A program made the position numbers and the translations under genes. DNA of 64,000 bases from Arenibacter sp. ARW7G5Y1. Its GTDB lineage: Bacteria; Bacteroidota; Bacteroidia; Flavobacteriales; Flavobacteriaceae. Below, in pieces: positions 1 to 64,000 of this stretch. The stretch spans positions 629,233 through 693,232 of the forward strand of contig NZ_QJJZ01000001.1 in NCBI RefSeq assembly GCF_003201775.1, read 5' to 3'. Every line of letters begins with the position of its first letter. The first letter of the stretch is position 1. The notes below the pieces were generated by a model. It saw only the letters and a list, made by a program, of their open reading frames with translations. It was not told the DNA's origin and did no database searches.

Positions 1-620
1 CCATAGAATGGGTAACAGCTAAACTTAAAGAAGTGGATATTCCTTATATCTATGTTGCTGGCAATCATGATTGGCATTATGAGGGTATGGAAGGTCCATT
101 GGAAGATTTAAGGGACACATGGATAAATAAAAGATTGCTTTCCTTGTATCAAGGCAATCATCCATTAATGGCGGCATATGATGTCAAAGGAATTCGATTC
201 TTGGCCATTGACAATTCTACCTATCAAATAAGTAAGGAACAGTTGAATTTTTTTAAAGAACATGTTGCCAGCAATGTTCCTTTGATACTTTTGGTGCATA
301 TACCTATGTACGCTCCAGGGAAATCCATTGGTTTTGGATGCGGTAATCCGGATTGGGGAGCTTCTTCCGATAGAAATTTTGAGTTGGAAGGACGACTTAG
401 GTGGCCAGAATCGGGACATTCCAAGACGACCTTTAATTTTCATAAGGCAGTGTTTTCGGCACCAAATCTCATGGGTATATTTTCAGGACATATTCATCGA
501 TTTTCATTGGAATCGCTAAAGGGAAAACCTCAAATAGTAAGCGATGATAATGCCAGTGGAGGATATTTGGATGTAAATTTTATGCCCTTGGAACCAAAGG
601 ATCGGTCTCTTATTTTTTAG
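1..620 (+). CDS. Metallophosphoesterase (calcineurin-like), 5' truncated by window edge
   Basis: The reading frame is open to the left edge, so the start lies outside the window. Two family signatures are visible: GNHDW near the start of the visible part (second metal-binding block), then LVHIPMY and GHIHR near the end (histidine metal ligands). These define the calcineurin-like phosphoesterase fold, which hydrolyses phosphate mono- or diesters with a two-metal centre. The substrate cannot be told. It ends 60 bp before an exported FAD oxidoreductase on the same strand and may share its transcript, hinting at a catabolic role. The family call is firm; the role is open. Confidence 0.85.
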   Translation, partial: IEWVTAKLKEVDIPYIYVAGNHDWHYEGMEGPLEDLRDTWINKRLLSLYQGNHPLMAAYDVKGIRFLAIDNSTYQISKEQLNFFKEHVASNVPLILLVHIPMYAPGKSIGFGCGNPDWGASSDRNFELEGRLRWPESGHSKTTFNFHKAVFSAPNLMGIFSGHIHRFSLESLKGKPQIVSDDNASGGYLDVNFMPLEPKDRSLIF

Positions 621-680
621 GATTCAAATTATCGCAATTAAAGTTTTGAAGAGTGAATGTATAATAGTTAAAAAGAAAGA

Positions 681-2405
681 ATGTTTGGAATCTATCATCA
701 ATTGAACGTAAAAAATTATGCTATTAGGTTAATCCTATGTTTGTCTTTGGGATTTGTGACTTTAATGGCAAATGGTCAGACCAAGAAATACGATATTGTT
801 ATTTATGGCGGAACTTCCGCAGGTGTAGCCGCTGCCCTGCAGAGTAGTAGAATGGGCAAGTCCGTAGTGCTTATAGAACCTACCAATCGTATAGGAGGTC
901 TTACCACTGGGGGCCTTGGCCAGACAGATATTGGGAACAAGCAGGCCATTGGTGGGATTTCCAGGGAATTTTATGAGAACATCAAAAAATATTACGACAA
1001 TCCCAAAAATTGGAAATGGGAGAGGAGATCGGAGTACAAGGACGGAGGTCAGACCCGTACCGAAGAGGGGGAACCGACCATGTGGACCTTTGAACCTTCG
1101 GCAGCTCTTGAAGTATATAGGGCCTTGATGGACAATGAGAAAATAAAAATGGTATACAACGAACGGTTGAACCGGGAAACGGGGGTCAAAAAAGTAGATG
1201 GCAAAATTGAGTCGATCACCATGGAAAGCGGCAAGACCTTTAAGGGGAAGGTGTTTTTGGACACCACTTATGAAGGGGATCTTATGGCTTCTGCCGGGGT
1301 TTCCTATGCCGTGGGCAGGGAAAGCAACGAGGAATATGGGGAGACCTTGAACGGGGTACAGGCCAACAGCATAAATACCTCCTTGACTGGGCTTGTTTCA
1401 AAAAATGCCTTCAACCACAATTTTATTCCCGGGGTGGATCCCTATGTCATAAAAGGGGATCCTACAAGTGGCCTTTTACCAAATGTCAATGAAAAACCGG
1501 GTTTGGAGGGCGAAGGCGATAAAAAGATTCAGGCCTACTGCTTTAGGATGTGCCTGACCGATCATCCGGAAAACCGCATCCCCTTCCAAAAGCCAGCAAA
1601 TTATGATGAGGTCAATTATGAACTGCTTTTTCGTAATTACGAGGCCAGAAAGGGTCCCATTAGGGAGATGTATGGCTATGGGAGTTCGTTATTGCCTTGG
1701 ATAAACTCAAGTATGCCCAATAGAAAAACGGATACGAACAACAAGTTTGGCTTTTCTACCGATTATATCGGCAGGAACTATGACTATCCAGAGGCCTCCT
1801 ATGCGGAACGTGAAAAGATCATAGAGGAGCATAGGAACTACCAGATGGGGCTTATGTGGACTCTGGCCAATCATCCAAGAATTCCGGAAGAAGTGCGTGA
1901 AGAAGCTTCCAGATGGGGTACTACCAAGGATGAATTTGAAAGGGCCGATGGGTGGCAGCAACAACTTTATGTACGGGAAGCCAGGAGGATGATCAGTGAT
2001 TACGTGATGACCCAAAAAAATTGTGAGGCATTGGTAGTGGCCGAGGATGCCATAGGATTGGCCGCCTATGGTATGGATTCCCATAATGTACAGCGATATG
2101 TGGATGCCAATGGTTTTGTTCAAAATGAGGGCAATGTAGAGGCACATGGCTTTAAGCCCTATCCCATTAGCTACAGGTCCTTGGTGCCCAAAAAGGAAGA
2201 ATGTACCAACCTAATTGTACCGGTCTGTGTAAGTTCCACACACATTGCCTTTGGATCTATCCGTATGGAGCCGGTATTTATGGTCCTGGGGCAATCGGCG
2301 GCTACAGCAGCAGCTCTGGCCATAGATGGCAATACCCATGTTCAGGATGTGCGCTATGCCAAACTAAAGGAGCAACTCCTTAAAGATGGTCAAAGAATAA
2401 AATAA
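681..2405 (+). CDS. Exported FAD-dependent oxidoreductase (FAD_oxidored family), copy 1
   Basis: This 574-residue protein has an N-terminal hydrophobic signal segment (about residues 15-33) followed by a Rossmann dinucleotide motif, [11 protein letters not shown], then a basic residue and a strand ending in an acidic residue (VVLIEP). The GGLTTGGLG block and the conserved [10 protein letters not shown] block match the PF12831 FAD_oxidored family, often labelled 'xanthan lyase' in Bacteroidota by weak homology. The protein is probably periplasmic or exported. It is a clear paralogue of the next gene, with colinear motifs throughout. The substrate is unknown; the adjacent sialidase suggests a sugar or glycan. 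The xanthan lyase name should not be trusted. Confidence 0.85.
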
Positions 2406-2445
2406 GTTGTAATTTCCCACTAGACCCAGTTCAACAACCAAAAAA

Positions 2446-4116
2446 ATGAAGCAAAAAAGACAGCCTTTTAATTTTACCCTTATCCTGGTATTTGTTGGAA
2501 TGATTGGACTCACAGGGTGCAAACAGTCCGTAGAAAAGAGTAGCACGGTAGCTACGGCAGATATCATTATTTACGGTGGTACTTCCGCGGCTATTTCCGC
2601 GGCGGTGGAAGCAAAGCGGTCCGGGAAATCGGTTGTTGTGGTGTCGCCCGATACCCATTTGGGGGGACTGTCCTCGGGTGGGCTGGGCTTTACCGACACA
2701 GGGGATAAGAGTGTTATAGGTGGGCTGGCCAGGGAGTTCTACCATAGGGTCTGGCAACATTACAATACGGAAGAGGCCTGGGTCTGGCAAGAAAAAGAGG
2801 AATATGGCAATAAGGGTCAAGGTACCCCTGCCATGGACGGGGAGAACAGGACCATGTGGATCTTTGAACCACATGTGGCGGAAAAGGTATTTGAGGAGTT
2901 GGTACGGGAAGAACAGATCAGGGTAGATCGTGATGAATGGTTGGATAGGGAAAACGGGGTAAAGATGAAGGATGGAAACATAGTTTCAATTACCACCCTA
3001 TCAGGAAAAACGTATTCAGGTAAAATGTTCTTGGACACTACCTATGAAGGGGATCTAATGGCCGCAGCAGGCGTTAGTTATCATGTGGGCAGGGAAGGCA
3101 GGGAAGTTTATGGGGAAGAATGGAATGGGGTGCAGACCGGGGTCTTGCACCATAAGCATTGGTTCCGATCGGACATTTCCCCTTATGTAGTTCCAGGAGA
3201 CCCTAGCAGTGGTCTTTTGCCCAAGGTGTCAGGAGAGAATCCTGGTGAAAGGCACAGCGGTGATGATAAGATCCAAGCCTATTGTTTTAGAATGTGTATG
3301 ACAGATCATCCTGAAAATAGGATTCCTTTTCCAAAACCAGAAGATTACGATTCCTTGAATTATGAACTCCTGGCCCGGGTCTTGGAAACGGGAAGAAAGG
3401 ATTGGTTCGAAAAGTTTGATCCCATACCAAACCACAAAACCGATACCAATAACCACGGTCCTTTTAGTAGTGATAACATTGGTATGAATTACGACTATCC
3501 GGAGGCCACTTATGAAAGAAGAAATGAGATCATAAAGGAGCATGAAAATTATCAAAAGGGATTGCTCTGGTTTGTTGCCAATGACCCTAGGGTACCGGAA
3601 GATATACGGACCGAAATGCAAAAATGGGGTTTGGCCAAGGATGAATTTATAGATAATGACCACTGGCCACATCAGATATATGTAAGGGAGGCCAGGCGTA
3701 TGGTCGGGGAGTTTGTCATGACAGAGAAGGAGCTTTTAAAGAAAAGTCCCACTCCCAATCCGATCGGTTTGGGATCTTATACCATGGATTCACATAATGT
3801 ACAACGCTATGTAACACCTGAGGGCTTTGTACAGAATGAAGGGGATATAGGGGTGGGGACCAATGGTCCTTACACCATTTCCTATGGATCTTTGGTGCCA
3901 AAGAAGGAAGAATGTAAGAACCTCCTGGTGCCGGTTTGCGTTTCTTCAAGCCATATCGCCTTTGGCTCTATTAGAATGGAACCTGTATTTATGATTTTGG
4001 GTCAATCGGCTGCTGCTGCGGCCGTGTTGGCAATTGATGAAAATACTGCTGTTCAGGATGTTGATTACCATAAGCTTAAAGACGTTTTGCAGGCTAAGGG
4101 TCAAATTGTGGAATGA
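2446..4116 (+). CDS. FAD-dependent oxidoreductase lipoprotein (FAD_oxidored family), copy 2
   Basis: This 556-residue protein parallels its upstream neighbour along its whole length: GGTSAAISAAVEA for FAD binding, [37 protein letters not shown] and a C-terminal SIRMEPVFM block. It differs at the N-terminus, which has a lipobox (LTGC, Cys25), so it is probably a lipoprotein while copy 1 has a plain signal peptide. Only 40 bp separate the two genes, so they are very likely co-transcribed. The pair looks like an old tandem duplication with divergent localisation. The oxidised substrate is unknown. Confidence 0.85.
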   Translation: MKQKRQPFNFTLILVFVGMIGLTGCKQSVEKSSTVATADIIIYGGTSAAISAAVEAKRSGKSVVVVSPDTHLGGLSSGGLGFTDTGDKSVIGGLAREFYHRVWQHYNTEEAWVWQEKEEYGNKGQGTPAMDGENRTMWIFEPHVAEKVFEELVREEQIRVDRDEWLDRENGVKMKDGNIVSITTLSGKTYSGKMFLDTTYEGDLMAAAGVSYHVGREGREVYGEEWNGVQTGVLHHKHWFRSDISPYVVPGDPSSGLLPKVSGENPGERHSGDDKIQAYCFRMCMTDHPENRIPFPKPEDYDSLNYELLARVLETGRKDWFEKFDPIPNHKTDTNNHGPFSSDNIGMNYDYPEATYERRNEIIKEHENYQKGLLWFVANDPRVPEDIRTEMQKWGLAKDEFIDNDHWPHQIYVREARRMVGEFVMTEKELLKKSPTPNPIGLGSYTMDSHNVQRYVTPEGFVQNEGDIGVGTNGPYTISYGSLVPKKEECKNLLVPVCVSSSHIAFGSIRMEPVFMILGQSAAAAAVLAIDENTAVQDVDYHKLKDVLQAKGQIVE

Positions 4117-4183
4117 TGTTGTCTTATATTTATGGTAGTATAAAATTATAATAGTAATTTCTCCAAATTAATGAAATAACAAA

Positions 4184-5344
4184 ATGACTTATTCCAAATT
4201 ATTTTTAAAGCATGCCTCTATATTCGCTATTGTAGGTCTTCTGACATTTCCTCTTGCTTCCCAAACCCCAAAAGGGGAAAAAGAGGGAGGAAAAATGTTG
4301 AATTATATTTTTGAAGGAGGAAAAGAAGGTTATCAGTGTTTTCGGATTCCTGCGGTGGTCACTACGGTAAAGGGTGCTATCTTGGCTTTTGCGGAGGGTA
4401 GGAAAAATGGCTGTAGCGATACCGGAAGTATCGATTTGGTAATGAAGCGGTCAACAGATGGAGGTGAAACTTGGGGTAAATTGGAAGTACTGTGGCACGA
4501 TGAAGGAAATACCTGCGGAAACCCTTCACCTGTAGTAGATCGTACAACAGGGGATATTTTTTTATTGTCTACCTGGAATTTGGGAGAAGACCATGAATCG
4601 GAAATTATAGCCCAAAAGAGCAAGGACACTCGTAGGGTATTTGTGCTAAAATCTGAAAATGACGGTAAGAGTTGGAGTAGGCCTGTGGAAATCACTACCG
4701 ATGTAAAACTACCCAATTGGACATGGTATGCCACAGGACCAGGGTCGGGTATTCAAATTCTTGGAGGCAAGTATAAGGATAGGTTGGTGATAGCCAGTGA
4801 TCATATTGAGGCGGTAACCAAAAAGTATTATTCACATACCATTTTTTCCGATGATCACGGTGCTACCTGGGAGTTGGGAGGAAGTACTCCCCTTGATCAG
4901 GTAAACGAATGTGAGGTAGTGGAACTTTCCGATCACAGACTCCTGCTCAATATGCGTAATTATGATCGGCAGATGAGCAGCAGACAACTTGCCTATAGCG
5001 ATGACGGAGGGGAATCGTGGAAGGATATGTACCATCATGAGTCTTTGATAGAACCAATTTGTCAGGCCAGTACCTTGCGATTTGATTTTATGGGTCAGGT
5101 TTATATCCTTTTCGCCAATCCGGCCGATATTAAAAATAGAATAAATATGACGCTGAGGCTTAGTAGCGATGATGGAAAATCTTGGCCCATTGAAAAACAA
5201 ATATTCCCAGGCCCTTCGGCTTATTCGGATTTAACAGCTAGGGATGGGGAATGTCTTGGTATTTTGTACGAAGGTGGGCGGGAAAGTGCCTATCAGGGAA
5301 TCATATGGGAGACAGTAAATATAAGGGAACTCCTTGGGAAGTAA
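4184..5344 (+). CDS. Exo-alpha-sialidase (GH33, BNR/Asp-box repeats)
   Basis: This 386-residue enzyme begins with a signal peptide (residues 1-26 or so). It carries the FRIP motif (FRIPAVV), whose Arg binds the sialic acid carboxylate, followed by GCSDTGSIDLV with the acid/base Asp. Five Asp boxes are seen: STDGGETW, SENDGKSW, SDDHGATW, SDDGGESW and SSDDGKSW. The NECEVVEL glutamate and GPSAYSDL tyrosine match the nucleophile pair, and further conserved Arg residues are in MRNYDR and TLRLS. All catalytic positions look intact, so cleavage of terminal sialic acids in the periplasm or outside is expected. It follows the two FAD oxidoreductases by 67 bp. No neuraminate lyase or transporter is in the visible part. 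Confidence 0.9.
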   Translation: MTYSKLFLKHASIFAIVGLLTFPLASQTPKGEKEGGKMLNYIFEGGKEGYQCFRIPAVVTTVKGAILAFAEGRKNGCSDTGSIDLVMKRSTDGGETWGKLEVLWHDEGNTCGNPSPVVDRTTGDIFLLSTWNLGEDHESEIIAQKSKDTRRVFVLKSENDGKSWSRPVEITTDVKLPNWTWYATGPGSGIQILGGKYKDRLVIASDHIEAVTKKYYSHTIFSDDHGATWELGGSTPLDQVNECEVVELSDHRLLLNMRNYDRQMSSRQLAYSDDGGESWKDMYHHESLIEPICQASTLRFDFMGQVYILFANPADIKNRINMTLRLSSDDGKSWPIEKQIFPGPSAYSDLTARDGECLGILYEGGRESAYQGIIWETVNIRELLGK

Positions 5345-5409
5345 TGTCCTTAAGGCAGATCTATTGGAGAGCAAAGGTTGACGAAAAGTTGAAAAAGACG
5401 ATAAAATAA

Positions 5410-5436
5410 AAAAGCCCTTGATAATCAAGGGCTTTT
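5410..5436. terminator. Bidirectional intrinsic terminator between sialidase and tRNA-Phe
   Basis: A perfect 12-bp stem (AAAAGCCCTTGA with TCAAGGGCTTTT) closes a 3-nt loop, with flanking A and T tracts. It lies between the 3' end of the sialidase (+) and the 3' end of the tRNA (-) and can serve both. Confidence 0.8.
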
Positions 5437-5440
5437 GAGG

Positions 5441-5513
5441 TGGTGCCTCCAGGAATCGAACCAGGGACACATGGATTTTCAGTCCATTGCTCTACCAACT
5501 GAGCTAAGGCACC
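5441..5513 (-). tRNA. tRNA-Phe (GAA)
   Basis: On the minus strand a 73-nt cloverleaf reads from GGTGCCT to AGGCACC plus discriminator A. The D arm (GCTCAGTTGGTAGAGC), the anticodon arm with CTGAAAA giving anticodon GAA, and the T loop TTCGATT are all in place. The CCA end is not fully encoded (CC then T), so it must be added after transcription. The T stem has one U-U mismatch at positions 51/63. The terminator-like hairpin lies just downstream. Confidence 0.95.
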
Positions 5514-5614
5514 AAACGCTGTAAGCGGGTGCAAATATAAATTCAAATTTAGGATATACAAACAAAAATGAAAAAAAAGGCTTTTGTTTTTTTAAGTTTT
5601 TTGATCTTTACAGT

Positions 5615-6343
5615 ATGAACTTGATTGTAGATGTGGGTAATACCCTAATAAAAATGGCGGTTTTCGATAGTGATAAAATCATTTCCTATCGAAAAATTCC
5701 AATGGCAGATTTTGCAAAAAATGTGAAATCAATTTTTTCCGAGTACTTTCTCATACAAAATGCCATTGTTTCCAACGTAGGAGCAATTGGCCATGAGGAA
5801 ATAGCCATGTTATGCGTCTTTTGTAAAGTTCATGTCCTTAGTTCCACCTCCAAAACCCCTTTTAAAAATTCCTATGCCACTCCCCAGACCCTAGGTGTAG
5901 ACCGGATTGCCCTGGCTACAGCAGCCTTTTATCATAACCCTAAAGGAAACACCTTGGTCATAGATGCGGGCACTTGTGTTACCTATGATGTAGTTAACGA
6001 CTACGGAGAATATTTGGGCGGAGCCATATCACCGGGAATAACCATGAGATACAAGGCCATGCACGAACAAACTTCCAAATTGCCTTTGTTGAAAAAAAAA
6101 GCCATTGTGGATTTTATTGGAAACACTACTGAAACAAGCATGCATAGTGGTGTAGTCAACGGTATTTGCAATGAAATTGATGGGGTTATTGATCAATATC
6201 GGGGTAGATTTGTCAATTTAACAGTTATTTTAACAGGAGGTGATGCTCAATTTTTGTCAAAACGATTAAAAAATACCATATTTGCGCATTCTAAATTTCT
6301 CCTGTTGGGGTTATACCATTTGTTAGAATACAACAAGCGCTAG
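5615..6343 (+). CDS. coaX: Type III pantothenate kinase
   Basis: CoaX phosphorylates pantothenate, the first step of coenzyme A synthesis. This 242-residue protein has the ASKHA-fold signatures of the type III family: DVGNT at residues 6-10 (phosphate 1 loop), LGVDR, DAGTCVTYD and GGAISPG. The length is normal. The ATG is the first in the frame after an AT-rich leader. Its TAG stop abuts directly on the ATG of the next gene, so it probably heads an operon leading to lptC. Confidence 0.95.
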   Translation: MNLIVDVGNTLIKMAVFDSDKIISYRKIPMADFAKNVKSIFSEYFLIQNAIVSNVGAIGHEEIAMLCVFCKVHVLSSTSKTPFKNSYATPQTLGVDRIALATAAFYHNPKGNTLVIDAGTCVTYDVVNDYGEYLGGAISPGITMRYKAMHEQTSKLPLLKKKAIVDFIGNTTETSMHSGVVNGICNEIDGVIDQYRGRFVNLTVILTGGDAQFLSKRLKNTIFAHSKFLLLGLYHLLEYNKR

Positions 6344-7606
6344 ATGATCAAAAATATTATTATTGCAATTTTATGCATAACTTCGGTAAGCATATATGCT
6401 CAGAATAGTACTGCTTCCCCTTATTCCTATTTTGGTGTTGGGGATTTAAGGGCTACAGGCACAGTGGAGAATCAAATGATGGGCGGGTTGAGTGTTTATA
6501 CGGATAGTATTCACATTAGCCTTAATAACCCCGCTGCATATAGTAAGCTGAGGTTGACGACCTATACTGCAGGGATGTCCCGAAAAAATTACAGGTTTGA
6601 AAGTAATGATCTAAAGGAAAATGCCTCTATCTCAAATTTGGACTATTTGTCTTTAGGGTTTAATCTGGGCAAGGGCTTTGGTTTTGGCTTTGGTATTATG
6701 CCCTACTCATCCGTAGGGTACAATTTTCAATCCGAAAGAACTTCTTCCCAAGGATCGGTATTGGAATCGTTTAACGGTGAAGGAGGGTTAAACCGGGTGT
6801 ATATCTCTGTTGGATATGAACTTTTCAAAAACCTAAGTATAGGAGTTACCAGTAATTTTAATTTTGGGAACCAGAATACCAATAGCTATCAGACTATTGA
6901 AGATGTGCAGTTAGGGTCTTTCAATAGGATAGAATCTAGAATAAAGGGCTTCGACTTTAATTTTGGAGCTAGTTTTACACCGACCATCGACGAAAAACAT
7001 ACTCTTTTTACCAGCCTTGTAATAAACACCCAGGCCAATTTGGTTTCCGAAAATACTAGGACCATAGGTTCCTTTTCCACTGTTAGTGGTAGGGATATTG
7101 AAGTTTTGGAAGTGGATTTGGAAGCTCAGGGTTTGGCGCGTACAGGGGTGCAGATCCCAACCACCGCCACATTGGGGTTAGGTTATGGCCAGGATAGAAA
7201 GTGGTTCTTGGGGGCCGAGTACAGTTTTCAGGGATTGAGCTCTTTTGAGAACGAGCTTTCGCCTTCCAGTAATTTGGAATACAAAAATGCCCAGACCTAC
7301 CGGCTTGGAGGATATTATATCCCCGATTACACTTCATTTACAAGTTATTTGAAAAGGGTTACCTATAGGGCCGGAGCAAAGGCCTCCAAATCGGGAATAG
7401 TGGTAGATAATAAGGAGATTAATGATTTTGGCATAACTTTTGGAATAGGTTTACCACTGGGACGTAATCTTTCAAATATTAACCTTGGCTTTGAACTTGG
7501 AAAAAGAGGAACCAAATATGGGGACTTGGTTGAGGAAAATTATTTCAAAGTTAATGTGGGCCTATCTTTAAACGATAAATGGTTCATACCGAGAAAAATT
7601 AATTAA
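6344..7606 (+). CDS. Putative outer membrane beta-barrel protein
   Basis: This 420-residue protein has a signal peptide (about 19 residues, cleaving near YAQ) followed by long runs of alternating hydrophobic/aromatic segments rich in Gly, Ser and Asn, with a hydrophobic C-terminal strand. The SPYSYFGVGDL opening and the 'NPAAYS' motif resemble FadL/PorV-like outer membrane proteins of Bacteroidota. No enzymatic motif is seen. It is fused to coaX with zero spacing and lies upstream of a TPR protein and lptC, consistent with an envelope role. Transport substrate unknown. Confidence 0.6.
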   Translation: MIKNIIIAILCITSVSIYAQNSTASPYSYFGVGDLRATGTVENQMMGGLSVYTDSIHISLNNPAAYSKLRLTTYTAGMSRKNYRFESNDLKENASISNLDYLSLGFNLGKGFGFGFGIMPYSSVGYNFQSERTSSQGSVLESFNGEGGLNRVYISVGYELFKNLSIGVTSNFNFGNQNTNSYQTIEDVQLGSFNRIESRIKGFDFNFGASFTPTIDEKHTLFTSLVINTQANLVSENTRTIGSFSTVSGRDIEVLEVDLEAQGLARTGVQIPTTATLGLGYGQDRKWFLGAEYSFQGLSSFENELSPSSNLEYKNAQTYRLGGYYIPDYTSFTSYLKRVTYRAGAKASKSGIVVDNKEINDFGITFGIGLPLGRNLSNINLGFELGKRGTKYGDLVEENYFKVNVGLSLNDKWFIPRKIN

Positions 7607-7644
7607 AAATTATTACTTTAACCACCTTAAAAATAAACAGACAG

Positions 7645-9015
7645 ATGAAAAAGAAACTCTACATCACAGCGATTGCCGCCATGGGATATGTGGGTTTAGG
7701 GCTTTCCCAAGCTCAAAATCCGGAGTGTATGACCAATCTTTCCATTTACACCGAACATGTGAAAGTTAAGAATTATGAGGCTGCCTATACACCATGGAAA
7801 ATGGTATACGAAAATTGTCCTACCTTAAATTGGGCCAATATTTTATATGGGGAACGAATATTAAAGGATAGGTTAGGGAAATCTACCGGTGCAGATAAGA
7901 CGGCCAATATCACGGCCTTAATAGAGTTATATGATAATAGGGCAAAATACTTCCCTGCCAAGACAGACCTTGCCGAGACCATTATAGATAAGGTTTTGTT
8001 GAAGTATGATGAAAAAATGATTACCGATGAGGAAATCTATACTCAACTAGACAAGGCTTTTACAGAGGATAAGGCAAATTTTAAAAACCCTAAAGCGCTA
8101 TACTTATATTTCTCCAGCTTGGTAGATCTAAACAGTGCCGGTAAAAGGGATTTGGAGGAAGTTTTTGAGAAATATGACAATATTACCGAAAAAATTGAAG
8201 AAGAAAATGAAAAGCTTACAGAGGTTATAACGAAACTTCTTCCTAAAGAAGATGCGGGTACCTTGACTTCAAAAGAGAAAAAACAATTGAGCTCTTATAA
8301 TAGTTATTCTGAAAGTTATGGTAAAATAGCTGAAAGTATTGATAGCAAATTGGGTGCTTTGGCCAATTGTGAAAACTTAATTCCTTTGTACAAAAAGAAT
8401 TTTGAATCTAAAAAAGGAGATATAACCTGGATTAAGAGAGCTGTAGGAAGAATGTACAGTAAAGAGTGTACTGAAGATCCATTGTTCAAACAACTTTTTG
8501 AAGTGCAGTTGGCTTTGGAGCCATCAGCCAGTGCATATATGTATGGTGGGGCACTTAAGAATAATGCCGGTGATACCAGTGGGGCCATTGCAGATTTTAA
8601 CAAGGCATTGGAGCTGGAAACCGATTCCAAGAAAAAATCCAACATCGCATATAAAATAGCTACTAGCTACAGAAGAGGTAGTAAGTCTACGGCTAGGAGT
8701 TATGCGCAAAAAGCAATAGATGCCAATCCTTCCAACGGTAAGGCTTATTTGTTGATTGCCAGTTTGTATGCCAGTAGTGCCAATGAATGTGGTAGTACCC
8801 CTTTCGAGAAAAGGGCTATCTACTGGAAGGCTGAAGATTTGGCCCGACAGGCAGGTCGTGTGGATCCGGCCCTAAGTGGCAGGGCAAGTCAGGCTGCTGC
8901 AAGTTACAGAGCCAAGGCACCGTCCAAAACGGATATATTTAACTCCGGTATGGCCGGTAAAACAGTAAGTTTCTCATGTTGGGTAGGTGGTAGTGTAAAA
9001 GTGCCCAACCTATAA
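7645..9015 (+). CDS. Exported tetratricopeptide-repeat protein
   Basis: This 456-residue protein has a signal peptide (about residues 1-22) and mostly helical sequence. TPR-like pairs are visible in the C-terminal half, for example around SAYMYGGALKNNAGD with the following AIADFNKALELE, then AKSYAQKA-like and AYLLIASLYA segments. A middle segment (roughly residues 165-200) is rich in Glu and Lys and looks coiled-coil. It sits 1 bp before lptC in a seven-gene plus-strand run. A scaffold role in the periplasm is likely; the partner is unknown. Confidence 0.7.
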   Translation: MKKKLYITAIAAMGYVGLGLSQAQNPECMTNLSIYTEHVKVKNYEAAYTPWKMVYENCPTLNWANILYGERILKDRLGKSTGADKTANITALIELYDNRAKYFPAKTDLAETIIDKVLLKYDEKMITDEEIYTQLDKAFTEDKANFKNPKALYLYFSSLVDLNSAGKRDLEEVFEKYDNITEKIEEENEKLTEVITKLLPKEDAGTLTSKEKKQLSSYNSYSESYGKIAESIDSKLGALANCENLIPLYKKNFESKKGDITWIKRAVGRMYSKECTEDPLFKQLFEVQLALEPSASAYMYGGALKNNAGDTSGAIADFNKALELETDSKKKSNIAYKIATSYRRGSKSTARSYAQKAIDANPSNGKAYLLIASLYASSANECGSTPFEKRAIYWKAEDLARQAGRVDPALSGRASQAAASYRAKAPSKTDIFNSGMAGKTVSFSCWVGGSVKVPNL

Positions 9016-9016
9016 G

Positions 9017-9631
9017 ATGAAAAAAAGAAATTTATATAATTTAAGGAGCATTGCCATAGTTTTATCTATGGCAATGCTTTTTTTTTCCTGTGCCGATAAT
9101 TATAAGAGAGTTGGGGACGAGGCAATTAAAAAGATATTTCCAAGTGCGGTTGCTGAGGACTTTACCCTAACTTATACGGAGACCGATGAGCTTGAAAAAA
9201 ATGAAGGGGTAGTTGCCGCACATATTGTTGCCGTGTTAAAAAGCCCGGTCAGCAATGAGTTTGATAACCAGCCTTTTCCCTATACAACATTTCCCGAGGG
9301 ACTTGTTTTGGAGTTTTTTGACGAAAAAGGTGAAAAGAGTACGGTTACGGCAGATTATGGAATTATTTATTCCAGTACTAATTTAATAGATTTGCAAGGT
9401 AATGTGGTGATGGAATCCAGTGATGGTAAAAAACTGGAAGCACCACAATTATATTGGGATAGGGCCAATGATTGGATTTTTACCCAGCGGAAATTTAAAT
9501 ACACCAATCCAGAGGAAGGAACCATAATGGATGGCGAGGGAATGGACTTTAATAGGAATTTTACCTTTTTTAATGCCAATAAGACCTATGGATATATGAG
9601 TATAAAAGAAAAGAAGATAGAAAATGATTAA
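9017..9631 (+). CDS. lptC: LPS export ABC transporter periplasmic protein LptC
   Basis: LptC links the inner-membrane LptBFG transporter to the periplasmic bridge that carries LPS outwards. This 204-residue protein begins with a lipobox (FFSC, Cys25), the usual Bacteroidota form, whereas E. coli LptC has a membrane helix. The body shows the OstA-like beta-jellyroll pattern: LEFFDEKGEKSTVTADYG, then LIDLQGNVVMES and DGKKLEAPQLYWD. It starts 1 bp after the TPR gene and overlaps the next small gene by 8 bp, so it is translationally coupled. Confidence 0.88.
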   Translation: MKKRNLYNLRSIAIVLSMAMLFFSCADNYKRVGDEAIKKIFPSAVAEDFTLTYTETDELEKNEGVVAAHIVAVLKSPVSNEFDNQPFPYTTFPEGLVLEFFDEKGEKSTVTADYGIIYSSTNLIDLQGNVVMESSDGKKLEAPQLYWDRANDWIFTQRKFKYTNPEEGTIMDGEGMDFNRNFTFFNANKTYGYMSIKEKKIEND

Positions 9632-9827
9632 GATTTTAAGATATACGGAGTACCTTTATTTGGCTGTGGCCGTAGTTTCCATTTTTGAAATTTACGAACA
9701 GTGGAACATAGATAGGCAAAGGGCTTATTTATTTGTTTTCTTTGCGATAGTTTCTATAGGGATGTTCATTTTTAAAAAAACCTACAGGAAAAGGTTCGAG
9801 GAGCGTCAAAAAAACAATAAACAATAA
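9624..9827 (+). CDS. Small conserved membrane protein, unknown function
   Basis: This 67-residue protein has two hydrophobic segments (about residues 10-24 and 34-49) and a basic C-terminal tail (TYRKRFEERQKNNKQ). It overlaps the end of lptC by 8 bp and ends 2 bp before the CNNM/CBS gene, so it is a genuine operon member despite its size. It may assist the lptC product or the following transporter-like protein; nothing in the sequence decides this. Confidence 0.7.
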   Translation: MIKILRYTEYLYLAVAVVSIFEIYEQWNIDRQRAYLFVFFAIVSIGMFIFKKTYRKRFEERQKNNKQ

Positions 9828-9829
9828 TC

Positions 9830-11122
9830 TTGGAGGCATATAGTGTCATTATCATTGTTATTTCATTACTGTTTTCGGCCTTTTTCTCAGGAATGGAAAT
9901 AGCCTTTATTTCTGCGAATAAAATTCATATAGAAATAGAAAAAAAACAGGAAGGCTTTATGCCTAAGGTGCTGACCCGCCTTACCAAAAAACCTTCCAAG
10001 TTTATTGCTACCATGCTTATTGGCAACAATATAGCCTTGGTGGTCTACGGACTTTTTATGGGAGACCTGCTTATGAACCTATTTGCAGGAATCGAGGCGG
10101 ATCCAAGTGGATTCTTAAGTTTAATGCTTACGGATTTCAGCTTGGTGACCCAAACCGTTATCTCTACTTTGATTATTTTATTGACGGCCGAGTTTTTGCC
10201 CAAGGTGTTATTTCAGATTTATAGTAACACCATGCTCAGGATATTGGCAATTCCCGCCTATATTTTTTATGTATTATTCTCTGTAATTTCGGATTTCGTT
10301 ATTTGGATTTCCGATATAATTCTTAAAGTGCTCTTTAAAACAGATGGGGATGAGGTGCAATTGGCGTTTAGTAAAATAGAATTGGGAGATTATATTACCG
10401 AACAAATGGAGGCTGTGGAGAAGGAAGATGAGGTGGATTCTGAAATACAGATTTTCCAAAATGCCTTGGAGTTTTCTGGAGTTAAGGCCAGGGAGGTAAT
10501 GGTGCCAAGAACCGAGATTGCGGCAGTGGAACTTCATGAGACCCCTAAAAATTTGGCAAAACTTTTTACGGAAACAGGCTACTCCAAAATTCTTGTATTC
10601 AAGGATACCATAGACAACATTATTGGTTATGTGCATTCCTATGAGCTTTTTAAGAAACCCAAAACCATAAAAAGTATCCTGCTGCCAGTGGAGTTTGTGC
10701 CGGAAACAATGCTCATCAATGATATTCTTAATATTTTGACCAAAAAAAGGAAAAGCATCGCGGTGGTTCTGGATGAGTATGGCGGTACTTCTGGGGTAAT
10801 GACGGTCGAGGATATCGTGGAGGTACTTTTCGGCGACATAGAGGATGAACATGATACCACCGATTTGTATGAGGAGCAGATAAATCAAAACTCCTATAAG
10901 TTTTCGGGGAGGTTGGAAGTGGATTATATTAATGAACAATACAAATTGGAGCTTCCGGAAAGTGATGAGTACGAAACCTTGGGGGGGTTGATCATTAATG
11001 AAACGGGCGAGATCCCAGAGAAAAACTCAGAGATTAAGGTTGGTAATTTTCTTTTTGCAGTGTTGGAGGTTTCAAGTAATAAAATAGATATGGTATCCTT
11101 GATGGTGCTTGATGATGAATAG
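9830..11122 (+). CDS. Hemolysin C/CorC family protein (CNNM, CBS pair, transporter-associated domain)
   Basis: This 430-residue protein has an N-terminal CNNM membrane domain with about four hydrophobic segments (residues 1-165), then a CBS pair (around residues 205-330; VPRTEIAAVEL and VVLDEYGGTSGVMTVEDI) and a C-terminal CorC_HlyC domain (residues 345-425). Relatives are linked to magnesium or other divalent cation efflux; 'hemolysin' is a historical name. A TTG start at 9830 is preferred because it keeps the conserved N-terminal helix ending in FFSGMEIAF; the next ATG falls inside that motif. It lies 2 bp after the small membrane gene. Confidence 0.85.
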   Translation: MEAYSVIIIVISLLFSAFFSGMEIAFISANKIHIEIEKKQEGFMPKVLTRLTKKPSKFIATMLIGNNIALVVYGLFMGDLLMNLFAGIEADPSGFLSLMLTDFSLVTQTVISTLIILLTAEFLPKVLFQIYSNTMLRILAIPAYIFYVLFSVISDFVIWISDIILKVLFKTDGDEVQLAFSKIELGDYITEQMEAVEKEDEVDSEIQIFQNALEFSGVKAREVMVPRTEIAAVELHETPKNLAKLFTETGYSKILVFKDTIDNIIGYVHSYELFKKPKTIKSILLPVEFVPETMLINDILNILTKKRKSIAVVLDEYGGTSGVMTVEDIVEVLFGDIEDEHDTTDLYEEQINQNSYKFSGRLEVDYINEQYKLELPESDEYETLGGLIINETGEIPEKNSEIKVGNFLFAVLEVSSNKIDMVSLMVLDDE

Positions 11123-11214
11123 GTATTTAAGGTTTTTTTAGTTTTTATTATTTCAAAAGAAAGTAGTAATTTCGCCTCCCGATAGTAACGGGATAAATAT
11201 AAACAATTTACATA

Positions 11215-13332
11215 ATGGCAATTTTAGAGAATATAAGGAAACGAACTACCGTTTTAATTTTAATTATTGGTTTGGCTTTGTTCGCATTCGTAATTTCAGG
11301 GGTGTTTAGCAGCAATGACATGGGTGGTGGAAAGGTTGGTTCTTCCGTAGCCGAGATCAATGGGGATGAAATTTCCATAGATCAATTTAGAAGGAATGTG
11401 GAGGCGTATTCTAGAATGGCCGGTCCTACTGCTTCTTCCATGCAATTGGTCAATCAAGTATGGGATAGGGAAGTGAGAAATACCATTCTTGACCAACAAT
11501 TTGAGGAGTTGGGTATTAATATTGAACAGGATCAGATAATAAATTATATTAAGACCATTCCTTCCTATGTTCAAAATCCCGAATTTCATAATGCCAGCGG
11601 TGTTTTCGATGAAAACAAGTTTAGGGAATCCGTAGCCGATTGGAAGGCAAACAATCCAGGTCGCTACGCTTTGTGGTTACAGGATGAACAGGCCATTATA
11701 CAGAATGCCAAGGAACAGACTTATTTTAACCTTATAAAAGCAGGTGTTGGTTCCACCTTGAAAGAAGGGGAATTGGATTATAAGTTGGCCAATGATAAAG
11801 TGGATATTAAGTATGTGCGCGTACCTTTTACCTCCATTCCGGATTCATCCATAGCGGTTACCAAGAAAGAGATAGAAGCGTATATCAATGATCACAAAAA
11901 GGATTATAAACAAGACAAGGCCAGAGATCTTGAATTTGTCTATTTCGAGGAAAAAGCTTCTTTGGAAGATGAAAATGCTGTAAAGGAGGAAATTACAAAA
12001 CTTTTGGAGGACCGCGTTGAGTACAATGCTCAAAAGGATACCAACGATACCATTAAAGGTTTCAGGAATACTACGGATATGGTTGCCTTTTTGGACAGAA
12101 ATTCGGATCTAAAATACGATACCATTTATAAGGCTAAGAAAGATCTGCCTGCTAAATTTGCGGATACCCTTATGTCCTTGGAAAAGGGAGATATATTTGG
12201 GACTTATCGCGATGGGGATTACTTTAAGGTATCCAAAATGATGGATAGAAAGGCAAATGGTACGGTAAAATCCAGTCATATCCTAATATCTTATGTAGGC
12301 GCTCAACGTGCCAATCCGGAGGTTACCCGAACCAAGGAGGATGCTGAGAAAAAAGCTAAGGAATTGTTGAGGGAGGCAAAGCGGACCGGAACTGTTTTTG
12401 CAGAATTGGCCAGGGATAATTCGGACGGACCTTCCGCCCCTCAGGGCGGCGACCTTGGATATAACCAGGAAGGTGTAATGGTAGCACCGTTTAACGACTT
12501 CACATTTAGTAATCCGGTTGGAGCCATAGGTATGGTTGAGACGGATTTTGGGTTTCATATCGTTAAGATAGATGACAAACAGGATATTGTTAGAATAGCC
12601 ACTTTGGCAAGGGAAATTGAACCATCCGAAGAAACTATCAATACTTTGTTCACCGAGGCAACCAAATTTGAAATGGAAACCACCTCCGATAAGGATTTTG
12701 CGGTGGCTGCCAAAGAAAGTAACTTCGTGGTTAGGCCGGTAAATAAAATTAAGGAGATGGATGAAAACCTGCCAGGACTTTCGGCCCAACGTGCCATCGT
12801 CCAATGGGCTTTTAACGAAGACACCAAGTTGGGCGAGGTTAAAAGGTTCAACATAAATAACGGATATGCCGTTGTGAGGCTGACTGCAAAATACGCAGAA
12901 GGATTGATGAGTGTGGAAGACGCTTCGGCTTTAGTGCTTCCAAAATTGAGAAAGGAAAAAAAGGCGGCACAGATCATAGAAGCCAATAAGGGTAAAACTA
13001 TGGATGAATTCGCCAAGGATAATAATGTTATAGCTTCTACAGCTTCTGCATTGACCATGAAATCCCCTATCATACCAGGTGCGGGATCGGAAGCTTTTGT
13101 TGTTGGTACTGCCTTTGCTATGGAGCAAGGAGCTACCTCTGGTTTAATCAAGGGGGATAGTGGCGTATATATGCTAACGGTTACCAAAAAAGAAGAAGCG
13201 GCCAAATTGGATAATTACAGCACTTATGCCAATAATTTACAGGCAGGTGCTGCGGGTAGAGTAAATTTTGCTGTATACAATGCCTTAAAGGAATCTTCGG
13301 TTATAGAGGATAAAAGAGCAATTTTTTATTAG
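11215..13332 (+). CDS. ppiD: PpiD-like periplasmic folding chaperone / peptidylprolyl isomerase
   Basis: This 705-residue protein has the PpiD architecture: one N-terminal membrane anchor (about residues 13-31), a SurA-like N domain with the typical EINGDEIS block, and a parvulin (PPIC) domain at roughly residues 350-450 (SSHILISY, then APQGGDLGY and FGFHIVKI). It helps newly translocated proteins fold at the periplasmic face of the inner membrane. It is last in the plus-strand run, 92 bp after the preceding gene, and is followed by a strong terminator. Confidence 0.88.
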   Translation: MAILENIRKRTTVLILIIGLALFAFVISGVFSSNDMGGGKVGSSVAEINGDEISIDQFRRNVEAYSRMAGPTASSMQLVNQVWDREVRNTILDQQFEELGINIEQDQIINYIKTIPSYVQNPEFHNASGVFDENKFRESVADWKANNPGRYALWLQDEQAIIQNAKEQTYFNLIKAGVGSTLKEGELDYKLANDKVDIKYVRVPFTSIPDSSIAVTKKEIEAYINDHKKDYKQDKARDLEFVYFEEKASLEDENAVKEEITKLLEDRVEYNAQKDTNDTIKGFRNTTDMVAFLDRNSDLKYDTIYKAKKDLPAKFADTLMSLEKGDIFGTYRDGDYFKVSKMMDRKANGTVKSSHILISYVGAQRANPEVTRTKEDAEKKAKELLREAKRTGTVFAELARDNSDGPSAPQGGDLGYNQEGVMVAPFNDFTFSNPVGAIGMVETDFGFHIVKIDDKQDIVRIATLAREIEPSEETINTLFTEATKFEMETTSDKDFAVAAKESNFVVRPVNKIKEMDENLPGLSAQRAIVQWAFNEDTKLGEVKRFNINNGYAVVRLTAKYAEGLMSVEDASALVLPKLRKEKKAAQIIEANKGKTMDEFAKDNNVIASTASALTMKSPIIPGAGSEAFVVGTAFAMEQGATSGLIKGDSGVYMLTVTKKEEAAKLDNYSTYANNLQAGAAGRVNFAVYNALKESSVIEDKRAIFY

Positions 13333-13351
13333 TATGGCGAAAGTTCTTCAT

Positions 13352-13393
13352 AAAACGATAAAGCCTCCCACATATGGGAGGCTTTATCGTTTT
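13352..13393. terminator. Bidirectional intrinsic terminator
   Basis: A perfect 19-bp stem with loop CATA is flanked by A and T tracts. It separates two converging genes (ppiD on plus, GHMP kinase on minus) and can stop transcription both ways. It is unusually long and perfect. Confidence 0.88.
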
Positions 13394-13446
13394 GGTAGTT
13401 TGGTTTCATTTCAATGGGAACAATCTTGTACCTTAATTCTTTAGGC

Positions 13447-14373
13447 CTATTTTACCATTTTTGAATAGGGAATAACGGTGTTATATCCCTTTTCCCTAAA
13501 GTAATCTGGAGCGGTCTTGTTGCCTGTTGCCAAAATAAAATCCCCGCCCCAGGCTCCCAAACTCTTTATGGCCCCCTTGTAATCAGGAAACAATCGTTCT
13601 TTTACCATGGGCATTCCAAGGATTTCACTTAAGATTAGTTCGTGTTTTTTAATTAGTTTATCAAATTGGGACAGCCGGGTACAGGTTAACATTCTTTGGG
13701 TAATACTATTAATCTGGGATATTGTGGAAAAGCGGTTGAATTCCTTCTTGCGATATTGGACAATACCCTCCCTGCTGTTTTGTTTTTGATTTAGATAAAC
13801 AAAGTACAGATTGTTTTTAAACGGAGGGTTAAAGGTTGCTGACTGTACAATAGGAGTCTTGTTCTTTAATTGGTAAGTTATGGGCGAACTGTTTTGTGCA
13901 CAGGCAATGTCGTAACCACTACCGGAAAAGGCATTCCAAAGTAGGGTGTAAGCATCGATTTGGGCCCATTGGGCAATGTTGTTGATCAAGGTGGATGACG
14001 ACCCCAAACCCCATTGTCTTGGAAAGTTCAAGGCCGTGGAAACCTCATAACCTTGGTCGGCGCTTAAAAATTTGGGGTTCAATTTTCTGGCTTCCGTAAG
14101 AATTTTATTAAGGGTGCCCGAAATATCCAAGGCCTCTTTGGAAACGACATTTTGTGAAATTGGGTGCAAACCCTCCAATTCATATATGCTTTCAAACCAA
14201 GGCTTGCCCTTTTCGTCCAAACTTTTCCATGTCAACAGATTGTTGTCTCCAATCTCTTTTACGGAAAGGGATTGTCCGTATAGAGTGGGTACCGCCAAAC
14301 TTTGGGCACCATCCAAGACCAGATACTCTGCGGTAATCAATAGTTTTCCGTTACTGTAATATTGTTTTGTCAT
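13447..14373 (-). CDS. GYDIA-family GHMP kinase (probable mevalonate-pathway kinase)
   Basis: This 308-residue protein has GHMP kinase signatures: the ATP-binding loop WGLGSSSTL, the GSGYDIACA block that names the family, and the C-terminal GAWGGDFIL segment. It overlaps the HMG-CoA reductase gene by 4 bp (ATGA), so the two are translationally coupled. The pairing indicates a kinase of the mevalonate route to isoprenoids, either mevalonate or phosphomevalonate kinase; which one cannot be told from sequence. Confidence 0.85.
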   Translation of the reverse strand: MTKQYYSNGKLLITAEYLVLDGAQSLAVPTLYGQSLSVKEIGDNNLLTWKSLDEKGKPWFESIYELEGLHPISQNVVSKEALDISGTLNKILTEARKLNPKFLSADQGYEVSTALNFPRQWGLGSSSTLINNIAQWAQIDAYTLLWNAFSGSGYDIACAQNSSPITYQLKNKTPIVQSATFNPPFKNNLYFVYLNQKQNSREGIVQYRKKEFNRFSTISQINSITQRMLTCTRLSQFDKLIKKHELILSEILGMPMVKERLFPDYKGAIKSLGAWGGDFILATGNKTAPDYFREKGYNTVIPYSKMVK

Positions 14374-15692
14374 CTTTTGTTTCTCAGCTCTTCAAAGGCT
14401 TCCACTACCGCGCTATGGGAGGCTGTATGCCTTTTAAAATAGTCTACCAAGCTTAATTTCTCATCTTCCGTTGCGCCCAATTGATTCAATATATTCAATA
14501 AATGCATTTTCATATGCCCTTGTTGTATACCCGTGGTTACCAAAGAGCGTACCGCACCAAAGTTTTGGGCGAGTCCGGCAACGGCTATAATTTGCATTAG
14601 TTCTTTTGCGCTAGGATTTTGTAAAATTTCCAAGGCAAGTTTTACCAATGGATGCAATCTGGTTAGGCCACCCACCGTTCCTAGGGCCATGGGAATTTCT
14701 ATCCAGAATCTAAATATTCCGTTTTCTATACTGGCGTGTGTAAGACTGGTATAGCGCCCATCTTTGGAAGCATAGGCATGTGCTCCTGCTTCTACTGCCC
14801 TAAAATCGTTTCCTGTAGCCAAAACTACGGCATCAATTCCATTCATGATCCCTTTGTTATGGGTTACGGCCCTGTAGGGCTCCACTTTGGCAATATTAAC
14901 GGCACGGACCATTTTTTTCGCAAAATCTTCTGTGGTAATTCCATGGTGGCCTTTTAAGTCGGAAACTGGACAACTAACCTCTGCCCGTACCACACAATTG
15001 GGGATATAGTTGGAAAGAATGCTCATGACTATTTCGATATCCTTCTCGCCATCGGAAAAGGGACCATATTGCTGTGCTTCCTCCTTTAGGCATTGAGCGA
15101 ACCCTTCCAAACAGGAGTTTATGAAATTTGCCCCCATGGCATCCAAGGTTTCAAAAGTGCAATGTAATTGGAAATAGTTATCCAGTTCGGATGTTTTATC
15201 CCGTAATTCAATATTCTTGATTCCACCGCCTCGTTTTTCCATGTTTTTAACAATGGGAGCAACACTGCTGATCAATCTTGGCCTTACATGCTTGAAAAAT
15301 TTGGTGAGTTTTTCTATATCGCCCTGGTACATAAAATGTACTTGACCTACTTTTTCCGTTCCCAGAACGGTAGTCTTAAAGCCCCCACGGGTCTGCCAAA
15401 ACTTGGCTGCCTTACTGGCTGCTGCAACAACGGAACTTTCCTCAATGGCCATGGGGATGGCGTAAAGCTTATTGTTTATGAGAAAATTGGGGGCAATGCC
15501 CAGTGGTAAATAAAAGTTGGTGATGGTATTTTCAATAAATTCATCATGTAAATTCTGTAATTTATCATCCTCGTTCCAATATTGTTTTAGAACGGCAATT
15601 GTTTCTTTGGGATGTTGGGTATAATGTTGGGCAATCCAGTTAATTTTGTCCTCTTTGGTCAGCTTGGAAAATCCTTCTATAGGTTTGGTCAT
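14370..15692 (-). CDS. Hydroxymethylglutaryl-CoA reductase, class II
   Basis: HMG-CoA reductase converts HMG-CoA to mevalonate (or the reverse). This 440-residue soluble protein matches the class II form by size and lack of membrane segments. Motifs include ENTITNFYLPLGIAPNF, PMAIEESSVVAAAS with the catalytic Glu, HNKGIMNGIDAV with the catalytic Lys region, ATGNDFRAVEAG with the Asp, and a C-terminal RHTASHS with the His. The family is often named degradative, but coupling to a GHMP kinase argues for biosynthesis here. It starts 220 bp from the divergent peptidase gene. Confidence 0.92.
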   Translation of the reverse strand: MTKPIEGFSKLTKEDKINWIAQHYTQHPKETIAVLKQYWNEDDKLQNLHDEFIENTITNFYLPLGIAPNFLINNKLYAIPMAIEESSVVAAASKAAKFWQTRGGFKTTVLGTEKVGQVHFMYQGDIEKLTKFFKHVRPRLISSVAPIVKNMEKRGGGIKNIELRDKTSELDNYFQLHCTFETLDAMGANFINSCLEGFAQCLKEEAQQYGPFSDGEKDIEIVMSILSNYIPNCVVRAEVSCPVSDLKGHHGITTEDFAKKMVRAVNIAKVEPYRAVTHNKGIMNGIDAVVLATGNDFRAVEAGAHAYASKDGRYTSLTHASIENGIFRFWIEIPMALGTVGGLTRLHPLVKLALEILQNPSAKELMQIIAVAGLAQNFGAVRSLVTTGIQQGHMKMHLLNILNQLGATEDEKLSLVDYFKRHTASHSAVVEAFEELRNKR

Positions 15693-15854
15693 TAGGCTTG
15701 CGATTTCTTTGTGTAAAGATAGTAATATGGCGTCAATCCACTATACATCTTAAAATAGGTTTCAAAAGGTTAAAAAATGTTATTTTTTTACTGGTAAGTC
15801 ATTTTCTTTGTGGATTTTTTAGTAAACTTGAAGATTTGAATAAATTTTTGAAAA

Positions 15855-15884
15855 TACTGAAATTATTATTGATGTATTTCAGTA
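15855..15884. promoter_or_regulatory. Inverted repeat in divergent promoter region
   Basis: The arms TACTGAAAT (15855-15863) and ATTTCAGTA (15876-15884) are exact reverse complements separated by 12 nt. The repeat is 28 bp before the peptidase start, where an operator could sit, but in AT-rich DNA it may be chance. The rest of the 220-bp divergent gap shows no gene. Confidence 0.3.
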
Positions 15885-15912
15885 ATAATAAATCCAATAA
15901 ACCTTTGTTTTT

Positions 15913-18078
15913 GTGAGAAAACCCCCCTTACTATTGCCAATAGTATTTTTTTTGTGTCATTTTTCAGTGCTGATGGCTCAAAACAAACAGCTGTCCCTGC
16001 AGGAAATTTATGATGGTACTTTTAGTGTAAAGGGTTTGGATAGATTGCGGTCCTTGAAAAATGGGAAACAATACACCATTTTAAATGTGGATAAGGCAAC
16101 AGCCACCTCGTCTATAGAAATATATGATTACAAAACCCAAAAAAAGCGTGAAACAATAGTTTCATCCTCAAGTTCGGTACCATATTTTATGTCGTACGAA
16201 TTTAGTGAAGATGAATCCAAATTATTGTTGGCCACGGCCATTGAGCCTATCTTCAGACGATCTACTTTAAGGATTTACTATGTATACGACCTCAAAACCA
16301 AAGATATCTCCGCTGTATCAAGTTCCAAAATCCAGGAACCGTCCTTTTCTCCTGATGGAGGCAAGCTTGCCTATGTAAAGAACAATAATATCTATGTTTG
16401 GGATATAGCCACCGATAGTACCACCCAACTTACTAGGGATGGGATAAAAAATAGGATTATCAATGGGATAACGGATTGGGTCTACGAGGAGGAGTTTGCC
16501 TTTGTAAGGGCTTTTGAGTGGAATGCCGATGGTTCTAAATTGGCATTCATAAAATTTGATGAATCCAAAGGCCCGGAATTTTCAATGGACGTTTACGGTT
16601 CCGAACTTTACCAGTCCCAAACTGTGTTCAAGTATCCAAAGGCCGGGGAAAATAATTCAGAAGTCTCCCTACATATTGTGGATATGGACACTTACCAAAT
16701 TACCCGTGCTGATTTAGACGATCCGTATTATATAGCTAGAATTCAATGGACGAAGGATCCCCATTTTCTTAGCGTCCAGGTTTTGAACCGTCACCAGAAT
16801 CAATTAAGGCTATTTACGGTAAGTACAATAAATAATACCAGCAGTCTTTTGTTGGAAGAAACCGATGATGCTTATGTCACTGTTACGGACGATCTAACAT
16901 TTTTGGCCGATGACAGCTTTGTTTGGACGAGTGAGAAGGATGGGTATAAGCACATTTACCTGTATGATGCAGTGGGCAATTTAAAAAATCAGGTTACCAA
17001 AGGTCCATGGGAGGTGACCAAGTTTTATGGTTACGACCCAAAGAAAGATCTAATTTATTATCAATCCACGGAAAATGGATCAATGAATCGGGATGTGTAT
17101 AGCGTGGGTAGCGATGGAGGGGGTAAAAGGCGTCTGACCACCAAATTGGGATGGAATGTCGCCGATTTTAGCGCCGATTTCACCTATTTCATCAATACCT
17201 ACTCCAGTGCTGCCAATCCCCCTGAATATGCGTTACATAATTCTATGAACGGAAAAAAAATTAAGGATATTTTATTTAATCGGCAGCTAATTTCTAAATT
17301 GGAGAATTATAGTATAAATCCAAAAGAATTTTCTACCATTGCCATTAATGGCAATGACTTGAATATGTGGATGATAAAACCTAAAGATTTTGATGTAAGC
17401 AAAAAATACCCATTATTTATGACCCAATACAGTGGGCCGGGGTCGCAACAGGTGTCCAATAGTTGGCTGAACACCAACGATTATTGGTATCAAATGTTGG
17501 CCAATGAAGGGTATATTGTGGTTTGTGTAGATGGCAGGGGAACGGGATATAAAGGATCGGCCTTTAAAAAGGTAACCTATTTGGAACTGGGAAAATATGA
17601 GGTAGAAGACCAAATAGCAGCAGCTAAAAAATTAAGTGAACTGCCTTATATCGATGAATCAAGGACGGGAATTTGGGGTTGGAGTTATGGTGGATTTATG
17701 TCTACCAATTGTTTGTTAAAAGGAAATGATACCTTTGAAATGGCCATTGCAGTGGCACCGGTAACCTCATGGAGGTTCTATGATTCCATTTATACAGAGC
17801 GTTTTATGCGCACGCCCCAGGAAAACCCCAGTGGTTATGATGAAAATTCCCCTTTTAATTATCCAGAGCTTTTAAAGGGTAAGTATTTATTGGTTCATGG
17901 TACAGCAGATGACAACGTACATCTGCAAAATTCAATGCGGATGGTAACGGCATTGGTACAGGCCAATAAGCAGTTTGATTGGGCCATATATCCCGATAAA
18001 AATCACAGTATAAAAGGTGGTAACACCCGCCTGCACCTGTACACGAAAATGACCAATTTTATAAAAGAAAATCTATAA
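15913..18078 (+). CDS. Dipeptidyl peptidase IV (S9 family prolyl peptidase)
   Basis: This 721-residue exported protease removes X-Pro or X-Ala dipeptides from peptide N-termini. It has a signal peptide (about residues 1-22), an N-terminal beta-propeller with the DPP IV Glu motif (DWVYEEEFA, substrate amino-group binding), and a C-terminal alpha/beta hydrolase. The triad is visible as GWSYGG (Ser near residue 591), GTADDNVH (Asp) and DKNHSI (His). The start is a GTG; no upstream ATG extends the signal peptide sensibly. Two peptide transporters follow on the same strand, suggesting use of external peptides. Confidence 0.93.
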   Translation: MRKPPLLLPIVFFLCHFSVLMAQNKQLSLQEIYDGTFSVKGLDRLRSLKNGKQYTILNVDKATATSSIEIYDYKTQKKRETIVSSSSSVPYFMSYEFSEDESKLLLATAIEPIFRRSTLRIYYVYDLKTKDISAVSSSKIQEPSFSPDGGKLAYVKNNNIYVWDIATDSTTQLTRDGIKNRIINGITDWVYEEEFAFVRAFEWNADGSKLAFIKFDESKGPEFSMDVYGSELYQSQTVFKYPKAGENNSEVSLHIVDMDTYQITRADLDDPYYIARIQWTKDPHFLSVQVLNRHQNQLRLFTVSTINNTSSLLLEETDDAYVTVTDDLTFLADDSFVWTSEKDGYKHIYLYDAVGNLKNQVTKGPWEVTKFYGYDPKKDLIYYQSTENGSMNRDVYSVGSDGGGKRRLTTKLGWNVADFSADFTYFINTYSSAANPPEYALHNSMNGKKIKDILFNRQLISKLENYSINPKEFSTIAINGNDLNMWMIKPKDFDVSKKYPLFMTQYSGPGSQQVSNSWLNTNDYWYQMLANEGYIVVCVDGRGTGYKGSAFKKVTYLELGKYEVEDQIAAAKKLSELPYIDESRTGIWGWSYGGFMSTNCLLKGNDTFEMAIAVAPVTSWRFYDSIYTERFMRTPQENPSGYDENSPFNYPELLKGKYLLVHGTADDNVHLQNSMRMVTALVQANKQFDWAIYPDKNHSIKGGNTRLHLYTKMTNFIKENL

Positions 18079-18095
18079 TTCATATCTCTTATCTT

Positions 18096-19457
18096 ATGCA
18101 GACAACGGTTAAACAAGCACATCAAAAGGAATTATTCGGCCATCCGGTTGGACTTTACATCTTATTCTTTACTGAAATGTGGGAACGATTCTCCTATTAT
18201 GGGATGCGGGCAATTTTGGTATTATATTTAATTACGGAGACAACGAATAGGAACCCAGGTTTGGGTTGGACCAATATAGAGGCTCTTTCACTTTATGGTT
18301 GGTACACTATGTCGGTCTTTGTGGCGTCTATTCCAGGGGGCATTATTGCGGATAGAATACTGGGACAAAAGAAGGCGGTAATTGTAGGTGCGGTGCTATT
18401 GGTGATAGGTCACAGTGTATTGGCCATTGAACAGATGTGGGCCTTTTATACGGGACTTGGTTTTATTGTAGCCGGTGTGGGTATGCTAAAGCCGAACATA
18501 TCTACCATGGTGGGCGGACTTTATCCTAAAGGTGATATTAGAAGGGATAAGGGGTTTACCATATTTTATATCGGTATAAATATAGGTGCATTCCTTTCCA
18601 GTTTAATTGTTGGTTATGTAGGAGAGGTGTATGGTTGGCATTATGGATTCGGATTGGCCGGTATTTGTATGCTTTTGGGACTAATACAGTTTGTTCTTGG
18701 CCAGAAATACCTGGTGGGTGTGGGCGACTTTCTTGGGAAATCTGCCAATGTGGAAGATCAAGAGGCTTTAACGAGACCACTTAATAAAACAGAAAAGGAC
18801 AGGGTAATTGTTTTGATCCTCTCTTTCTTAATGGTAATCGTATTTTTTGGAGCGTTTGAACAAGCAGGTGGATTAATGAATATCTATGCTTCGGAGAAAA
18901 CCAATAGAATGTTGATGGGTTGGGAGGTGCCTGCTTCATGGTTCCAATCTCTTAACGCCTTCTTTATTATTGTGTTAGGAGCCCTGGTGGCCAATTTCTG
19001 GGCGGGTCGTAAATTGAAGGGAAAGGAAGCGTCTTCCCTTTTTAAAATGATCGTTGGACTGATTATTATGGGCACTGGATTTTTATTTATGACGGCGGCA
19101 ACTGCCCAGTTTGAAAGTTCTGGATCTTCTGCCATGTATTGGTTGGTGCTGGCGTATTTGTTCCATACTGTGGGCGAGTTGAGCCTGTCTCCAGTTTCGC
19201 TGTCGTTTGTAACCAAATTGGCTCCTGCCAAATATGCTTCCTTGATGATGGGCCTATATTTTGCAACAACAGGTTTTGGAAATAAATTGGCGGGATTGCT
19301 GGGAGAATCCGCTTCACATCTTGGAGAGTATACGGTATTTACAGGAATTGCCATTTTCTGTATTCTTTTCGGATTGCTTATTAGGGTTTTCTTGAAAAAA
19401 TTGAAGGCGTTGACACATGGTGCAGAAGATAATGAGAAGAGAATTGTACACGAATAA
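18096..19457 (+). CDS. POT/PTR family proton-dependent peptide transporter, copy 1
   Basis: This 453-residue membrane protein has the POT signature ExWERFSYYGMR near residue 30, the GGxxADRxLG loop after helix 2, and the second signature FTIFYIGINIGAF. About 12 hydrophobic helices can be traced. It imports di- and tripeptides with protons across the inner membrane. It starts only 17 bp after the DPP IV stop, so it is probably co-transcribed with the enzyme that makes its substrates. Confidence 0.92.
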   Translation: MQTTVKQAHQKELFGHPVGLYILFFTEMWERFSYYGMRAILVLYLITETTNRNPGLGWTNIEALSLYGWYTMSVFVASIPGGIIADRILGQKKAVIVGAVLLVIGHSVLAIEQMWAFYTGLGFIVAGVGMLKPNISTMVGGLYPKGDIRRDKGFTIFYIGINIGAFLSSLIVGYVGEVYGWHYGFGLAGICMLLGLIQFVLGQKYLVGVGDFLGKSANVEDQEALTRPLNKTEKDRVIVLILSFLMVIVFFGAFEQAGGLMNIYASEKTNRMLMGWEVPASWFQSLNAFFIIVLGALVANFWAGRKLKGKEASSLFKMIVGLIIMGTGFLFMTAATAQFESSGSSAMYWLVLAYLFHTVGELSLSPVSLSFVTKLAPAKYASLMMGLYFATTGFGNKLAGLLGESASHLGEYTVFTGIAIFCILFGLLIRVFLKKLKALTHGAEDNEKRIVHE

Positions 19458-19582
19458 CATAAATCGCCAAATTGTATTTTGATCTTTTGGGTTTTTGAAT
19501 AGAGGGATAAGGTTGTTGTATTGTTCAATACAGCTGTAAGTTGTCATTAATCCTAAATTAATAATTTGTAATACAGTGGTAT

Positions 19583-21367
19583 ATGAATACCGATATTGAA
19601 AATTTATTTAAGGACAAAGTTCTGGGGCATCCAACAGGACTATTTGTGTTGTTTTTTACCGAAATGTGGGAGCGTTTCTCCTTTTACGGGATGCGTATTT
19701 TATTGGTGTTATTTTTAACAGCACCCATTGTAAGTGACAATCCTGGGTGGGAATGGCCAAGGGAACACGCTCTGGCCTTAATTGGAACCTACGCTTCCCT
19801 TTTGTATTTAACACCTATAATTGGTGGATGGGTAGCGGATAAAATAACAGGTTACAGGGTGGCAGTCGTCATAGGATGTTTAATTATGACTTTGGGCCAT
19901 GTTGCCATGACCATTGAAACTACGGCCGCTTTGTATCTTGGCCTTGCCCTGTTGGTTGTTGGTACAGGGTTCTTTAAGCCCAATATAACATCCATTATTT
20001 CTGAAATGTACCATGGTAAGGAATCTAAAAAGGATGGTGCCTATACCATATTTTATATGGGTGTTAACGCCGGTGCCTTTTTTGGAATGATGCTTTGTGG
20101 GTATTTGGCCGAGAATTATGGATGGTCATGGGGCTTCGGGCTAGCTGGGATTTTTATGATGCTTGGAATGCTCCAATTTTGGCTGGCCAAGGATTTGTTC
20201 GGGAATATTGGTGCTAAGCCCCTAAAGAAGGAGGAAATCTCGATATCTACAAATGCAGCAGAGAACGCGGGAAAGGAAGATGGGAATCATGAAATTGAAA
20301 CCAAGTTGAACCCTTTTAGTCTTTTTGATAAGATTTTGATCGTTTTATCCTCTATTGGTGGATTACTCTATTTATTTAATGATCCCTTGGAAAAAATACA
20401 AGGTACCAATTTGGCGCCTTTTAACATAGGAGGCCTTAGTGGTACCAATGTAATTATCCTATCTTCCCTACTCCTGTTTTTAATCTTATTGGTTACCAGA
20501 ATTGCCAGATATCTTCCTGTGGTAAGGGATAGAATTATAGCCGTATCAATTTTTGGGTTTTTTACGGTTTTCTTTTTCGCTTTTTTTGAACAGTCCTTGG
20601 GGTCTATGACCATTTTCGCTAGGGATTATACCAATAGGGAACTCGTTGGTCAATCGGCCATGGTCTTTAAGGTGGTAGATGCGTTGTTGACAACAGTACC
20701 ACTGGCAATAATTAGTTGGGTGTTGATTTTATTGGCAAAAAAGACCTTTACCCGTATTGGCTTGTCCAATATTGTATTGGCCATCGCCTTTCTTGGCCTT
20801 TGGATACTAGTGATCTTTAGATTAACGGATAAATTTTCCCAAGAAGGCAATCAAGTAGATGCAACTTGGTTCGGGATTCTCAATTCATTTTTTATTATAA
20901 CCCTGGCACCATTTTTTTCCAGATGGTGGGAAAGTAAATATAACCCTAGTGCTGCTATGAAATATGGAATAGGTCTTATTTTATTGGGGTTGGGCTTTGC
21001 CGTATTGTCATTTGGAGCATCGGGAATACCTTCTGGGGCGCAGACAGCTTCTGTTAGCATGATATTTTTAATTTTGGCGTATTTGCTGCATACCATGGGT
21101 GAACTGTGCATTTCCCCGGTTGGACTTTCCTATTTAAGCAAGCTTGTCCCGGCACGTATGATCGGTTTTATGTTCGGAATTTGGTATTTGGCCATTGCAA
21201 TCGGGCAAAAGGCTGCAGGCACCATGGGAGGAATGATCGATAGGATATCCGAACAATATTCCATAGGGACCTTCTTTTTGATCTTCACCCTAGTTCCCGT
21301 GGGTGTTGGACTTATTTCAATTGTTTTAAACCCGCTTTTAAAGAAATTAATGCACGGTATTAGATAA
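19583..21367 (+). CDS. POT/PTR family proton-dependent peptide transporter, copy 2
   Basis: This 594-residue paralogue of the previous protein has EMWERFSFYGMR, GGWVADKITG and YTIFYMGVNAGAF. It is about 140 residues longer. The extra length is an insert of mixed hydrophilic residues and two or more added membrane segments in the middle (roughly residues 215-310), as in 14-helix bacterial POTs. Its stop is immediately next to the comEC stop on the other strand with no spacer. Substrate preference against copy 1 is unknown. Confidence 0.92.
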   Translation: MNTDIENLFKDKVLGHPTGLFVLFFTEMWERFSFYGMRILLVLFLTAPIVSDNPGWEWPREHALALIGTYASLLYLTPIIGGWVADKITGYRVAVVIGCLIMTLGHVAMTIETTAALYLGLALLVVGTGFFKPNITSIISEMYHGKESKKDGAYTIFYMGVNAGAFFGMMLCGYLAENYGWSWGFGLAGIFMMLGMLQFWLAKDLFGNIGAKPLKKEEISISTNAAENAGKEDGNHEIETKLNPFSLFDKILIVLSSIGGLLYLFNDPLEKIQGTNLAPFNIGGLSGTNVIILSSLLLFLILLVTRIARYLPVVRDRIIAVSIFGFFTVFFFAFFEQSLGSMTIFARDYTNRELVGQSAMVFKVVDALLTTVPLAIISWVLILLAKKTFTRIGLSNIVLAIAFLGLWILVIFRLTDKFSQEGNQVDATWFGILNSFFIITLAPFFSRWWESKYNPSAAMKYGIGLILLGLGFAVLSFGASGIPSGAQTASVSMIFLILAYLLHTMGELCISPVGLSYLSKLVPARMIGFMFGIWYLAIAIGQKAAGTMGGMIDRISEQYSIGTFFLIFTLVPVGVGLISIVLNPLLKKLMHGIR

Positions 21368-23392
21368 CTATTTCAAAGCGTAGTGAAAGGCACCATTTTC
21401 TCCCGTATAGTGAAAGGCTAGCTTTTTTTTGTGGCATGTAGCCTTCCATCGATGTATATAACTTCTATAGTTGCTGCCGTCTGCTATAACAATATTGGGC
21501 GCCATCGAATCCAAAAGCCTTTCCAAATTAATTTTAGGGGATTGGGTAAGTACTAAGGTAGAAACATCATGATTTATTGGAAGGGCTATAGTGGTACTAT
21601 CCAATACAACCATTCTTTTCCCCTCTATGAGATAGCTGTTTTTTAATGGTAGATGTTCCATCGCCAAGATGTTATGGGCAGTGGCATAATCGTTGACCAG
21701 TCTTGTCGTGGCTTTGGGGTTGGTGGTATATACGGTTAGTTTTTGTCCTGTTCGGTGGATAATGGCACTATTGCGGGCAATATGGCCTATAACTAAAGTT
21801 ACCTCGTTCCGAGCAAGATATCTTAAGCCAAAAACATAGGTTTGAAAACAAAGGATGAAGAACAAGGATACCATGACCCTTTTATAGGTTGCTTTCATAA
21901 AGACCGTTACCATTGTTATGATAATACCATAACTTAGGATCAATTGAATGCCATCAAAAGAAATATTTTTAAAAAGAAAGTTTTCCTGCTGTGCAAGAAG
22001 ACCAATAATCCAATTCATCGCACCTATTAAAGTGTCGTACATAGTTACGAGAACTGATGGTAAACCGTTGGTCAGGGAGAGTGCTATTATCAATATTCCA
22101 AATCCCAAAACAAAGGTCAAAAATGGAAGGATCAATAGGCTTGAAATTAAAAACAAACCTGGAAATTGATGAAAGTAATATAGACTTATTGGGAATACAC
22201 CCAGTTGAGCGGCAATGCTTACGGAAACCAGTTCCCATCCCTTTTTGACTATCCAATATTGGGGAATCCAAAGCTTTTGTAATAAGGGGTATATCCAGAC
22301 TATGGCAAAAACAGCGGCATAACTTAATTGAAACCCCACCTGAAATAATAGTAGGGGATCCAGCAACAATAAAATAAAGAACAGTGACAATGCCAGGATA
22401 TTAAAATGACTTGTAGGTCTGTTCAAGTACAGGGCATAGGCAACAAAAGTAAACATGGTTGTTGCCCTTAGGATAGAGGCGGAGAGTCCCGCCAAGAGGG
22501 CAAATGCCCATAAAAGTAATACGATGACAACCAATTTTATGGTTCTTCCTTTTGGAAGGATTTCCACTGGCCCCAATATAAAGTGGAGCAATCCCAAAAG
22601 AATTCCGATATGTAAACCGGACAATGCCAAGATATGATAGGCTCCCGCCTCTTTGTAATCGGTATCGATTTCTGAGGTAATTTCATTTCGCTGGCCAAGA
22701 AGAAGGGCCTGGATGACACCCAATTCTTCCGTGCCAAACTCCTCTTTTTTTAAATTTCTAATAATGTGCTCCCTTATCTTATAGGCTATTCCATTGATGG
22801 TAGCGGAGGCCTTGGGTTTTAGGTAGAAATTCTCCCCTTTAAGTTTTGCCTGATGCGCTATTCCAATATTGGACAGGTATTTTTGGTAATCGAATTGATG
22901 CGGGTTTAAGGGAGGGTTAATGGGATGGAGGGTAGTGAAGGCCAGTATTTCGTCATCGACCATAAGGGGGCGGATCGATGAATCAACAGCTATATTTAAA
23001 AGTATTTTGCCGGAAACCTTTAAGCTGTCCATACCGTTAACATGGGCCACGTACCTATCCGAAAAGCTATTGGGCTTTAATACTTCCCGAATTTTTAGGG
23101 TGTAGACCCTATCTTTGTCAAGATTATGTTGACTGTAGTGCCTGTCAAGATTCCTGGAATCATTAAGGGTTATGCTTAATATACCAATAGCAATGGTCAA
23201 AAGCCCAGCGAAAATTGCGAAAAGGGATACGGGCAATTTACGGTAGTATACAAATACAACTCCTAAAAGGATCAATGAAGCCACAGCTAGGAAAAAAGAT
23301 ATTGAAAGGGACGGACGTAGGTAATATCCAGTTAATATTCCAAAGATCAGGCATATAGTAAGCTTTACGGTTGTAAACTGCAGCAGGCGCAT
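21368..23392 (-). CDS. ComEC/Rec2-family DNA-uptake channel protein
   Basis: ComEC forms the inner-membrane channel for single-stranded DNA in natural transformation. The ATG at 23392 (MRLLQ) is chosen because it lies 1 bp after the upstream gene's stop; the frame continues further upstream only over that gene. The 674-residue protein has N-terminal hydrophobic helices, a soluble DUF4131-like region, and the competence core with GAYHILALSGLHIGIL and LLAGLSASILRATTM. The C-terminal 140 residues resemble the start of the beta-lactamase-like domain but lack an HxHxDH metal motif. Competence in this organism is not shown. Confidence 0.87.
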   Translation of the reverse strand: MRLLQFTTVKLTICLIFGILTGYYLRPSLSISFFLAVASLILLGVVFVYYRKLPVSLFAIFAGLLTIAIGILSITLNDSRNLDRHYSQHNLDKDRVYTLKIREVLKPNSFSDRYVAHVNGMDSLKVSGKILLNIAVDSSIRPLMVDDEILAFTTLHPINPPLNPHQFDYQKYLSNIGIAHQAKLKGENFYLKPKASATINGIAYKIREHIIRNLKKEEFGTEELGVIQALLLGQRNEITSEIDTDYKEAGAYHILALSGLHIGILLGLLHFILGPVEILPKGRTIKLVVIVLLLWAFALLAGLSASILRATTMFTFVAYALYLNRPTSHFNILALSLFFILLLLDPLLLFQVGFQLSYAAVFAIVWIYPLLQKLWIPQYWIVKKGWELVSVSIAAQLGVFPISLYYFHQFPGLFLISSLLILPFLTFVLGFGILIIALSLTNGLPSVLVTMYDTLIGAMNWIIGLLAQQENFLFKNISFDGIQLILSYGIIITMVTVFMKATYKRVMVSLFFILCFQTYVFGLRYLARNEVTLVIGHIARNSAIIHRTGQKLTVYTTNPKATTRLVNDYATAHNILAMEHLPLKNSYLIEGKRMVVLDSTTIALPINHDVSTLVLTQSPKINLERLLDSMAPNIVIADGSNYRSYIHRWKATCHKKKLAFHYTGENGAFHYALK

Positions 23393-23393
23393 C

Positions 23394-23954
23394 CTACAGG
23401 ACCCTGGTAGCCTTGATAAAGGCATAGTTCCAATAACCCTCCTGCAAAGAGGAAACGATAACACCTCGGGATGAGGTGGAATGAATGAATTTTATATCAT
23501 CCCCATCTACCTGGACCACTAGGCCTACATGGTTTATGTTGTTTTTTCTTCTAGAGGTTCCAAAAAAAAGCAAGTCGCCCTTGCTTACCTCCTTTAAATT
23601 TATTTTTTGCCCTTCCTCAGCCATTTGATACGAGGCTCTTGGCAATTGAATATCGTGCTCCCCAAAGGCAACATAAAGCAATCCGGAGCAATCCATACCC
23701 TTTTTGGTGGTGCCACCAAATTTATAGCGCGTGCCCGAAAATGTCAGGGCGCTATTTATGATCCGTTCGGTTATTCTGCTCGCTGGTTTGTTTATGGATT
23801 CACCGCCTCTGGGTGTTTTACCTTTTATTTCGGTTGGTTTTTCTGAAGCTTCCACCGTTATTTTTCTTTCTACACGAGAGGTATTTTTCTTCTTGGCCGC
23901 ACCGCATCCAACCAGTGAAACAATTAAGAATAAAGAAAGAAATCTTTGAATCAT
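23394..23954 (-). CDS. C40 family peptidase (NlpC/P60) lipoprotein
   Basis: This 186-residue lipoprotein (lipobox LVGC, Cys17) has a basic, low-complexity linker and a C-terminal NlpC/P60 domain. The catalytic Cys is Cys89 in MDCSG, the His is His142 in NHVGL, and the third polar residue is His158 in FIHST. Such enzymes cleave peptidoglycan stem peptides, usually between gamma-D-Glu and the diamino acid. It lies just upstream of comEC (1 bp), which may be only a shared transcript. Confidence 0.9.
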   Translation of the reverse strand: MIQRFLSLFLIVSLVGCGAAKKKNTSRVERKITVEASEKPTEIKGKTPRGGESINKPASRITERIINSALTFSGTRYKFGGTTKKGMDCSGLLYVAFGEHDIQLPRASYQMAEEGQKINLKEVSKGDLLFFGTSRRKNNINHVGLVVQVDGDDIKFIHSTSSRGVIVSSLQEGYWNYAFIKATRVL

Positions 23955-24147
23955 CCAAGTAAAGGTTAGTGCTCTTGGATATCAAATTTAAATAATTAAT
24001 TTAAAATCCGTCATTTTTTTCAGAAAACCCTTATAGTTGCCTCAGGGTAAATCAACAATAAGTGCTTTTTTTAACCATAGGGTTATGGGTTGCTTTATGG
24101 TAAATAATAAAGTTTATAGTTGCTGTTCCACCGACCATTAAAATTTT

Positions 24148-25272
24148 TCAATGATCCAATTGGGCACTTTCCATAATTAGGGATGCCGCTTTTTCACTGG
24201 CACCCTTGCCCCCAAGTTTCTTTTCCAATTCGTAATAGGCCTCAAACTGTTTCTTTCTTTCGGGTCCGTTCAGGATTTTATCGAGCTCCTCGATCAGATT
24301 TTTGGTATTCAAGTCGCCTTGGATTAGTTCTTTTACAACCTCTTTGTCCATTATAAGATTTACCAAGGAAATAAACTTCAGGGTAATGATTCTTTTTGCA
24401 ATTTGATAGGATATCCAATTGGCACGGTAACAAACTACCTGGGGTATTTTAAAAAGGGCCGTTTCCAAGGTGGCGGTTCCGCTGGTCACTAGGGCTGCAT
24501 AGGACAGGCTTAATAGATCATAGGTCTTGTTGGAAATTAGACTTACTTGGGACGATTTTAGAAAAGGCTGGTAAAACTCCAAATCCAAACTGGGTGCCCC
24601 GGCAATTACAAATTGAAATTTTGGGAAAGATTTGGTAACCGATAACATTAGGGAAAGCATTTTTTGAACCTCTTGTTTTCTACTACCGGGTAAAAGCGCA
24701 ATAATAGGTCTTTTCAAATCCAAATTATGCTCTTCCCTAAATTCCTGATCACTGGCCCTTGGAATATCCCCAATGGCATCTATAAGGGGGTGACCAACAA
24801 AATTAACGGGATAATGGTGTTTTTTTTCATAAAATTCCTTTTCAAAAGGAAGAATGACATGCATGGCATCTATATCCCTTTTTATTTTGTGTATCCGACC
24901 TTCCCGAGAGGCCCATATTTGTGGTGATATATAATAATTGGTCTTAAAATTATTCTTTTTTGCCCAAGAAGCTATTCTAAGGTTGAAGCCGGAATAATCT
25001 ATAAAGACAATTACATCTGGATTAAAATTGCTTATGTCATCTTTGCAAAAGGCGATATTTTTGAAAATTTGATTGATATTCGATATCACTTCCAAAAAGC
25101 CCATAAAGGCCATTTCTTTGTAATGTTTTACCAAGTGCCCTCCTGCTGCTTTCATTAAATCGCCGCCCCAACAACGTATGTCGGCATCCGAATCCTTTTT
25201 TTTAAGGGCTTTTATGAGGTTGGACCCATGTAGGTCGCCCGATGCCTCGCCGGCTATGATATAGTATTTCAT
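24148..25272 (-). CDS. lpxB: Lipid-A-disaccharide synthase
   Basis: LpxB joins UDP-diacylglucosamine and lipid X to form the lipid A disaccharide at the inner membrane. The start at 25272 (MKYYIIAGEASGD) gives the canonical N-terminus; the upstream in-frame extension is not family-like. The 374 residues include the GEASGDLHG motif, GFLEVI, FNLRIASWAKK, PQIWAS, FVGHPLID, LLPGSRKQEV and TSGTATLE. The length is normal. The gap to the next gene (23955-24147) shows nothing clear. Confidence 0.95.
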   Translation of the reverse strand: MKYYIIAGEASGDLHGSNLIKALKKKDSDADIRCWGGDLMKAAGGHLVKHYKEMAFMGFLEVISNINQIFKNIAFCKDDISNFNPDVIVFIDYSGFNLRIASWAKKNNFKTNYYISPQIWASREGRIHKIKRDIDAMHVILPFEKEFYEKKHHYPVNFVGHPLIDAIGDIPRASDQEFREEHNLDLKRPIIALLPGSRKQEVQKMLSLMLSVTKSFPKFQFVIAGAPSLDLEFYQPFLKSSQVSLISNKTYDLLSLSYAALVTSGTATLETALFKIPQVVCYRANWISYQIAKRIITLKFISLVNLIMDKEVVKELIQGDLNTKNLIEELDKILNGPERKKQFEAYYELEKKLGGKGASEKAASLIMESAQLDH

Positions 25273-25337
25273 CCGTTTAGTTTCTGTGGTTTGTTGGTAA
25301 TGCTGCCGTTGGTCGTTGGGTGGCCCCATCCCGCGGC

Positions 25338-25619
25338 CTAAAAGACTTTATAATACAATATTAGCATTGCGGTCAATAGGGTGGCGATCATTACACCCCT
25401 TGCCCTATAATCCCTACGAATTTTTAAAAAACCAAAAAAAGCAACCAAATTTAGAATGGCCCCTAGCGCCAATAAACTGCCTACATGTCCCTGTTGTACG
25501 GCGGCTTGGTACGTTTCCACTATTCCAAAGTCCGAGAAGAGCAATATATACAGTAAAGTTCCGATGGTATTGGCAATGATGCCAACGGTTATTCCGATTA
25601 ATATTTCTTTTTTAATCAT
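25338..25619 (-). CDS. Small three-helix membrane protein, unknown function
   Basis: This 93-residue protein has three hydrophobic stretches (about residues 6-28, 46-64 and 74-91) with a basic loop (KIRRDYRARG). It overlaps the surE end by 8 bp and lies 65 bp before lpxB, so it belongs to a surE-unknown-lpxB unit. No motif allows a functional name. A link to lipid A or envelope work is an inference from position only. Confidence 0.75.
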   Translation of the reverse strand: MIKKEILIGITVGIIANTIGTLLYILLFSDFGIVETYQAAVQQGHVGSLLALGAILNLVAFFGFLKIRRDYRARGVMIATLLTAMLILYYKVF

Positions 25620-26391
25620 TTAGCTTCCAATTGTTAATATGTTGAATGGCATGGTGGGCCGTTAGGTCAAATTGGGTGGGGACTACCGAAACGTAATCTT
25701 GGGACAGGGCATATTCATCCGTATCCTCTCCCTTGTCCAAAAGTTCAAATTCTCCTGTAAGCCAGTAATATTCCTTGCCATTGGGATTGGTTCTTTTGTC
25801 AAATTTCTCTTTCCAGTTGGCCCTTGCCTGCCTGCAAATTTTTATGCCCTTGGGTGTTTTCTTGTCGGTTTTGGGAATGTTAACGTTGAGCACAACCCCC
25901 TTGGGGATACCATTTTTTAAGGCTTCCCGGACTATTTTTTGAATAGCTTCCTTGCTGGCTTCAAAGTTGGCGTTCCAGGAATAATCGCAAAGGGAAAAGC
26001 CTATTGCCGGTATTCCTTCAATCCCAGCTTCAATAGCGGCACTCATAGTGCCAGAGTAAATGACGTTGATAGACGAGTTGGATCCATGGTTTATGCCGCT
26101 AACACATAGGTCCGGTTTTCTGTCCAAGAGTTCCTGCAAGCCAAGCTTAACACAGTCGGCCGGTGTTCCGCTACAACTGTATTCTTCGTTTGCGCCGTTT
26201 TCCAGATCTACTTTAATCTTTTTTATATACAGGGTGTTGTCTATGGTTATTGCATGTCCCATTCCCGATTGTGGACTGTCCGGGGCCACTACGATTACCT
26301 CTCCCAATTCCTTCATAAATTCAATCAACGCCCTTAATCCGGGAGCTGTAATTCCGTCATCGTTGGTGACAAGGATCAAAGGTTTCGCCAT
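25612..26391 (-). CDS. surE: 5'/3'-nucleotidase SurE
   Basis: SurE removes phosphate from nucleoside monophosphates and helps in stress survival. The start at 26391 gives MAKPLILVTNDDG, the canonical N-terminal metal-binding motif; a -7-like box at 26410-26417 implies a transcription start inside any longer frame. Other motifs are APDSPQSGMGHAIT, SCSGTPADCV, SGINHGSN and YSGTMSAAIEA. The 259-residue length is normal. It leads the minus-strand run that includes lpxB. Confidence 0.94.
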   Translation of the reverse strand: MAKPLILVTNDDGITAPGLRALIEFMKELGEVIVVAPDSPQSGMGHAITIDNTLYIKKIKVDLENGANEEYSCSGTPADCVKLGLQELLDRKPDLCVSGINHGSNSSINVIYSGTMSAAIEAGIEGIPAIGFSLCDYSWNANFEASKEAIQKIVREALKNGIPKGVVLNVNIPKTDKKTPKGIKICRQARANWKEKFDKRTNPNGKEYYWLTGEFELLDKGEDTDEYALSQDYVSVVPTQFDLTAHHAIQHINNWKLND

Positions 26392-26409
26392 GGTATATAA
26401 TTTATACTG

Positions 26410-26417
26410 CAAAAATA
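26410..26417 (-). promoter_or_regulatory. Candidate -7 box for surE
   Basis: The minus strand reads TATTTTTG, matching the Bacteroidota TAnnTTTG consensus, 18 bp before the surE ATG. No convincing -33 TTG is seen at the usual distance. Confidence 0.4.
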
Positions 26418-26665
26418 CGTTTTTAATCTATTATGGCTTTTCGAATTAAGCCGAGCGGACACCGAAATTTTACGTTTAAATTGTGAAAATGATAAATTAC
26501 ATCCCAGCTTTGCCACCTGTCCTTGGCAATTGGGATATTAACAAAAGATTAATGGCATATTGGTATAATATGGCACGATTTTTTCGTTATCTTAAGGTAA
26601 ATGGCATAATAGACCACTTTTAAAAGTCAAAACTTGGATTGCAGTGGTGGTTTGATTAATTTTAG

Positions 26666-26737
26666 ATGATTGTAAGAGTACAAAAAGGAGGGGTGATTAC
26701 GGTTTTAGAAATTACTCCAAATGTGGAAAAAAAATAA
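26666..26737 (+). CDS. Possible 23-residue leader peptide
   Basis: An ATG at 26666 opens 23 codons ending in TAA at 26735, 10 bp before the protease start. The peptide (MIVRVQKGG, then ITVLEITPNVEKK) has a protein-like mix of residues rather than an AT-rich random composition. A purine-rich stretch (AAAAAGGAGGGG) is inside it. It may be a leader or chance; only conservation could show which. Confidence 0.2.
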   Translation: MIVRVQKGGVITVLEITPNVEKK

Positions 26738-26747
26738 AAAAGAATAG

Positions 26748-28916
26748 ATGAAAAGAAATTTAGCCTACGCATTGATTGTCATGCTTGTTGCAGTAGCTTC
26801 ATGCAGTTTTACCAACAAATCATTTGAAACCGATGATAAGGACAAATTGTTGTTGGATCTAATTACCTATGTATTGGAACGTGGCCATTACCAGCCAAAG
26901 GACATTGACGATGATTTTTCCATTAGTGTTTTTGAAGGATTTTTGGATATTTTGGATCCCACAAAGCGTTATTTTTTGGAAAGTGACATTCAGGAATTTG
27001 AAAAATATAAGTTTCAGTTGGATGATCAGATAAAGAATACCGATATAACTTTTTTCGATATGGTCTACCAGCGCCTATTGGAGCGAATGGATGACGCCAA
27101 AGAAATTTATAAAGAGGTTTTGGATGAACCTTTTGATTACTCAGTGGATGAATCCATAGAGATCAATTACGATGAACAAGGATATGTGGCTTCTCGCAAA
27201 GACTTGAAAGAGCGGTGGAGAAAACAATTGAAATATGCCACTTTGGGAACGTACGATTCCAAATTGAATTTGAACAAGGAATCAGACAAGGCCGGTACAG
27301 AAGGGGATATGGCTGATGCCTTTGAAGATGACAACAGTACAACCGGACCATTAAGTCCGGAGCAGGCTGAAAAGGCGGCAAGGGAATCTACCAAAAATAC
27401 CTTGGATGATTATTTCGATTTCGTGGATGATTTGGAACGCAAGGATTGGTTTGTGCAATACCTGAATACCATAGTGGAAGTATTTGACCCACATACATTC
27501 TATTTTGCTCCGGATGACAAAGAAAAATTTGATACCAGTATGTCTGGTAAATTTGAAGGTATTGGCGCCCGACTTCAAAAGAAAAAGGATCAGACCAAAA
27601 TAGTGGAGATTATATCTGGCGGCCCCGTATGGAGAGATCAGCAATTGGAAGTTGGGGATGAGATATTAAAAGTTGGGCAAAACGGGGAAACACCAGTGGA
27701 TATTGTGGGTATGCGTTTGGATGATGCCATTAAGTTTATTAAAGGTCCCAAAGGTACCGTCGTAGATTTGACTGTTAGAAAAGTGGATGGTTCCCTCGTG
27801 GTAATTTCCCTTACCAGGGATGTTGTGGAATTGGAAGAGTCCTATGCCAAATCTGCAGCCGTAATAAAGGGCAACCAAAAATTTGGACTTATCAATCTAC
27901 CCAAGTTTTATGTGGATTTTGAAGACTATAATGAGAGAAACGCAGCTACGGATGTGGCAAAAGAAGTAGAAAGACTAAAACAGGCCGGAGCTGAAGGCCT
28001 AATCCTGGATCTTCGTGATAATGGGGGTGGATCCCTTAAAACAGTTGTTGAAATGGCTGGATTATTTATTAAGGACGGACCCATTGTACAGGTAAGGTCT
28101 ACCGATAAAAAACCAGAAGTTTATAACGATAAGGACGAGCGTATTCAGTGGGATGGACCTTTGGTGATTTTGGTAAATGAATTATCGGCTTCTGCATCCG
28201 AGATTTTGGCCGCGGCCATGCAGGATTATAAAAGGGGAGTGGTGATTGGTAGCAAACAAACCTTCGGTAAGGGGACAGTTCAAAATGTAATCCCCTTGGA
28301 GAATATTGTAAGAGGAAATGAGCACGGAGATTTGGGAGCTATAAAACTTACTACCCAAAAATTCTATAGAATTAATGGTGGTTCTACCCAATTGGAAGGG
28401 GTTAAGAGCGATGTTGTTGTTCCGGACCGTTACAGTTATATTGATCTAGGGGAGAGGGATCAGGAAAATCCTTTGACCTGGGATAAGATTTCCCCAGCGG
28501 AGTATACCCCTTGGGATGGCTATATTGACTATGAGGCCACTATAGCCAATAGTACTAAAAGAATGGCCCAGAACAATCAAATAAAATTGATTGAGGAAAA
28601 TGCGCAATGGATCAAAAAAGCACAGGATGAAACCGTGGTTTCATTGAAATACGAGGAATATAAGAAAGGATTGGAATTGGATAAGGAAAAGGCCAAGTAC
28701 TTTAAAACCATTTCGGATTATGATTCCCACCTAACATTTGAATCCTTGCAATATGAAAAGGAATTATTTACCCAGGATTCCGTTTTAAGGGAAAAGCGTG
28801 ACCGTTGGCACAAGGATTTGGCCAAGGATGTGTATGTGGAGGAAGCGGTCAATGTCTTGCAGGATCTAAAATTGAATAATATAAAGAATTCCAAATTGGC
28901 CAGCGTTAAAGGTTAA
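26748..28916 (+). CDS. prc: Carboxy-terminal processing protease (Prc/Tsp, S41 family)
   Basis: This 722-residue periplasmic protease has a lipobox-like N-terminus (AVASC, Cys19), an N-terminal helical domain, a PDZ domain near residues 245-335 (GIGARL and VGDEILKVGQ), the S41 core with the Ser in NELSASASEI and the Lys in KQTFGKGTV, and a C-terminal DUF3340-like domain. It degrades or trims proteins from exposed C-termini, including cell-wall enzymes in relatives. The domain order equals E. coli Prc. A terminator follows. Confidence 0.93.
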   Translation: MKRNLAYALIVMLVAVASCSFTNKSFETDDKDKLLLDLITYVLERGHYQPKDIDDDFSISVFEGFLDILDPTKRYFLESDIQEFEKYKFQLDDQIKNTDITFFDMVYQRLLERMDDAKEIYKEVLDEPFDYSVDESIEINYDEQGYVASRKDLKERWRKQLKYATLGTYDSKLNLNKESDKAGTEGDMADAFEDDNSTTGPLSPEQAEKAARESTKNTLDDYFDFVDDLERKDWFVQYLNTIVEVFDPHTFYFAPDDKEKFDTSMSGKFEGIGARLQKKKDQTKIVEIISGGPVWRDQQLEVGDEILKVGQNGETPVDIVGMRLDDAIKFIKGPKGTVVDLTVRKVDGSLVVISLTRDVVELEESYAKSAAVIKGNQKFGLINLPKFYVDFEDYNERNAATDVAKEVERLKQAGAEGLILDLRDNGGGSLKTVVEMAGLFIKDGPIVQVRSTDKKPEVYNDKDERIQWDGPLVILVNELSASASEILAAAMQDYKRGVVIGSKQTFGKGTVQNVIPLENIVRGNEHGDLGAIKLTTQKFYRINGGSTQLEGVKSDVVVPDRYSYIDLGERDQENPLTWDKISPAEYTPWDGYIDYEATIANSTKRMAQNNQIKLIEENAQWIKKAQDETVVSLKYEEYKKGLELDKEKAKYFKTISDYDSHLTFESLQYEKELFTQDSVLREKRDRWHKDLAKDVYVEEAVNVLQDLKLNNIKNSKLASVKG

Positions 28917-28936
28917 TTATAACTTAATCATAATAT

Positions 28937-28966
28937 AAAAAACCTGCTCTTAGAGCAGGTTTTTTT
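28937..28966. terminator. Bidirectional intrinsic terminator
   Basis: A 13-bp stem (AAAAAACCTGCTC with GAGCAGGTTTTTT) closes a TTA loop. It is placed between the protease (+) and a small gene (-) that converge. Confidence 0.85.
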
Positions 28967-28991
28967 ATGAATTCCCATAGTGTGCTGCCGA

Positions 28992-29240
28992 TTAAATTGG
29001 CATATAATTGTTTAAAAAGTCGATTACCTTGTCTCTCGGCATTTCACAGGGCCTTAGTTGCCCTCCCTTTTCCGAAATATAAAAGTTAAAACTGATGTAA
29101 TCGTTACCTCCCAACGCTTCGGCATATACTTTAGTACTCCTACCTTCATTAAAATCGGTTCGGGTAACGCCATATTTCTTATTTTGAAACAGAACTGTAG
29201 AGTAGCCCAAAGGGATGGATTTAATTTGTTTTAAGAGCAC
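28992..29240 (-). CDS. Conserved hypothetical protein, 82 residues
   Basis: A small soluble protein with GTG start (29240). It has a beta-rich beginning (GYSTVLFQNKKYGVTRTDF), a central LGGNDYISFNFY block and an ending with PCEMPRDKVIDFL. There are no signal peptide or membrane segments. Similar proteins in flavobacteria have, as I recall, been labelled as methionine sulfoxide reductases, but no MsrA or MsrB catalytic motif is present and I do not support that name. It lies 27 bp after the selO stop. Confidence 0.7.
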   Translation of the reverse strand: MLLKQIKSIPLGYSTVLFQNKKYGVTRTDFNEGRSTKVYAEALGGNDYISFNFYISEKGGQLRPCEMPRDKVIDFLNNYMPI

Positions 29241-29267
29241 GTTGTCTGGAGGATAATGTTTCTGGGG

Positions 29268-30836
29268 CTATGAACTGCAGGAGAGCATGGAGCATCCCAC
29301 TTTGTGCCTGGCCCATTCGGGCCGCTTGGCAAACCATTTTTCGGCTTGCGTTTGTTCTTGGTACGGATGTTTTAATAATTGAAATAACTCATCCAACAAG
29401 GAGTAATCCCCTTGGTCCGCAGCATCTATCGCCAATTGTGCCATGTAATTTCTTAAAACATATTTTGGGTTTACATTATTCATTTTTTCTGCTCTCTTCC
29501 TGTCGTCGATACTTTCCTTTAGCAATCTATTTTTGTAGTGGATAAACCACTGCTTCCATTTTTCAAGGGTGTCGCCCTTAACTTCCTCTTGTGCGTAAAA
29601 GGCATCGAACACCGGGGACAAAAAGTCCTCATTTGTGGGACTATCCTTTGTGATACGGCTTAGATTTCTAAAAAAGATGGTCATATCGGTTTCGGTCAAT
29701 TGTAAGTTGTCCTCCAGCCTAGACAAAAGCTCCGCGTCATTTTCGTCGGATTTGAAAAGACCAATTTTAGATTTCATCATCGAGAGATATTTTGTGGAAT
29801 AATTGTTACGGTATTCCATTAAGATGTCTTCAAGTTCTTTAACATCCTCTATTAAAGGGAAGAGCGCATTTGCCAATTGATATAGGTTCCAAAGACCAAT
29901 ATTTATTTGATTCCCATATCTATAACGTTTATACTGTCGGTCGGTGGTATTGGGGGTCCAACCTTCCTCGTAACCTTCGAGCCATCCATAGGGGCCGTAA
30001 TCTATAGTGAGGCCAAGGATGGACATATTGTCCGTGTTCATTACGCCATGTACAAAACCTACCCGCTGCCAGTGTATGAGCATGTCCAGCGTCTTGTTGG
30101 TAACCTCCCTAAAAAAATGAAGATAGCCTTCCTTGGTACCCTCCTTTACATGGGGAAAGAAATGTCTTATGGTATAATCCGTGAGTGTTTTTAAAGTTTT
30201 TGTGTCCTGTCTTGAAGAAAAAATTTCAAAATTTCCAAAGCGCAAAAAAGTGGGTGCTACCCTGCACACTACAGCTCCCTTTTCGTATTCCGGGTTACCA
30301 TTGTATAGTACGTCCCTTAGCACTTGGTCTCCTGTTAGGCCTATCGATAGTGCTCTGGTAGTGGGTACTCCCAGGTGGTACATGGCTTCGCTGCAAAGGT
30401 ATTCCCTAATGGAGGAACGCAGTACTGCAAGGCCATCTGCAGTTCTGGAATAAGGAGTTTCCCCAGCGCCCTTAAGTTGGAGTGCCCACTGTGTATTGTT
30501 GTGGTTAACTTCAAATAAATTAATGGCACGGCCATCTCCCAGTTGTCCGGCCCAATTGCCAAATTGGTGTCCTCCGTAGCACATGGCATAAGGATGGGTG
30601 CCGGACAAAACGGCGTTTCCTGTAAATATATTTTTGAACTCTTCGGAGGTCAGATCATCCTGGGTCAATCCTAAATCCATGGCCAATTCAGCGGATGTAT
30701 GGATCATACTGGGCTTTGTCGTGGATTTTGGCCTTACAAAGGAATAGCATGCCTGCATAACCTGTCTTCTTGTATTTTCTTGGACGGGGTCGGCGGGGAG
30801 TTCGGTATTAAAGGTATCCTTAACAGTAAGGTTCAT
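29268..30836 (-). CDS. selO: Protein adenylyltransferase SelO (YdiU family)
   Basis: SelO is a pseudokinase-fold enzyme that transfers AMP from ATP to Ser, Thr or Tyr of proteins and is tied to redox stress. The ATG at 30836 gives 522 residues; an upstream TTG would overlap the neighbouring gene. Family blocks include YAMCYGGHQFGNWAGQLGDG, GAGETPYSRTADG, LRSSIREYLCSEAM and FVHGVMNTDN (catalytic region). The C-terminus ends in CSS: cysteine sits where animal SelO carries selenocysteine (U-S-S). It stands near msrA and msrB. Confidence 0.93.
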   Translation of the reverse strand: MNLTVKDTFNTELPADPVQENTRRQVMQACYSFVRPKSTTKPSMIHTSAELAMDLGLTQDDLTSEEFKNIFTGNAVLSGTHPYAMCYGGHQFGNWAGQLGDGRAINLFEVNHNNTQWALQLKGAGETPYSRTADGLAVLRSSIREYLCSEAMYHLGVPTTRALSIGLTGDQVLRDVLYNGNPEYEKGAVVCRVAPTFLRFGNFEIFSSRQDTKTLKTLTDYTIRHFFPHVKEGTKEGYLHFFREVTNKTLDMLIHWQRVGFVHGVMNTDNMSILGLTIDYGPYGWLEGYEEGWTPNTTDRQYKRYRYGNQINIGLWNLYQLANALFPLIEDVKELEDILMEYRNNYSTKYLSMMKSKIGLFKSDENDAELLSRLEDNLQLTETDMTIFFRNLSRITKDSPTNEDFLSPVFDAFYAQEEVKGDTLEKWKQWFIHYKNRLLKESIDDRKRAEKMNNVNPKYVLRNYMAQLAIDAADQGDYSLLDELFQLLKHPYQEQTQAEKWFAKRPEWARHKVGCSMLSCSS

Positions 30837-30843
30837 AGGATAT

Positions 30844-31152
30844 TTATTCAATTATCGAGTTCCAATTTTCATTTCTTCTGGCAACAGCCTTTATATAGGA
30901 GCATACAGCTACCGCCTTATATCCTTCTTTGGTTAATTGTTCAAAGGTGCGTTCCACTAATTCCTTGCCATATCCTTTGCCCCTGAGATTATGGGGAACC
31001 TCCGAATAGGTCAAATACATTTTATCATCCCGTAACTCGTATTCTATTTTGGCAATTTCATCGTTAATGGCCATGGTGAATCTCTTATTCTCTTTGTCGT
31101 GCTGTATCGTCAAATTATCTGTATTTATGTTGTTGTACATTTTTTGTTCCAT
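30844..31152 (-). CDS. GNAT-like N-acetyltransferase (YjdJ type, PF14542)
   Basis: This 102-residue protein has the short acetyl-CoA-binding motif LRGKGYGKELVERTF followed by VCSYIKAVARRN, typical of the reduced GNAT domain family. Substrate unknown. Its stop precedes the selO ATG by 7 bp, so the two genes are probably co-transcribed. A gap of 160 bp separates it from msrA, with no feature recognised there. Confidence 0.85.
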   Translation of the reverse strand: MEQKMYNNINTDNLTIQHDKENKRFTMAINDEIAKIEYELRDDKMYLTYSEVPHNLRGKGYGKELVERTFEQLTKEGYKAVAVCSYIKAVARRNENWNSIIE

Positions 31153-31312
31153 TTAAAAATTAATGGGAGTAAATACCACAGTGGGTACAATTAGTATTCA
31201 ATGCCCACAGTCTTGAATGAATTCTGTTAACCTTCTATATAGTCCTTTTACAAGCAGCCTATACAGTTTATTGAAATGTATCCTAAACCGGACTATTGTA
31301 AACTAGGAGTGC

Positions 31313-31864
31313 TTAGACCTTTGTTTTTCTGATTTTATCGGCATGCATTTTTCTTAGCTTACCTAGTTTTGGGGAAATAACCGCGTTGCAGTAGCCCTGC
31401 GATTGATTATTTCTATAATAATCCTGGTGATATTCCTCTGCTTCATAAAAGGTTTCCAAAGGACTTATTTCAGTAACAATGGCCTGCTCGTAATATGGTG
31501 CCACTTCTTTTATTACCAAGCCAGCAATTTCTCTTTGGGTGTCATTGTGATAATATATTACAGATCGATATTGGGTCCCTACATCTGCTCCCTGTCTATT
31601 TAAGGTGGTAGGGTCATGGGTGGTCATGAATATGACCAAAATATCCTCATAGGAGATAATGTTGGCGTCATATAGTATTTGTACTACCTCTGCATGACCG
31701 GTAAGTCCTGAACAAACTTCCCTATACGTGGGTCTGCCAGGTGCATTTCCACCAGTATATCCCGAAATTACTTTATGTACACCATTAACTTCCTGAAAAA
31801 TGGCTTCCACACACCAAAAACATCCACCACCCACGGTGGCGGTCTCCAACTTTTTATTGTTCAT
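31313..31864 (-). CDS. msrA: Peptide-methionine (S)-S-oxide reductase
   Basis: MsrA repairs the S epimer of oxidised methionine in proteins. The 183-residue protein has GGGCFWC at residues 12-18 (catalytic Cys15), GYTGG, then GHAEVV, FMTTHDPTTLNRQGADVGTQYRS and the EEYHQDYY block. No signal peptide is seen, so it is cytoplasmic. It overlaps the end of msrB by 11 bp. Confidence 0.95.
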   Translation of the reverse strand: MNNKKLETATVGGGCFWCVEAIFQEVNGVHKVISGYTGGNAPGRPTYREVCSGLTGHAEVVQILYDANIISYEDILVIFMTTHDPTTLNRQGADVGTQYRSVIYYHNDTQREIAGLVIKEVAPYYEQAIVTEISPLETFYEAEEYHQDYYRNNQSQGYCNAVISPKLGKLRKMHADKIRKTKV

Positions 31865-32318
31865 CCAATATACTTTCTTTAACTATTTTCATAGATTCCG
31901 AATTAATGCAATAACGCAAGCCGCTGGGTTCCGGTCCGTCCGGAAATACATGTCCCAAATGGGCATCACAGGTATTGCACATTACTTCTACCCTTACCAT
32001 ACCAAAAGATGTGTCCTTGTGGTATTTAATGGCGTTTTCTTTTATGGGCTGTGTAAAACTGGGCCAGCCGGTACCCGAATTAAATTTTATGGTGGAATCA
32101 AATAAGGGACTTTCGCAACATATACAACTGTATTTCCCTGCCTCATGTGTACTACAGAGCGCACCACTATGTGGTGCTTCTGTTCCTTTGTTTCTTGTAA
32201 TCCTAAATTGTTCGGGAGTTAATAGGTCTCGCCATTCCTTTTCTGTCTTATCCACTCTTTTGTCGGGTACCGGGTTTCCCTTAACACTGTAATTAATGAT
32301 GTCTTTCCAAGTTAGCAT
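31854..32318 (-). CDS. msrB: Peptide-methionine (R)-S-oxide reductase
   Basis: MsrB repairs the R epimer of methionine sulfoxide. The 154-residue protein has two zinc CxxC pairs (CICC and CNTC), the GTGWPSF motif, HLGHVFPDGP and the catalytic Cys in LRYCINS. It is first in the msrBA pair, with an 11-bp overlap, so the two activities are made together. No signal peptide. Confidence 0.95.
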   Translation of the reverse strand: MLTWKDIINYSVKGNPVPDKRVDKTEKEWRDLLTPEQFRITRNKGTEAPHSGALCSTHEAGKYSCICCESPLFDSTIKFNSGTGWPSFTQPIKENAIKYHKDTSFGMVRVEVMCNTCDAHLGHVFPDGPEPSGLRYCINSESMKIVKESILDEQ

Positions 32319-32507
32319 GAATATTTTCCTTTCTTTTTAATGTTTATATAGTAATCAGTAATATACAACGTATGCGTTTTTAGTGGCATTGGGGTGTTGA
32401 GAATGATTTGGCCAACTACATAATGTTACATGAGGTTGGTCGTAAAATAAGGCCATTACTTACACTTATGGAAACTCCCGAATGGTAGTTTTATCTATAT
32501 TTACACT

Positions 32508-33320
32508 ATGAATAAATATAGGAAAAATAGGATAATATATACCACCCTGATGCTGGTTTGTGTAGTCTTGTTTTGGATATTCGATAATTTTTATACTCCC
32601 GCCCCCTATTCCTTACCTGAAGGGGAGGGCCAAAGGACAGAAATACCTGAATGGCTATGGCCCAGTTCCAGCACAGGTGAAATAGTACGGCATGCCCATT
32701 TTTCCCTATCCTATAATGAAGCTTATGAACAGGCAGAGTGGGTAGCCTATGTTTTGGAGAAGTCCCACTTAACCAATGATGATAGGAAAAGGCCATTTTT
32801 TGTAGAGGACCCCAAGGTGAGCAGTAAATCGGCAGATTGGAGGAACTATAAGGGTTCGGGATATGATAGAGGTCATTTGTGTCCTGCTGGTGATCGTAGA
32901 TTTTCCGAAAACGCCTATAATGAAACCTTTTATACGAGCAATATTACACCACAGAACAGGGAATTTAACGCAGGAGTCTGGAATAGATTGGAGCAGCAGG
33001 TGAGGTATTGGGCCAGAAGGGACGGACCTTTATTTGTAGTTACTGCGGGAGTTTTGGATAAGGGCTTGGCAAGTATAGGGGAGGAGGATGTGGCCGTTCC
33101 AAAATATTTTTATAAAATAGTAGCTAAAGGTGAGGGTGAAAACCTAAAAATCATAGGATTTCTTTTCAAAAATAGGGAGGATACCAGAAACTTGGATCAA
33201 TTTATGGTTCCTGTGGATACCCTTGAAAAATTGACGGGGATCGATTTCTTTTTTGGTTTGCCTGATGAACAAGAGTCAAGGTTGGAAGCCGGTATCAACA
33301 GCGGCAGTTGGAGATTTTAA
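32508..33320 (+). CDS. DNA/RNA non-specific endonuclease, membrane-anchored or exported
   Basis: This 270-residue protein has one N-terminal hydrophobic segment (about residues 9-27) and a beta-beta-alpha-metal nuclease domain. The active-site DRGH motif is in YDRGHLCPAGDRR, followed by NITPQNREFNAGVWNRLE that provides the metal-ligand Asn. It probably acts outside the cytoplasm on free nucleic acids for nutrition or defence. Its TAA stop overlaps the rodA stop of the opposite strand (shared TTAA). No terminator is visible between these convergent genes. Confidence 0.92.
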   Translation: MNKYRKNRIIYTTLMLVCVVLFWIFDNFYTPAPYSLPEGEGQRTEIPEWLWPSSSTGEIVRHAHFSLSYNEAYEQAEWVAYVLEKSHLTNDDRKRPFFVEDPKVSSKSADWRNYKGSGYDRGHLCPAGDRRFSENAYNETFYTSNITPQNREFNAGVWNRLEQQVRYWARRDGPLFVVTAGVLDKGLASIGEEDVAVPKYFYKIVAKGEGENLKIIGFLFKNREDTRNLDQFMVPVDTLEKLTGIDFFFGLPDEQESRLEAGINSGSWRF

Positions 33321-34606
33321 GTGAGTTCGTTTAGTCTGTTGGCATCCAATTTTAGAAAGATAAACAACAGCGCCGTAAAAAATAATAAACCGGAACCCCC
33401 ATAACTAAAAAAGGGCAGTGGTATTCCAATGGTGGGCAGAACTCCTATGACCATACCTATGTTTATGAAATAATGTACAAACAAAATGGAGATGACCCCA
33501 TACCCATACATACGACTAAAGTCATTTTTCTGTCGCTCGGCCAAATATACCAGCCGTAGTAGTAAGGTGGTAAAAAGAATTACCACGGAGGCAGTACCTA
33601 CAAATCCCCATTCCTCGCCTACGGTGCTAAATATGTAATCTGTATGTTGTTCCGGGACAAAATCGCCCTTGGTCCTTGTTCCTTCCAAAAACCCTTTACC
33701 GTATTTTCCGCCCGATTCAATGGCTTTTTCAGATTGATAGGTGTTGTAACCTATGTCCCTACGGATTTCCTCCAATTTTTTGGGATCCTTTTCCAAACGA
33801 AGCCAAAGACTGAAACGATCCCTATGCCTTTGTTCAAAAACGGAATTAAAAACAAAATTGACCGAAAGGGAAAAGAGAACAATGGCTACGTATATAAGGC
33901 CAACCGGAATTATAGGTACTTTGAAGGATGGTTTTTTTAATAATAGGAATAGCGCCAATAGTAGCCCTAGGATTATGCTTACCCATATGGTACCGAACAT
34001 CAGCGTTAAAATAAAAATAAGAATTACCATAAACCCTATTCCAAGGTAATAGAGCGGGAGACCTTCCCTAAAAATCACAAAGATCAGGGCAAAAAAGACG
34101 AGGGCACTTCCTGGATCTGGCTGGGGAATGATCAGGAATGCAGGAATCAATAAAATGAGAATTGCGATTATTTGGTCTTTCTGCCGCTTAATATCCGTCT
34201 GTATATCACTTAAATATTTGGCCAGGGCAAGTGCGGTGGCAACTTTAGCAAATTCCGAGGGTTGTAGGTTGAAAAAGCCAAGGTCGTACCAAGAAGTTGC
34301 CCCGGCAATTGTTTTGCCAAATACAAAAAGTCCCAAGAGCAGTGCTGTGGATATTATATAAAATAGGCTGGAGAATCGTTCATAGAAATTGGCTTCCAAT
34401 GCCAATATAATAACTATGGCCACGGCACTTGTCCCTATAAAGAACAATTGTTTTCCATGTAAGGAGGCAAAATTGAAAATAGACGGGTTGTCGTCAGTGA
34501 AGGTGCTGGAATAAATATTTATCCAACCAATAAAAACTAGGGAAATGTAAATTAGAACGCTAAACCAATCCAAGCGTTTAAGGACACTTTTACCAGACAC
34601 GCTCAT
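33317..34606 (-). CDS. rodA: Rod shape-determining protein RodA (SEDS glycosyltransferase)
   Basis: RodA polymerises lipid II in the elongasome together with PBP2. The 429-residue protein has about ten membrane helices and SEDS motifs: FFNLQPSEFAKV, PQPDPGSALVF, EQHTDYIFSTVGEEWGF and PFFSYGGSGL. Compared with E. coli RodA (about 370) the protein is longer, with a larger periplasmic loop around residues 230-300. It overlaps mrdA by 17 bp. Confidence 0.95.
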   Translation of the reverse strand: MSVSGKSVLKRLDWFSVLIYISLVFIGWINIYSSTFTDDNPSIFNFASLHGKQLFFIGTSAVAIVIILALEANFYERFSSLFYIISTALLLGLFVFGKTIAGATSWYDLGFFNLQPSEFAKVATALALAKYLSDIQTDIKRQKDQIIAILILLIPAFLIIPQPDPGSALVFFALIFVIFREGLPLYYLGIGFMVILIFILTLMFGTIWVSIILGLLLALFLLLKKPSFKVPIIPVGLIYVAIVLFSLSVNFVFNSVFEQRHRDRFSLWLRLEKDPKKLEEIRRDIGYNTYQSEKAIESGGKYGKGFLEGTRTKGDFVPEQHTDYIFSTVGEEWGFVGTASVVILFTTLLLRLVYLAERQKNDFSRMYGYGVISILFVHYFINIGMVIGVLPTIGIPLPFFSYGGSGLLFFTALLFIFLKLDANRLNELT

Positions 34607-36458
34607 TTATTTTAAAGGGTTGTCCGCTATAGGGTTTTGCATATTCATCTTCCAAGGTTTTTTCCAACATTCTTTTCTCCAAGTCTACACGGGTTATTTC
34701 GCCTTTAAGATATTTTTCAATCATTAGGGAGGCAATATGTCCTGCATAACGCGATCCAAAATATCCATTCTCAATGTAAACGGCAATGGCAATTTTAGGG
34801 TTGTCAACGGGTGCAAAGGCAACAAAAACGGAGTTGTCCGTTAGTTGCGTCCGTACACCATTGATTCTTGTGAAGTTCTCTACAGTACCGGTTTTACCGG
34901 CAATTTCTATTCCTTCTATTTGCAGCCTCGCTGCCGTACCTTTTTTGTACACTTCGGCCATTCCCTGTACAACCGGTTCAAAATATTTTCTATCAATAGT
35001 GGTGTGTTTGGCCTCTGTGAATTCAGGGATACTGATATCGTCAGCTCCAATTTTTTTAAGTACATGAGGCGTAAAATAATGCCCTCTATTGGCAATGGCA
35101 GCGGTCATGTTGGCCAGTTGAATAGGAGTAACCTCTACCTCGCCCTGTCCTATGGAATTGGATATTATGGTAGAAGAGGACCATCTGTTGTCCCCATAAA
35201 TGCGGTTGTAATATTCCTTGTTGGGTATTCGTCCAGGTCTTCCAGTGGGAAGGTCATACCCCAAAAAAGTTCCTAGTCCAAAACTTTTTACGTGTTTTTC
35301 CCAAACATCCATGCCTTCGGCCGATGTTGGAAATTGGTCGTAAATTTTACGAAAGGCACCTGCAAAATAGGCATTACAGGAGAGGTAAATGCCGGAATTC
35401 AAATTTCGGGTACCTCCTCCGCAATGACATCCTCTTTTCCTTTTGCCTACGTAGAAACCATTGTAGCAATGAAAGGTGGTTTCTGGTGTAATGGCACCTT
35501 CTTGAAGGGCTACTAGGGCGTTTATGGTTTTAAATGGCGATCCGGGGGATTGGGAAGCTAAGATGGAACGGTCAAAGGTGGGTTTTGAAATGGTATCATA
35601 GTGTAATTTGCTGTAATTCTTTGATCTTTCCCTACCTACCAATAAGGCTGGGTCATAGGTTGGACCGGAAATTAATGCCAAAATCTCTCCGGAGGCCGGT
35701 TCCAGGGCAACTATACCCCCGTGTTTCCCGATCATCAGCTTTTCACCGTATTCCTGAAGAATTTTGTCTATAGTGACGGTTATTTGTTTTCCCTGCTCTG
35801 GAAGGGTATCCAAAGTACCGGATTTATAAGGGCCAATATCCCTGTTAAACCTATCTTTCTGGATATATTTCACGCCTTTTCGACCCCTTAGGATGGTCTC
35901 GTATTCTTTTTCGATACCCGTAGTTCCCTTTAATTCCCCGGCAGCGTAGGATGGGTTTCGTTCCAGATCCCATTCGTTGACTTCACTGATGTATCCCAAA
36001 ACATTGGCACCGCTATTGGTATCGTAATAGCGCAATGATCTTTTTTGAATATAGAAGCCTTCAAATCGCCTCATTTTTTCCTGAAGCCTGCCGTAGTCCT
36101 CTTTGGATAGTTGTGGAACCAAAACAGAGGGAAGCCTTGGGGAATAGACCCTGGCTTTCTTTAATTGGGACACAAACCTTTCTTTATCTATTCCCAAGAG
36201 CTTACAAAATTCAAGGGTGTCCAATGGTTTTACCTCCCTTGGTATAACCATTACATCATAGGCCGGTTGGTTTGCTACGAGAAGTTTCCCATTTCTATCA
36301 TATATATAGCCCCTTTCCGGATAATCATATACTGCTTTTATGGCCGGATCTTCCAATATCTGATTGGGGGAAAAACTAAATATCTGGAGATAGGACAATC
36401 TGCCGATAAAAGTTATTCCGACCAATAGTATAATGGAAGATAATAGAATTTTTCTCAT
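34590..36458 (-). CDS. mrdA: Penicillin-binding protein 2
   Basis: PBP2 is the transpeptidase of the elongasome. This 622-residue protein has a membrane anchor (residues 5-24), an N-terminal dimerisation domain (ERGYIYDRNGKLL), and a transpeptidase domain with the Ser-x-x-Lys motif SPFK within SPGSPFKT, SNS and GKTGT. It overlaps mreD by 4 bp and rodA by 17 bp. Confidence 0.95.
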   Translation of the reverse strand: MRKILLSSIILLVGITFIGRLSYLQIFSFSPNQILEDPAIKAVYDYPERGYIYDRNGKLLVANQPAYDVMVIPREVKPLDTLEFCKLLGIDKERFVSQLKKARVYSPRLPSVLVPQLSKEDYGRLQEKMRRFEGFYIQKRSLRYYDTNSGANVLGYISEVNEWDLERNPSYAAGELKGTTGIEKEYETILRGRKGVKYIQKDRFNRDIGPYKSGTLDTLPEQGKQITVTIDKILQEYGEKLMIGKHGGIVALEPASGEILALISGPTYDPALLVGRERSKNYSKLHYDTISKPTFDRSILASQSPGSPFKTINALVALQEGAITPETTFHCYNGFYVGKRKRGCHCGGGTRNLNSGIYLSCNAYFAGAFRKIYDQFPTSAEGMDVWEKHVKSFGLGTFLGYDLPTGRPGRIPNKEYYNRIYGDNRWSSSTIISNSIGQGEVEVTPIQLANMTAAIANRGHYFTPHVLKKIGADDISIPEFTEAKHTTIDRKYFEPVVQGMAEVYKKGTAARLQIEGIEIAGKTGTVENFTRINGVRTQLTDNSVFVAFAPVDNPKIAIAVYIENGYFGSRYAGHIASLMIEKYLKGEITRVDLEKRMLEKTLEDEYAKPYSGQPFKINERVW

Positions 36459-36964
36459 TCTTTTTCAACACTAAAAAGTGAACTTAATAGTAAGCACAAT
36501 ATTAAGGTGGCTATACTGATAGTTAAAACTTTCTTCAAAATTAACAGCGTATTTTCAAAACTGAAAATTTCTAGGGTAAAGAAAACCAAATGGTGTATTA
36601 TAATTAATAACGTTAAAAATGTAATTTGTTGTGCCCTAGTGGTGTTGGTTAGTTTAAAATTTTGAAATTCATAATTCACCCCAAAACAAAACCGCATTAT
36701 GGTCGGTCTTAAATAAGCAATGGTTACGGTGGCTGCTGCATGAATGGCTACGGTGTCCGAAAATAAATCTATTAAGAAGCCAAGTAGAAAACTTAACAAT
36801 AGAAACAATTGCCTTTTTTCCTTAATGGGATACCAGTAGAGAAATAGAATATACACCATTGGGTTTATATATCCAAAAAAATTGAGCTTATTAAAAACCA
36901 ATACCTGTACCAAAATTAATAGTACAAATCTAATTATGTTGATAAAGTAGCTATTGCGAATCAT
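36455..36964 (-). CDS. mreD: Rod shape-determining protein MreD
   Basis: A 169-residue integral membrane protein with about five or six hydrophobic helices. It is recognised mainly by position between mreC and mrdA, size and the FLLGFLIDLFSD motif. It is an assembly partner of the elongasome. Overlaps are 14 bp with mreC and 4 bp with mrdA. Confidence 0.9.
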   Translation of the reverse strand: MIRNSYFINIIRFVLLILVQVLVFNKLNFFGYINPMVYILFLYWYPIKEKRQLFLLLSFLLGFLIDLFSDTVAIHAAATVTIAYLRPTIMRFCFGVNYEFQNFKLTNTTRAQQITFLTLLIIIHHLVFFTLEIFSFENTLLILKKVLTISIATLILCLLLSSLFSVEKE

Positions 36965-37772
36965 TATTGGTCTTGGCTTCTAATTCTATTATTTCCTCCC
37001 TTTGAATGTTTTCTATTATGTAAATGCTCCTAACTGCGGCCATATTGTTAAAGAGCTTAATGTCTATGCTATATGAGCTTTGGGAATTGTTTAGATCAAA
37101 ATTTTTGACGATACCTATGGGAATGTTTTCTGGAAAGATGCTGGAACTGGCACCGGTAACAATAGTGTCCCCAATTTTTAAGGGTACCAATCTTTCAACG
37201 TCGGCAAGTTGTACTGTGTTATAGTCTTTTGTGTCCCAAACCAATGATCCGTAATGGTTGGTGTTCTTGATTTTTGCGTTGATCCTGGATTTGGTGTTCA
37301 GAATGCTCTGTACCGTTGCAAAATTTTGGGATGTATTCTCCACTATTCCAAGGATGCCGTTGGCTGTGATAACGCCCATATCGGGTTTTATTCCCTGTGC
37401 CATTCCTTTTTTGATCGTAATATAGTTTCTCGGCAGGCTATAACTGTTCTTGATTACCTGGGAAGCTATGACCCTGTATGTAACATTGGTCGTGTCCAAT
37501 TGCATGGAATCTTCCTTTTTTTGGTTGAACAGGAGGTTCCGCAATCGTTTATTTTCCTCTACCAATTTTTTATTCTCCTCCCCAAGACCAAAATAGGTGG
37601 TGATACTGCTTGTGGTCTCATAAATATTTCCGGTAAGCCAGTTAGAGGAATTAAAGTATTTGGAACGATGGTATGAATGGGATTGTACTGTAAGGGCCAG
37701 GGATATAATCAACAGGAAAAGATAGAGCAAGAAATTTTTATATCTTAATATAAAGTTGATAATCTGCTGCAT
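36951..37772 (-). CDS. mreC: Rod shape-determining protein MreC
   Basis: MreC is a bitopic periplasmic scaffold that activates PBP2. This 273-residue protein has an N-terminal helix (about residues 13-28), a coiled coil (GEENKKLVEENKRLRNLL) and beta-barrel repeats (ITANGILGIVENTS, TKSRINAKI, NHYGSLVW, GDTIVTGASSSIFPENIPIG). It lies 115 bp after mreB. Confidence 0.93.
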   Translation of the reverse strand: MQQIINFILRYKNFLLYLFLLIISLALTVQSHSYHRSKYFNSSNWLTGNIYETTSSITTYFGLGEENKKLVEENKRLRNLLFNQKKEDSMQLDTTNVTYRVIASQVIKNSYSLPRNYITIKKGMAQGIKPDMGVITANGILGIVENTSQNFATVQSILNTKSRINAKIKNTNHYGSLVWDTKDYNTVQLADVERLVPLKIGDTIVTGASSSIFPENIPIGIVKNFDLNNSQSSYSIDIKLFNNMAAVRSIYIIENIQREEIIELEAKTNNDSQ

Positions 37773-37794
37773 TCACTTAAATTGTTTTATAAAA

Positions 37795-37821
37795 CCTTAT
37801 TTGGGCAATTGCCCAGTAAGG
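37795..37821 (-). terminator. Hairpin between mreB and mreC, possible attenuator
   Basis: On the minus strand CCTTA-CT-GGGCAATTGCCC-AAA-TAAGG folds into an interrupted stem and is followed by TTTT. It stands 22 bp before the mreC start. It could lower transcription past mreB. The core palindrome TGGGCAATTGCCCA is at 37802-37815. Confidence 0.4.
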
Positions 37822-37887
37822 CATTAAGGCCTGTTTACTAATTATAACCTTCCAAAAGGTAGTGCCGATTGTAGGGGGTTGAATAGG

Positions 37888-38916
37888 CTATTTAATTAAA
37901 ATACTCTTATATCGCTCCAAGTTTTTTAAAGCAATACCGGTACCCCTTACAACCGCCCTTAGTGGATCTTCAGCTATATAGACCGGGAGATCCGTTTTTT
38001 GGGACAAACGTCTATCAAGTCCCCTGAGCATAGACCCGCCGCCAGCTAGATAAATACCCGTATTATAAATGTCAGCTGCCAGTTCTGGTGGTGTTTGGGA
38101 TAGTGTTTCCATAACGGCATCCTCTACCCTTAAAATGGATTTATCCAAGGCTTTGGCTATTTCACGGTAGGAAATGGATACTTGTTTTGGTTTACCGGTC
38201 AATAGATCCCTACCCTGCACGGACATTTCATCCGGAGGGGTCTGTAAGTCTTCCGTAGCGGATCCAATGGTAATTTTAATATTTTCAGCGGTACTCTCCC
38301 CAACATAAAGGTTGTGTTGCGTACGCATGTAATAAATAATGTCGTTAGTGAAAACGTCCCCCGCTATCTTGACCGATTTGTCGCAAACAATCCCGCCCAG
38401 GGCAATTACCGCAATTTCTGTTGTTCCACCTCCTATATCAACGATCATGTTCCCTTTGGGTTGCATAATGTCCAGGCCGATACCTATGGCAGCTGCCATT
38501 GGCTCGTGAATTAGATAGACCTCCTTGCCGTTAACACGTTCAGCAGACTCCTTAACGGCACGCATTTCTACCTCTGTAATTCCCGAAGGGATACAGATAA
38601 CCATTCTCAAGGCTGGCGGAAACCACTTTTTCTTTAAAGCGGGTATGTTCTTAATGAACATATTGATCATCTTTTCGGAGGCGTCAAAATCGGCGATAAC
38701 CCCATCCTTTAAAGGACGTATTGTCTTTATATTTTCATGGGTCTTTCCTTGCATCATGTTGGCTTCCTTGCCAACAGCAATGATTTTGCCACTTATTCTG
38801 TCCCTAGCTACAATAGATGGACTGTCTACCACCACTTTGTCGTTGTGAATGATGAGGGTGTTGGCAGTACCTAAGTCTATTGCAATCTCCTCGGTTAAGA
38901 AATCAAAGAATCCCAT
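37888..38916 (-). CDS. mreB: Rod shape-determining protein MreB (actin homologue)
   Basis: MreB filaments position the elongasome. The 342-residue protein has actin-fold motifs DLGTANT (phosphate 1), DIGGGTTEIAV (phosphate 2), and the adenosine motif YLAGGGSMLRG. Length and motifs are canonical. It is the first gene of the shape operon; the 55-bp gap to purH contains TACTTTTA, a near match to the -7 consensus. Confidence 0.96.
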   Translation of the reverse strand: MGFFDFLTEEIAIDLGTANTLIIHNDKVVVDSPSIVARDRISGKIIAVGKEANMMQGKTHENIKTIRPLKDGVIADFDASEKMINMFIKNIPALKKKWFPPALRMVICIPSGITEVEMRAVKESAERVNGKEVYLIHEPMAAAIGIGLDIMQPKGNMIVDIGGGTTEIAVIALGGIVCDKSVKIAGDVFTNDIIYYMRTQHNLYVGESTAENIKITIGSATEDLQTPPDEMSVQGRDLLTGKPKQVSISYREIAKALDKSILRVEDAVMETLSQTPPELAADIYNTGIYLAGGGSMLRGLDRRLSQKTDLPVYIAEDPLRAVVRGTGIALKNLERYKSILIK

Positions 38917-38971
38917 TATGTGTTGTTATATTTCGGTTTAAATGTCAGTTTGATCGTTAAAAGTAATAAAA

Positions 38972-40504
38972 TTAATGTTTAAAATGACGTGTGCCAGTCA
39001 TAACCATTGCAATTCCATTTTCATTACAATAATCGATACTAAGTTGATCCTTTATGGAGCCTCCAGGTTGTATAACGCTGGTTACCCCACTTTTATGCGC
39101 AATTTCCACACAATCTGGAAACGGAAAGAAGGCATCACTGGCCAATACCGCTCCATTTAGGTCAAAATTGAAGGATTGGGCTTTGTGGATGGCTTGGTTT
39201 AGGGCATCTACACGGGAGGTTTGGCCGGTTCCACTGGCGCACAATTGTTTGTTTTTAGCAAGTACAATGGTGTTACTTTTGGTGTGTTTGCACAATTTTG
39301 AAGCGAAGATTAAATCTTCCAGTTCCCTATCCGTAGGCTTTTTATTGGTAGCATTGGTAAGGTCGGAAATTTTATCGGTCTTTTCATCTTTTTCCTGCAC
39401 TAAAACTCCGTTTAAACATGTTCTTACCGTCATTTTTGGAAGGTCAACTTCGTTCTGTACCAAAATTATTCTGTTTTTCTTGCCTTTTAAGATATCCAGG
39501 GCCACTGGGGTATAGCTAGGGGCAATTACCACTTCGCAGAATAGATTGTGTATTTCTTCGGCGGTTGGTTTGTCTATTTCTACGTTGCTGATCAATATTC
39601 CACCAAAAGCTGAAACAGGGTCTCCTGCCAAGGCATCAACATAGGCCTGGTGAATTGTTGGTCTGGTGGCGAGACCACAGGCATTATTGTGCTTTAATAT
39701 GGCAAAGGTGGGGGCATCGTTCTTAAATTCTTGGATAAGGTTTACAGCTGCATCCACGTCCAACAAATTGTTATAGGAAAGTTCCTTTCCATGAAGTTTA
39801 TTGAACATTGCGTCAAAATCCCCAAAGTAAAATCCTTTTTGATGGGGGTTTTCTCCATAACGCAGTACTTGCCCGTTGGTTTCACTTAATTTAAACGCAG
39901 CTTCTTCGTGGTTTTGGTTGAAATAATTAAAAATGGCCGAATCATAATGCGATGAAACATTGAAAGATTTGGTAGCAAAACGTCTACGGTCTTCCAAAGT
40001 GGTGCTGCCGTTACCGTTGGTAATCATTTCCAAAACTTCGTCATAATCGTTCATGGAGGACACGCAAAGTGTATCCTTGTAATTTTTGGCCGCGGCGCGT
40101 ATCAATGAAATACCGCCTATATCTATTTTTTCAATGATATCCTGTTCGGAGGCCCCACTGGCAACAGTTTTTTCAAATGGGTAAAGATCTACAATTACGA
40201 TATCCAATTGGGGGATTTCAAATTCCTTCAATTGTTCCTGATCGCTCTTATTGTCCTGACGGTTCAAAATACCACCAAATACCTTAGGGTGCAATGTCTT
40301 AACCCTGCCGCCCAAAATGGACGGATAGCTGGTAACGTCCTCTACAGGTACTACATCGATTCCCAAATCCTTAATGAATGTTTCCGTACCGCCTGTAGAA
40401 TAGATGGTAATTCCCAATTCATTAAACTTTTTTACCAAGGGCTCTAGGCCATCTTTATGAAAAACGGATATTAAGGCTGACGAAGCTTTTTTAGTGGTAC
40501 TCAT
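38972..40504 (-). CDS. purH: Bifunctional AICAR formyltransferase / IMP cyclohydrolase
   Basis: PurH performs the last two steps of IMP synthesis. The 510-residue protein has an N-terminal MGS-like domain (ISVFHKDGLEPLVKKF, STGGT, GGRVKTLHP) with cyclohydrolase activity and a C-terminal transformylase domain (LRYGENPHQ, KHNNACGLA, and GGSIKDQ near the end). Length is typical. A candidate -7 box is present upstream. Confidence 0.95.
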   Translation of the reverse strand: MSTTKKASSALISVFHKDGLEPLVKKFNELGITIYSTGGTETFIKDLGIDVVPVEDVTSYPSILGGRVKTLHPKVFGGILNRQDNKSDQEQLKEFEIPQLDIVIVDLYPFEKTVASGASEQDIIEKIDIGGISLIRAAAKNYKDTLCVSSMNDYDEVLEMITNGNGSTTLEDRRRFATKSFNVSSHYDSAIFNYFNQNHEEAAFKLSETNGQVLRYGENPHQKGFYFGDFDAMFNKLHGKELSYNNLLDVDAAVNLIQEFKNDAPTFAILKHNNACGLATRPTIHQAYVDALAGDPVSAFGGILISNVEIDKPTAEEIHNLFCEVVIAPSYTPVALDILKGKKNRIILVQNEVDLPKMTVRTCLNGVLVQEKDEKTDKISDLTNATNKKPTDRELEDLIFASKLCKHTKSNTIVLAKNKQLCASGTGQTSRVDALNQAIHKAQSFNFDLNGAVLASDAFFPFPDCVEIAHKSGVTSVIQPGGSIKDQLSIDYCNENGIAMVMTGTRHFKH

Positions 40505-40538
40505 TTTGTTGTGATTGTTGTTATGGATTATAAGGACA

Positions 40539-40546
40539 CAAAAGTA
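40539..40546 (-). promoter_or_regulatory. Candidate -7 box for purH
   Basis: The minus strand reads TACTTTTG, a full match to TAnnTTTG, 34 bp before the purH ATG. No clear -33 TTG is seen. Confidence 0.4.
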
Positions 40547-40597
40547 ATTTTTTTGTGCTTAAAAATCAGCACGTTTATTAACAATCGCCCTAAAGTT

Positions 40598-41050
40598 TTA
40601 AAGAATCTTGGACACCTCTTGGTTTACGTATTCCAAAAAGTGCTCATCCTCCTTTGAAAATGGGTCGGGAGTATTGGAGTCGATGTCTATTTGACCAATA
40701 TTTACGCCATTTAAAAATAACGGAACTACAATTTCCGCCTTAACGGTTATGCTGCATGCTATGTAGTTGTCCTGGGCTTTTACATCCGGAACCACAAAGT
40801 TTTGATTGGAGACGGCTACCTGTCCGCAAATTCCTTTGCCAAAAGGAATTATGGTGTGGTCTGTAGGGGCGCCGGCATATGGACCCAATTTGAGCTCTTC
40901 CCTATCTCCATTTTTGAAATAGAAGCCTACCCAATCGTAATGGGGGACATTCTCTTTTAACAATTCGCATATGGCCTGCATTTTTTCGGTTGCAGTTTTC
41001 TGGGTACTGTTCGTAATTTCCGAAATCTTTGGTCTTAAAATAGTAAGCAT
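40598..41050 (-). CDS. GAF-domain protein, probable free methionine-(R)-sulfoxide reductase
   Basis: This 150-residue single GAF domain matches the fRMsr family, which reduces free methionine R-sulfoxide. The blocks PFGKGICGQVA (Cys75) and NYIACS (Cys99) correspond to E. coli Cys94 and catalytic Cys118, but the first family cysteine (E. coli Cys84) is His65 here. The ATG at 41050 is chosen over a GTG at 41065, because a -7-like box (41065-41072) overlaps that GTG. Confidence 0.78.
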   Translation of the reverse strand: MLTILRPKISEITNSTQKTATEKMQAICELLKENVPHYDWVGFYFKNGDREELKLGPYAGAPTDHTIIPFGKGICGQVAVSNQNFVVPDVKAQDNYIACSITVKAEIVVPLFLNGVNIGQIDIDSNTPDPFSKEDEHFLEYVNQEVSKIL

Positions 41051-41064
41051 GTGATAAATTTTCA

Positions 41065-41072
41065 CAAAAATA
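41065..41072 (-). promoter_or_regulatory. Candidate -7 box for the GAF-domain gene
   Basis: The minus strand reads TATTTTTG, 14 bp before the ATG at 41050. It implies a short leader and decides against the longer GTG start. Confidence 0.38.
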
Positions 41073-41198
41073 AGGCTATTTGCAAATTCTTTGATCCATA
41101 ACCTCTTTAAACTTCCTAACTGTTATTGATAAGGACAATTTTTCCCCTAAATTTTAGTTAATGTTGCAATAGGGAAATATAGAGTAATAACTTTTGAT

Positions 41199-41206
41199 TA
41201 TTTTTG
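41199..41206 (+). promoter_or_regulatory. Candidate -7 box for the HYC_CC_PP gene
   Basis: TATTTTTG matches TAnnTTTG and ends 5 bp before the ATG at 41212. If used, the mRNA would be nearly leaderless. A -33 TTG at the usual spacing is missing. Confidence 0.3.
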
Positions 41207-41211
41207 CCTTG

Positions 41212-41628
41212 ATGAAAGTAATGATCCATAAAATACTGGCCGTGTTGATGGCATTTTTTATGCTGGTCTCCACCGTTTCCTGGACCGTTGAGAAGCATTT
41301 TTGCTTTGGATCTTTGGTAGACGTCGCTTTTTTTCATGAAGCGGATACCTGTGGTATGGATTTGGGGTTGGAGGAAGAGAATTTGTCCCCTAAGAAAAAA
41401 TCAGATACTTGCTGCAGTGATGAGACCATTTTGGTAGTGGGGCAGGATAACCTAAGTATTTCCTATGACGATCTTGGTGTGGTCCAGCAGCTTTTCTTGG
41501 TGGCCTATACTTCCTATTATGAAAATTTATTTCAGCCAAGGGAGCAGCACCGTGTTCCCCATGCCGATTACCCACCTCCCATACTGGTCAAAGATATCCA
41601 TATTTTGGACCAAGTTTTCCTCATTTGA
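41212..41628 (+). CDS. HYC_CC_PP-family protein, likely metal-related
   Basis: This 138-residue exported or anchored protein has an N-terminal hydrophobic segment (about residues 6-24) and the three signatures of the family: HFC at residues 29-31 (for HYC), DTCC at 66-68 and PPP at 121-123. Cys47 is a further thiol. The family is of unknown biochemistry but is commonly found with TonB receptors and HMA proteins. That holds here, suggesting capture of a thiol-loving metal such as copper. An upstream TTG is less likely as start. Confidence 0.78.
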   Translation: MKVMIHKILAVLMAFFMLVSTVSWTVEKHFCFGSLVDVAFFHEADTCGMDLGLEEENLSPKKKSDTCCSDETILVVGQDNLSISYDDLGVVQQLFLVAYTSYYENLFQPREQHRVPHADYPPPILVKDIHILDQVFLI

Positions 41629-41725
41629 TTTTTTATTGGTAGTAAGCTCGGGTTCCCTTTTTTTGGATTTGGAGGATCCGATGTTTTATTGATTTCAATT
41701 ATCTACTAATATTAAAATATATCAA

Positions 41726-43963
41726 GTGAAGAATTTTTTTGTAAGTATATTTTTATGGATTCCGTTATTGGCAATCTCCCAGAACACTATTGAGGGTATG
41801 GTGATGGAGGACAATCCTGAAAATAAGCACCTAGGTTTGGCCGGAGCCAATGTTTATTGGTTAAATTCCCAGACAGGGACCATAACGAAGACCGATGGTA
41901 GCTTTTCAATCCCATTTAAGAAGGAGTATAATCGGCTTGTCATTAGTTATGTGGGATTTGAGTCGGATACCTTGATCATTGATTCCCCTGGAAAGGTAAA
42001 TCACTGGCTAAAACCTTCCAATGCGTTAAATGAGGTGGTGGTTCAAAAGAAAAGGGACGCCGTACAGAAATCCTATTTCAGCCCACAGAATGTGGTCACC
42101 ATAAATAGCGCCGAATTACTAAAAGCGGCGTGCTGTAACCTCTCTGAGAGCTTTGAAACCAACCCGGCCATAGATGTCAATTTTTCAGATGCTTTGACCG
42201 GTACCAAGCAAATACAAATGTTGGGACTTACCAGTCCTTATTTGTTAATAACCCAAGAGAATATCCCTATGGTAAGGGGTGCCTCCCAGGCCTATGGACT
42301 TACCTTCACCCCTGGGACTTGGGTGGAGAGTATACAGATTACGAAGGGGGCGGGCAGTGTGGTAAATGGTTATGAGAGTATTTCAGGCCAGATAAATACG
42401 GAATTGGTAAAACCTTTGACGGATAATGCCCTATTTGTTAATGGATATGGCAATTTGAATGGCAGGCTGGAGTTGAATACCCATTTCAATAAACAGTTGA
42501 CCGATAAGTGGAGTACGGGGCTTTATCTCCATACCAATAGAAGGGATGTGAAGGAGGATGATAATGGGGACGGATTTTTGGATGCCCCCTTGGGCAATCA
42601 AATAAATGTTTTGAATAGGTGGCAATACCAAAACCCAAGTACCGGATGGGTCAGCTTTATCAATCTTCGTTTCTTAAACGACGACAAACAGCTGGGACAG
42701 ACAAATTTTGTCCCGAGTATCGATAAATTCACTGCCAATTCGTGGGGAGGTGAAATAAATACCAGGAGGTTTGATACTTCGCTGAAATTAGGTTATGTAT
42801 TTCCAGAGCTACCTTTTCAAAGTCTTGGTTTTCAAACGGCCTACAATATTCATAAACAGGATTCTTATTTTGGGTTTAATGAATATAATATTGATCACGA
42901 AAGCATCTATTCCAACCTGCTGTTCAACTCCATAATAGGGGATACCAAGAGCAAGTATAAAACGGGCCTCACCTTTGCTTATGATGGATATGGCGAAATG
43001 GTGAACACGCAAGATTATTCTAGGGTGGACAAATCTATTGGGGCCTTTTTTGAATATAGCTATGACAATTTAAAGGAATGGAGTTTAACTGCGGGCATAA
43101 GAGTGGACACCCACAATAATTTGGGGACTTTTGTTACGCCTAGATTACACCTGCGGTATATGCCATGGGATAGAGGGAGCTTTAGGGGGTCTTTGGGCCG
43201 TGGAAAACGGGCAGCCAACATCTTTGCCGAAAACCAACAATTATTTGCCTCCTCAAGACGGATAAGGGTTCTTGGGGATGGTAGTAGTATTTATGGGTTG
43301 GATCCAGAAGATGCCTGGAATTATGGAACTAGTTTTATACAGGGGTTTAGTTGGTTTGGCAGAAAGGGTAATGTAACCTTGGATTATTACGTTACCAATT
43401 TTAAAAATCAAGTGGTGGTGGATTGGGAGAACCCATTGGAGGTGTCATTTTATAACTTGGAGGGAGAAAGTGTGGCCAAAAGCTTTCAATTTGAAATAAA
43501 TTATAATGTTCTAAAGAATCTTGAGTTAAGGACGGCTTATAAATATTATGATGTGGAAACCGATTATCGCAGCGGTACCCTTCAAAAGCCTTTACAGGCC
43601 CAACATCGATTTTTTGCCAACCTTGGTTATACTTCAGTACCTAAGACAAATGGTTCCTTATGGCGTATGGATTATACGGTCCATTCGCTGGGAAAACAGC
43701 GATTGCCAAATACCTCCAATAATCCAGAAGCGTATAGATTGGCAGAATTTTCCCCATCCCACAGTATGATGATTGCTCAAATAACGAGAGTGTTCAACGA
43801 TAATTTTGAAATATATATAGGAGGCGAGAATTTGGCCGATTACACCCAGGATGACCCTGTGTTGAGTGCGGACGACCCATTTGGTCCAAATTTTGATACT
43901 ACCATAGTACATGGCCCTATAATGGGCAGAATGTTTTATGCGGGATTTAGATATAAATTATAA
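41726..43963 (+). CDS. TonB-dependent receptor with carboxypeptidase-like N-domain
   Basis: This 745-residue outer membrane protein has a signal peptide (about 18 residues, GTG start), a CarboxypepD_reg-like beta-sandwich (residues 20-100), a plug domain (residues 130-230, GAGSVVNGYESISGQINTE) and a 22-strand-type barrel. The plug begins with a Cys136-Cys137 pair in KAACCNLSE, an unusual place for adjacent cysteines. It lies between two cysteine-rich proteins and probably imports a metal or metal complex with TonB energy. Substrate not proven. Confidence 0.9.
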   Translation: MKNFFVSIFLWIPLLAISQNTIEGMVMEDNPENKHLGLAGANVYWLNSQTGTITKTDGSFSIPFKKEYNRLVISYVGFESDTLIIDSPGKVNHWLKPSNALNEVVVQKKRDAVQKSYFSPQNVVTINSAELLKAACCNLSESFETNPAIDVNFSDALTGTKQIQMLGLTSPYLLITQENIPMVRGASQAYGLTFTPGTWVESIQITKGAGSVVNGYESISGQINTELVKPLTDNALFVNGYGNLNGRLELNTHFNKQLTDKWSTGLYLHTNRRDVKEDDNGDGFLDAPLGNQINVLNRWQYQNPSTGWVSFINLRFLNDDKQLGQTNFVPSIDKFTANSWGGEINTRRFDTSLKLGYVFPELPFQSLGFQTAYNIHKQDSYFGFNEYNIDHESIYSNLLFNSIIGDTKSKYKTGLTFAYDGYGEMVNTQDYSRVDKSIGAFFEYSYDNLKEWSLTAGIRVDTHNNLGTFVTPRLHLRYMPWDRGSFRGSLGRGKRAANIFAENQQLFASSRRIRVLGDGSSIYGLDPEDAWNYGTSFIQGFSWFGRKGNVTLDYYVTNFKNQVVVDWENPLEVSFYNLEGESVAKSFQFEINYNVLKNLELRTAYKYYDVETDYRSGTLQKPLQAQHRFFANLGYTSVPKTNGSLWRMDYTVHSLGKQRLPNTSNNPEAYRLAEFSPSHSMMIAQITRVFNDNFEIYIGGENLADYTQDDPVLSADDPFGPNFDTTIVHGPIMGRMFYAGFRYKL

Positions 43964-44003
43964 ATTTATTCAATATTAATTATTCAACTTAAAAAGTGGA
44001 GAT

Positions 44004-44360
44004 ATGAGAAATATAGTATTAGGAGCGGTGTTTGTTTTTTTGACGGCAGTTGGCTATGGCCAAGAGAAAAATAAAAAAATGAGCTTCGAGGTGAATGGTA
44101 AATGTGCCATGTGCAAAGAGAGGATAGAGGAAGCCGCCTTGGCCGTAAAAGGGGTTAAATACGCTTTATGGGACATCCCGACCCATCAATTATCGTTGAT
44201 CATCGATGAGCGAAAAACAAATTCCATGTTGGTAAAAACGGCCATAGTCGAGGTAGGTCATGATACCAAGGAATTAAAGGCTACGGAGGAAGCTTATGAA
44301 AGTGTTCACCCTTGTTGCAGGTATCGCGAGGATAATAGCGACGATGGACAGCATCATTAA
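44004..44360 (+). CDS. Heavy-metal-associated (HMA-like) periplasmic protein
   Basis: This 118-residue protein has a signal peptide (cleaving near residue 19) and a ferredoxin-like HMA fold. The metal site is CAMC at residues 34-37, in place of the common CxxC of copper chaperones. The tail has another pair, Cys104-Cys105, and ends in QHH. This extra C-terminal site is not part of the core HMA domain. It follows the TonB receptor by 40 bp and may accept the imported metal. Confidence 0.83.
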   Translation: MRNIVLGAVFVFLTAVGYGQEKNKKMSFEVNGKCAMCKERIEEAALAVKGVKYALWDIPTHQLSLIIDERKTNSMLVKTAIVEVGHDTKELKATEEAYESVHPCCRYREDNSDDGQHH

Positions 44361-44390
44361 AGTTTGGTCTTTATAAGCCTGGTAAAAACA

Positions 44391-44424
44391 AAAAACCGCA
44401 TTTGGATTTCCAAATGCGGTTTTT
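44391..44424. terminator. Bidirectional intrinsic terminator
   Basis: A 15-bp stem (AAAAACCGCATTTGG with CCAAATGCGGTTTTT) closes a 4-nt loop. It lies between the HMA gene (+) and groEL (-), which converge. Confidence 0.88.
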
Positions 44425-44447
44425 TTTGTTGCTGTAAATTTTAAAAC

Positions 44448-46079
<1,632 letters not shown>

Positions 46080-46179
46080 TTAATTTCATTTGTCATTCCA
46101 AATAAAACGGAATGAAATTAGTTATACTCTTTAGTTTGTAGTTTGGAATTTTCCCAGTATGCGGGGAAAAAGTGCAATA

Positions 46180-46458
46180 TTATATAATTGCTAAAATGTC
46201 GCTCTCGCGCATCATAAGATATTCGGTACCTTCAAGCTTTAGCTCAGTACCGGCATACTTGCCGTATAGCACCGTATCTCCAACTTTAACTGTCACTTTT
46301 TCATCTTTTGTACCAGGTCCAACGGCAACTACCTTGCCTTTTTGTGGTTTTTCCTTTGCGGTATCAGGGATGTAAAGACCAGATGCAGTCTTTGTTTCAG
46401 CAGCCATAGGTTCTATTAGAACTCTATCTGCTAATGGTTTAATGCTAACTTTAGCCAT
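46180..46458 (-). CDS. groES: Co-chaperonin GroES (10 kDa)
   Basis: The 92-residue co-chaperonin has [12 protein letters not shown] at the N-terminus, a mobile loop around residues 16-32 ([13 protein letters not shown]) and the [16 protein letters not shown] roof region. It caps GroEL. It is the first gene of the pair; a sigma-54-like promoter candidate lies upstream. Confidence 0.98.
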
Positions 46459-46496
46459 ATTATTTAGATTTTATGTTTTTAAGTTTGATTTTAATA

Positions 46497-46512
46497 GGCA
46501 GAAATTATGCCA
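46497..46512 (-). promoter_or_regulatory. Sigma-54-like promoter candidate upstream of groES
   Basis: The minus strand reads TGGCATAATTTCTGCC. It has GG and GC exactly 10 nt apart, as in the -24/-12 pattern TGGCAC-N5-TTGC, with one deviation in the -12 part. It would start transcription near 46487, 29 nt before the groES ATG. No activator site is recognised. It could also be a variant of the ordinary promoter. Confidence 0.4.
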
Positions 46513-46540
46513 TTGCCTAAAAACTGACACTTTGTTAAAT

Positions 46541-46575
46541 AAAAATGCCAGCTTGTCACTTAAGCTGGCATTTTT
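46541..46575 (-). terminator. Intrinsic terminator of the secG operon
   Basis: A 14-bp stem (AAAAATGCCAGCTT with AAGCTGGCATTTTT) closes a 7-nt loop, 26 bp after the secG stop on the minus strand. It separates that operon from groES. Confidence 0.85.
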
Positions 46576-46600
46576 TATATTTTAAAGTCGTTTTCTCCTG

Positions 46601-46969
46601 TTATTGGTCACCTTCAGTGGTGTTTGTACCATTAGTGGCAGGTGCAGAAATTGGAGTTTCTGGCAAAGCATCCGGCGCAGTTGTTTCAATAGGGTCGCCA
46701 TTAAGCAATTTTGAATCGGAATCACTGAAACTTCCCTTTAATGCTACATTGGAAAGCAATATTAAGACAACCAGTATGGTCGCCAACGTCCAAGTACTCT
46801 TATCCAAAAAGTCCCCTGTTTTCTTTACGCCCCCTACAACTTGGTTGCCGCTGCCACCAAAGGATGAGGACAATCCTCCACCTTTAGGGTTTTGCACCAT
46901 AATAACAAGCATCAATAGGATGCAAACTAGGATGATCAGGACCAAGAATATTGTAAATGTTGTATTCAT
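46601..46969 (-). CDS. secG: Preprotein translocase subunit SecG
   Basis: SecG is the small accessory subunit of the SecYEG channel. The 122-residue protein has two hydrophobic helices (about residues 5-20 and 60-77), the QNPKGGGLSSSFGG loop and a following TFLDK-like region (DFLDKSTW). The C-terminus is extended with Thr, Pro and Ala, as in other Bacteroidota. It lies 3 bp after the TPR gene. Confidence 0.93.
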   Translation of the reverse strand: MNTTFTIFLVLIILVCILLMLVIMVQNPKGGGLSSSFGGSGNQVVGGVKKTGDFLDKSTWTLATILVVLILLSNVALKGSFSDSDSKLLNGDPIETTAPDALPETPISAPATNGTNTTEGDQ

Positions 46970-46972
46970 TAT

Positions 46973-47902
46973 TTAATTATTTTCTTGTTGTATCTTTTCT
47001 ACCGCTTTTATTCGGTCTGCAAAGAAACTACTTTTTTCTGGATATTTCAAACTTAAAATTTTGTAGGCCTGAATAGCCTTTTTGTACTTCTTTTGTTCTA
47101 AATAGACTTTGGCCAAAGTGGCTGTCATCAATTCATTTTTGTCGAAGCTAAGGGAATCCTTGATGGTCACTTTGACCGTATTTTCCTTGGGTACAATTTT
47201 TGGGTTGGCTTCGATGAATTTATCAATTAGATCAAATTTTTTCTTTTTTAATTTATTTTCTTTTGGAATTGGTTTCGCCTCGGTCTTAGCGGCCCCTTTT
47301 TTGGGGGTATCGGGTTCGGGTTTTTTCTTTTCTACCTTATTTGAGGTTAATTGAAGCCATTCCCCAAAGGAATATTTTTCTTTCTTGGTGAAATTTAACG
47401 GTTTCCCGATTTCCAGTGTTTCCTCAGCTTTTTTTTTATCGTCCGAAATGGACTTGTCTATTTTGGGGTCTTTGGAAGAAAACAGTGAGGGGTCCAAAAT
47501 GTTGTCGGCATCCTTTACAGTCCTTGGTAAGGGTTCGTCATCCGATTCTTCTATCAGTGAACTTTCTTTTTTAAAATCGGAAACGATCTCTTCGGATATG
47601 GTGGGTGTATCGTTTAAAGTGGTGGACTTGCCCAGAATTGAATCGGCAATGGTATTTTGTAAAAAGTCAACGGAGGTGATGAAATCAAAAAGAATATCCC
47701 TATCCGCTGTATAGGCGGCGGTCAATTTAAGGGCATTGTTGTATTTAAAACTGTTGAGGTTCTTAAGGCCTTTAAGGTGCATGGCCCTTGCTGCTTGAAA
47801 GTATGGGTACTCTGCCAATACATCTTCCAGTTGGTTGGTCTGCACAGGGGAAACCACTTCATCCGGATTTTGTAATAAATATGTAAAGTCCTGTACGTTC
47901 AT
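46973..47902 (-). CDS. TPR-like conserved protein upstream of secG
   Basis: This 309-residue protein has an N-terminal helical segment (YFQAARAMHLKGL), a long Lys/Glu/Pro-rich linker (around residues 95-225) and a C-terminal TPR-like unit (MTATLAKVYLEQKKYKKAIQAYKIL). No signal peptide is obvious. It is sandwiched between lptE (3 bp) and secG (3 bp). A scaffold role in the cytoplasm or at the membrane is possible; function unknown. Confidence 0.75.
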   Translation of the reverse strand: MNVQDFTYLLQNPDEVVSPVQTNQLEDVLAEYPYFQAARAMHLKGLKNLNSFKYNNALKLTAAYTADRDILFDFITSVDFLQNTIADSILGKSTTLNDTPTISEEIVSDFKKESSLIEESDDEPLPRTVKDADNILDPSLFSSKDPKIDKSISDDKKKAEETLEIGKPLNFTKKEKYSFGEWLQLTSNKVEKKKPEPDTPKKGAAKTEAKPIPKENKLKKKKFDLIDKFIEANPKIVPKENTVKVTIKDSLSFDKNELMTATLAKVYLEQKKYKKAIQAYKILSLKYPEKSSFFADRIKAVEKIQQENN

Positions 47903-47905
47903 AAA

Positions 47906-48424
47906 TTACCAATCTGCCAATGATTTATTAAAAATGTCCTGGGTAATACGTTCAAATATTACCTGGTGGGCCTCATCCTTAACACTGGCCAATTGGGAAT
48001 TGGCCGGATAATCGTAAAAGAAGGAGAATCGTTGTTCAAAGTCTACATCTTCCTTGGTGTTGTTGAAAAACCTTACGTTTACACCAATACTCAGTCTGTT
48101 CTGTGCTGCGGTTTGTTGTGAGGTGGCCGACATGGGGGATATTCTATATTCCACGATCTCGCCTTCGTAGAGCAAATCCCCGTTGGATTTAACAAGGTCC
48201 AAACTGGTCTGGTTCAATATTAGATCCTGTAGGGCAAGTGTAAAATCCCTATCCATTCCGGGCTCGAAAGTAGACCCTGGGTTCTGGGATGCATAGTTTT
48301 GAAAATAATTGACCTGAAAGGTTTTCGCCGTCCCTACATCGCCCCCGGTAAAGTTATATATGCCACAACCAGCAACACAGCTGGTTAATACCAATAGAAT
48401 TATAAGATTTTTTGCTTTAATCAT
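47906..48424 (-). CDS. lptE: LptE-family LPS assembly lipoprotein
   Basis: LptE plugs the LptD barrel that inserts LPS in the outer membrane. This 172-residue protein has two possible lipobox cysteines (Cys16 in LTSC, Cys20 in VAGC), followed by the GIYNFTGG start and the regular beta-strands of the Bacteroidota LptE family (YEGEIVEYRISPMSA, LSIGVNVRFFNN). It lies 62 bp after a sigma-54 activator, with a tandem heptamer repeat in between. Confidence 0.85.
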   Translation of the reverse strand: MIKAKNLIILLVLTSCVAGCGIYNFTGGDVGTAKTFQVNYFQNYASQNPGSTFEPGMDRDFTLALQDLILNQTSLDLVKSNGDLLYEGEIVEYRISPMSATSQQTAAQNRLSIGVNVRFFNNTKEDVDFEQRFSFFYDYPANSQLASVKDEAHQVIFERITQDIFNKSLADW

Positions 48425-48456
48425 TCATTCGTTTTTTTCTAAATTCTTTTATTTTT

Positions 48457-48484
48457 TGCCTACTGCCTACTGCCTACTGCCTAC
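48457..48484. repeat. Tandem heptamer repeat, four copies of TGCCTAC
   Basis: Four perfect copies of TGCCTAC in direct order fill the gap between the activator stop (48487) and lptE. No spacers, so it is not a CRISPR. It could change length by slippage. Confidence 0.9.
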
Positions 48485-48486
48485 CG

Positions 48487-49758
48487 TTAAAGGTCGTACT
48501 GTTTTATTTTTCTGTACAGGGTGCGTTCCGAGATGCCCAATTCTGCGGAAGCAGCTTTTCTTTTGCCTTTGTTGCGTTCCAAGGATTTTTTAATGAGTTC
48601 TATTTCCTTGTCCTGTAAAGATAGGGTTTCTTCCTCTTGTATTTCCTCTGCAAAATGATACTTGTCCTCTTGTTGGGGAGATTTAATTATCGGTTTTTCT
48701 ATATAGGGTTCGGGAAGTTGTAAAATTTCACTGGGACTTTCCTCTTGCTCGGCATATTCCTCCTCGTCATCCCCGTAGATTTTGCGGATAAGATTTTCAT
48801 TTTCTTCCTGTACTTTCTCGCTGTCGTTGTGTTTGAGCAGCTCCAGTGTTAATTTCTTAAGATCGTTAAGGTCGCCTTTCATGTCAAAAAGCACCTTGTA
48901 CAATATCTCCCTTTCCGTGCTAAAGTCGCTCTCTTTTTTTTCCTTTCCAACAATGGCGGGTAAATTGCTATTGCTGGAATTGGGCAGGTAACTGTTTAGA
49001 GTGGCCAAGGTAATAAGTCTGCTTTCCTCCAAGACGGAAACCTGTTCGGCAATATTCCTCAATTGTCTAATGTTTCCCGGCCATCTATATTTTAATAGCA
49101 ATTGTACGGCATCGTCCTCCAGGCGGATCGTTGGCATTTTATATTTCTGCCCAAAATCCGATGCAAATTTCCGAAATAATAGATGGATGTCCTCCTTGCG
49201 CTCCCGCAATGGGGGAATGTTGATTTCTACCGTACTTAACCTGTAATACAGGTCTTCCCTAAACTTTTCCTTTTTTATGGCCTCGAACATATTAACATTG
49301 GTGGCGGCCACAATTCTGACATCGGTTTTTTGGACCTGTGAAGAACCTACTTTTAAAAATTCCCCGTTTTCCAAAACCCTCAAGAGACGTACTTGGGTGG
49401 TTAGGGGAAGTTCCCCTACCTCATCCAAAAAAATGGTACCGCCATCGGCTACCTCAAAATAACCACTTCTGGTAGCTGTTGCGCCTGTAAAAGCCCCTTT
49501 TTCATGACCAAATAGTTCGCTGTCTATAGTGCCTTCCGGTATGGCCCCACAGTTGACCGCAATGTATTTGGCGTGTTTTCTATGGGAAAGGGAGTGTATA
49601 ATTTTTGGAATAGCCTCTTTACCAACACCGCTTTCCCCTGTAACCAACACGGAGATGTCCGTAGGGGCCACTTGAATGGCCTTTTCAATGGCACGATTAA
49701 GTTTTACATCGTTGCCAATGATTTCAAACCGCTGTTTTATTGATTGAATCGATTCCAT
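48487..49758 (-). CDS. Sigma-54-interacting transcriptional activator without receiver domain
   Basis: This 423-residue protein begins almost directly with the AAA+ domain: Walker A GESGVGKE (residues 41-48), GAFTGA (88-93, contacts sigma-54), Walker B-like IFLDEVGELP and the arginine region LREDLYYRL. A long acidic linker (about residues 270-375) leads to a C-terminal Fis-type helix-turn-helix (KRKAASAELGISERTLYRKI). There is no N-terminal response-regulator domain, so control must act by another route. It is 3 bp after miaB and upstream of lptE. Target promoters are unknown. Confidence 0.92.
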   Translation of the reverse strand: MESIQSIKQRFEIIGNDVKLNRAIEKAIQVAPTDISVLVTGESGVGKEAIPKIIHSLSHRKHAKYIAVNCGAIPEGTIDSELFGHEKGAFTGATATRSGYFEVADGGTIFLDEVGELPLTTQVRLLRVLENGEFLKVGSSQVQKTDVRIVAATNVNMFEAIKKEKFREDLYYRLSTVEINIPPLRERKEDIHLLFRKFASDFGQKYKMPTIRLEDDAVQLLLKYRWPGNIRQLRNIAEQVSVLEESRLITLATLNSYLPNSSNSNLPAIVGKEKKESDFSTEREILYKVLFDMKGDLNDLKKLTLELLKHNDSEKVQEENENLIRKIYGDDEEEYAEQEESPSEILQLPEPYIEKPIIKSPQQEDKYHFAEEIQEEETLSLQDKEIELIKKSLERNKGKRKAASAELGISERTLYRKIKQYDL

Positions 49759-49761
49759 TGT

Positions 49762-51219
49762 TTAATTGTTATTGGATAGTCCCAATGGCCTTCCTATTAA
49801 GGTGCCGGAGGTGCAATCGGTAATTTCGACATTCACAAAATCTCCTATTTTGTAGTTTTCCTTTGGAAAAACCACTACAAAACTTTGGGAATTCCTTCCC
49901 ATCCAATCCAAATCCGATTTTTTGGAGGAACCCTCGATCAGGACTTCAACTGTTTTTCCTAGCTGTTGTTTGCTTCTATAATGGCTATGCTCCCTTTGAA
50001 GGGCAATGATTTCAGTTAGTCTTCTGTTTTTCACCTCTTGTGGCACATCATCTTCCATATTCCTTGCCGCAGCCGTCCCAGGCCTTTCGGAATAGGCATA
50101 CATATAACCATAATCATACTTAATCTCTTTCATTAAGGAAAGGGTGTCCTGATGATCTTCTTCTGTTTCGGTCGGAAATCCTGTGATCATGTCTTGTGAG
50201 ACGGTGCAATCTGGAATTATTTCCTTAATGTTCCTCACCAGTTCCAGGTATTCCTCCCTAGTGTGCAATCTGTTCATTGCCTTTAGGATCCTATTACTGC
50301 CACTTTGCACAGGTAAATGTATATAGTTGCAGATATTTGGATATTTTGCTACTACCCGAACCACATCCAAGGTCATGTCCTGTGGATTGGAAGTGGAAAA
50401 TCGAATGCGCAATTTTGGTTGTGCCAAGGCCACCATTTCCAATAAGTTCGAGAAATTTACGGCTGTGGCTTTTTGCATTTCGGAGGCTTTTTCGAATCCC
50501 TTTTTTAATCCGCCACCATACCAAAGGTAGCTGTCCACATTTTGCCCCAAAAGGGTAATCTCCTTAAATCCCTTATGGGCAAGGTCGTTTACTTCTTCCA
50601 GTATGGATTGTGGATCCCTGCTGCGTTCCCTGCCCCGTGTAAAGGGTACTACGCAAAAGGTGCACATATTGTCGCAACCACGGGTAATGGATACAAAGGC
50701 AGTAACGCCATTGGAGTTGAGACGTACAGGGGAAATATCCCCATAAGTTTCTTCTTTGGATAGGAGTACGTTTACTGCATTTCTGCCATCATCTATTTCT
50801 TGGATAAGATTGGGCAGGTCCTTGTAGGCATCCGGGCCTACTACCATGTCCACAATTTTTTCTTCTTCCAGTAACTTGGTTTTTAGCCTTTCGGCCATGC
50901 ACCCAAGGACCCCCACTTTCATATGTGGCCTATGCCGTTTTACGGCATTAAATTTTTCCAGTCTCTTGCGTATGGTAAGCTCTGCCTTTTCGCGAATGGA
51001 ACAGGTATTGACCAATACCAGGTCGGCGTCTTCCAGTACATGGGTAGTACTAAACCCTTCGTTGGACAATATGGAGGCTACAATTTCACTATCCGAAAAA
51101 TTCATGGCGCAGCCATAGCTTTCTATGTATAATTTTCTAGTGCTATTTTCTTTTCCCTCAAGGGTTATGGCAGTTCCTTGTACGGATTCATCTATAATCT
51201 TCTCCATTTTATTGTGCAT
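49762..51219 (-). CDS. miaB: tRNA-2-methylthio-N6-dimethylallyladenosine synthase
   Basis: MiaB adds the methylthio group to i6A37 of tRNA using two iron-sulfur clusters. The 485-residue protein has the N-terminal UPF0004 domain ([15 protein letters not shown] with the first cluster Cys), the radical SAM motif CDNMCTFCV followed by [11 protein letters not shown], and a C-terminal TRAM domain. The ATG at 51219 is used; a second ATG at 51207 is equally likely. tRNA-Phe, encoded elsewhere in this window, is a classic kind of substrate. Confidence 0.95.
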
Positions 51220-51242
51220 TCAACCTCATCTTTAAGAGTGTG

Positions 51243-51250
51243 CAAAGATA
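51243..51250 (-). promoter_or_regulatory. Candidate -7 box for the miaB operon
   Basis: The minus strand reads TATCTTTG, a full match to TAnnTTTG, 23 bp before the miaB ATG. A -33 TTG is not clear. The rest of the 144-bp divergent gap has a short TTGACA/TGTCAA inverted repeat (51276-51297). Confidence 0.42.
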
Positions 51251-51363
51251 GTACTATATGCCTAAATATGACATATTGACAGTTAAATATTTGTCAAAAA
51301 TCAACGCAACTTTATGGGTTACAGGGTATCTAGTAAAAAACGACCCCATAAAATTATATAGGT

Positions 51364-52611
51364 ATGCAAAGGATGAATCTGTTTTTATTTATGTTGGCTG
51401 CATTAGCGCTGGTTTCTTGCAATGATGGGGATGATGGCAAATATGCGGAGTACTTGGTGGCCAAGCCCTTAACGATGGGCAAGGCCGAATTTAAACAGGC
51501 TATAGATATCATTGCTCCAATTCCCTTGGAGGAATCCGGTAAAATTTATGTCTATGGGGAATATATATTTGTCAACGAGAAATACAAAGGGGTGCATGTA
51601 ATTGATAATTCGGATCCAAGGGCTCCCAAAAAGATTGCATTTATAAAAATACCCGGCAACGTAGATGTTTCCGTAAAAGGCAATTACCTCTATGCCGATA
51701 GCATTATGGATTTGATCGTTCTGGATATTTCGGATATCAACAATATCAAAACAGTCAACCGCTTGGAAAATGTACTGAGGGACAATGTGGTTTTTCCTTT
51801 CGAGGCAGATATTTATGCGTGGCAGGATATAGATTATGAAAATGATATTGTGATAGGATGGGAAACTGTTAAGGAAAGAAGGTTGATAGAGGAAGTGCAG
51901 GTGGATTTTTCACGTGAATTTGATGTAATGCTTTCCAATGCCGCCCAAAATACGACCTCTACAGGCCAGGGAGGGTCCTTGGCGCGTTTTAAGATCGTAA
52001 ATGACTATTTATATGCCGTAGACAGTCACACTATCAATGTATTCAACATTCAGGATCTGGAAAACCCTAAGGATTTGGAAGACGTGTACGCCGGTTTCGA
52101 TATTGAAACTATTTTTAACAGGGGGGATCAATTGTTTTTGGGGAGTATGAGGGGGATGTATATATATGATATTTCCGCTCCGGCCACGCCTACATTGATT
52201 TCTGAATTTGAGCATGGTACGGCCTGTGATCCCGTGGTTGTTGATGGGGATTATGCCTATGTAACCTTGAGGGGCGGCAATATGTGCGGTGCTACGGAAA
52301 GTGGACTTTTTATAGTGGACATTTCAGATATCACCAAGCCCGAGTTGGTAAAGACCTATCCGATGGATGGCCCCTACGGCCTGGGGGTAAAGGATGAAAA
52401 ATTATTTGTGTGCGATGGGGCTTCTGGACTAAAGGTCTATGACAAGACCAATGTTCGGGACTTGGTACAGCTTAACCATTTTAAGGATGTAGAGACCTTT
52501 GACGTTATTCCTATGGAGGATAATTTATTGATGATAGGGAAGGAAATTATATATCAATATGAATATTTGGAAAATAAAATAAAGCTGATCAGCACATTTA
52601 AGCTTAATTAA
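51364..52611 (+). CDS. LVIVD-repeat beta-propeller lipoprotein
   Basis: This 415-residue lipoprotein (LVSC, Cys19) has repeated blocks of the LVIVD family: VHVIDNSDPRAPKKIAF, LIVLDISDINNIK, INVFNIQDLENPKDL, MYIYDISAPATPTLI and LFIVDISDITKPELV. These form a surface-exposed or periplasmic propeller. No enzymatic site is apparent. It stands alone between a divergent promoter region and a terminator. Confidence 0.83.
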   Translation: MQRMNLFLFMLAALALVSCNDGDDGKYAEYLVAKPLTMGKAEFKQAIDIIAPIPLEESGKIYVYGEYIFVNEKYKGVHVIDNSDPRAPKKIAFIKIPGNVDVSVKGNYLYADSIMDLIVLDISDINNIKTVNRLENVLRDNVVFPFEADIYAWQDIDYENDIVIGWETVKERRLIEEVQVDFSREFDVMLSNAAQNTTSTGQGGSLARFKIVNDYLYAVDSHTINVFNIQDLENPKDLEDVYAGFDIETIFNRGDQLFLGSMRGMYIYDISAPATPTLISEFEHGTACDPVVVDGDYAYVTLRGGNMCGATESGLFIVDISDITKPELVKTYPMDGPYGLGVKDEKLFVCDGASGLKVYDKTNVRDLVQLNHFKDVETFDVIPMEDNLLMIGKEIIYQYEYLENKIKLISTFKLN

Positions 52612-52628
52612 TGCTACCGAAATACTTT

Positions 52629-52656
52629 AAAACACCCCTTAAATTAGGGGTGTTTT
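52629..52656 (+). terminator. Intrinsic terminator after the LVIVD lipoprotein
   Basis: An 11-bp stem (AAAACACCCCT with AGGGGTGTTTT) closes a 6-nt loop and is followed by more T, 17 bp after the stop. Confidence 0.85.
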
Positions 52657-52701
52657 TTTATGGTGGCACAAATGAAAGCCCATTAAATAAAAAAATTGGT
52701 A

Positions 52702-52709
52702 TACTTTTG
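52702..52709 (+). promoter_or_regulatory. Candidate -7 box for topA
   Basis: TACTTTTG matches TAnnTTTG 19 bp before the topA ATG, downstream of a terminator, as expected for a promoter. No good -33 element was seen. Confidence 0.42.
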
Positions 52710-52728
52710 TGTCACCAAAAACTAGTTA

Positions 52729-55218
52729 ATGGCAAAGAATTTAGTAATCGTAGAGTCCCCGGCTAAAGCAAAAACAATTGAAAAATTTTTAGGAAAGGAT
52801 TATAAGGTAGAGTCCAGTTTTGGACATATTGCCGATTTGCCTTCCAAGGAATTAGGAGTGGATGTGGAGAATAATTTTGCCCCTAAATATATTGTTGACA
52901 AAGATAAAAAGGCCCTTGTTAAAAAACTCAAGGATTTGGCGGACAAGGCAGATACCATATGGTTGGCCAGTGATGAGGACCGCGAAGGGGAGGCAATTTC
53001 CTGGCATTTGGCAGAGGAGTTGAAATTGGACAAGAATAAAACGAAGCGGATAGTTTTTAACTCTATAACCAAATCGGCCATTCAGAAGGCTATTGAGAAT
53101 CCTAGGGAAATTAATTATGATTTGGTGAACGCCCAACAAGCAAGGAGGGTTTTGGATAGATTGGTGGGGTATGAACTTTCTCCAGTCTTATGGAAAAAGA
53201 TTAAACCTGGATTATCTGCAGGTAGGGTTCAATCCGTTGCGGTGAGATTGATTGTGGAAAGGGAGCGGGAAATAGAAGCTTTTAAGCCGGAAGCGGCTTT
53301 TAGGATATCGGCCGAGTTCAAAACCAATGAAGGGAGTATATTCACGGCCAAATTAAATAAGACCTATGCCAGCCAGAAGGAGGCGGAAGCTTTCTTAAAG
53401 GAAAATATAGGAGCTAATTTTTCCGTTGCTTCCCTGGATAAGAAACCGGCCAAAAAATCGCCGGCGGCCCCATTTACAACTTCAACACTACAGCAGGAAG
53501 CTTCAAGGAAATTGTATTTTTCGGTTTCAAGGACCATGCAGGTGGCACAACGCTTGTACGAGGCGGGGTTAATTACCTATATGAGAACGGATAGTGTTAA
53601 CCTATCCAAGGATGCTATAGATGCGGCAAAGGATGCCATTATTAGTAACTACGGCAAGGAGTACAGTAAGGTTAGGAATTTTACCGGAAAATCCAAAGGA
53701 GCGCAGGAGGCCCATGAGGCCATCCGCCCTACGGAAATGACCAATCAGTCCCCTTCATTGGAAAGGGATCAATCCAAACTCTACGAGCTTATCTGGAAGC
53801 GTACCCTGGCCTCACAAATGAGTGATGCGGAATTGGAGCGTACCAATGTCAAAATAAAGACCAATACACATAAGGAAGAATTTACCGCTAACGGGGAGGT
53901 AATCAAATTTGATGGTTTCCTAAAGGTATATTTGGAAGGCACGGATGAAGAAGATATAAGTGAAGAACAGGAAGGGATGCTTCCCGCAATGAAGGAAGGC
54001 GAAAAGCTCATTAACAATTATATAACTGCAACAGAGCGTTTTTCCAGGGCACCTTATAGGTTTACGGAAGCCTCTTTGGTTAAAAAACTGGAGGAGCTTG
54101 GAATAGGAAGACCTTCTACCTATGCGCCTACAATTTCCACGATCCAGAATAGAGGCTATGTGGAAAAGGGCACCATAGAAGGCACCGAAAGAAATTATGT
54201 ACAGCTACTTCTGAAATCCGATAAACTGACCACTAAGGATTTAAAGGAAAATGTAGGCTCCGATAAGGGGAAAATGGTGCCTACGGATATAGGAATTATT
54301 GTAACCGATTTTTTGGTAGGACATTTTGAAACAATTTTGGATTATCATTTCACTGCCAAAGTGGAAGAGGATTTTGATGAGATCGCTTCAGGTGATGAGG
54401 ATTGGCAAAAGGTTTTGAAGGATTTTTATGGGGATTTTCACCCCAAGGTCTTGGATGTGGAGGAAAATGCGGACAGGGCCAGTGGAGAACGTATTTTGGG
54501 TACCGACCCTAAGTCGGGAAGACAGGTTTCGGTTAGGTTGGGCCGCTTTGGGCCTATGGTACAGGTGGGTACCGTAGATGATGAGGAAAAACCCTTGTTT
54601 GCAAGCCTGTTACCGGACCAGTCCTTAAATACCATTAGCTACGAAGAGGCTATGGACCTGTTTAAATTACCGCGAAAGCTAGGTGTTTATGAAGGGGAGG
54701 ACGTGGAGGCCAACGTGGGTCGCTTTGGTCCCTATATAAGGTTTGGTAAAAAATTTGTGTCCCTGGGCAAGGACGAAAATGCCATGGAGATAGATATGGA
54801 TCGGGCCGTGGAACTTATCAAGGAAAAACAAAAGGCCGATGCCCCTATTGCAATTTATGAGGATAAGGAGGTTACCAAAGGGGTTGGAAGATTTGGTCCA
54901 TTTATAAAATGGAACGGAATGTTTATTAATGTTAGTAAGAAATACGATTTTGATACCCTGTCAAAACAGGATATTGAAGAGATTATAGAGGCCAAAAAAC
55001 AAAAGGAAATTGATAAGTTGATCCAGGAATGGCCAGAAGAAGGTATACGAATAGAAAAAGCGAGATGGGGAAGGCATACCATAATTAAGGGCAAGGTTAA
55101 GGTGGAGGTCTCCAAAGATGTGGATGCCACTAAGATTTCCCTTAAAGCTGCTCAGGAATTAATTGAGAAAAAGACACCTAAGAAAAAAACAAAAGCAAAA
55201 CCTAAGGCTAAGAAATAA
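52729..55218 (+). CDS. topA: DNA topoisomerase I
   Basis: TopA relaxes negative supercoils. The 829-residue protein has an N-terminal Toprim domain (VIVESPAKAKTIEKFLG, then LASDEDREGEAI) and the active-site Tyr in LITYMRTDSVNLS. Instead of zinc fingers the C-terminus has several LGRFGPMV/VGRFGPYI/VGRFGPFI modules and a Lys-rich tail. Start and length are canonical for Bacteroidota. Its stop is 1 bp before the next gene. Confidence 0.96.
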   Translation: MAKNLVIVESPAKAKTIEKFLGKDYKVESSFGHIADLPSKELGVDVENNFAPKYIVDKDKKALVKKLKDLADKADTIWLASDEDREGEAISWHLAEELKLDKNKTKRIVFNSITKSAIQKAIENPREINYDLVNAQQARRVLDRLVGYELSPVLWKKIKPGLSAGRVQSVAVRLIVEREREIEAFKPEAAFRISAEFKTNEGSIFTAKLNKTYASQKEAEAFLKENIGANFSVASLDKKPAKKSPAAPFTTSTLQQEASRKLYFSVSRTMQVAQRLYEAGLITYMRTDSVNLSKDAIDAAKDAIISNYGKEYSKVRNFTGKSKGAQEAHEAIRPTEMTNQSPSLERDQSKLYELIWKRTLASQMSDAELERTNVKIKTNTHKEEFTANGEVIKFDGFLKVYLEGTDEEDISEEQEGMLPAMKEGEKLINNYITATERFSRAPYRFTEASLVKKLEELGIGRPSTYAPTISTIQNRGYVEKGTIEGTERNYVQLLLKSDKLTTKDLKENVGSDKGKMVPTDIGIIVTDFLVGHFETILDYHFTAKVEEDFDEIASGDEDWQKVLKDFYGDFHPKVLDVEENADRASGERILGTDPKSGRQVSVRLGRFGPMVQVGTVDDEEKPLFASLLPDQSLNTISYEEAMDLFKLPRKLGVYEGEDVEANVGRFGPYIRFGKKFVSLGKDENAMEIDMDRAVELIKEKQKADAPIAIYEDKEVTKGVGRFGPFIKWNGMFINVSKKYDFDTLSKQDIEEIIEAKKQKEIDKLIQEWPEEGIRIEKARWGRHTIIKGKVKVEVSKDVDATKISLKAAQELIEKKTPKKKTKAKPKAKK

Positions 55219-55219
55219 T

Positions 55220-56377
55220 ATGGCATTCGATTTTTTAGTACCCGTAAGTGACAGGGTATTGGCCCACTGCGAATTACTTCCGGCCCAAGCATTGGGGAAA
55301 CACGTTTACATGCACACTGCCCGGCATGGTCTTCCGGTGCTGGCCAATGTAAGTGTAGCTATACTAGGGGTCAATGAATCTAGAAATGCTTTTGAAAAAA
55401 AACCGGAGCGCCTGGATATTTCCGAAATAAGGCTACAATTGTATAATTTAATGATGGGGAACTGGAATTCCTCCATCGTGGATTTGGGAGATATAGAGGA
55501 AGGAGAGACCGTAGAGGACACTTATTTTGTGGTCAAGGAAATAGTTGCCGGCTTGCTGGAAGAAAATATTATCCCCATTGTCATTGGAGCAACCCAAGAC
55601 CTTACCTATCCTACATATAGGGCTTTTGACGGACTTAAGAATATGGTTAATCTGGTTTCCATAGATAGTAGGTTCGACTTTGGGATGGATGAAGACCTTA
55701 TTTCCTCCCATTCCTATATGAGTAAAATAATTACCGACAAGCCCAACAATCTTTTCAATTTCTCCAATATTGGTTATCAAAGTTATTTTAATTCCCAGGA
55801 AGAATTGGACCTTATGGAGCGACTTTTCTTTGATTCCTATAGGTTGGGCGAATTAATTTCCAATATTACCCTGGCAGAACCTGTACTAAGAAATGCCCAT
55901 GTGGTTAGTTTGGATGCCCGTGCCATACGTGCTGCGGATATAGGATATTCCCGAAACTTTTCTCCCAACGGTTTTAATGGAAGGGAAATATGTGCCATCG
56001 CAAGATATGCCGGAATTAGCGACAATGTATCCGTATTTGGGATTTACGAATGCGAGAATAGCAATCAGGCCTTTCAACTTGTTGCCCAAATAATATGGTA
56101 TTTTATAGAGGGCCTAAACTTTAGGATTAAAGAGACTCCCAATAGTAATAGTAACGACTTCACCAAGTATACCGTACCTACAGAAGATGAGTCCCTTGTC
56201 TTTTATAAAAGTCATCTCAGCGAAAGATGGTGGGTAGAGGTACCTTCAATTTTAACTTCACATACTAAAACAAATTCACCCGCGTTATTACCATGCACTG
56301 AGTTGGATTATCTGGATGCATGTAATCAAAATATTCCTGAGCGGTGGTTTAAAGCCTACAAAAAAGGGTTTAATTGA
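55220..56377 (+). CDS. Arginase-fold protein (formimidoylglutamase-like), probably non-catalytic
   Basis: This 385-residue protein has the arginase/ureohydrolase fold, but metal-ligand motifs are altered. GGxHx is IGATQD (Gln126 for His), DAHxD is DSRFD (Arg151 for His; Asp149 and Asp153 kept) and SxDxD is SLDAR (Asp232 kept, Arg234 for Asp). Three of six ligands are thus lost and a binuclear manganese site is unlikely. The start at 55220 is 1 bp after topA; gldK follows 116 bp later. I infer a structural or regulatory role, perhaps in gliding/type IX secretion; that is unproven. Confidence 0.8.
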   Translation: MAFDFLVPVSDRVLAHCELLPAQALGKHVYMHTARHGLPVLANVSVAILGVNESRNAFEKKPERLDISEIRLQLYNLMMGNWNSSIVDLGDIEEGETVEDTYFVVKEIVAGLLEENIIPIVIGATQDLTYPTYRAFDGLKNMVNLVSIDSRFDFGMDEDLISSHSYMSKIITDKPNNLFNFSNIGYQSYFNSQEELDLMERLFFDSYRLGELISNITLAEPVLRNAHVVSLDARAIRAADIGYSRNFSPNGFNGREICAIARYAGISDNVSVFGIYECENSNQAFQLVAQIIWYFIEGLNFRIKETPNSNSNDFTKYTVPTEDESLVFYKSHLSERWWVEVPSILTSHTKTNSPALLPCTELDYLDACNQNIPERWFKAYKKGFN

Positions 56378-56493
56378 AATAATAAATTTAGGGTATAAAA
56401 ACAAATTTTATACAATAAATTATTTAAAAATAAGTTTTAGAGAATAATACTTGTGTTTGCATTTATAATCATAATCGAAATTTAACCTAACGT

Positions 56494-57849
56494 ATGAAGA
56501 AGCTATTGTTGTCATCTATAGCATTTGTTTTTTTACTCTCAAGTTGTGGGTCCAAAACAAAAGGAGAGCTGGTCGGAGCTCAAGGAAAAAAGTGGTATCC
56601 CGAAAAACCCTATGGTATGGAATTGATCCCTAGAGGAGCATTCATCATGGGTAAGAGTGAGGAAGATCAGGCTAAGGTACTAAATGCCCCGACAAAGACT
56701 GTAACTGTTCGATCTTTCTACATGGATGATACCGAAATTACGAATAGTGAATATCGTCAATTTGTAGAATGGGTAAAGGATTCCATTGCAAGAACCCGTT
56801 TGGCTATTTTGGCCGATGAGTTGGGATTGGGACCTGAAGATGGTGGTATAGGGGATTATGCCTTTAAGGATGCCGATACTACAAGATTGTCTGCCTACGA
56901 TAAGTACATGCTGAACAATTATGCAGGTATGGGAGAAACAGGCTACGAAGGCAGGGCATTGGACAGGAAACAAGACCTAATTTGGGATACTTCCAAATAT
57001 CCGGATGAGTATTATGCCGAGGTAATGGATTCATTGTATATCTCTCAGGAGGAATCCTATAATGGCCAACGTCATATAGATGTAACCAAATTGAAATACA
57101 AATATACCTGGATGGATATTGAGGCTGCGGCCCGTGCCAAAAAGGGGAGTAGAAAAGATTTCATAAAACAGGAAGAATTGGAAATATATCCGGATACTAC
57201 GGTATGGATAAAAGATTTTTCATATTCTTATAATGAACCAATGCACAACGATTACTTCTGGCATGATGCCTATAGTGATTATCCTGTTGTTGGGGTTACG
57301 TGGCAACAGGCCCAGGCTTTTTGTAACTGGAGAACAAAATTCAAGAACGACGATCAAAAAAGTAGGGGCAAGCAATTTGTCAACCGCTTTAGATTGCCAA
57401 CAGAAGCGGAATGGGAATATGCGGCCAGAGGGGGTATAGAAGGTGGTACATACCCATGGGGTGGTCCTTATGTGATCAGCGATACGGGTTGTTTTATGGC
57501 CAACTTTAAACCACAGCGTGGGGATTATGCGGCGGATCAAGCGTTGTACACGGTAGAGGCCAAAGCCTATGAGCCCAACGATTATAACCTTTATAATATG
57601 GCGGGTAACGTTTCCGAATGGACCAATAGTAGCTATGACCCAAATTCATATGAATATGTGTCTACCATGAACCCAAATGCGGAATCTACCCAAAATGCAA
57701 GAAAAGTTATTAGAGGTGGATCTTGGAAAGATGTTGCTTATTTCCTACAGGTAAGTACCAGGGATTATGAATACCAGGATTCGGCACGTAGTTATATCGG
57801 TTTTAGAACCGTACAGGATTACATGGGAGAGGAAGACTCTACCAATTAG
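56494..57849 (+). CDS. gldK: Gliding motility / type IX secretion lipoprotein GldK
   Basis: GldK (PorK) forms the periplasmic ring of the type IX secretion system with GldN. The 451-residue lipoprotein (LSSC, Cys18) has a formylglycine-generating-enzyme-like (SUMF1) fold: IPRGAFIMG, MDDTEITNSEYRQFV, VVGVTWQQAQAFCNW, RLPTEAEWEYAARGG, NLYNMAGNVSEWT and VIRGGSW. An insertion around residues 105-235 is typical for GldK. It is first of four adjacent gld genes. Confidence 0.96.
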   Translation: MKKLLLSSIAFVFLLSSCGSKTKGELVGAQGKKWYPEKPYGMELIPRGAFIMGKSEEDQAKVLNAPTKTVTVRSFYMDDTEITNSEYRQFVEWVKDSIARTRLAILADELGLGPEDGGIGDYAFKDADTTRLSAYDKYMLNNYAGMGETGYEGRALDRKQDLIWDTSKYPDEYYAEVMDSLYISQEESYNGQRHIDVTKLKYKYTWMDIEAAARAKKGSRKDFIKQEELEIYPDTTVWIKDFSYSYNEPMHNDYFWHDAYSDYPVVGVTWQQAQAFCNWRTKFKNDDQKSRGKQFVNRFRLPTEAEWEYAARGGIEGGTYPWGGPYVISDTGCFMANFKPQRGDYAADQALYTVEAKAYEPNDYNLYNMAGNVSEWTNSSYDPNSYEYVSTMNPNAESTQNARKVIRGGSWKDVAYFLQVSTRDYEYQDSARSYIGFRTVQDYMGEEDSTN

Positions 57850-57935
57850 GATATAAAATAAAGAAGACCTTTATATTTGAATCAAACGATAAACCAAATA
57901 CTTATTATTAACATTACTTAATTAAATTTAAAATT

Positions 57936-58586
57936 ATGGCACAGTCAAAATCAACTAAGAAATTATTTAACATGGCCTATGGGCTTGGTGCATCTGTAGT
58001 AATTATAGGAGCATTATTCAAGATCCTTCACTGGCAATTTGGCCCACTTACGGGAGGATTGTTATTGGCAATCGGACTTATTACCGAGGCATTAATTTTT
58101 GCTATCAGTGCATTTGAACCAGTAGATGACGAGTACGATTGGTCATTGGTATACCCAGAATTAAACGGAGGTGCTTCTTCGGGAAAATCAAATTCCAAAG
58201 CTGAAATAAAGGAGGCAGAAGCTTCTTTGTCCAAAAAATTGGATGAATTGTTAAAAGAAGCCGGTGTAGATGCCAGCCTTATGGAAAGTCTTGGATCTAG
58301 CATTAGAAACTTTGAAGGTGCAGCCAAGGGTATAGCTCCAACTGTTGATGCTATGGAATCTACCAAAAAGTATTCCGATGAAATGGTACAAGCTGCCGCT
58401 CAAATGGAATCTTTGAACAGTCTTTACAAAGTACAATTGGAAAGCGCAAGCAGACAAGCATCCATCAATGAGGAAGTAGTACAGAATTCAAGTGCCCTTA
58501 AAGAGCAGATGGAGTCTTTGGCAACCAACCTTTCTTCTTTGAACGGAGTATACGGTGGTATGTTATCTGCAATGAATAGAAACTAA
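57936..58586 (+). CDS. gldL: Gliding motility / type IX secretion motor protein GldL
   Basis: GldL is the proton-channel stator part of the GldLM motor in the inner membrane. The 216-residue protein has two N-terminal helices (about residues 10-30 and 36-58), including the conserved FKILHWQFGP with buried polar residues and an ITEALIF with the membrane Glu, followed by a cytoplasmic coiled-coil region. It lies 86 bp after gldK. Confidence 0.95.
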   Translation: MAQSKSTKKLFNMAYGLGASVVIIGALFKILHWQFGPLTGGLLLAIGLITEALIFAISAFEPVDDEYDWSLVYPELNGGASSGKSNSKAEIKEAEASLSKKLDELLKEAGVDASLMESLGSSIRNFEGAAKGIAPTVDAMESTKKYSDEMVQAAAQMESLNSLYKVQLESASRQASINEEVVQNSSALKEQMESLATNLSSLNGVYGGMLSAMNRN

Positions 58587-58644
58587 TTAGTTACCATTCA
58601 ATAACCAAACCCAAATCAATTAATAATTAAAACTAATTAGAAAA

Positions 58645-60213
58645 ATGGCAGGAGGAAAAGCAACACCACGTCAGAAGATGATCAACCTAATGTACTTGAT
58701 CTTCATCGCGATGTTGGCCTTAAATATGGGAAAAGAAGTTCTATCGGCTTTCGGTCTTATGAACGAAAAGTTAGAAGCTTCTAACATAAAAACCACGGAA
58801 AACAATATGGCTTTCCTAAGTGGTCTTGAAACTAAAGCATCTGAAAATGCTGAAAAATTTGGCCCTCTTTTGGAGGATGCCAAGAAAATAAAGGAATTGT
58901 CTGCAGAGTATTACCAATATTTGGAAAACTTGAAAAAGGAGATGATGGCCGATGTTGAGGATCCTAAAGATTATCAAGTAATGGACAAGACCGATTATTT
59001 GGATCAGCGTTTTTTCCAGGGAGACCAACTTGGTGCGGATGGAAAAGAGTTTTTGGACCGCTTGGTCAACTATCGTACTCAGATTACCGCTGTAATGCCT
59101 AAAGAATTGGAGTCTGTAAAGTCTTCCGTAAAATCTAGGTTCGAAACCGGTGATGAGAATGGCAAGGTTGAAAAGAGGGACGGGACCAAGCAAGATTGGT
59201 TAAACTATAACTTTGAAGGATATCCTTTGGTAGCCTCCTTAACCAAGATTACTTCGCTTCAGGCAGACGTAAAAGCTACTGAGGAAGATGCCTTAAAGGC
59301 AATGTTGCAAGGTCAGTTGAGCAGTGAGGTTTCCATGACCAATTATACCACTTTGTTGGAGCAGGAAAAATCTGCTTTTTATGCAGGTGAAAAATTTGCA
59401 GGAAATATTGTGTTGGGTCGTAAAGATGCCACTACAAAACCTAATGAAGTTAACTTGACCCTAGATGGAAGAAAGTTAAGTGAAGGAACCGATTATGTAA
59501 TCGAGGACGGTAAGGTAAGGTTGACCGTAAGTGCTGGAAGTGCTGGTGATCATAAGATTGAAGGTAACTTGGTGTTTATGCAGGATGGAGAGCGTACAGA
59601 AGTGCCAGTATCCTCTACATTTGCCACTATTACCAAACCAAATGCCGCAGTTATTTCAGCTGATAAGATGAACGTTGTTTATCGTGGTGTTTCCAATCCT
59701 ATAACCATTTCCATTCCTGGTATTCCGGATAATAATGTTACTGCATCCGCTCCAGGGCTTAGTAAGCAAAGTGGAAGTAAATACGCTATGAATCCTGGTA
59801 AAGGAAGAACGGTTTCCATTACTGCTTCAGGTAAGTTGCCCGATGGACAAATGATCAAAACTTCTTCTGAGTTCAGAATTAAGGATATTCCAAGACCTTC
59901 GGGATCTGTAAGAGGAGAATCCGGAAGTGCTAGAATGGGTAAAAACAACTTGGAGATCTCTACTATTGGAGCTTTGTTGGAAGACTTTGATTTTGACCTT
60001 AACCTTGCGGTTAGTGGATTCAAATTTAAAGTGCCAGGACAGCCAACTGTAGATGTAAAAGGTAACAAATTGGATGCTAGAGCCAAGTCTGCCCTTAAAA
60101 GAGCAAGCCGTGGTGATGCCGTTCAGATTTTTGATATCGAAGCTTATATTACAAACAATAAAAGCTATAAGCTTAAAAAGGTATCTCCTGTTGTTGTGGA
60201 GATAACAAACTAG
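58645..60213 (+). CDS. gldM: Gliding motility / type IX secretion motor protein GldM
   Basis: GldM spans the periplasm and turns with the GldL motor to drive secretion and gliding. The 522-residue protein has a single N-terminal helix (MINLMYLIFIAMLALNMG, residues 12-29, with Glu31 close by) and long periplasmic domains D1 to D4 with beta-strand content at the C-terminus. Size and start are normal. Confidence 0.95.
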   Translation: MAGGKATPRQKMINLMYLIFIAMLALNMGKEVLSAFGLMNEKLEASNIKTTENNMAFLSGLETKASENAEKFGPLLEDAKKIKELSAEYYQYLENLKKEMMADVEDPKDYQVMDKTDYLDQRFFQGDQLGADGKEFLDRLVNYRTQITAVMPKELESVKSSVKSRFETGDENGKVEKRDGTKQDWLNYNFEGYPLVASLTKITSLQADVKATEEDALKAMLQGQLSSEVSMTNYTTLLEQEKSAFYAGEKFAGNIVLGRKDATTKPNEVNLTLDGRKLSEGTDYVIEDGKVRLTVSAGSAGDHKIEGNLVFMQDGERTEVPVSSTFATITKPNAAVISADKMNVVYRGVSNPITISIPGIPDNNVTASAPGLSKQSGSKYAMNPGKGRTVSITASGKLPDGQMIKTSSEFRIKDIPRPSGSVRGESGSARMGKNNLEISTIGALLEDFDFDLNLAVSGFKFKVPGQPTVDVKGNKLDARAKSALKRASRGDAVQIFDIEAYITNNKSYKLKKVSPVVVEITN

Positions 60214-60316
60214 TAAAAATGTAGTGAATGGCCGTGGTAAATTGGAATGTTTGCCATGGCCGATTTACCAGTCCGACTTTAGTGGGACTGAAGACTAAAA
60301 AAATAAATTTAAACAG

Positions 60317-61219
60317 ATGAATTGGAAAAATGTTTTATTAATTGGAGTAGTGGTCCTGTTGCCATTGTCTATTTCCGCCCAGGCAAATATTTTAAATGCC
60401 AAATTACCGGAAGAGATAGGTAAGAAGACCCAGGCGCAGATCGAGAAAGATAATGATGCTCCTTTACCTTACGCCTATGTGGACGACAGGGATATTCTCT
60501 GGTCCAAAACCGTTTGGGAGGTAATCGATTTGGACGAGCGTGTTAACTTTCCACTCTATTATCCTTTGGACACCATTGATATAGGCCCGGATAGAAGGTC
60601 CTTATACGATGTGTTGATCAAAAACATTAAAAATGGAAAATTGGAGGATGTTTATGTGGACTCCTATTTTACCGAAAAAAGAAAGTTTAGCGATTTGGCT
60701 GCAACTTTGCAGAAAGTGGATACAACAGATTACGGATATGAGCAATATAATGCCGGGGAGCCTATTTCTCCAGAATATATTAACCGTAGGAACCTTACCG
60801 CTGCCGATTTGGAGGAGTACCTTATTAAAGGAATATGGTATTTCGATAAAAGATTGGGCGAATTAAAATACCGATTGTTGGGTATTGCACCTGTTGCTCC
60901 GGATGTTAACTTCATAGATGATGAGTCTATGGATTTGGCAGAGGCAAAAGTTCCATTGTTCTGGGTTTGGTATCCTAGTGCAAGACAAATATTACATGAA
61001 GCCAAAGTGTTTAACCAACGTAATTCCGCACAGCCTATTTCTTTTGATATGTTGCTGAACGCAAGAAGATTCAATGCAACGATCTACAAAGAGGATAACG
61101 TGCATGGAGACCGTGAGGTTAAGGACTATATAGCTGATAATGCCTTGTTTCAATTATTGGAATCCAAACGAATTAAGGAGGTTATCCGAGATAGGGAACA
61201 AGATATGTGGGCCTACTAG
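60317..61219 (+). CDS. gldN: Gliding motility / type IX secretion protein GldN
   Basis: GldN (PorN) partners GldK in the periplasmic ring and contacts GldM. The 300-residue protein has a signal peptide (about residues 1-22) and the family sequences DDRDILWSKTVWEVIDL, ERVNFPLYYP, VPLFWVWYPSAR and SFDMLLNARRF. It is last in the cluster, 103 bp after gldM, and is followed by a perfect hairpin terminator. Confidence 0.95.
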   Translation: MNWKNVLLIGVVVLLPLSISAQANILNAKLPEEIGKKTQAQIEKDNDAPLPYAYVDDRDILWSKTVWEVIDLDERVNFPLYYPLDTIDIGPDRRSLYDVLIKNIKNGKLEDVYVDSYFTEKRKFSDLAATLQKVDTTDYGYEQYNAGEPISPEYINRRNLTAADLEEYLIKGIWYFDKRLGELKYRLLGIAPVAPDVNFIDDESMDLAEAKVPLFWVWYPSARQILHEAKVFNQRNSAQPISFDMLLNARRFNATIYKEDNVHGDREVKDYIADNALFQLLESKRIKEVIRDREQDMWAY

Positions 61220-61253
61220 CCTTAATAATATTCCAATTCACATATAAAGTTAT

Positions 61254-61285
61254 GCGCCACATCCTAGGATGTGGCGCTTTTTTTT
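61254..61285 (+). terminator. Intrinsic terminator of the gld cluster
   Basis: A perfect 24-nt palindrome (GCGCCACATCC and its complement, 61254-61277) is followed by a run of T. It closes the gldKLMN unit. Confidence 0.9.
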
Positions 61286-61364
61286 AAATGGTTTTGCGGA
61301 AGGTTTTGTCATTTGGCCTTATTGTGTAGTAATATTATTTGGACGATTATGATTATTATTTCAA

Positions 61365-61399
61365 TTTGATGAAGATTCAAAATTCCTTCTCTACTTTTG
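61365..61399 (+). promoter_or_regulatory. Promoter candidate with -33 TTTG and -7 TACTTTTG
   Basis: TTTG (61365-61368) and TACTTTTG (61392-61399) are 23 bp apart, within the flavobacterial range. The -7 box ends only 4 bp before the ATG at 61404, so a leaderless or near-leaderless transcript is predicted. Confidence 0.5.
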
Positions 61400-61403
61400 T
61401 AAA

Positions 61404-62465
61404 ATGGTAGATTATCTAATTGTGGGGCTGGGCTTGGCCGGTATTTCCTTTGGTGAGGTATTGGAGAGAAATAAAAAGTCGTTTAAAGTAATCAGTGATG
61501 AATCCCAAACTTCTTCCGTGGTAGCAGGGGGGCTATACAACCCCGTTACCCTTAAGCGATTTACAATGGCATGGAATGCCAAAGAACAATTGGACCTGGC
61601 CATTCCCTTCTATTCCGAATTGGAAAGTAAATTAAATATCCAATTGGATTACAAGATTCCTATCCTAAGGCGTTTTGCCAGTATCAACGAACAGAATCTT
61701 TGGTTCGAGGCTTCGGACAAGCCTAATTTAAGTCGTTTTATGGGGCCAAAATTACTTCCAAATGATAATCCGCACATTGATGCTCCCTTTGGCTATGGGG
61801 AAGTGTTGCATACGGGTAGGATAGATACCTCTGTTTTGGTATCGCAGTACAAAAGGTATCTGGCAGAACACAATTTAATACTTCGGGAATCCTTTGATTT
61901 TGAAGCGCTGAAACAACAGGGTGGATTTGTGGAATACCGTGGTTTAAAGGCTAAAAATATAGTTTTTGCTACAGGGTATGGCCTAAAAAATAATCCGTAT
62001 TTCAATTATCTGCCACTCAACGGTACAAAAGGAGAATTGTTGACTATCAAGTCCCCAAGCTTAAAGGAGGAAAGGGTTATAAAATCCTCTGTTTTTATTA
62101 TTCCTTTAGGTGAGGATCTATATAGGGTAGGAGCAACCTACAAATGGAAGGACAAGAGTAATACGCCCACTGAAGAATGCAAACAGGAGCTCCTGCAAAA
62201 ATTGGACACCTTTTTAAAATGTCCTTATGAAGTTGTTGACCACGTAGCGGGGATTAGGCCAACGGTAAGTGATAGGAAACCACTTGTAGGCAGGCACCCA
62301 GAGTATGAAAACATGTATTTATTTAATGGTTTGGGTTCCCGAGGGGTCATGATCGCACCAATGGCTTCCATGCAGCTATATGCCCTAATTGAAAAAAAAG
62401 AGGCGCTAGTGCCCGCAATGGACCTATCCCGTTTTACCAAGAAGCATTTTAGGAACCTATCTTAG
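61404..62465 (+). CDS. FAD-dependent oxidoreductase (DAO family)
   Basis: This 353-residue protein has an N-terminal FAD motif GLGLAG, a SVVAGGLYNPVTLKRF substrate-side block, the second FAD strand region IVFATGYGLK and the C-terminal GIRPTVSDRKPLVG motif of D-amino acid oxidase-like enzymes. There is no signal peptide. The substrate is unknown, probably a small amine or amino acid. Its 3' end overlaps a minus-strand gene by 17 bp. Confidence 0.85.
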   Translation: MVDYLIVGLGLAGISFGEVLERNKKSFKVISDESQTSSVVAGGLYNPVTLKRFTMAWNAKEQLDLAIPFYSELESKLNIQLDYKIPILRRFASINEQNLWFEASDKPNLSRFMGPKLLPNDNPHIDAPFGYGEVLHTGRIDTSVLVSQYKRYLAEHNLILRESFDFEALKQQGGFVEYRGLKAKNIVFATGYGLKNNPYFNYLPLNGTKGELLTIKSPSLKEERVIKSSVFIIPLGEDLYRVGATYKWKDKSNTPTEECKQELLQKLDTFLKCPYEVVDHVAGIRPTVSDRKPLVGRHPEYENMYLFNGLGSRGVMIAPMASMQLYALIEKKEALVPAMDLSRFTKKHFRNLS

Positions 62466-62841
62466 TACTGGCCTTGGGATCGTATTTTATAAAGAAATTA
62501 ATCCATATATTTCGCGAAACCCTAATAATAAAAGGCATAAATACGATCATTGTCACAATAATGGCAATAAAAGTGTTTATCAAAGTGGCTTTGAAAAATA
62601 AAAAGGCAATTACGAAAGTGGCTACGGCAAAGGCTACACCTACGCCATAACTAACATACATGGCACCGTAAAAAAAAGAGGGTTCTATTTTGTATTTGGT
62701 TCCACAATGGGAACAACGCTCGTTCATTTTAAAGATATTGCCCAGATGATATGGGTTTTTGTCCTGATACATACTCTCTTCATGACATTTAGGACAAGTT
62801 CCTGTTAAAATGCTGTAGAGTTTGTTTCCTTTTTTTAACAT
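62449..62841 (-). CDS. DUF983 membrane protein with zinc-ribbon motifs
   Basis: This 130-residue protein has an N-terminal zinc-ribbon-like region (CPKC and CSHC, two CxxC pairs) followed by two hydrophobic helices (about residues 55-75 and 81-101), as expected for DUF983. Function unknown. The ATG at 62841 is preferred to a TTG 6 bp upstream. Its 3' end runs 17 bp into the FAD oxidoreductase gene. Confidence 0.83.
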   Translation of the reverse strand: MLKKGNKLYSILTGTCPKCHEESMYQDKNPYHLGNIFKMNERCSHCGTKYKIEPSFFYGAMYVSYGVGVAFAVATFVIAFLFFKATLINTFIAIIVTMIVFMPFIIRVSRNIWINFFIKYDPKASTKIGS

Positions 62842-62906
62842 TTGCAAAAAGTTTCTACAAAATTACATTTTTGTAGCATTAATTAGTGTAACATTAGTCA
62901 CCAAAT

Positions 62907-64000
62907 ATGCTTAATATCCACAATCTCTCCGTTTCTTTTGGAGGAGAATATCTGTTTGAAGAAATATCCTTCCGTTTAAATTCCGGGGATCGGGTTGGTC
63001 TAATAGGAAAAAACGGAGCGGGTAAATCTACTCTTTTGAAAATTTTATCGAAAGATATGCCCATAGATTCGGGAACTATTGCCTCGGACAAAGATATTAA
63101 AATGGGGTTCCTACGACAGGATATCGATTTTGATTTGGGCAGGACGGTCCTTGAGGAAGCACATCAGGCCTTTGAGGAGATCAAGGCCTTGGAATTGAGG
63201 TTGGACGAAATTAACCATCAGCTAGCGGAACGTACCGATTATGAAAGTGAGGCCTATAATCAATTGATCATAGACTTGAATGATGTAACCCACCATTATG
63301 AAATATTGGGAGGTTACAATTATCAGGGCGAAACGGAAAAAGTATTATTGGGACTGGGTTTTAAACGCGAGGATTTTGATAGGAAAACCGAAACCTTTTC
63401 CGGTGGTTGGCGAATGCGGATAGAATTGGCAAAGCTATTGTTGCAGAGCAATGACGTGCTTTTGTTGGATGAACCAACAAACCACCTGGATATCGAATCA
63501 ATAATTTGGTTGGAGAATTTCCTGAAGAATTACCCAGGGGGGGTAATGATTGTTTCCCATGATAAAATGTTTTTGGATAATGTTACCAATAGGACTATTG
63601 AAATATCCCTGGGAAGAATATATGATTACAATAAACCCTATTCCAAATACCTGGTACTGCGGAACGAAATAAAGCAACAGCAATTAAATGCCCAAAAAAA
63701 TCAAGAAAAGGAGATTCAGCAGGCCGAAAGATTGATTGAAAAGTTCAGGGCCAAATCCACCAAAGCCTCCATGGCACAATCGCTGATCAAGAAGCTCGAT
63801 AAAATGGAGCGGATTGAGGTGGACGAGGACGACAATAGCGTAATGAACTTGAGATTTCAAATTTCGGTTACGCCGGGCAAGGTTGTAACCGAAATAGAAG
63901 GTTTATCCAAGAGTTATGGGGATAATCATGTGCTAAAGAAAATAGACCTGTTAATAGAACGGGACTCCAAGACCGCTTTCGTAGGACAAAATGGTCAAGG
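62907..64000 (+). CDS. ABC-F family ATP-binding protein, 3' truncated by window edge
   Basis: The frame opens with ATG at 62907 and runs to the edge without a stop. It has Walker A GKNGAGKST, the signature TFSGGWRMRIELAKLL and Walker B VLLLDEPTNHLD, then a linker rich in charged residues (QQLNAQKNQEKEIQQAERL) and, at the very end, the second Walker A beginning GQNGQG. Duplicated ATPase halves without membrane helices define ABC-F proteins, which act on the ribosome. Which subgroup (Uup, EttA-like or other) cannot be told. Confidence 0.92.
   Translation, partial: MLNIHNLSVSFGGEYLFEEISFRLNSGDRVGLIGKNGAGKSTLLKILSKDMPIDSGTIASDKDIKMGFLRQDIDFDLGRTVLEEAHQAFEEIKALELRLDEINHQLAERTDYESEAYNQLIIDLNDVTHHYEILGGYNYQGETEKVLLGLGFKREDFDRKTETFSGGWRMRIELAKLLLQSNDVLLLDEPTNHLDIESIIWLENFLKNYPGGVMIVSHDKMFLDNVTNRTIEISLGRIYDYNKPYSKYLVLRNEIKQQQLNAQKNQEKEIQQAERLIEKFRAKSTKASMAQSLIKKLDKMERIEVDEDDNSVMNLRFQISVTPGKVVTEIEGLSKSYGDNHVLKKIDLLIERDSKTAFVGQNGQ

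Follow-up and report, generated by a model that had tools for sequence, protein, structure and literature searches.

What role does an arginase-like protein play between the gene for DNA topoisomerase I and the core genes of gliding and type IX secretion? The question is raised by a window of 64,000 nucleotides from Arenibacter sp. ARW7G5Y1, in which the ORF coordinates agree with a preliminary description that had put such a gene directly between topA (1 bp away) and gldKLMN (116 bp away) (Table 1). Across a whole phylum, the type IX secretion system (T9SS) drives both secretion and gliding, and to our knowledge little is known about the cytoplasmic control of its motor. Our results suggest that a pseudo-ureohydrolase long kept beside T9SS and gliding genes in many lineages is an overlooked helper of this rotary motor.

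Table 1. Features of the topA–gldN locus, numbered from the first nucleotide of the window.
Feature	Position	Strand	Evidence or conservation
Terminator-like hairpin and T-run, 5' of topA	52629..52656	+	consensus scan only
topA, DNA topoisomerase I	52729..55218	+	TIGR01051, 716.9 bits; PF01131
Pseudo-ureohydrolase (P0001), 385 aa	55220..56377	+	ORF with ATG start
Codon Q126, metal ligand 1	55595..55597	+	homologue rows (224): 175 Q, 28 H, 13 N; outgroup rows (17): 10 H, 7 N
Codon D149, retained ligand	55664..55666	+	D in 208/224 homologue rows
Codon R151, metal ligand 3	55670..55672	+	H in 6/224 homologue rows versus 17/17 outgroup rows
Codon D153, retained ligand	55676..55678	+	D in 202/224 homologue rows
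Codon D232, retained ligand	55913..55915	+	D in 212/224 homologue rows
Codon R234, metal ligand 6	55919..55921	+	D in 8/224 homologue rows, none with H at site 3; outgroup D in 17/17
C-terminal module, residues 304-385, not in outgroup	56129..56374	+	ureohydrolase fold matches listed end at residues 297-307
Codons W337-W338 of RWW motif	56228..56233	+	W337 in 223/224, W338 in 216/224 rows
Codon C359	56294..56296	+	C in 223/224 rows
gldK, T9SS ring lipoprotein	56494..57849	+	TIGR03525, 614.3 bits
gldL, T9SS motor	57936..58586	+	TIGR03513, 232.4 bits
gldM, T9SS motor	58645..60213	+	TIGR03517, 443.4 bits
gldN, T9SS ring	60317..61219	+	TIGR03523, 269.6 bits

A consensus scan found seven terminator-like sites on the two strands against a mean of 4.3 in shuffled sequences, and on the plus strand up to position 56600 it listed none besides the hairpin 5' of topA. 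Sigma-70-type promoter matches were no commoner than in shuffles (9 versus 9.9), and this type of scan found no strong promoter in the interval between the pseudo-ureohydrolase gene and gldK. On the other side of topA, 5' of it, a gene of 415 aa encodes LVIVD repeats (51364-52611); it is close to topA in many, not all, of the close relatives listed.

The ureohydrolase layout and well-kept fold that had been read from the sequence are borne out by profile and structure comparisons. The protein matches PF00491 (Arginase) with 28.4 bits, above the gathering score of 22, and 43 of 47 diverse family members (A1) match it at E <= 0.01. An AF2 model built with 60 close homologues has a mean pLDDT of 79.3 and a pTM of 0.85, and in VIA its residues 20-303 superpose on Trypanosoma cruzi 2a0m with Z 29.9 and rmsd 2.5 over 266 residues; 4mxr, which is named formiminoglutamase, gives the same Z of 29.9. 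Searched against the PDB, the profile of the 47 diverse members finds the Bacillus formimidoylglutamase 3m1r (2.1e-16, positions 46-302), and Foldseek ranks 1-5 for the predicted model are metformin hydrolase chains. A ureohydrolase fold is thereby confirmed for the protein as modelled and, because of the 2a0m superposition and the 3m1r profile match, it has the HutG fold as far as about residue 303. The family is related to HutG, and its ancestor was a HutG-like ureohydrolase. A quick tree of 91 proteins puts it on one side of a branch of length 1.78 with SH-aLRT 100, the other side consisting of 18 outgroup proteins that include the HutG paralogue from the same genome. Close to home, the protein is 97-98% identical to its counterparts in five Arenibacter records.

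The metal site is where the family departs from its relatives. Arginase I binds Mn_A through H101, D124, D128, and D232 and Mn_B through H126, D124, D232, and D234; we take ligand sites 3 and 6 to serve the second ion alone and the other sites to hold or share the first. At the six positions, the first four of which agree with an alignment to agmatine ureohydrolase 3pzl, the Arenibacter protein reads Q, D, R, D, D, R, so that the replacement of three of six ligands claimed at the outset (Q126, R151, R234) stands. Our alignment comprises 224 homologue rows and 17 outgroup rows, which are rows rather than species: 80 of the 224 are the nearest relatives among the matches listed, some represent the same gene from two collections (L003 and L036, by coordinates), L002 was left out, and the outgroup rows come from 17 of 21 loci, L173, L177, L181, and L182 having been left out for want of a tblastn match. 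The ligand set of binuclear ureohydrolases (H/N, D, H, D, D, D) is complete in none of the 224 homologue rows, and H at site 3 occurs together with D at site 6 in 0/224 of them versus 17/17 outgroup rows. Several outgroup or phylum-level ureohydrolase matches (L175, L178, L183, L185, and others; genomes G061, G089, G187, G159, G262, and others) cross one stop codon, possibly where a match overruns the end of the gene.

The proposed fixation of the Q/R/R substitutions holds only near Arenibacter, where 84 of 86 near-relative rows have the triad and the remaining two have K151; beyond them the triad as such is absent. Across the class, most members have Q, H, or N at site 1, and there is free variation at positions 151 and 234. 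When the 385 positions were ranked by conservation over 72 representatives at <60% identity, a set free of the redundancy of the 224 rows, these two came 264th and 228th. Of the representatives, 66 retain D149, 62 retain D153, and 67 retain D232, and 67 have Q/H/N at site 1. Because sites 3 and 6 never carry H and D together, the Mn_B site has been lost in the family; this loss is general, and with it the binuclear site is gone. Much of the Mn_A half-site remains and, since the three Asp ligands persist in most rows, the protein may still bind a single metal. Thus, of the preliminary picture of a conserved, inactive arginase-like protein, the conservation, the ureohydrolase fold, and the incomplete metal site hold up, and a complete loss of metal is not supported. 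Two families have lost more of the site. Almost none of it survives in f2 (NSxSND), and erosion is also seen in f5 (PTH-TG in L169, -NSEDN in L168); both retain W293. C359 is also retained in f2, which reads LWY for RWW, and together with RWW in f5 loci L167-L169. In L167, L168, and L170 of f5, the N-terminal half of the homologue is without the metal-site region.

Much of the constraint on the protein now lies away from the old active site. The representatives have a median of 86 residues beyond position 300, versus 0-8 in the 17 outgroup rows, and the RWW...C..DY residues of this C-terminal module are among the most conserved in the family. Over the 224 homologue rows, W293 is present in 224, R224 and E220 in 223 each, Y364 in 218, and C258 in 214; the polar residues R224, E220, Q187, D363, and C359 are very strongly conserved. 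The gene is under strong purifying selection, with dN/dS of 0.014-0.037 against five close Arenibacter relatives, compared with a range of 0.009-0.070 for topA and gldK-N; against two more distant relatives the value is 0.053 in one case and undefined in the other, where dS is saturated. These ratios rule out a decaying pseudogene. One possible split copy was seen in G728, where the homologue consists of two overlapping ORFs (262 and 128 aa; L255:10124-11295) flanked by topA and porP, perhaps through a frameshift or a split gene.

Searches with the module alone found no counterpart: the best Pfam E values were 0.15 and 0.23 for two queries, no PDB sequence matched up to E 1, and structure searches with a model of pLDDT only 66 gave a best E of 0.28 in Foldseek and a best Z of 3.7 in VIA. 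The weak VIA rows include small beta-sheet-plus-helix domains, among them the integrase arm-binding domains 3rmp and 3jtz (Z 3.4 and 3.2, from the same model), and with Z under 4 we build nothing on them. The highest 19-residue hydropathy of the whole protein is 1.52, and 1.21 near the N-terminus; because there is no signal-like hydrophobic stretch, the protein is probably cytoplasmic.

In regard to gene order, a synteny limited to one species is ruled out, since topA, the pseudo-ureohydrolase gene, and gldK stand in this order in 121/121 loci of the window's family and linkage extends, in many cases with porP in between, to other families. The window's family (f1) we take to be Flavobacteriaceae from the shared records, from G130 being Zeaxanthinibacter, and from recall; the 121 loci are 30 short ones, the 80 nearest relatives among those listed, and 11 longer ones, with some genomes in two sets. 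Across the class sample, the gene lies directly 5' of gldK on the same strand in 59 of 72 genomes, the 72 being those for which both genes were among the 150 top rows of the respective search; 46 of the 59 are outside the window's family and have a spacer of 1.2-1.5 kb (2.4 kb in one). Linkage to gldK was seen in 56/105 carriers of a second order, across a spacer of 1.06-2.07 kb, and this is a lower bound because 48 of the 49 others have the two genes on different contigs. Linkage was called only where both genes share a contig and strand, which makes a fragmented genome count as unlinked; in one of these, G401, the contig ends after porP.

Outside the window's family, the spacer measures 1.1-1.7 kb except in two cases (2.1 and 2.4 kb), and where read its gene is PorP/SprF (TIGR03519, 212 bits in L123), named by NCBIfam in L123 and L167 and by tblastn elsewhere. 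In 32 linked loci (L192-L223), porP is in place in 32/32 by tblastn and topA is upstream in 30/32; these loci were picked for linkage and therefore show the identity of the spacer rather than the frequency of linkage. Among nine loci chosen without known linkage (L224-L232), porP is next in seven. The linked order outside Flavobacteriaceae is topA-X-porP-gldKLMN, X being the pseudo-ureohydrolase, and most likely the ancestral order was topA–pseudo-ureohydrolase–porP–gldK–gldL–gldM–gldN, from which porP was lost in Flavobacteriaceae.

In the loci read, conservation of order does not extend past gldN. On the opposite flank, topA itself is conserved, as are, where enough was read, several opposite-strand genes past it; part of the linkage is therefore explained by slow decay of gene order. 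The homologue lies away from gldK in families f3, f4, f8, f9, and others; in f2 topA is within about 4 kb in 6/7 loci (adjoining in L160 and L164, not seen in L161), with no gldK nearby. In three f5 loci (L167, L168, L170), the homologue lies opposite murF and a gene for a GldJ/GldK-like lipoprotein, and hence near other T9SS genes, with porP next in L167 and L168; close by is an unnamed ORF of about 1250 aa. Among ten f3 loci, eight (L124:10106-13678, L125-L131) have one to three genes of a single cluster within three genes downstream on the same strand, and the two such genes scanned in L124 encode TlpA/ResA-like thiol-disulfide oxidoreductases.

The presence of the gene follows that of GldK. 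Of the 395 genomes in the class sample, the family profile matches 370 at E <= 0.001, or 366 carriers without four matches of about 1e-4 (G440, G551, G641, G664), and GldK is matched in 387 at E <= 1e-20, 367 of them above its cut-off. The gene is missing from 24 of the 387 GldK-bearing genomes by this loose threshold, several of the 24 being incomplete; among the eight genomes with no GldK match, five are without it and three have it (G543, G617, G729), each of these in at least 340 contigs. In the second order, 105 of 149 genomes carry the gene at E < 1e-20, ten weaker matches (E above 1e-20) having been set aside as other ureohydrolases (G744, G767, G770, G783, G806, G815, G819, G664, G828, G866). 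The association with gliding and T9SS genes noted earlier extends to co-occurrence: GldK is present in 105/105 carriers and the gene in 0/12 GldK-less genomes, three of which (G806, G815, G828) have weak matches that were set aside. Fisher tests give p 1.3e-7 (105 carriers versus the 12 GldK-less genomes of the second order) and 7e-5 with genomes treated as independent, though they are not, and the class and order samples partly overlap (e.g., G347, G588, G609, G230).

Conversely, GldK does not strictly predict the gene, which is missing from 32 of 137 GldK-bearing genomes of the second order. Together with the 24/387 of the class sample, this means that T9SS can do without it, and the genomes of loci L247-L250, each with a full porP-gldK-N, are examples. 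As expected of a T9SS component, the gene is linked to the core genes across lineages, if not in all of them; it is not present in all T9SS genomes. Nor is gliding a clean predictor, because GldJ (E <= 1e-60) is found in 14/22 carriers and 5/22 noncarriers among hand-picked genomes (Fisher p 0.014). GldB matches 41 of these 44 genomes, 19 above its cut-off. Eight genomes (G049, G076, G072, G190, G249, G371, G395, G464) have GldK-like proteins of 340-403 aa near the cut-off, with the C-terminal half as the best stretch and no GldJ match at 1e-60; they may belong to a shorter variant of T9SS.

How else might such a protein be explained? Formimidoylglutamases are its best NCBIfam match and the best PDB match of the family profile, yet the preliminary description was right that this label would be wrong, and we reject the identity: the protein can hardly be an ordinary formimidoylglutamase when it scores 36.8 bits on TIGR01227 (formimidoylglutamase HutG) against a cut-off of 229.15, its metal site is incomplete, and the tree divides its family from the outgroup proteins. 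Furthermore, the genome has a separate, canonical HutG on contig C10 that scores 294.8 bits (HutG was tested for the own-genome paralogue only) and has the GGGHD, DAHFD, and DLD motifs. Its gene (G000:C10, L252:6778-7749, plus strand) lies 4.7 kb downstream of hutU, encoding urocanate hydratase (L252:68-2080), on the same strand; the interval holds three ORFs, of which one of 818 aa matches the PilW-type TIGR02521 below cut-off. The histidine-degradation context is thus at the other copy, and topA and gldKLMN are at this one. With HutG (3m1r, 1xfk, 2a0m/4mxr) the family shares the ureohydrolase fold over residues 20-303, but it is without the second-metal ligands and the hut context and has a C-terminal module of about 86 residues. 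The presence of an active-type HutG also raises the idea that the protein is an inactive subunit, assembled into a hetero-oligomer with an active ureohydrolase from its own cell. MetCb offers the precedent: according to PMC11271267, five of its six ligands are changed (three to five are lost in its clade) and either subunit is inactive by itself, so by analogy pseudo-ureohydrolases can have real functions. As described in PMC11271267 and PMC11399263, MetCb and MefH beta resemble the present protein in being pseudo-ureohydrolases with lost metal ligands; MetCb differs in being encoded with the active paralogue it works with, and the present family in spanning a class and having its own C-terminal module. 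A Pfam scan of eight neighbouring proteins found no active ureohydrolase, the active paralogue is unpaired on another contig, and some carriers, such as G053, G068, G397, and G400, have only one family-profile match with at most four candidates scored per genome. We therefore reject such a pairing as very improbable.

Two further readings deserve more weight, and we regard each as unlikely rather than negligible. The protein could still be catalytic, with changed chemistry on some other substrate, acting either through a mononuclear site formed by D149, D153, D232, and Q/H/N126 or through a new site at C359, W337, Y364, and R224. The retention of the Asp ligands and of Q/H/N at site 1 in most representatives favors this, as does the very strong conservation of polar residues set out above, but f2 and f5 members that are without most of the first site still have W293, and position 277, which we take to be the substrate glutamate, is E in only 46 of 72 representatives versus 17/17 outgroup rows. 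It is similarly doubtful that the protein is a housekeeping factor tied to topA or to general metabolism, for which nearness to gldKLMN would be an inherited passenger arrangement. Consistent with this notion, topA is upstream in all window-family loci and in nearly all linked loci of other families, f2 keeps topA near without gldK, and the opposite-strand genes past topA are partly conserved. Against it, order conservation ends after gldN, and the gene is missing from all 12 GldK-less genomes of the second order, which may have lost much else, and from five of the eight in the class sample, the other three being fragmented.

On balance, we consider it probable that the protein is a cytoplasmic accessory of T9SS and gliding that belongs to the core neighbourhood of Bacteroidia, is not a ureohydrolase, and has lost Mn_B and gained a C-terminal module. 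The linkage and the co-occurrence with GldK are direct observations, and the two together make the link to T9SS; an accessory role and an absence of catalysis we infer. In many families the gene is the same-strand upstream neighbour of the core locus porP-gldKLMN/porPKLMN, but it is missing from many T9SS genomes, including those of L247-L250. A HutG-like ureohydrolase ancestor lost its Mn_B site, retained much of the Mn_A half-site, and gained the C-terminal module, which would be the working surface. The inert fold might hold one metal ion or a small ligand of guanidino or formimino type, and the module, with W293, R224, and E220, may form a binding face for a partner. Such a partner could sit on the GldL-GldM motor's cytoplasmic side or help to make the products of porP-gldKLMN; GldL-GldM is a guess from the cellular side and the gene neighbourhood. 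A more specific version, which we put forward tentatively as a possibility, makes the protein an ancestral cytoplasmic component of T9SS and gliding: a dead ureohydrolase encoded 5' of porP-gldKLMN in the ancestor of Bacteroidia, in which the half-site would sense a metal or metabolite and RWW...C..DY would gate or assemble GldL-GldM.

Our findings fit into a broader picture in which pseudo-ureohydrolases are already known; the added module, the class-wide spread, and the tie to T9SS were not found in the literature searched. That search, which covered only a minority of subscription journals, turned up among the papers listed no report tying the gene to T9SS or naming it as a T9SS part, and there is a real chance that it is a missing one. 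Because it is kept beside the T9SS core in many families and is rarely found without these genes in our samples, it is a specific target that could be knocked out cheaply. The family is further an instance, spread across a class, of an enzyme fold put to new use without its chemistry, with a conserved surface that can be named residue by residue. Should the role be confirmed, naming such proteins formimidoylglutamases would mislead predictions of metabolic pathways.
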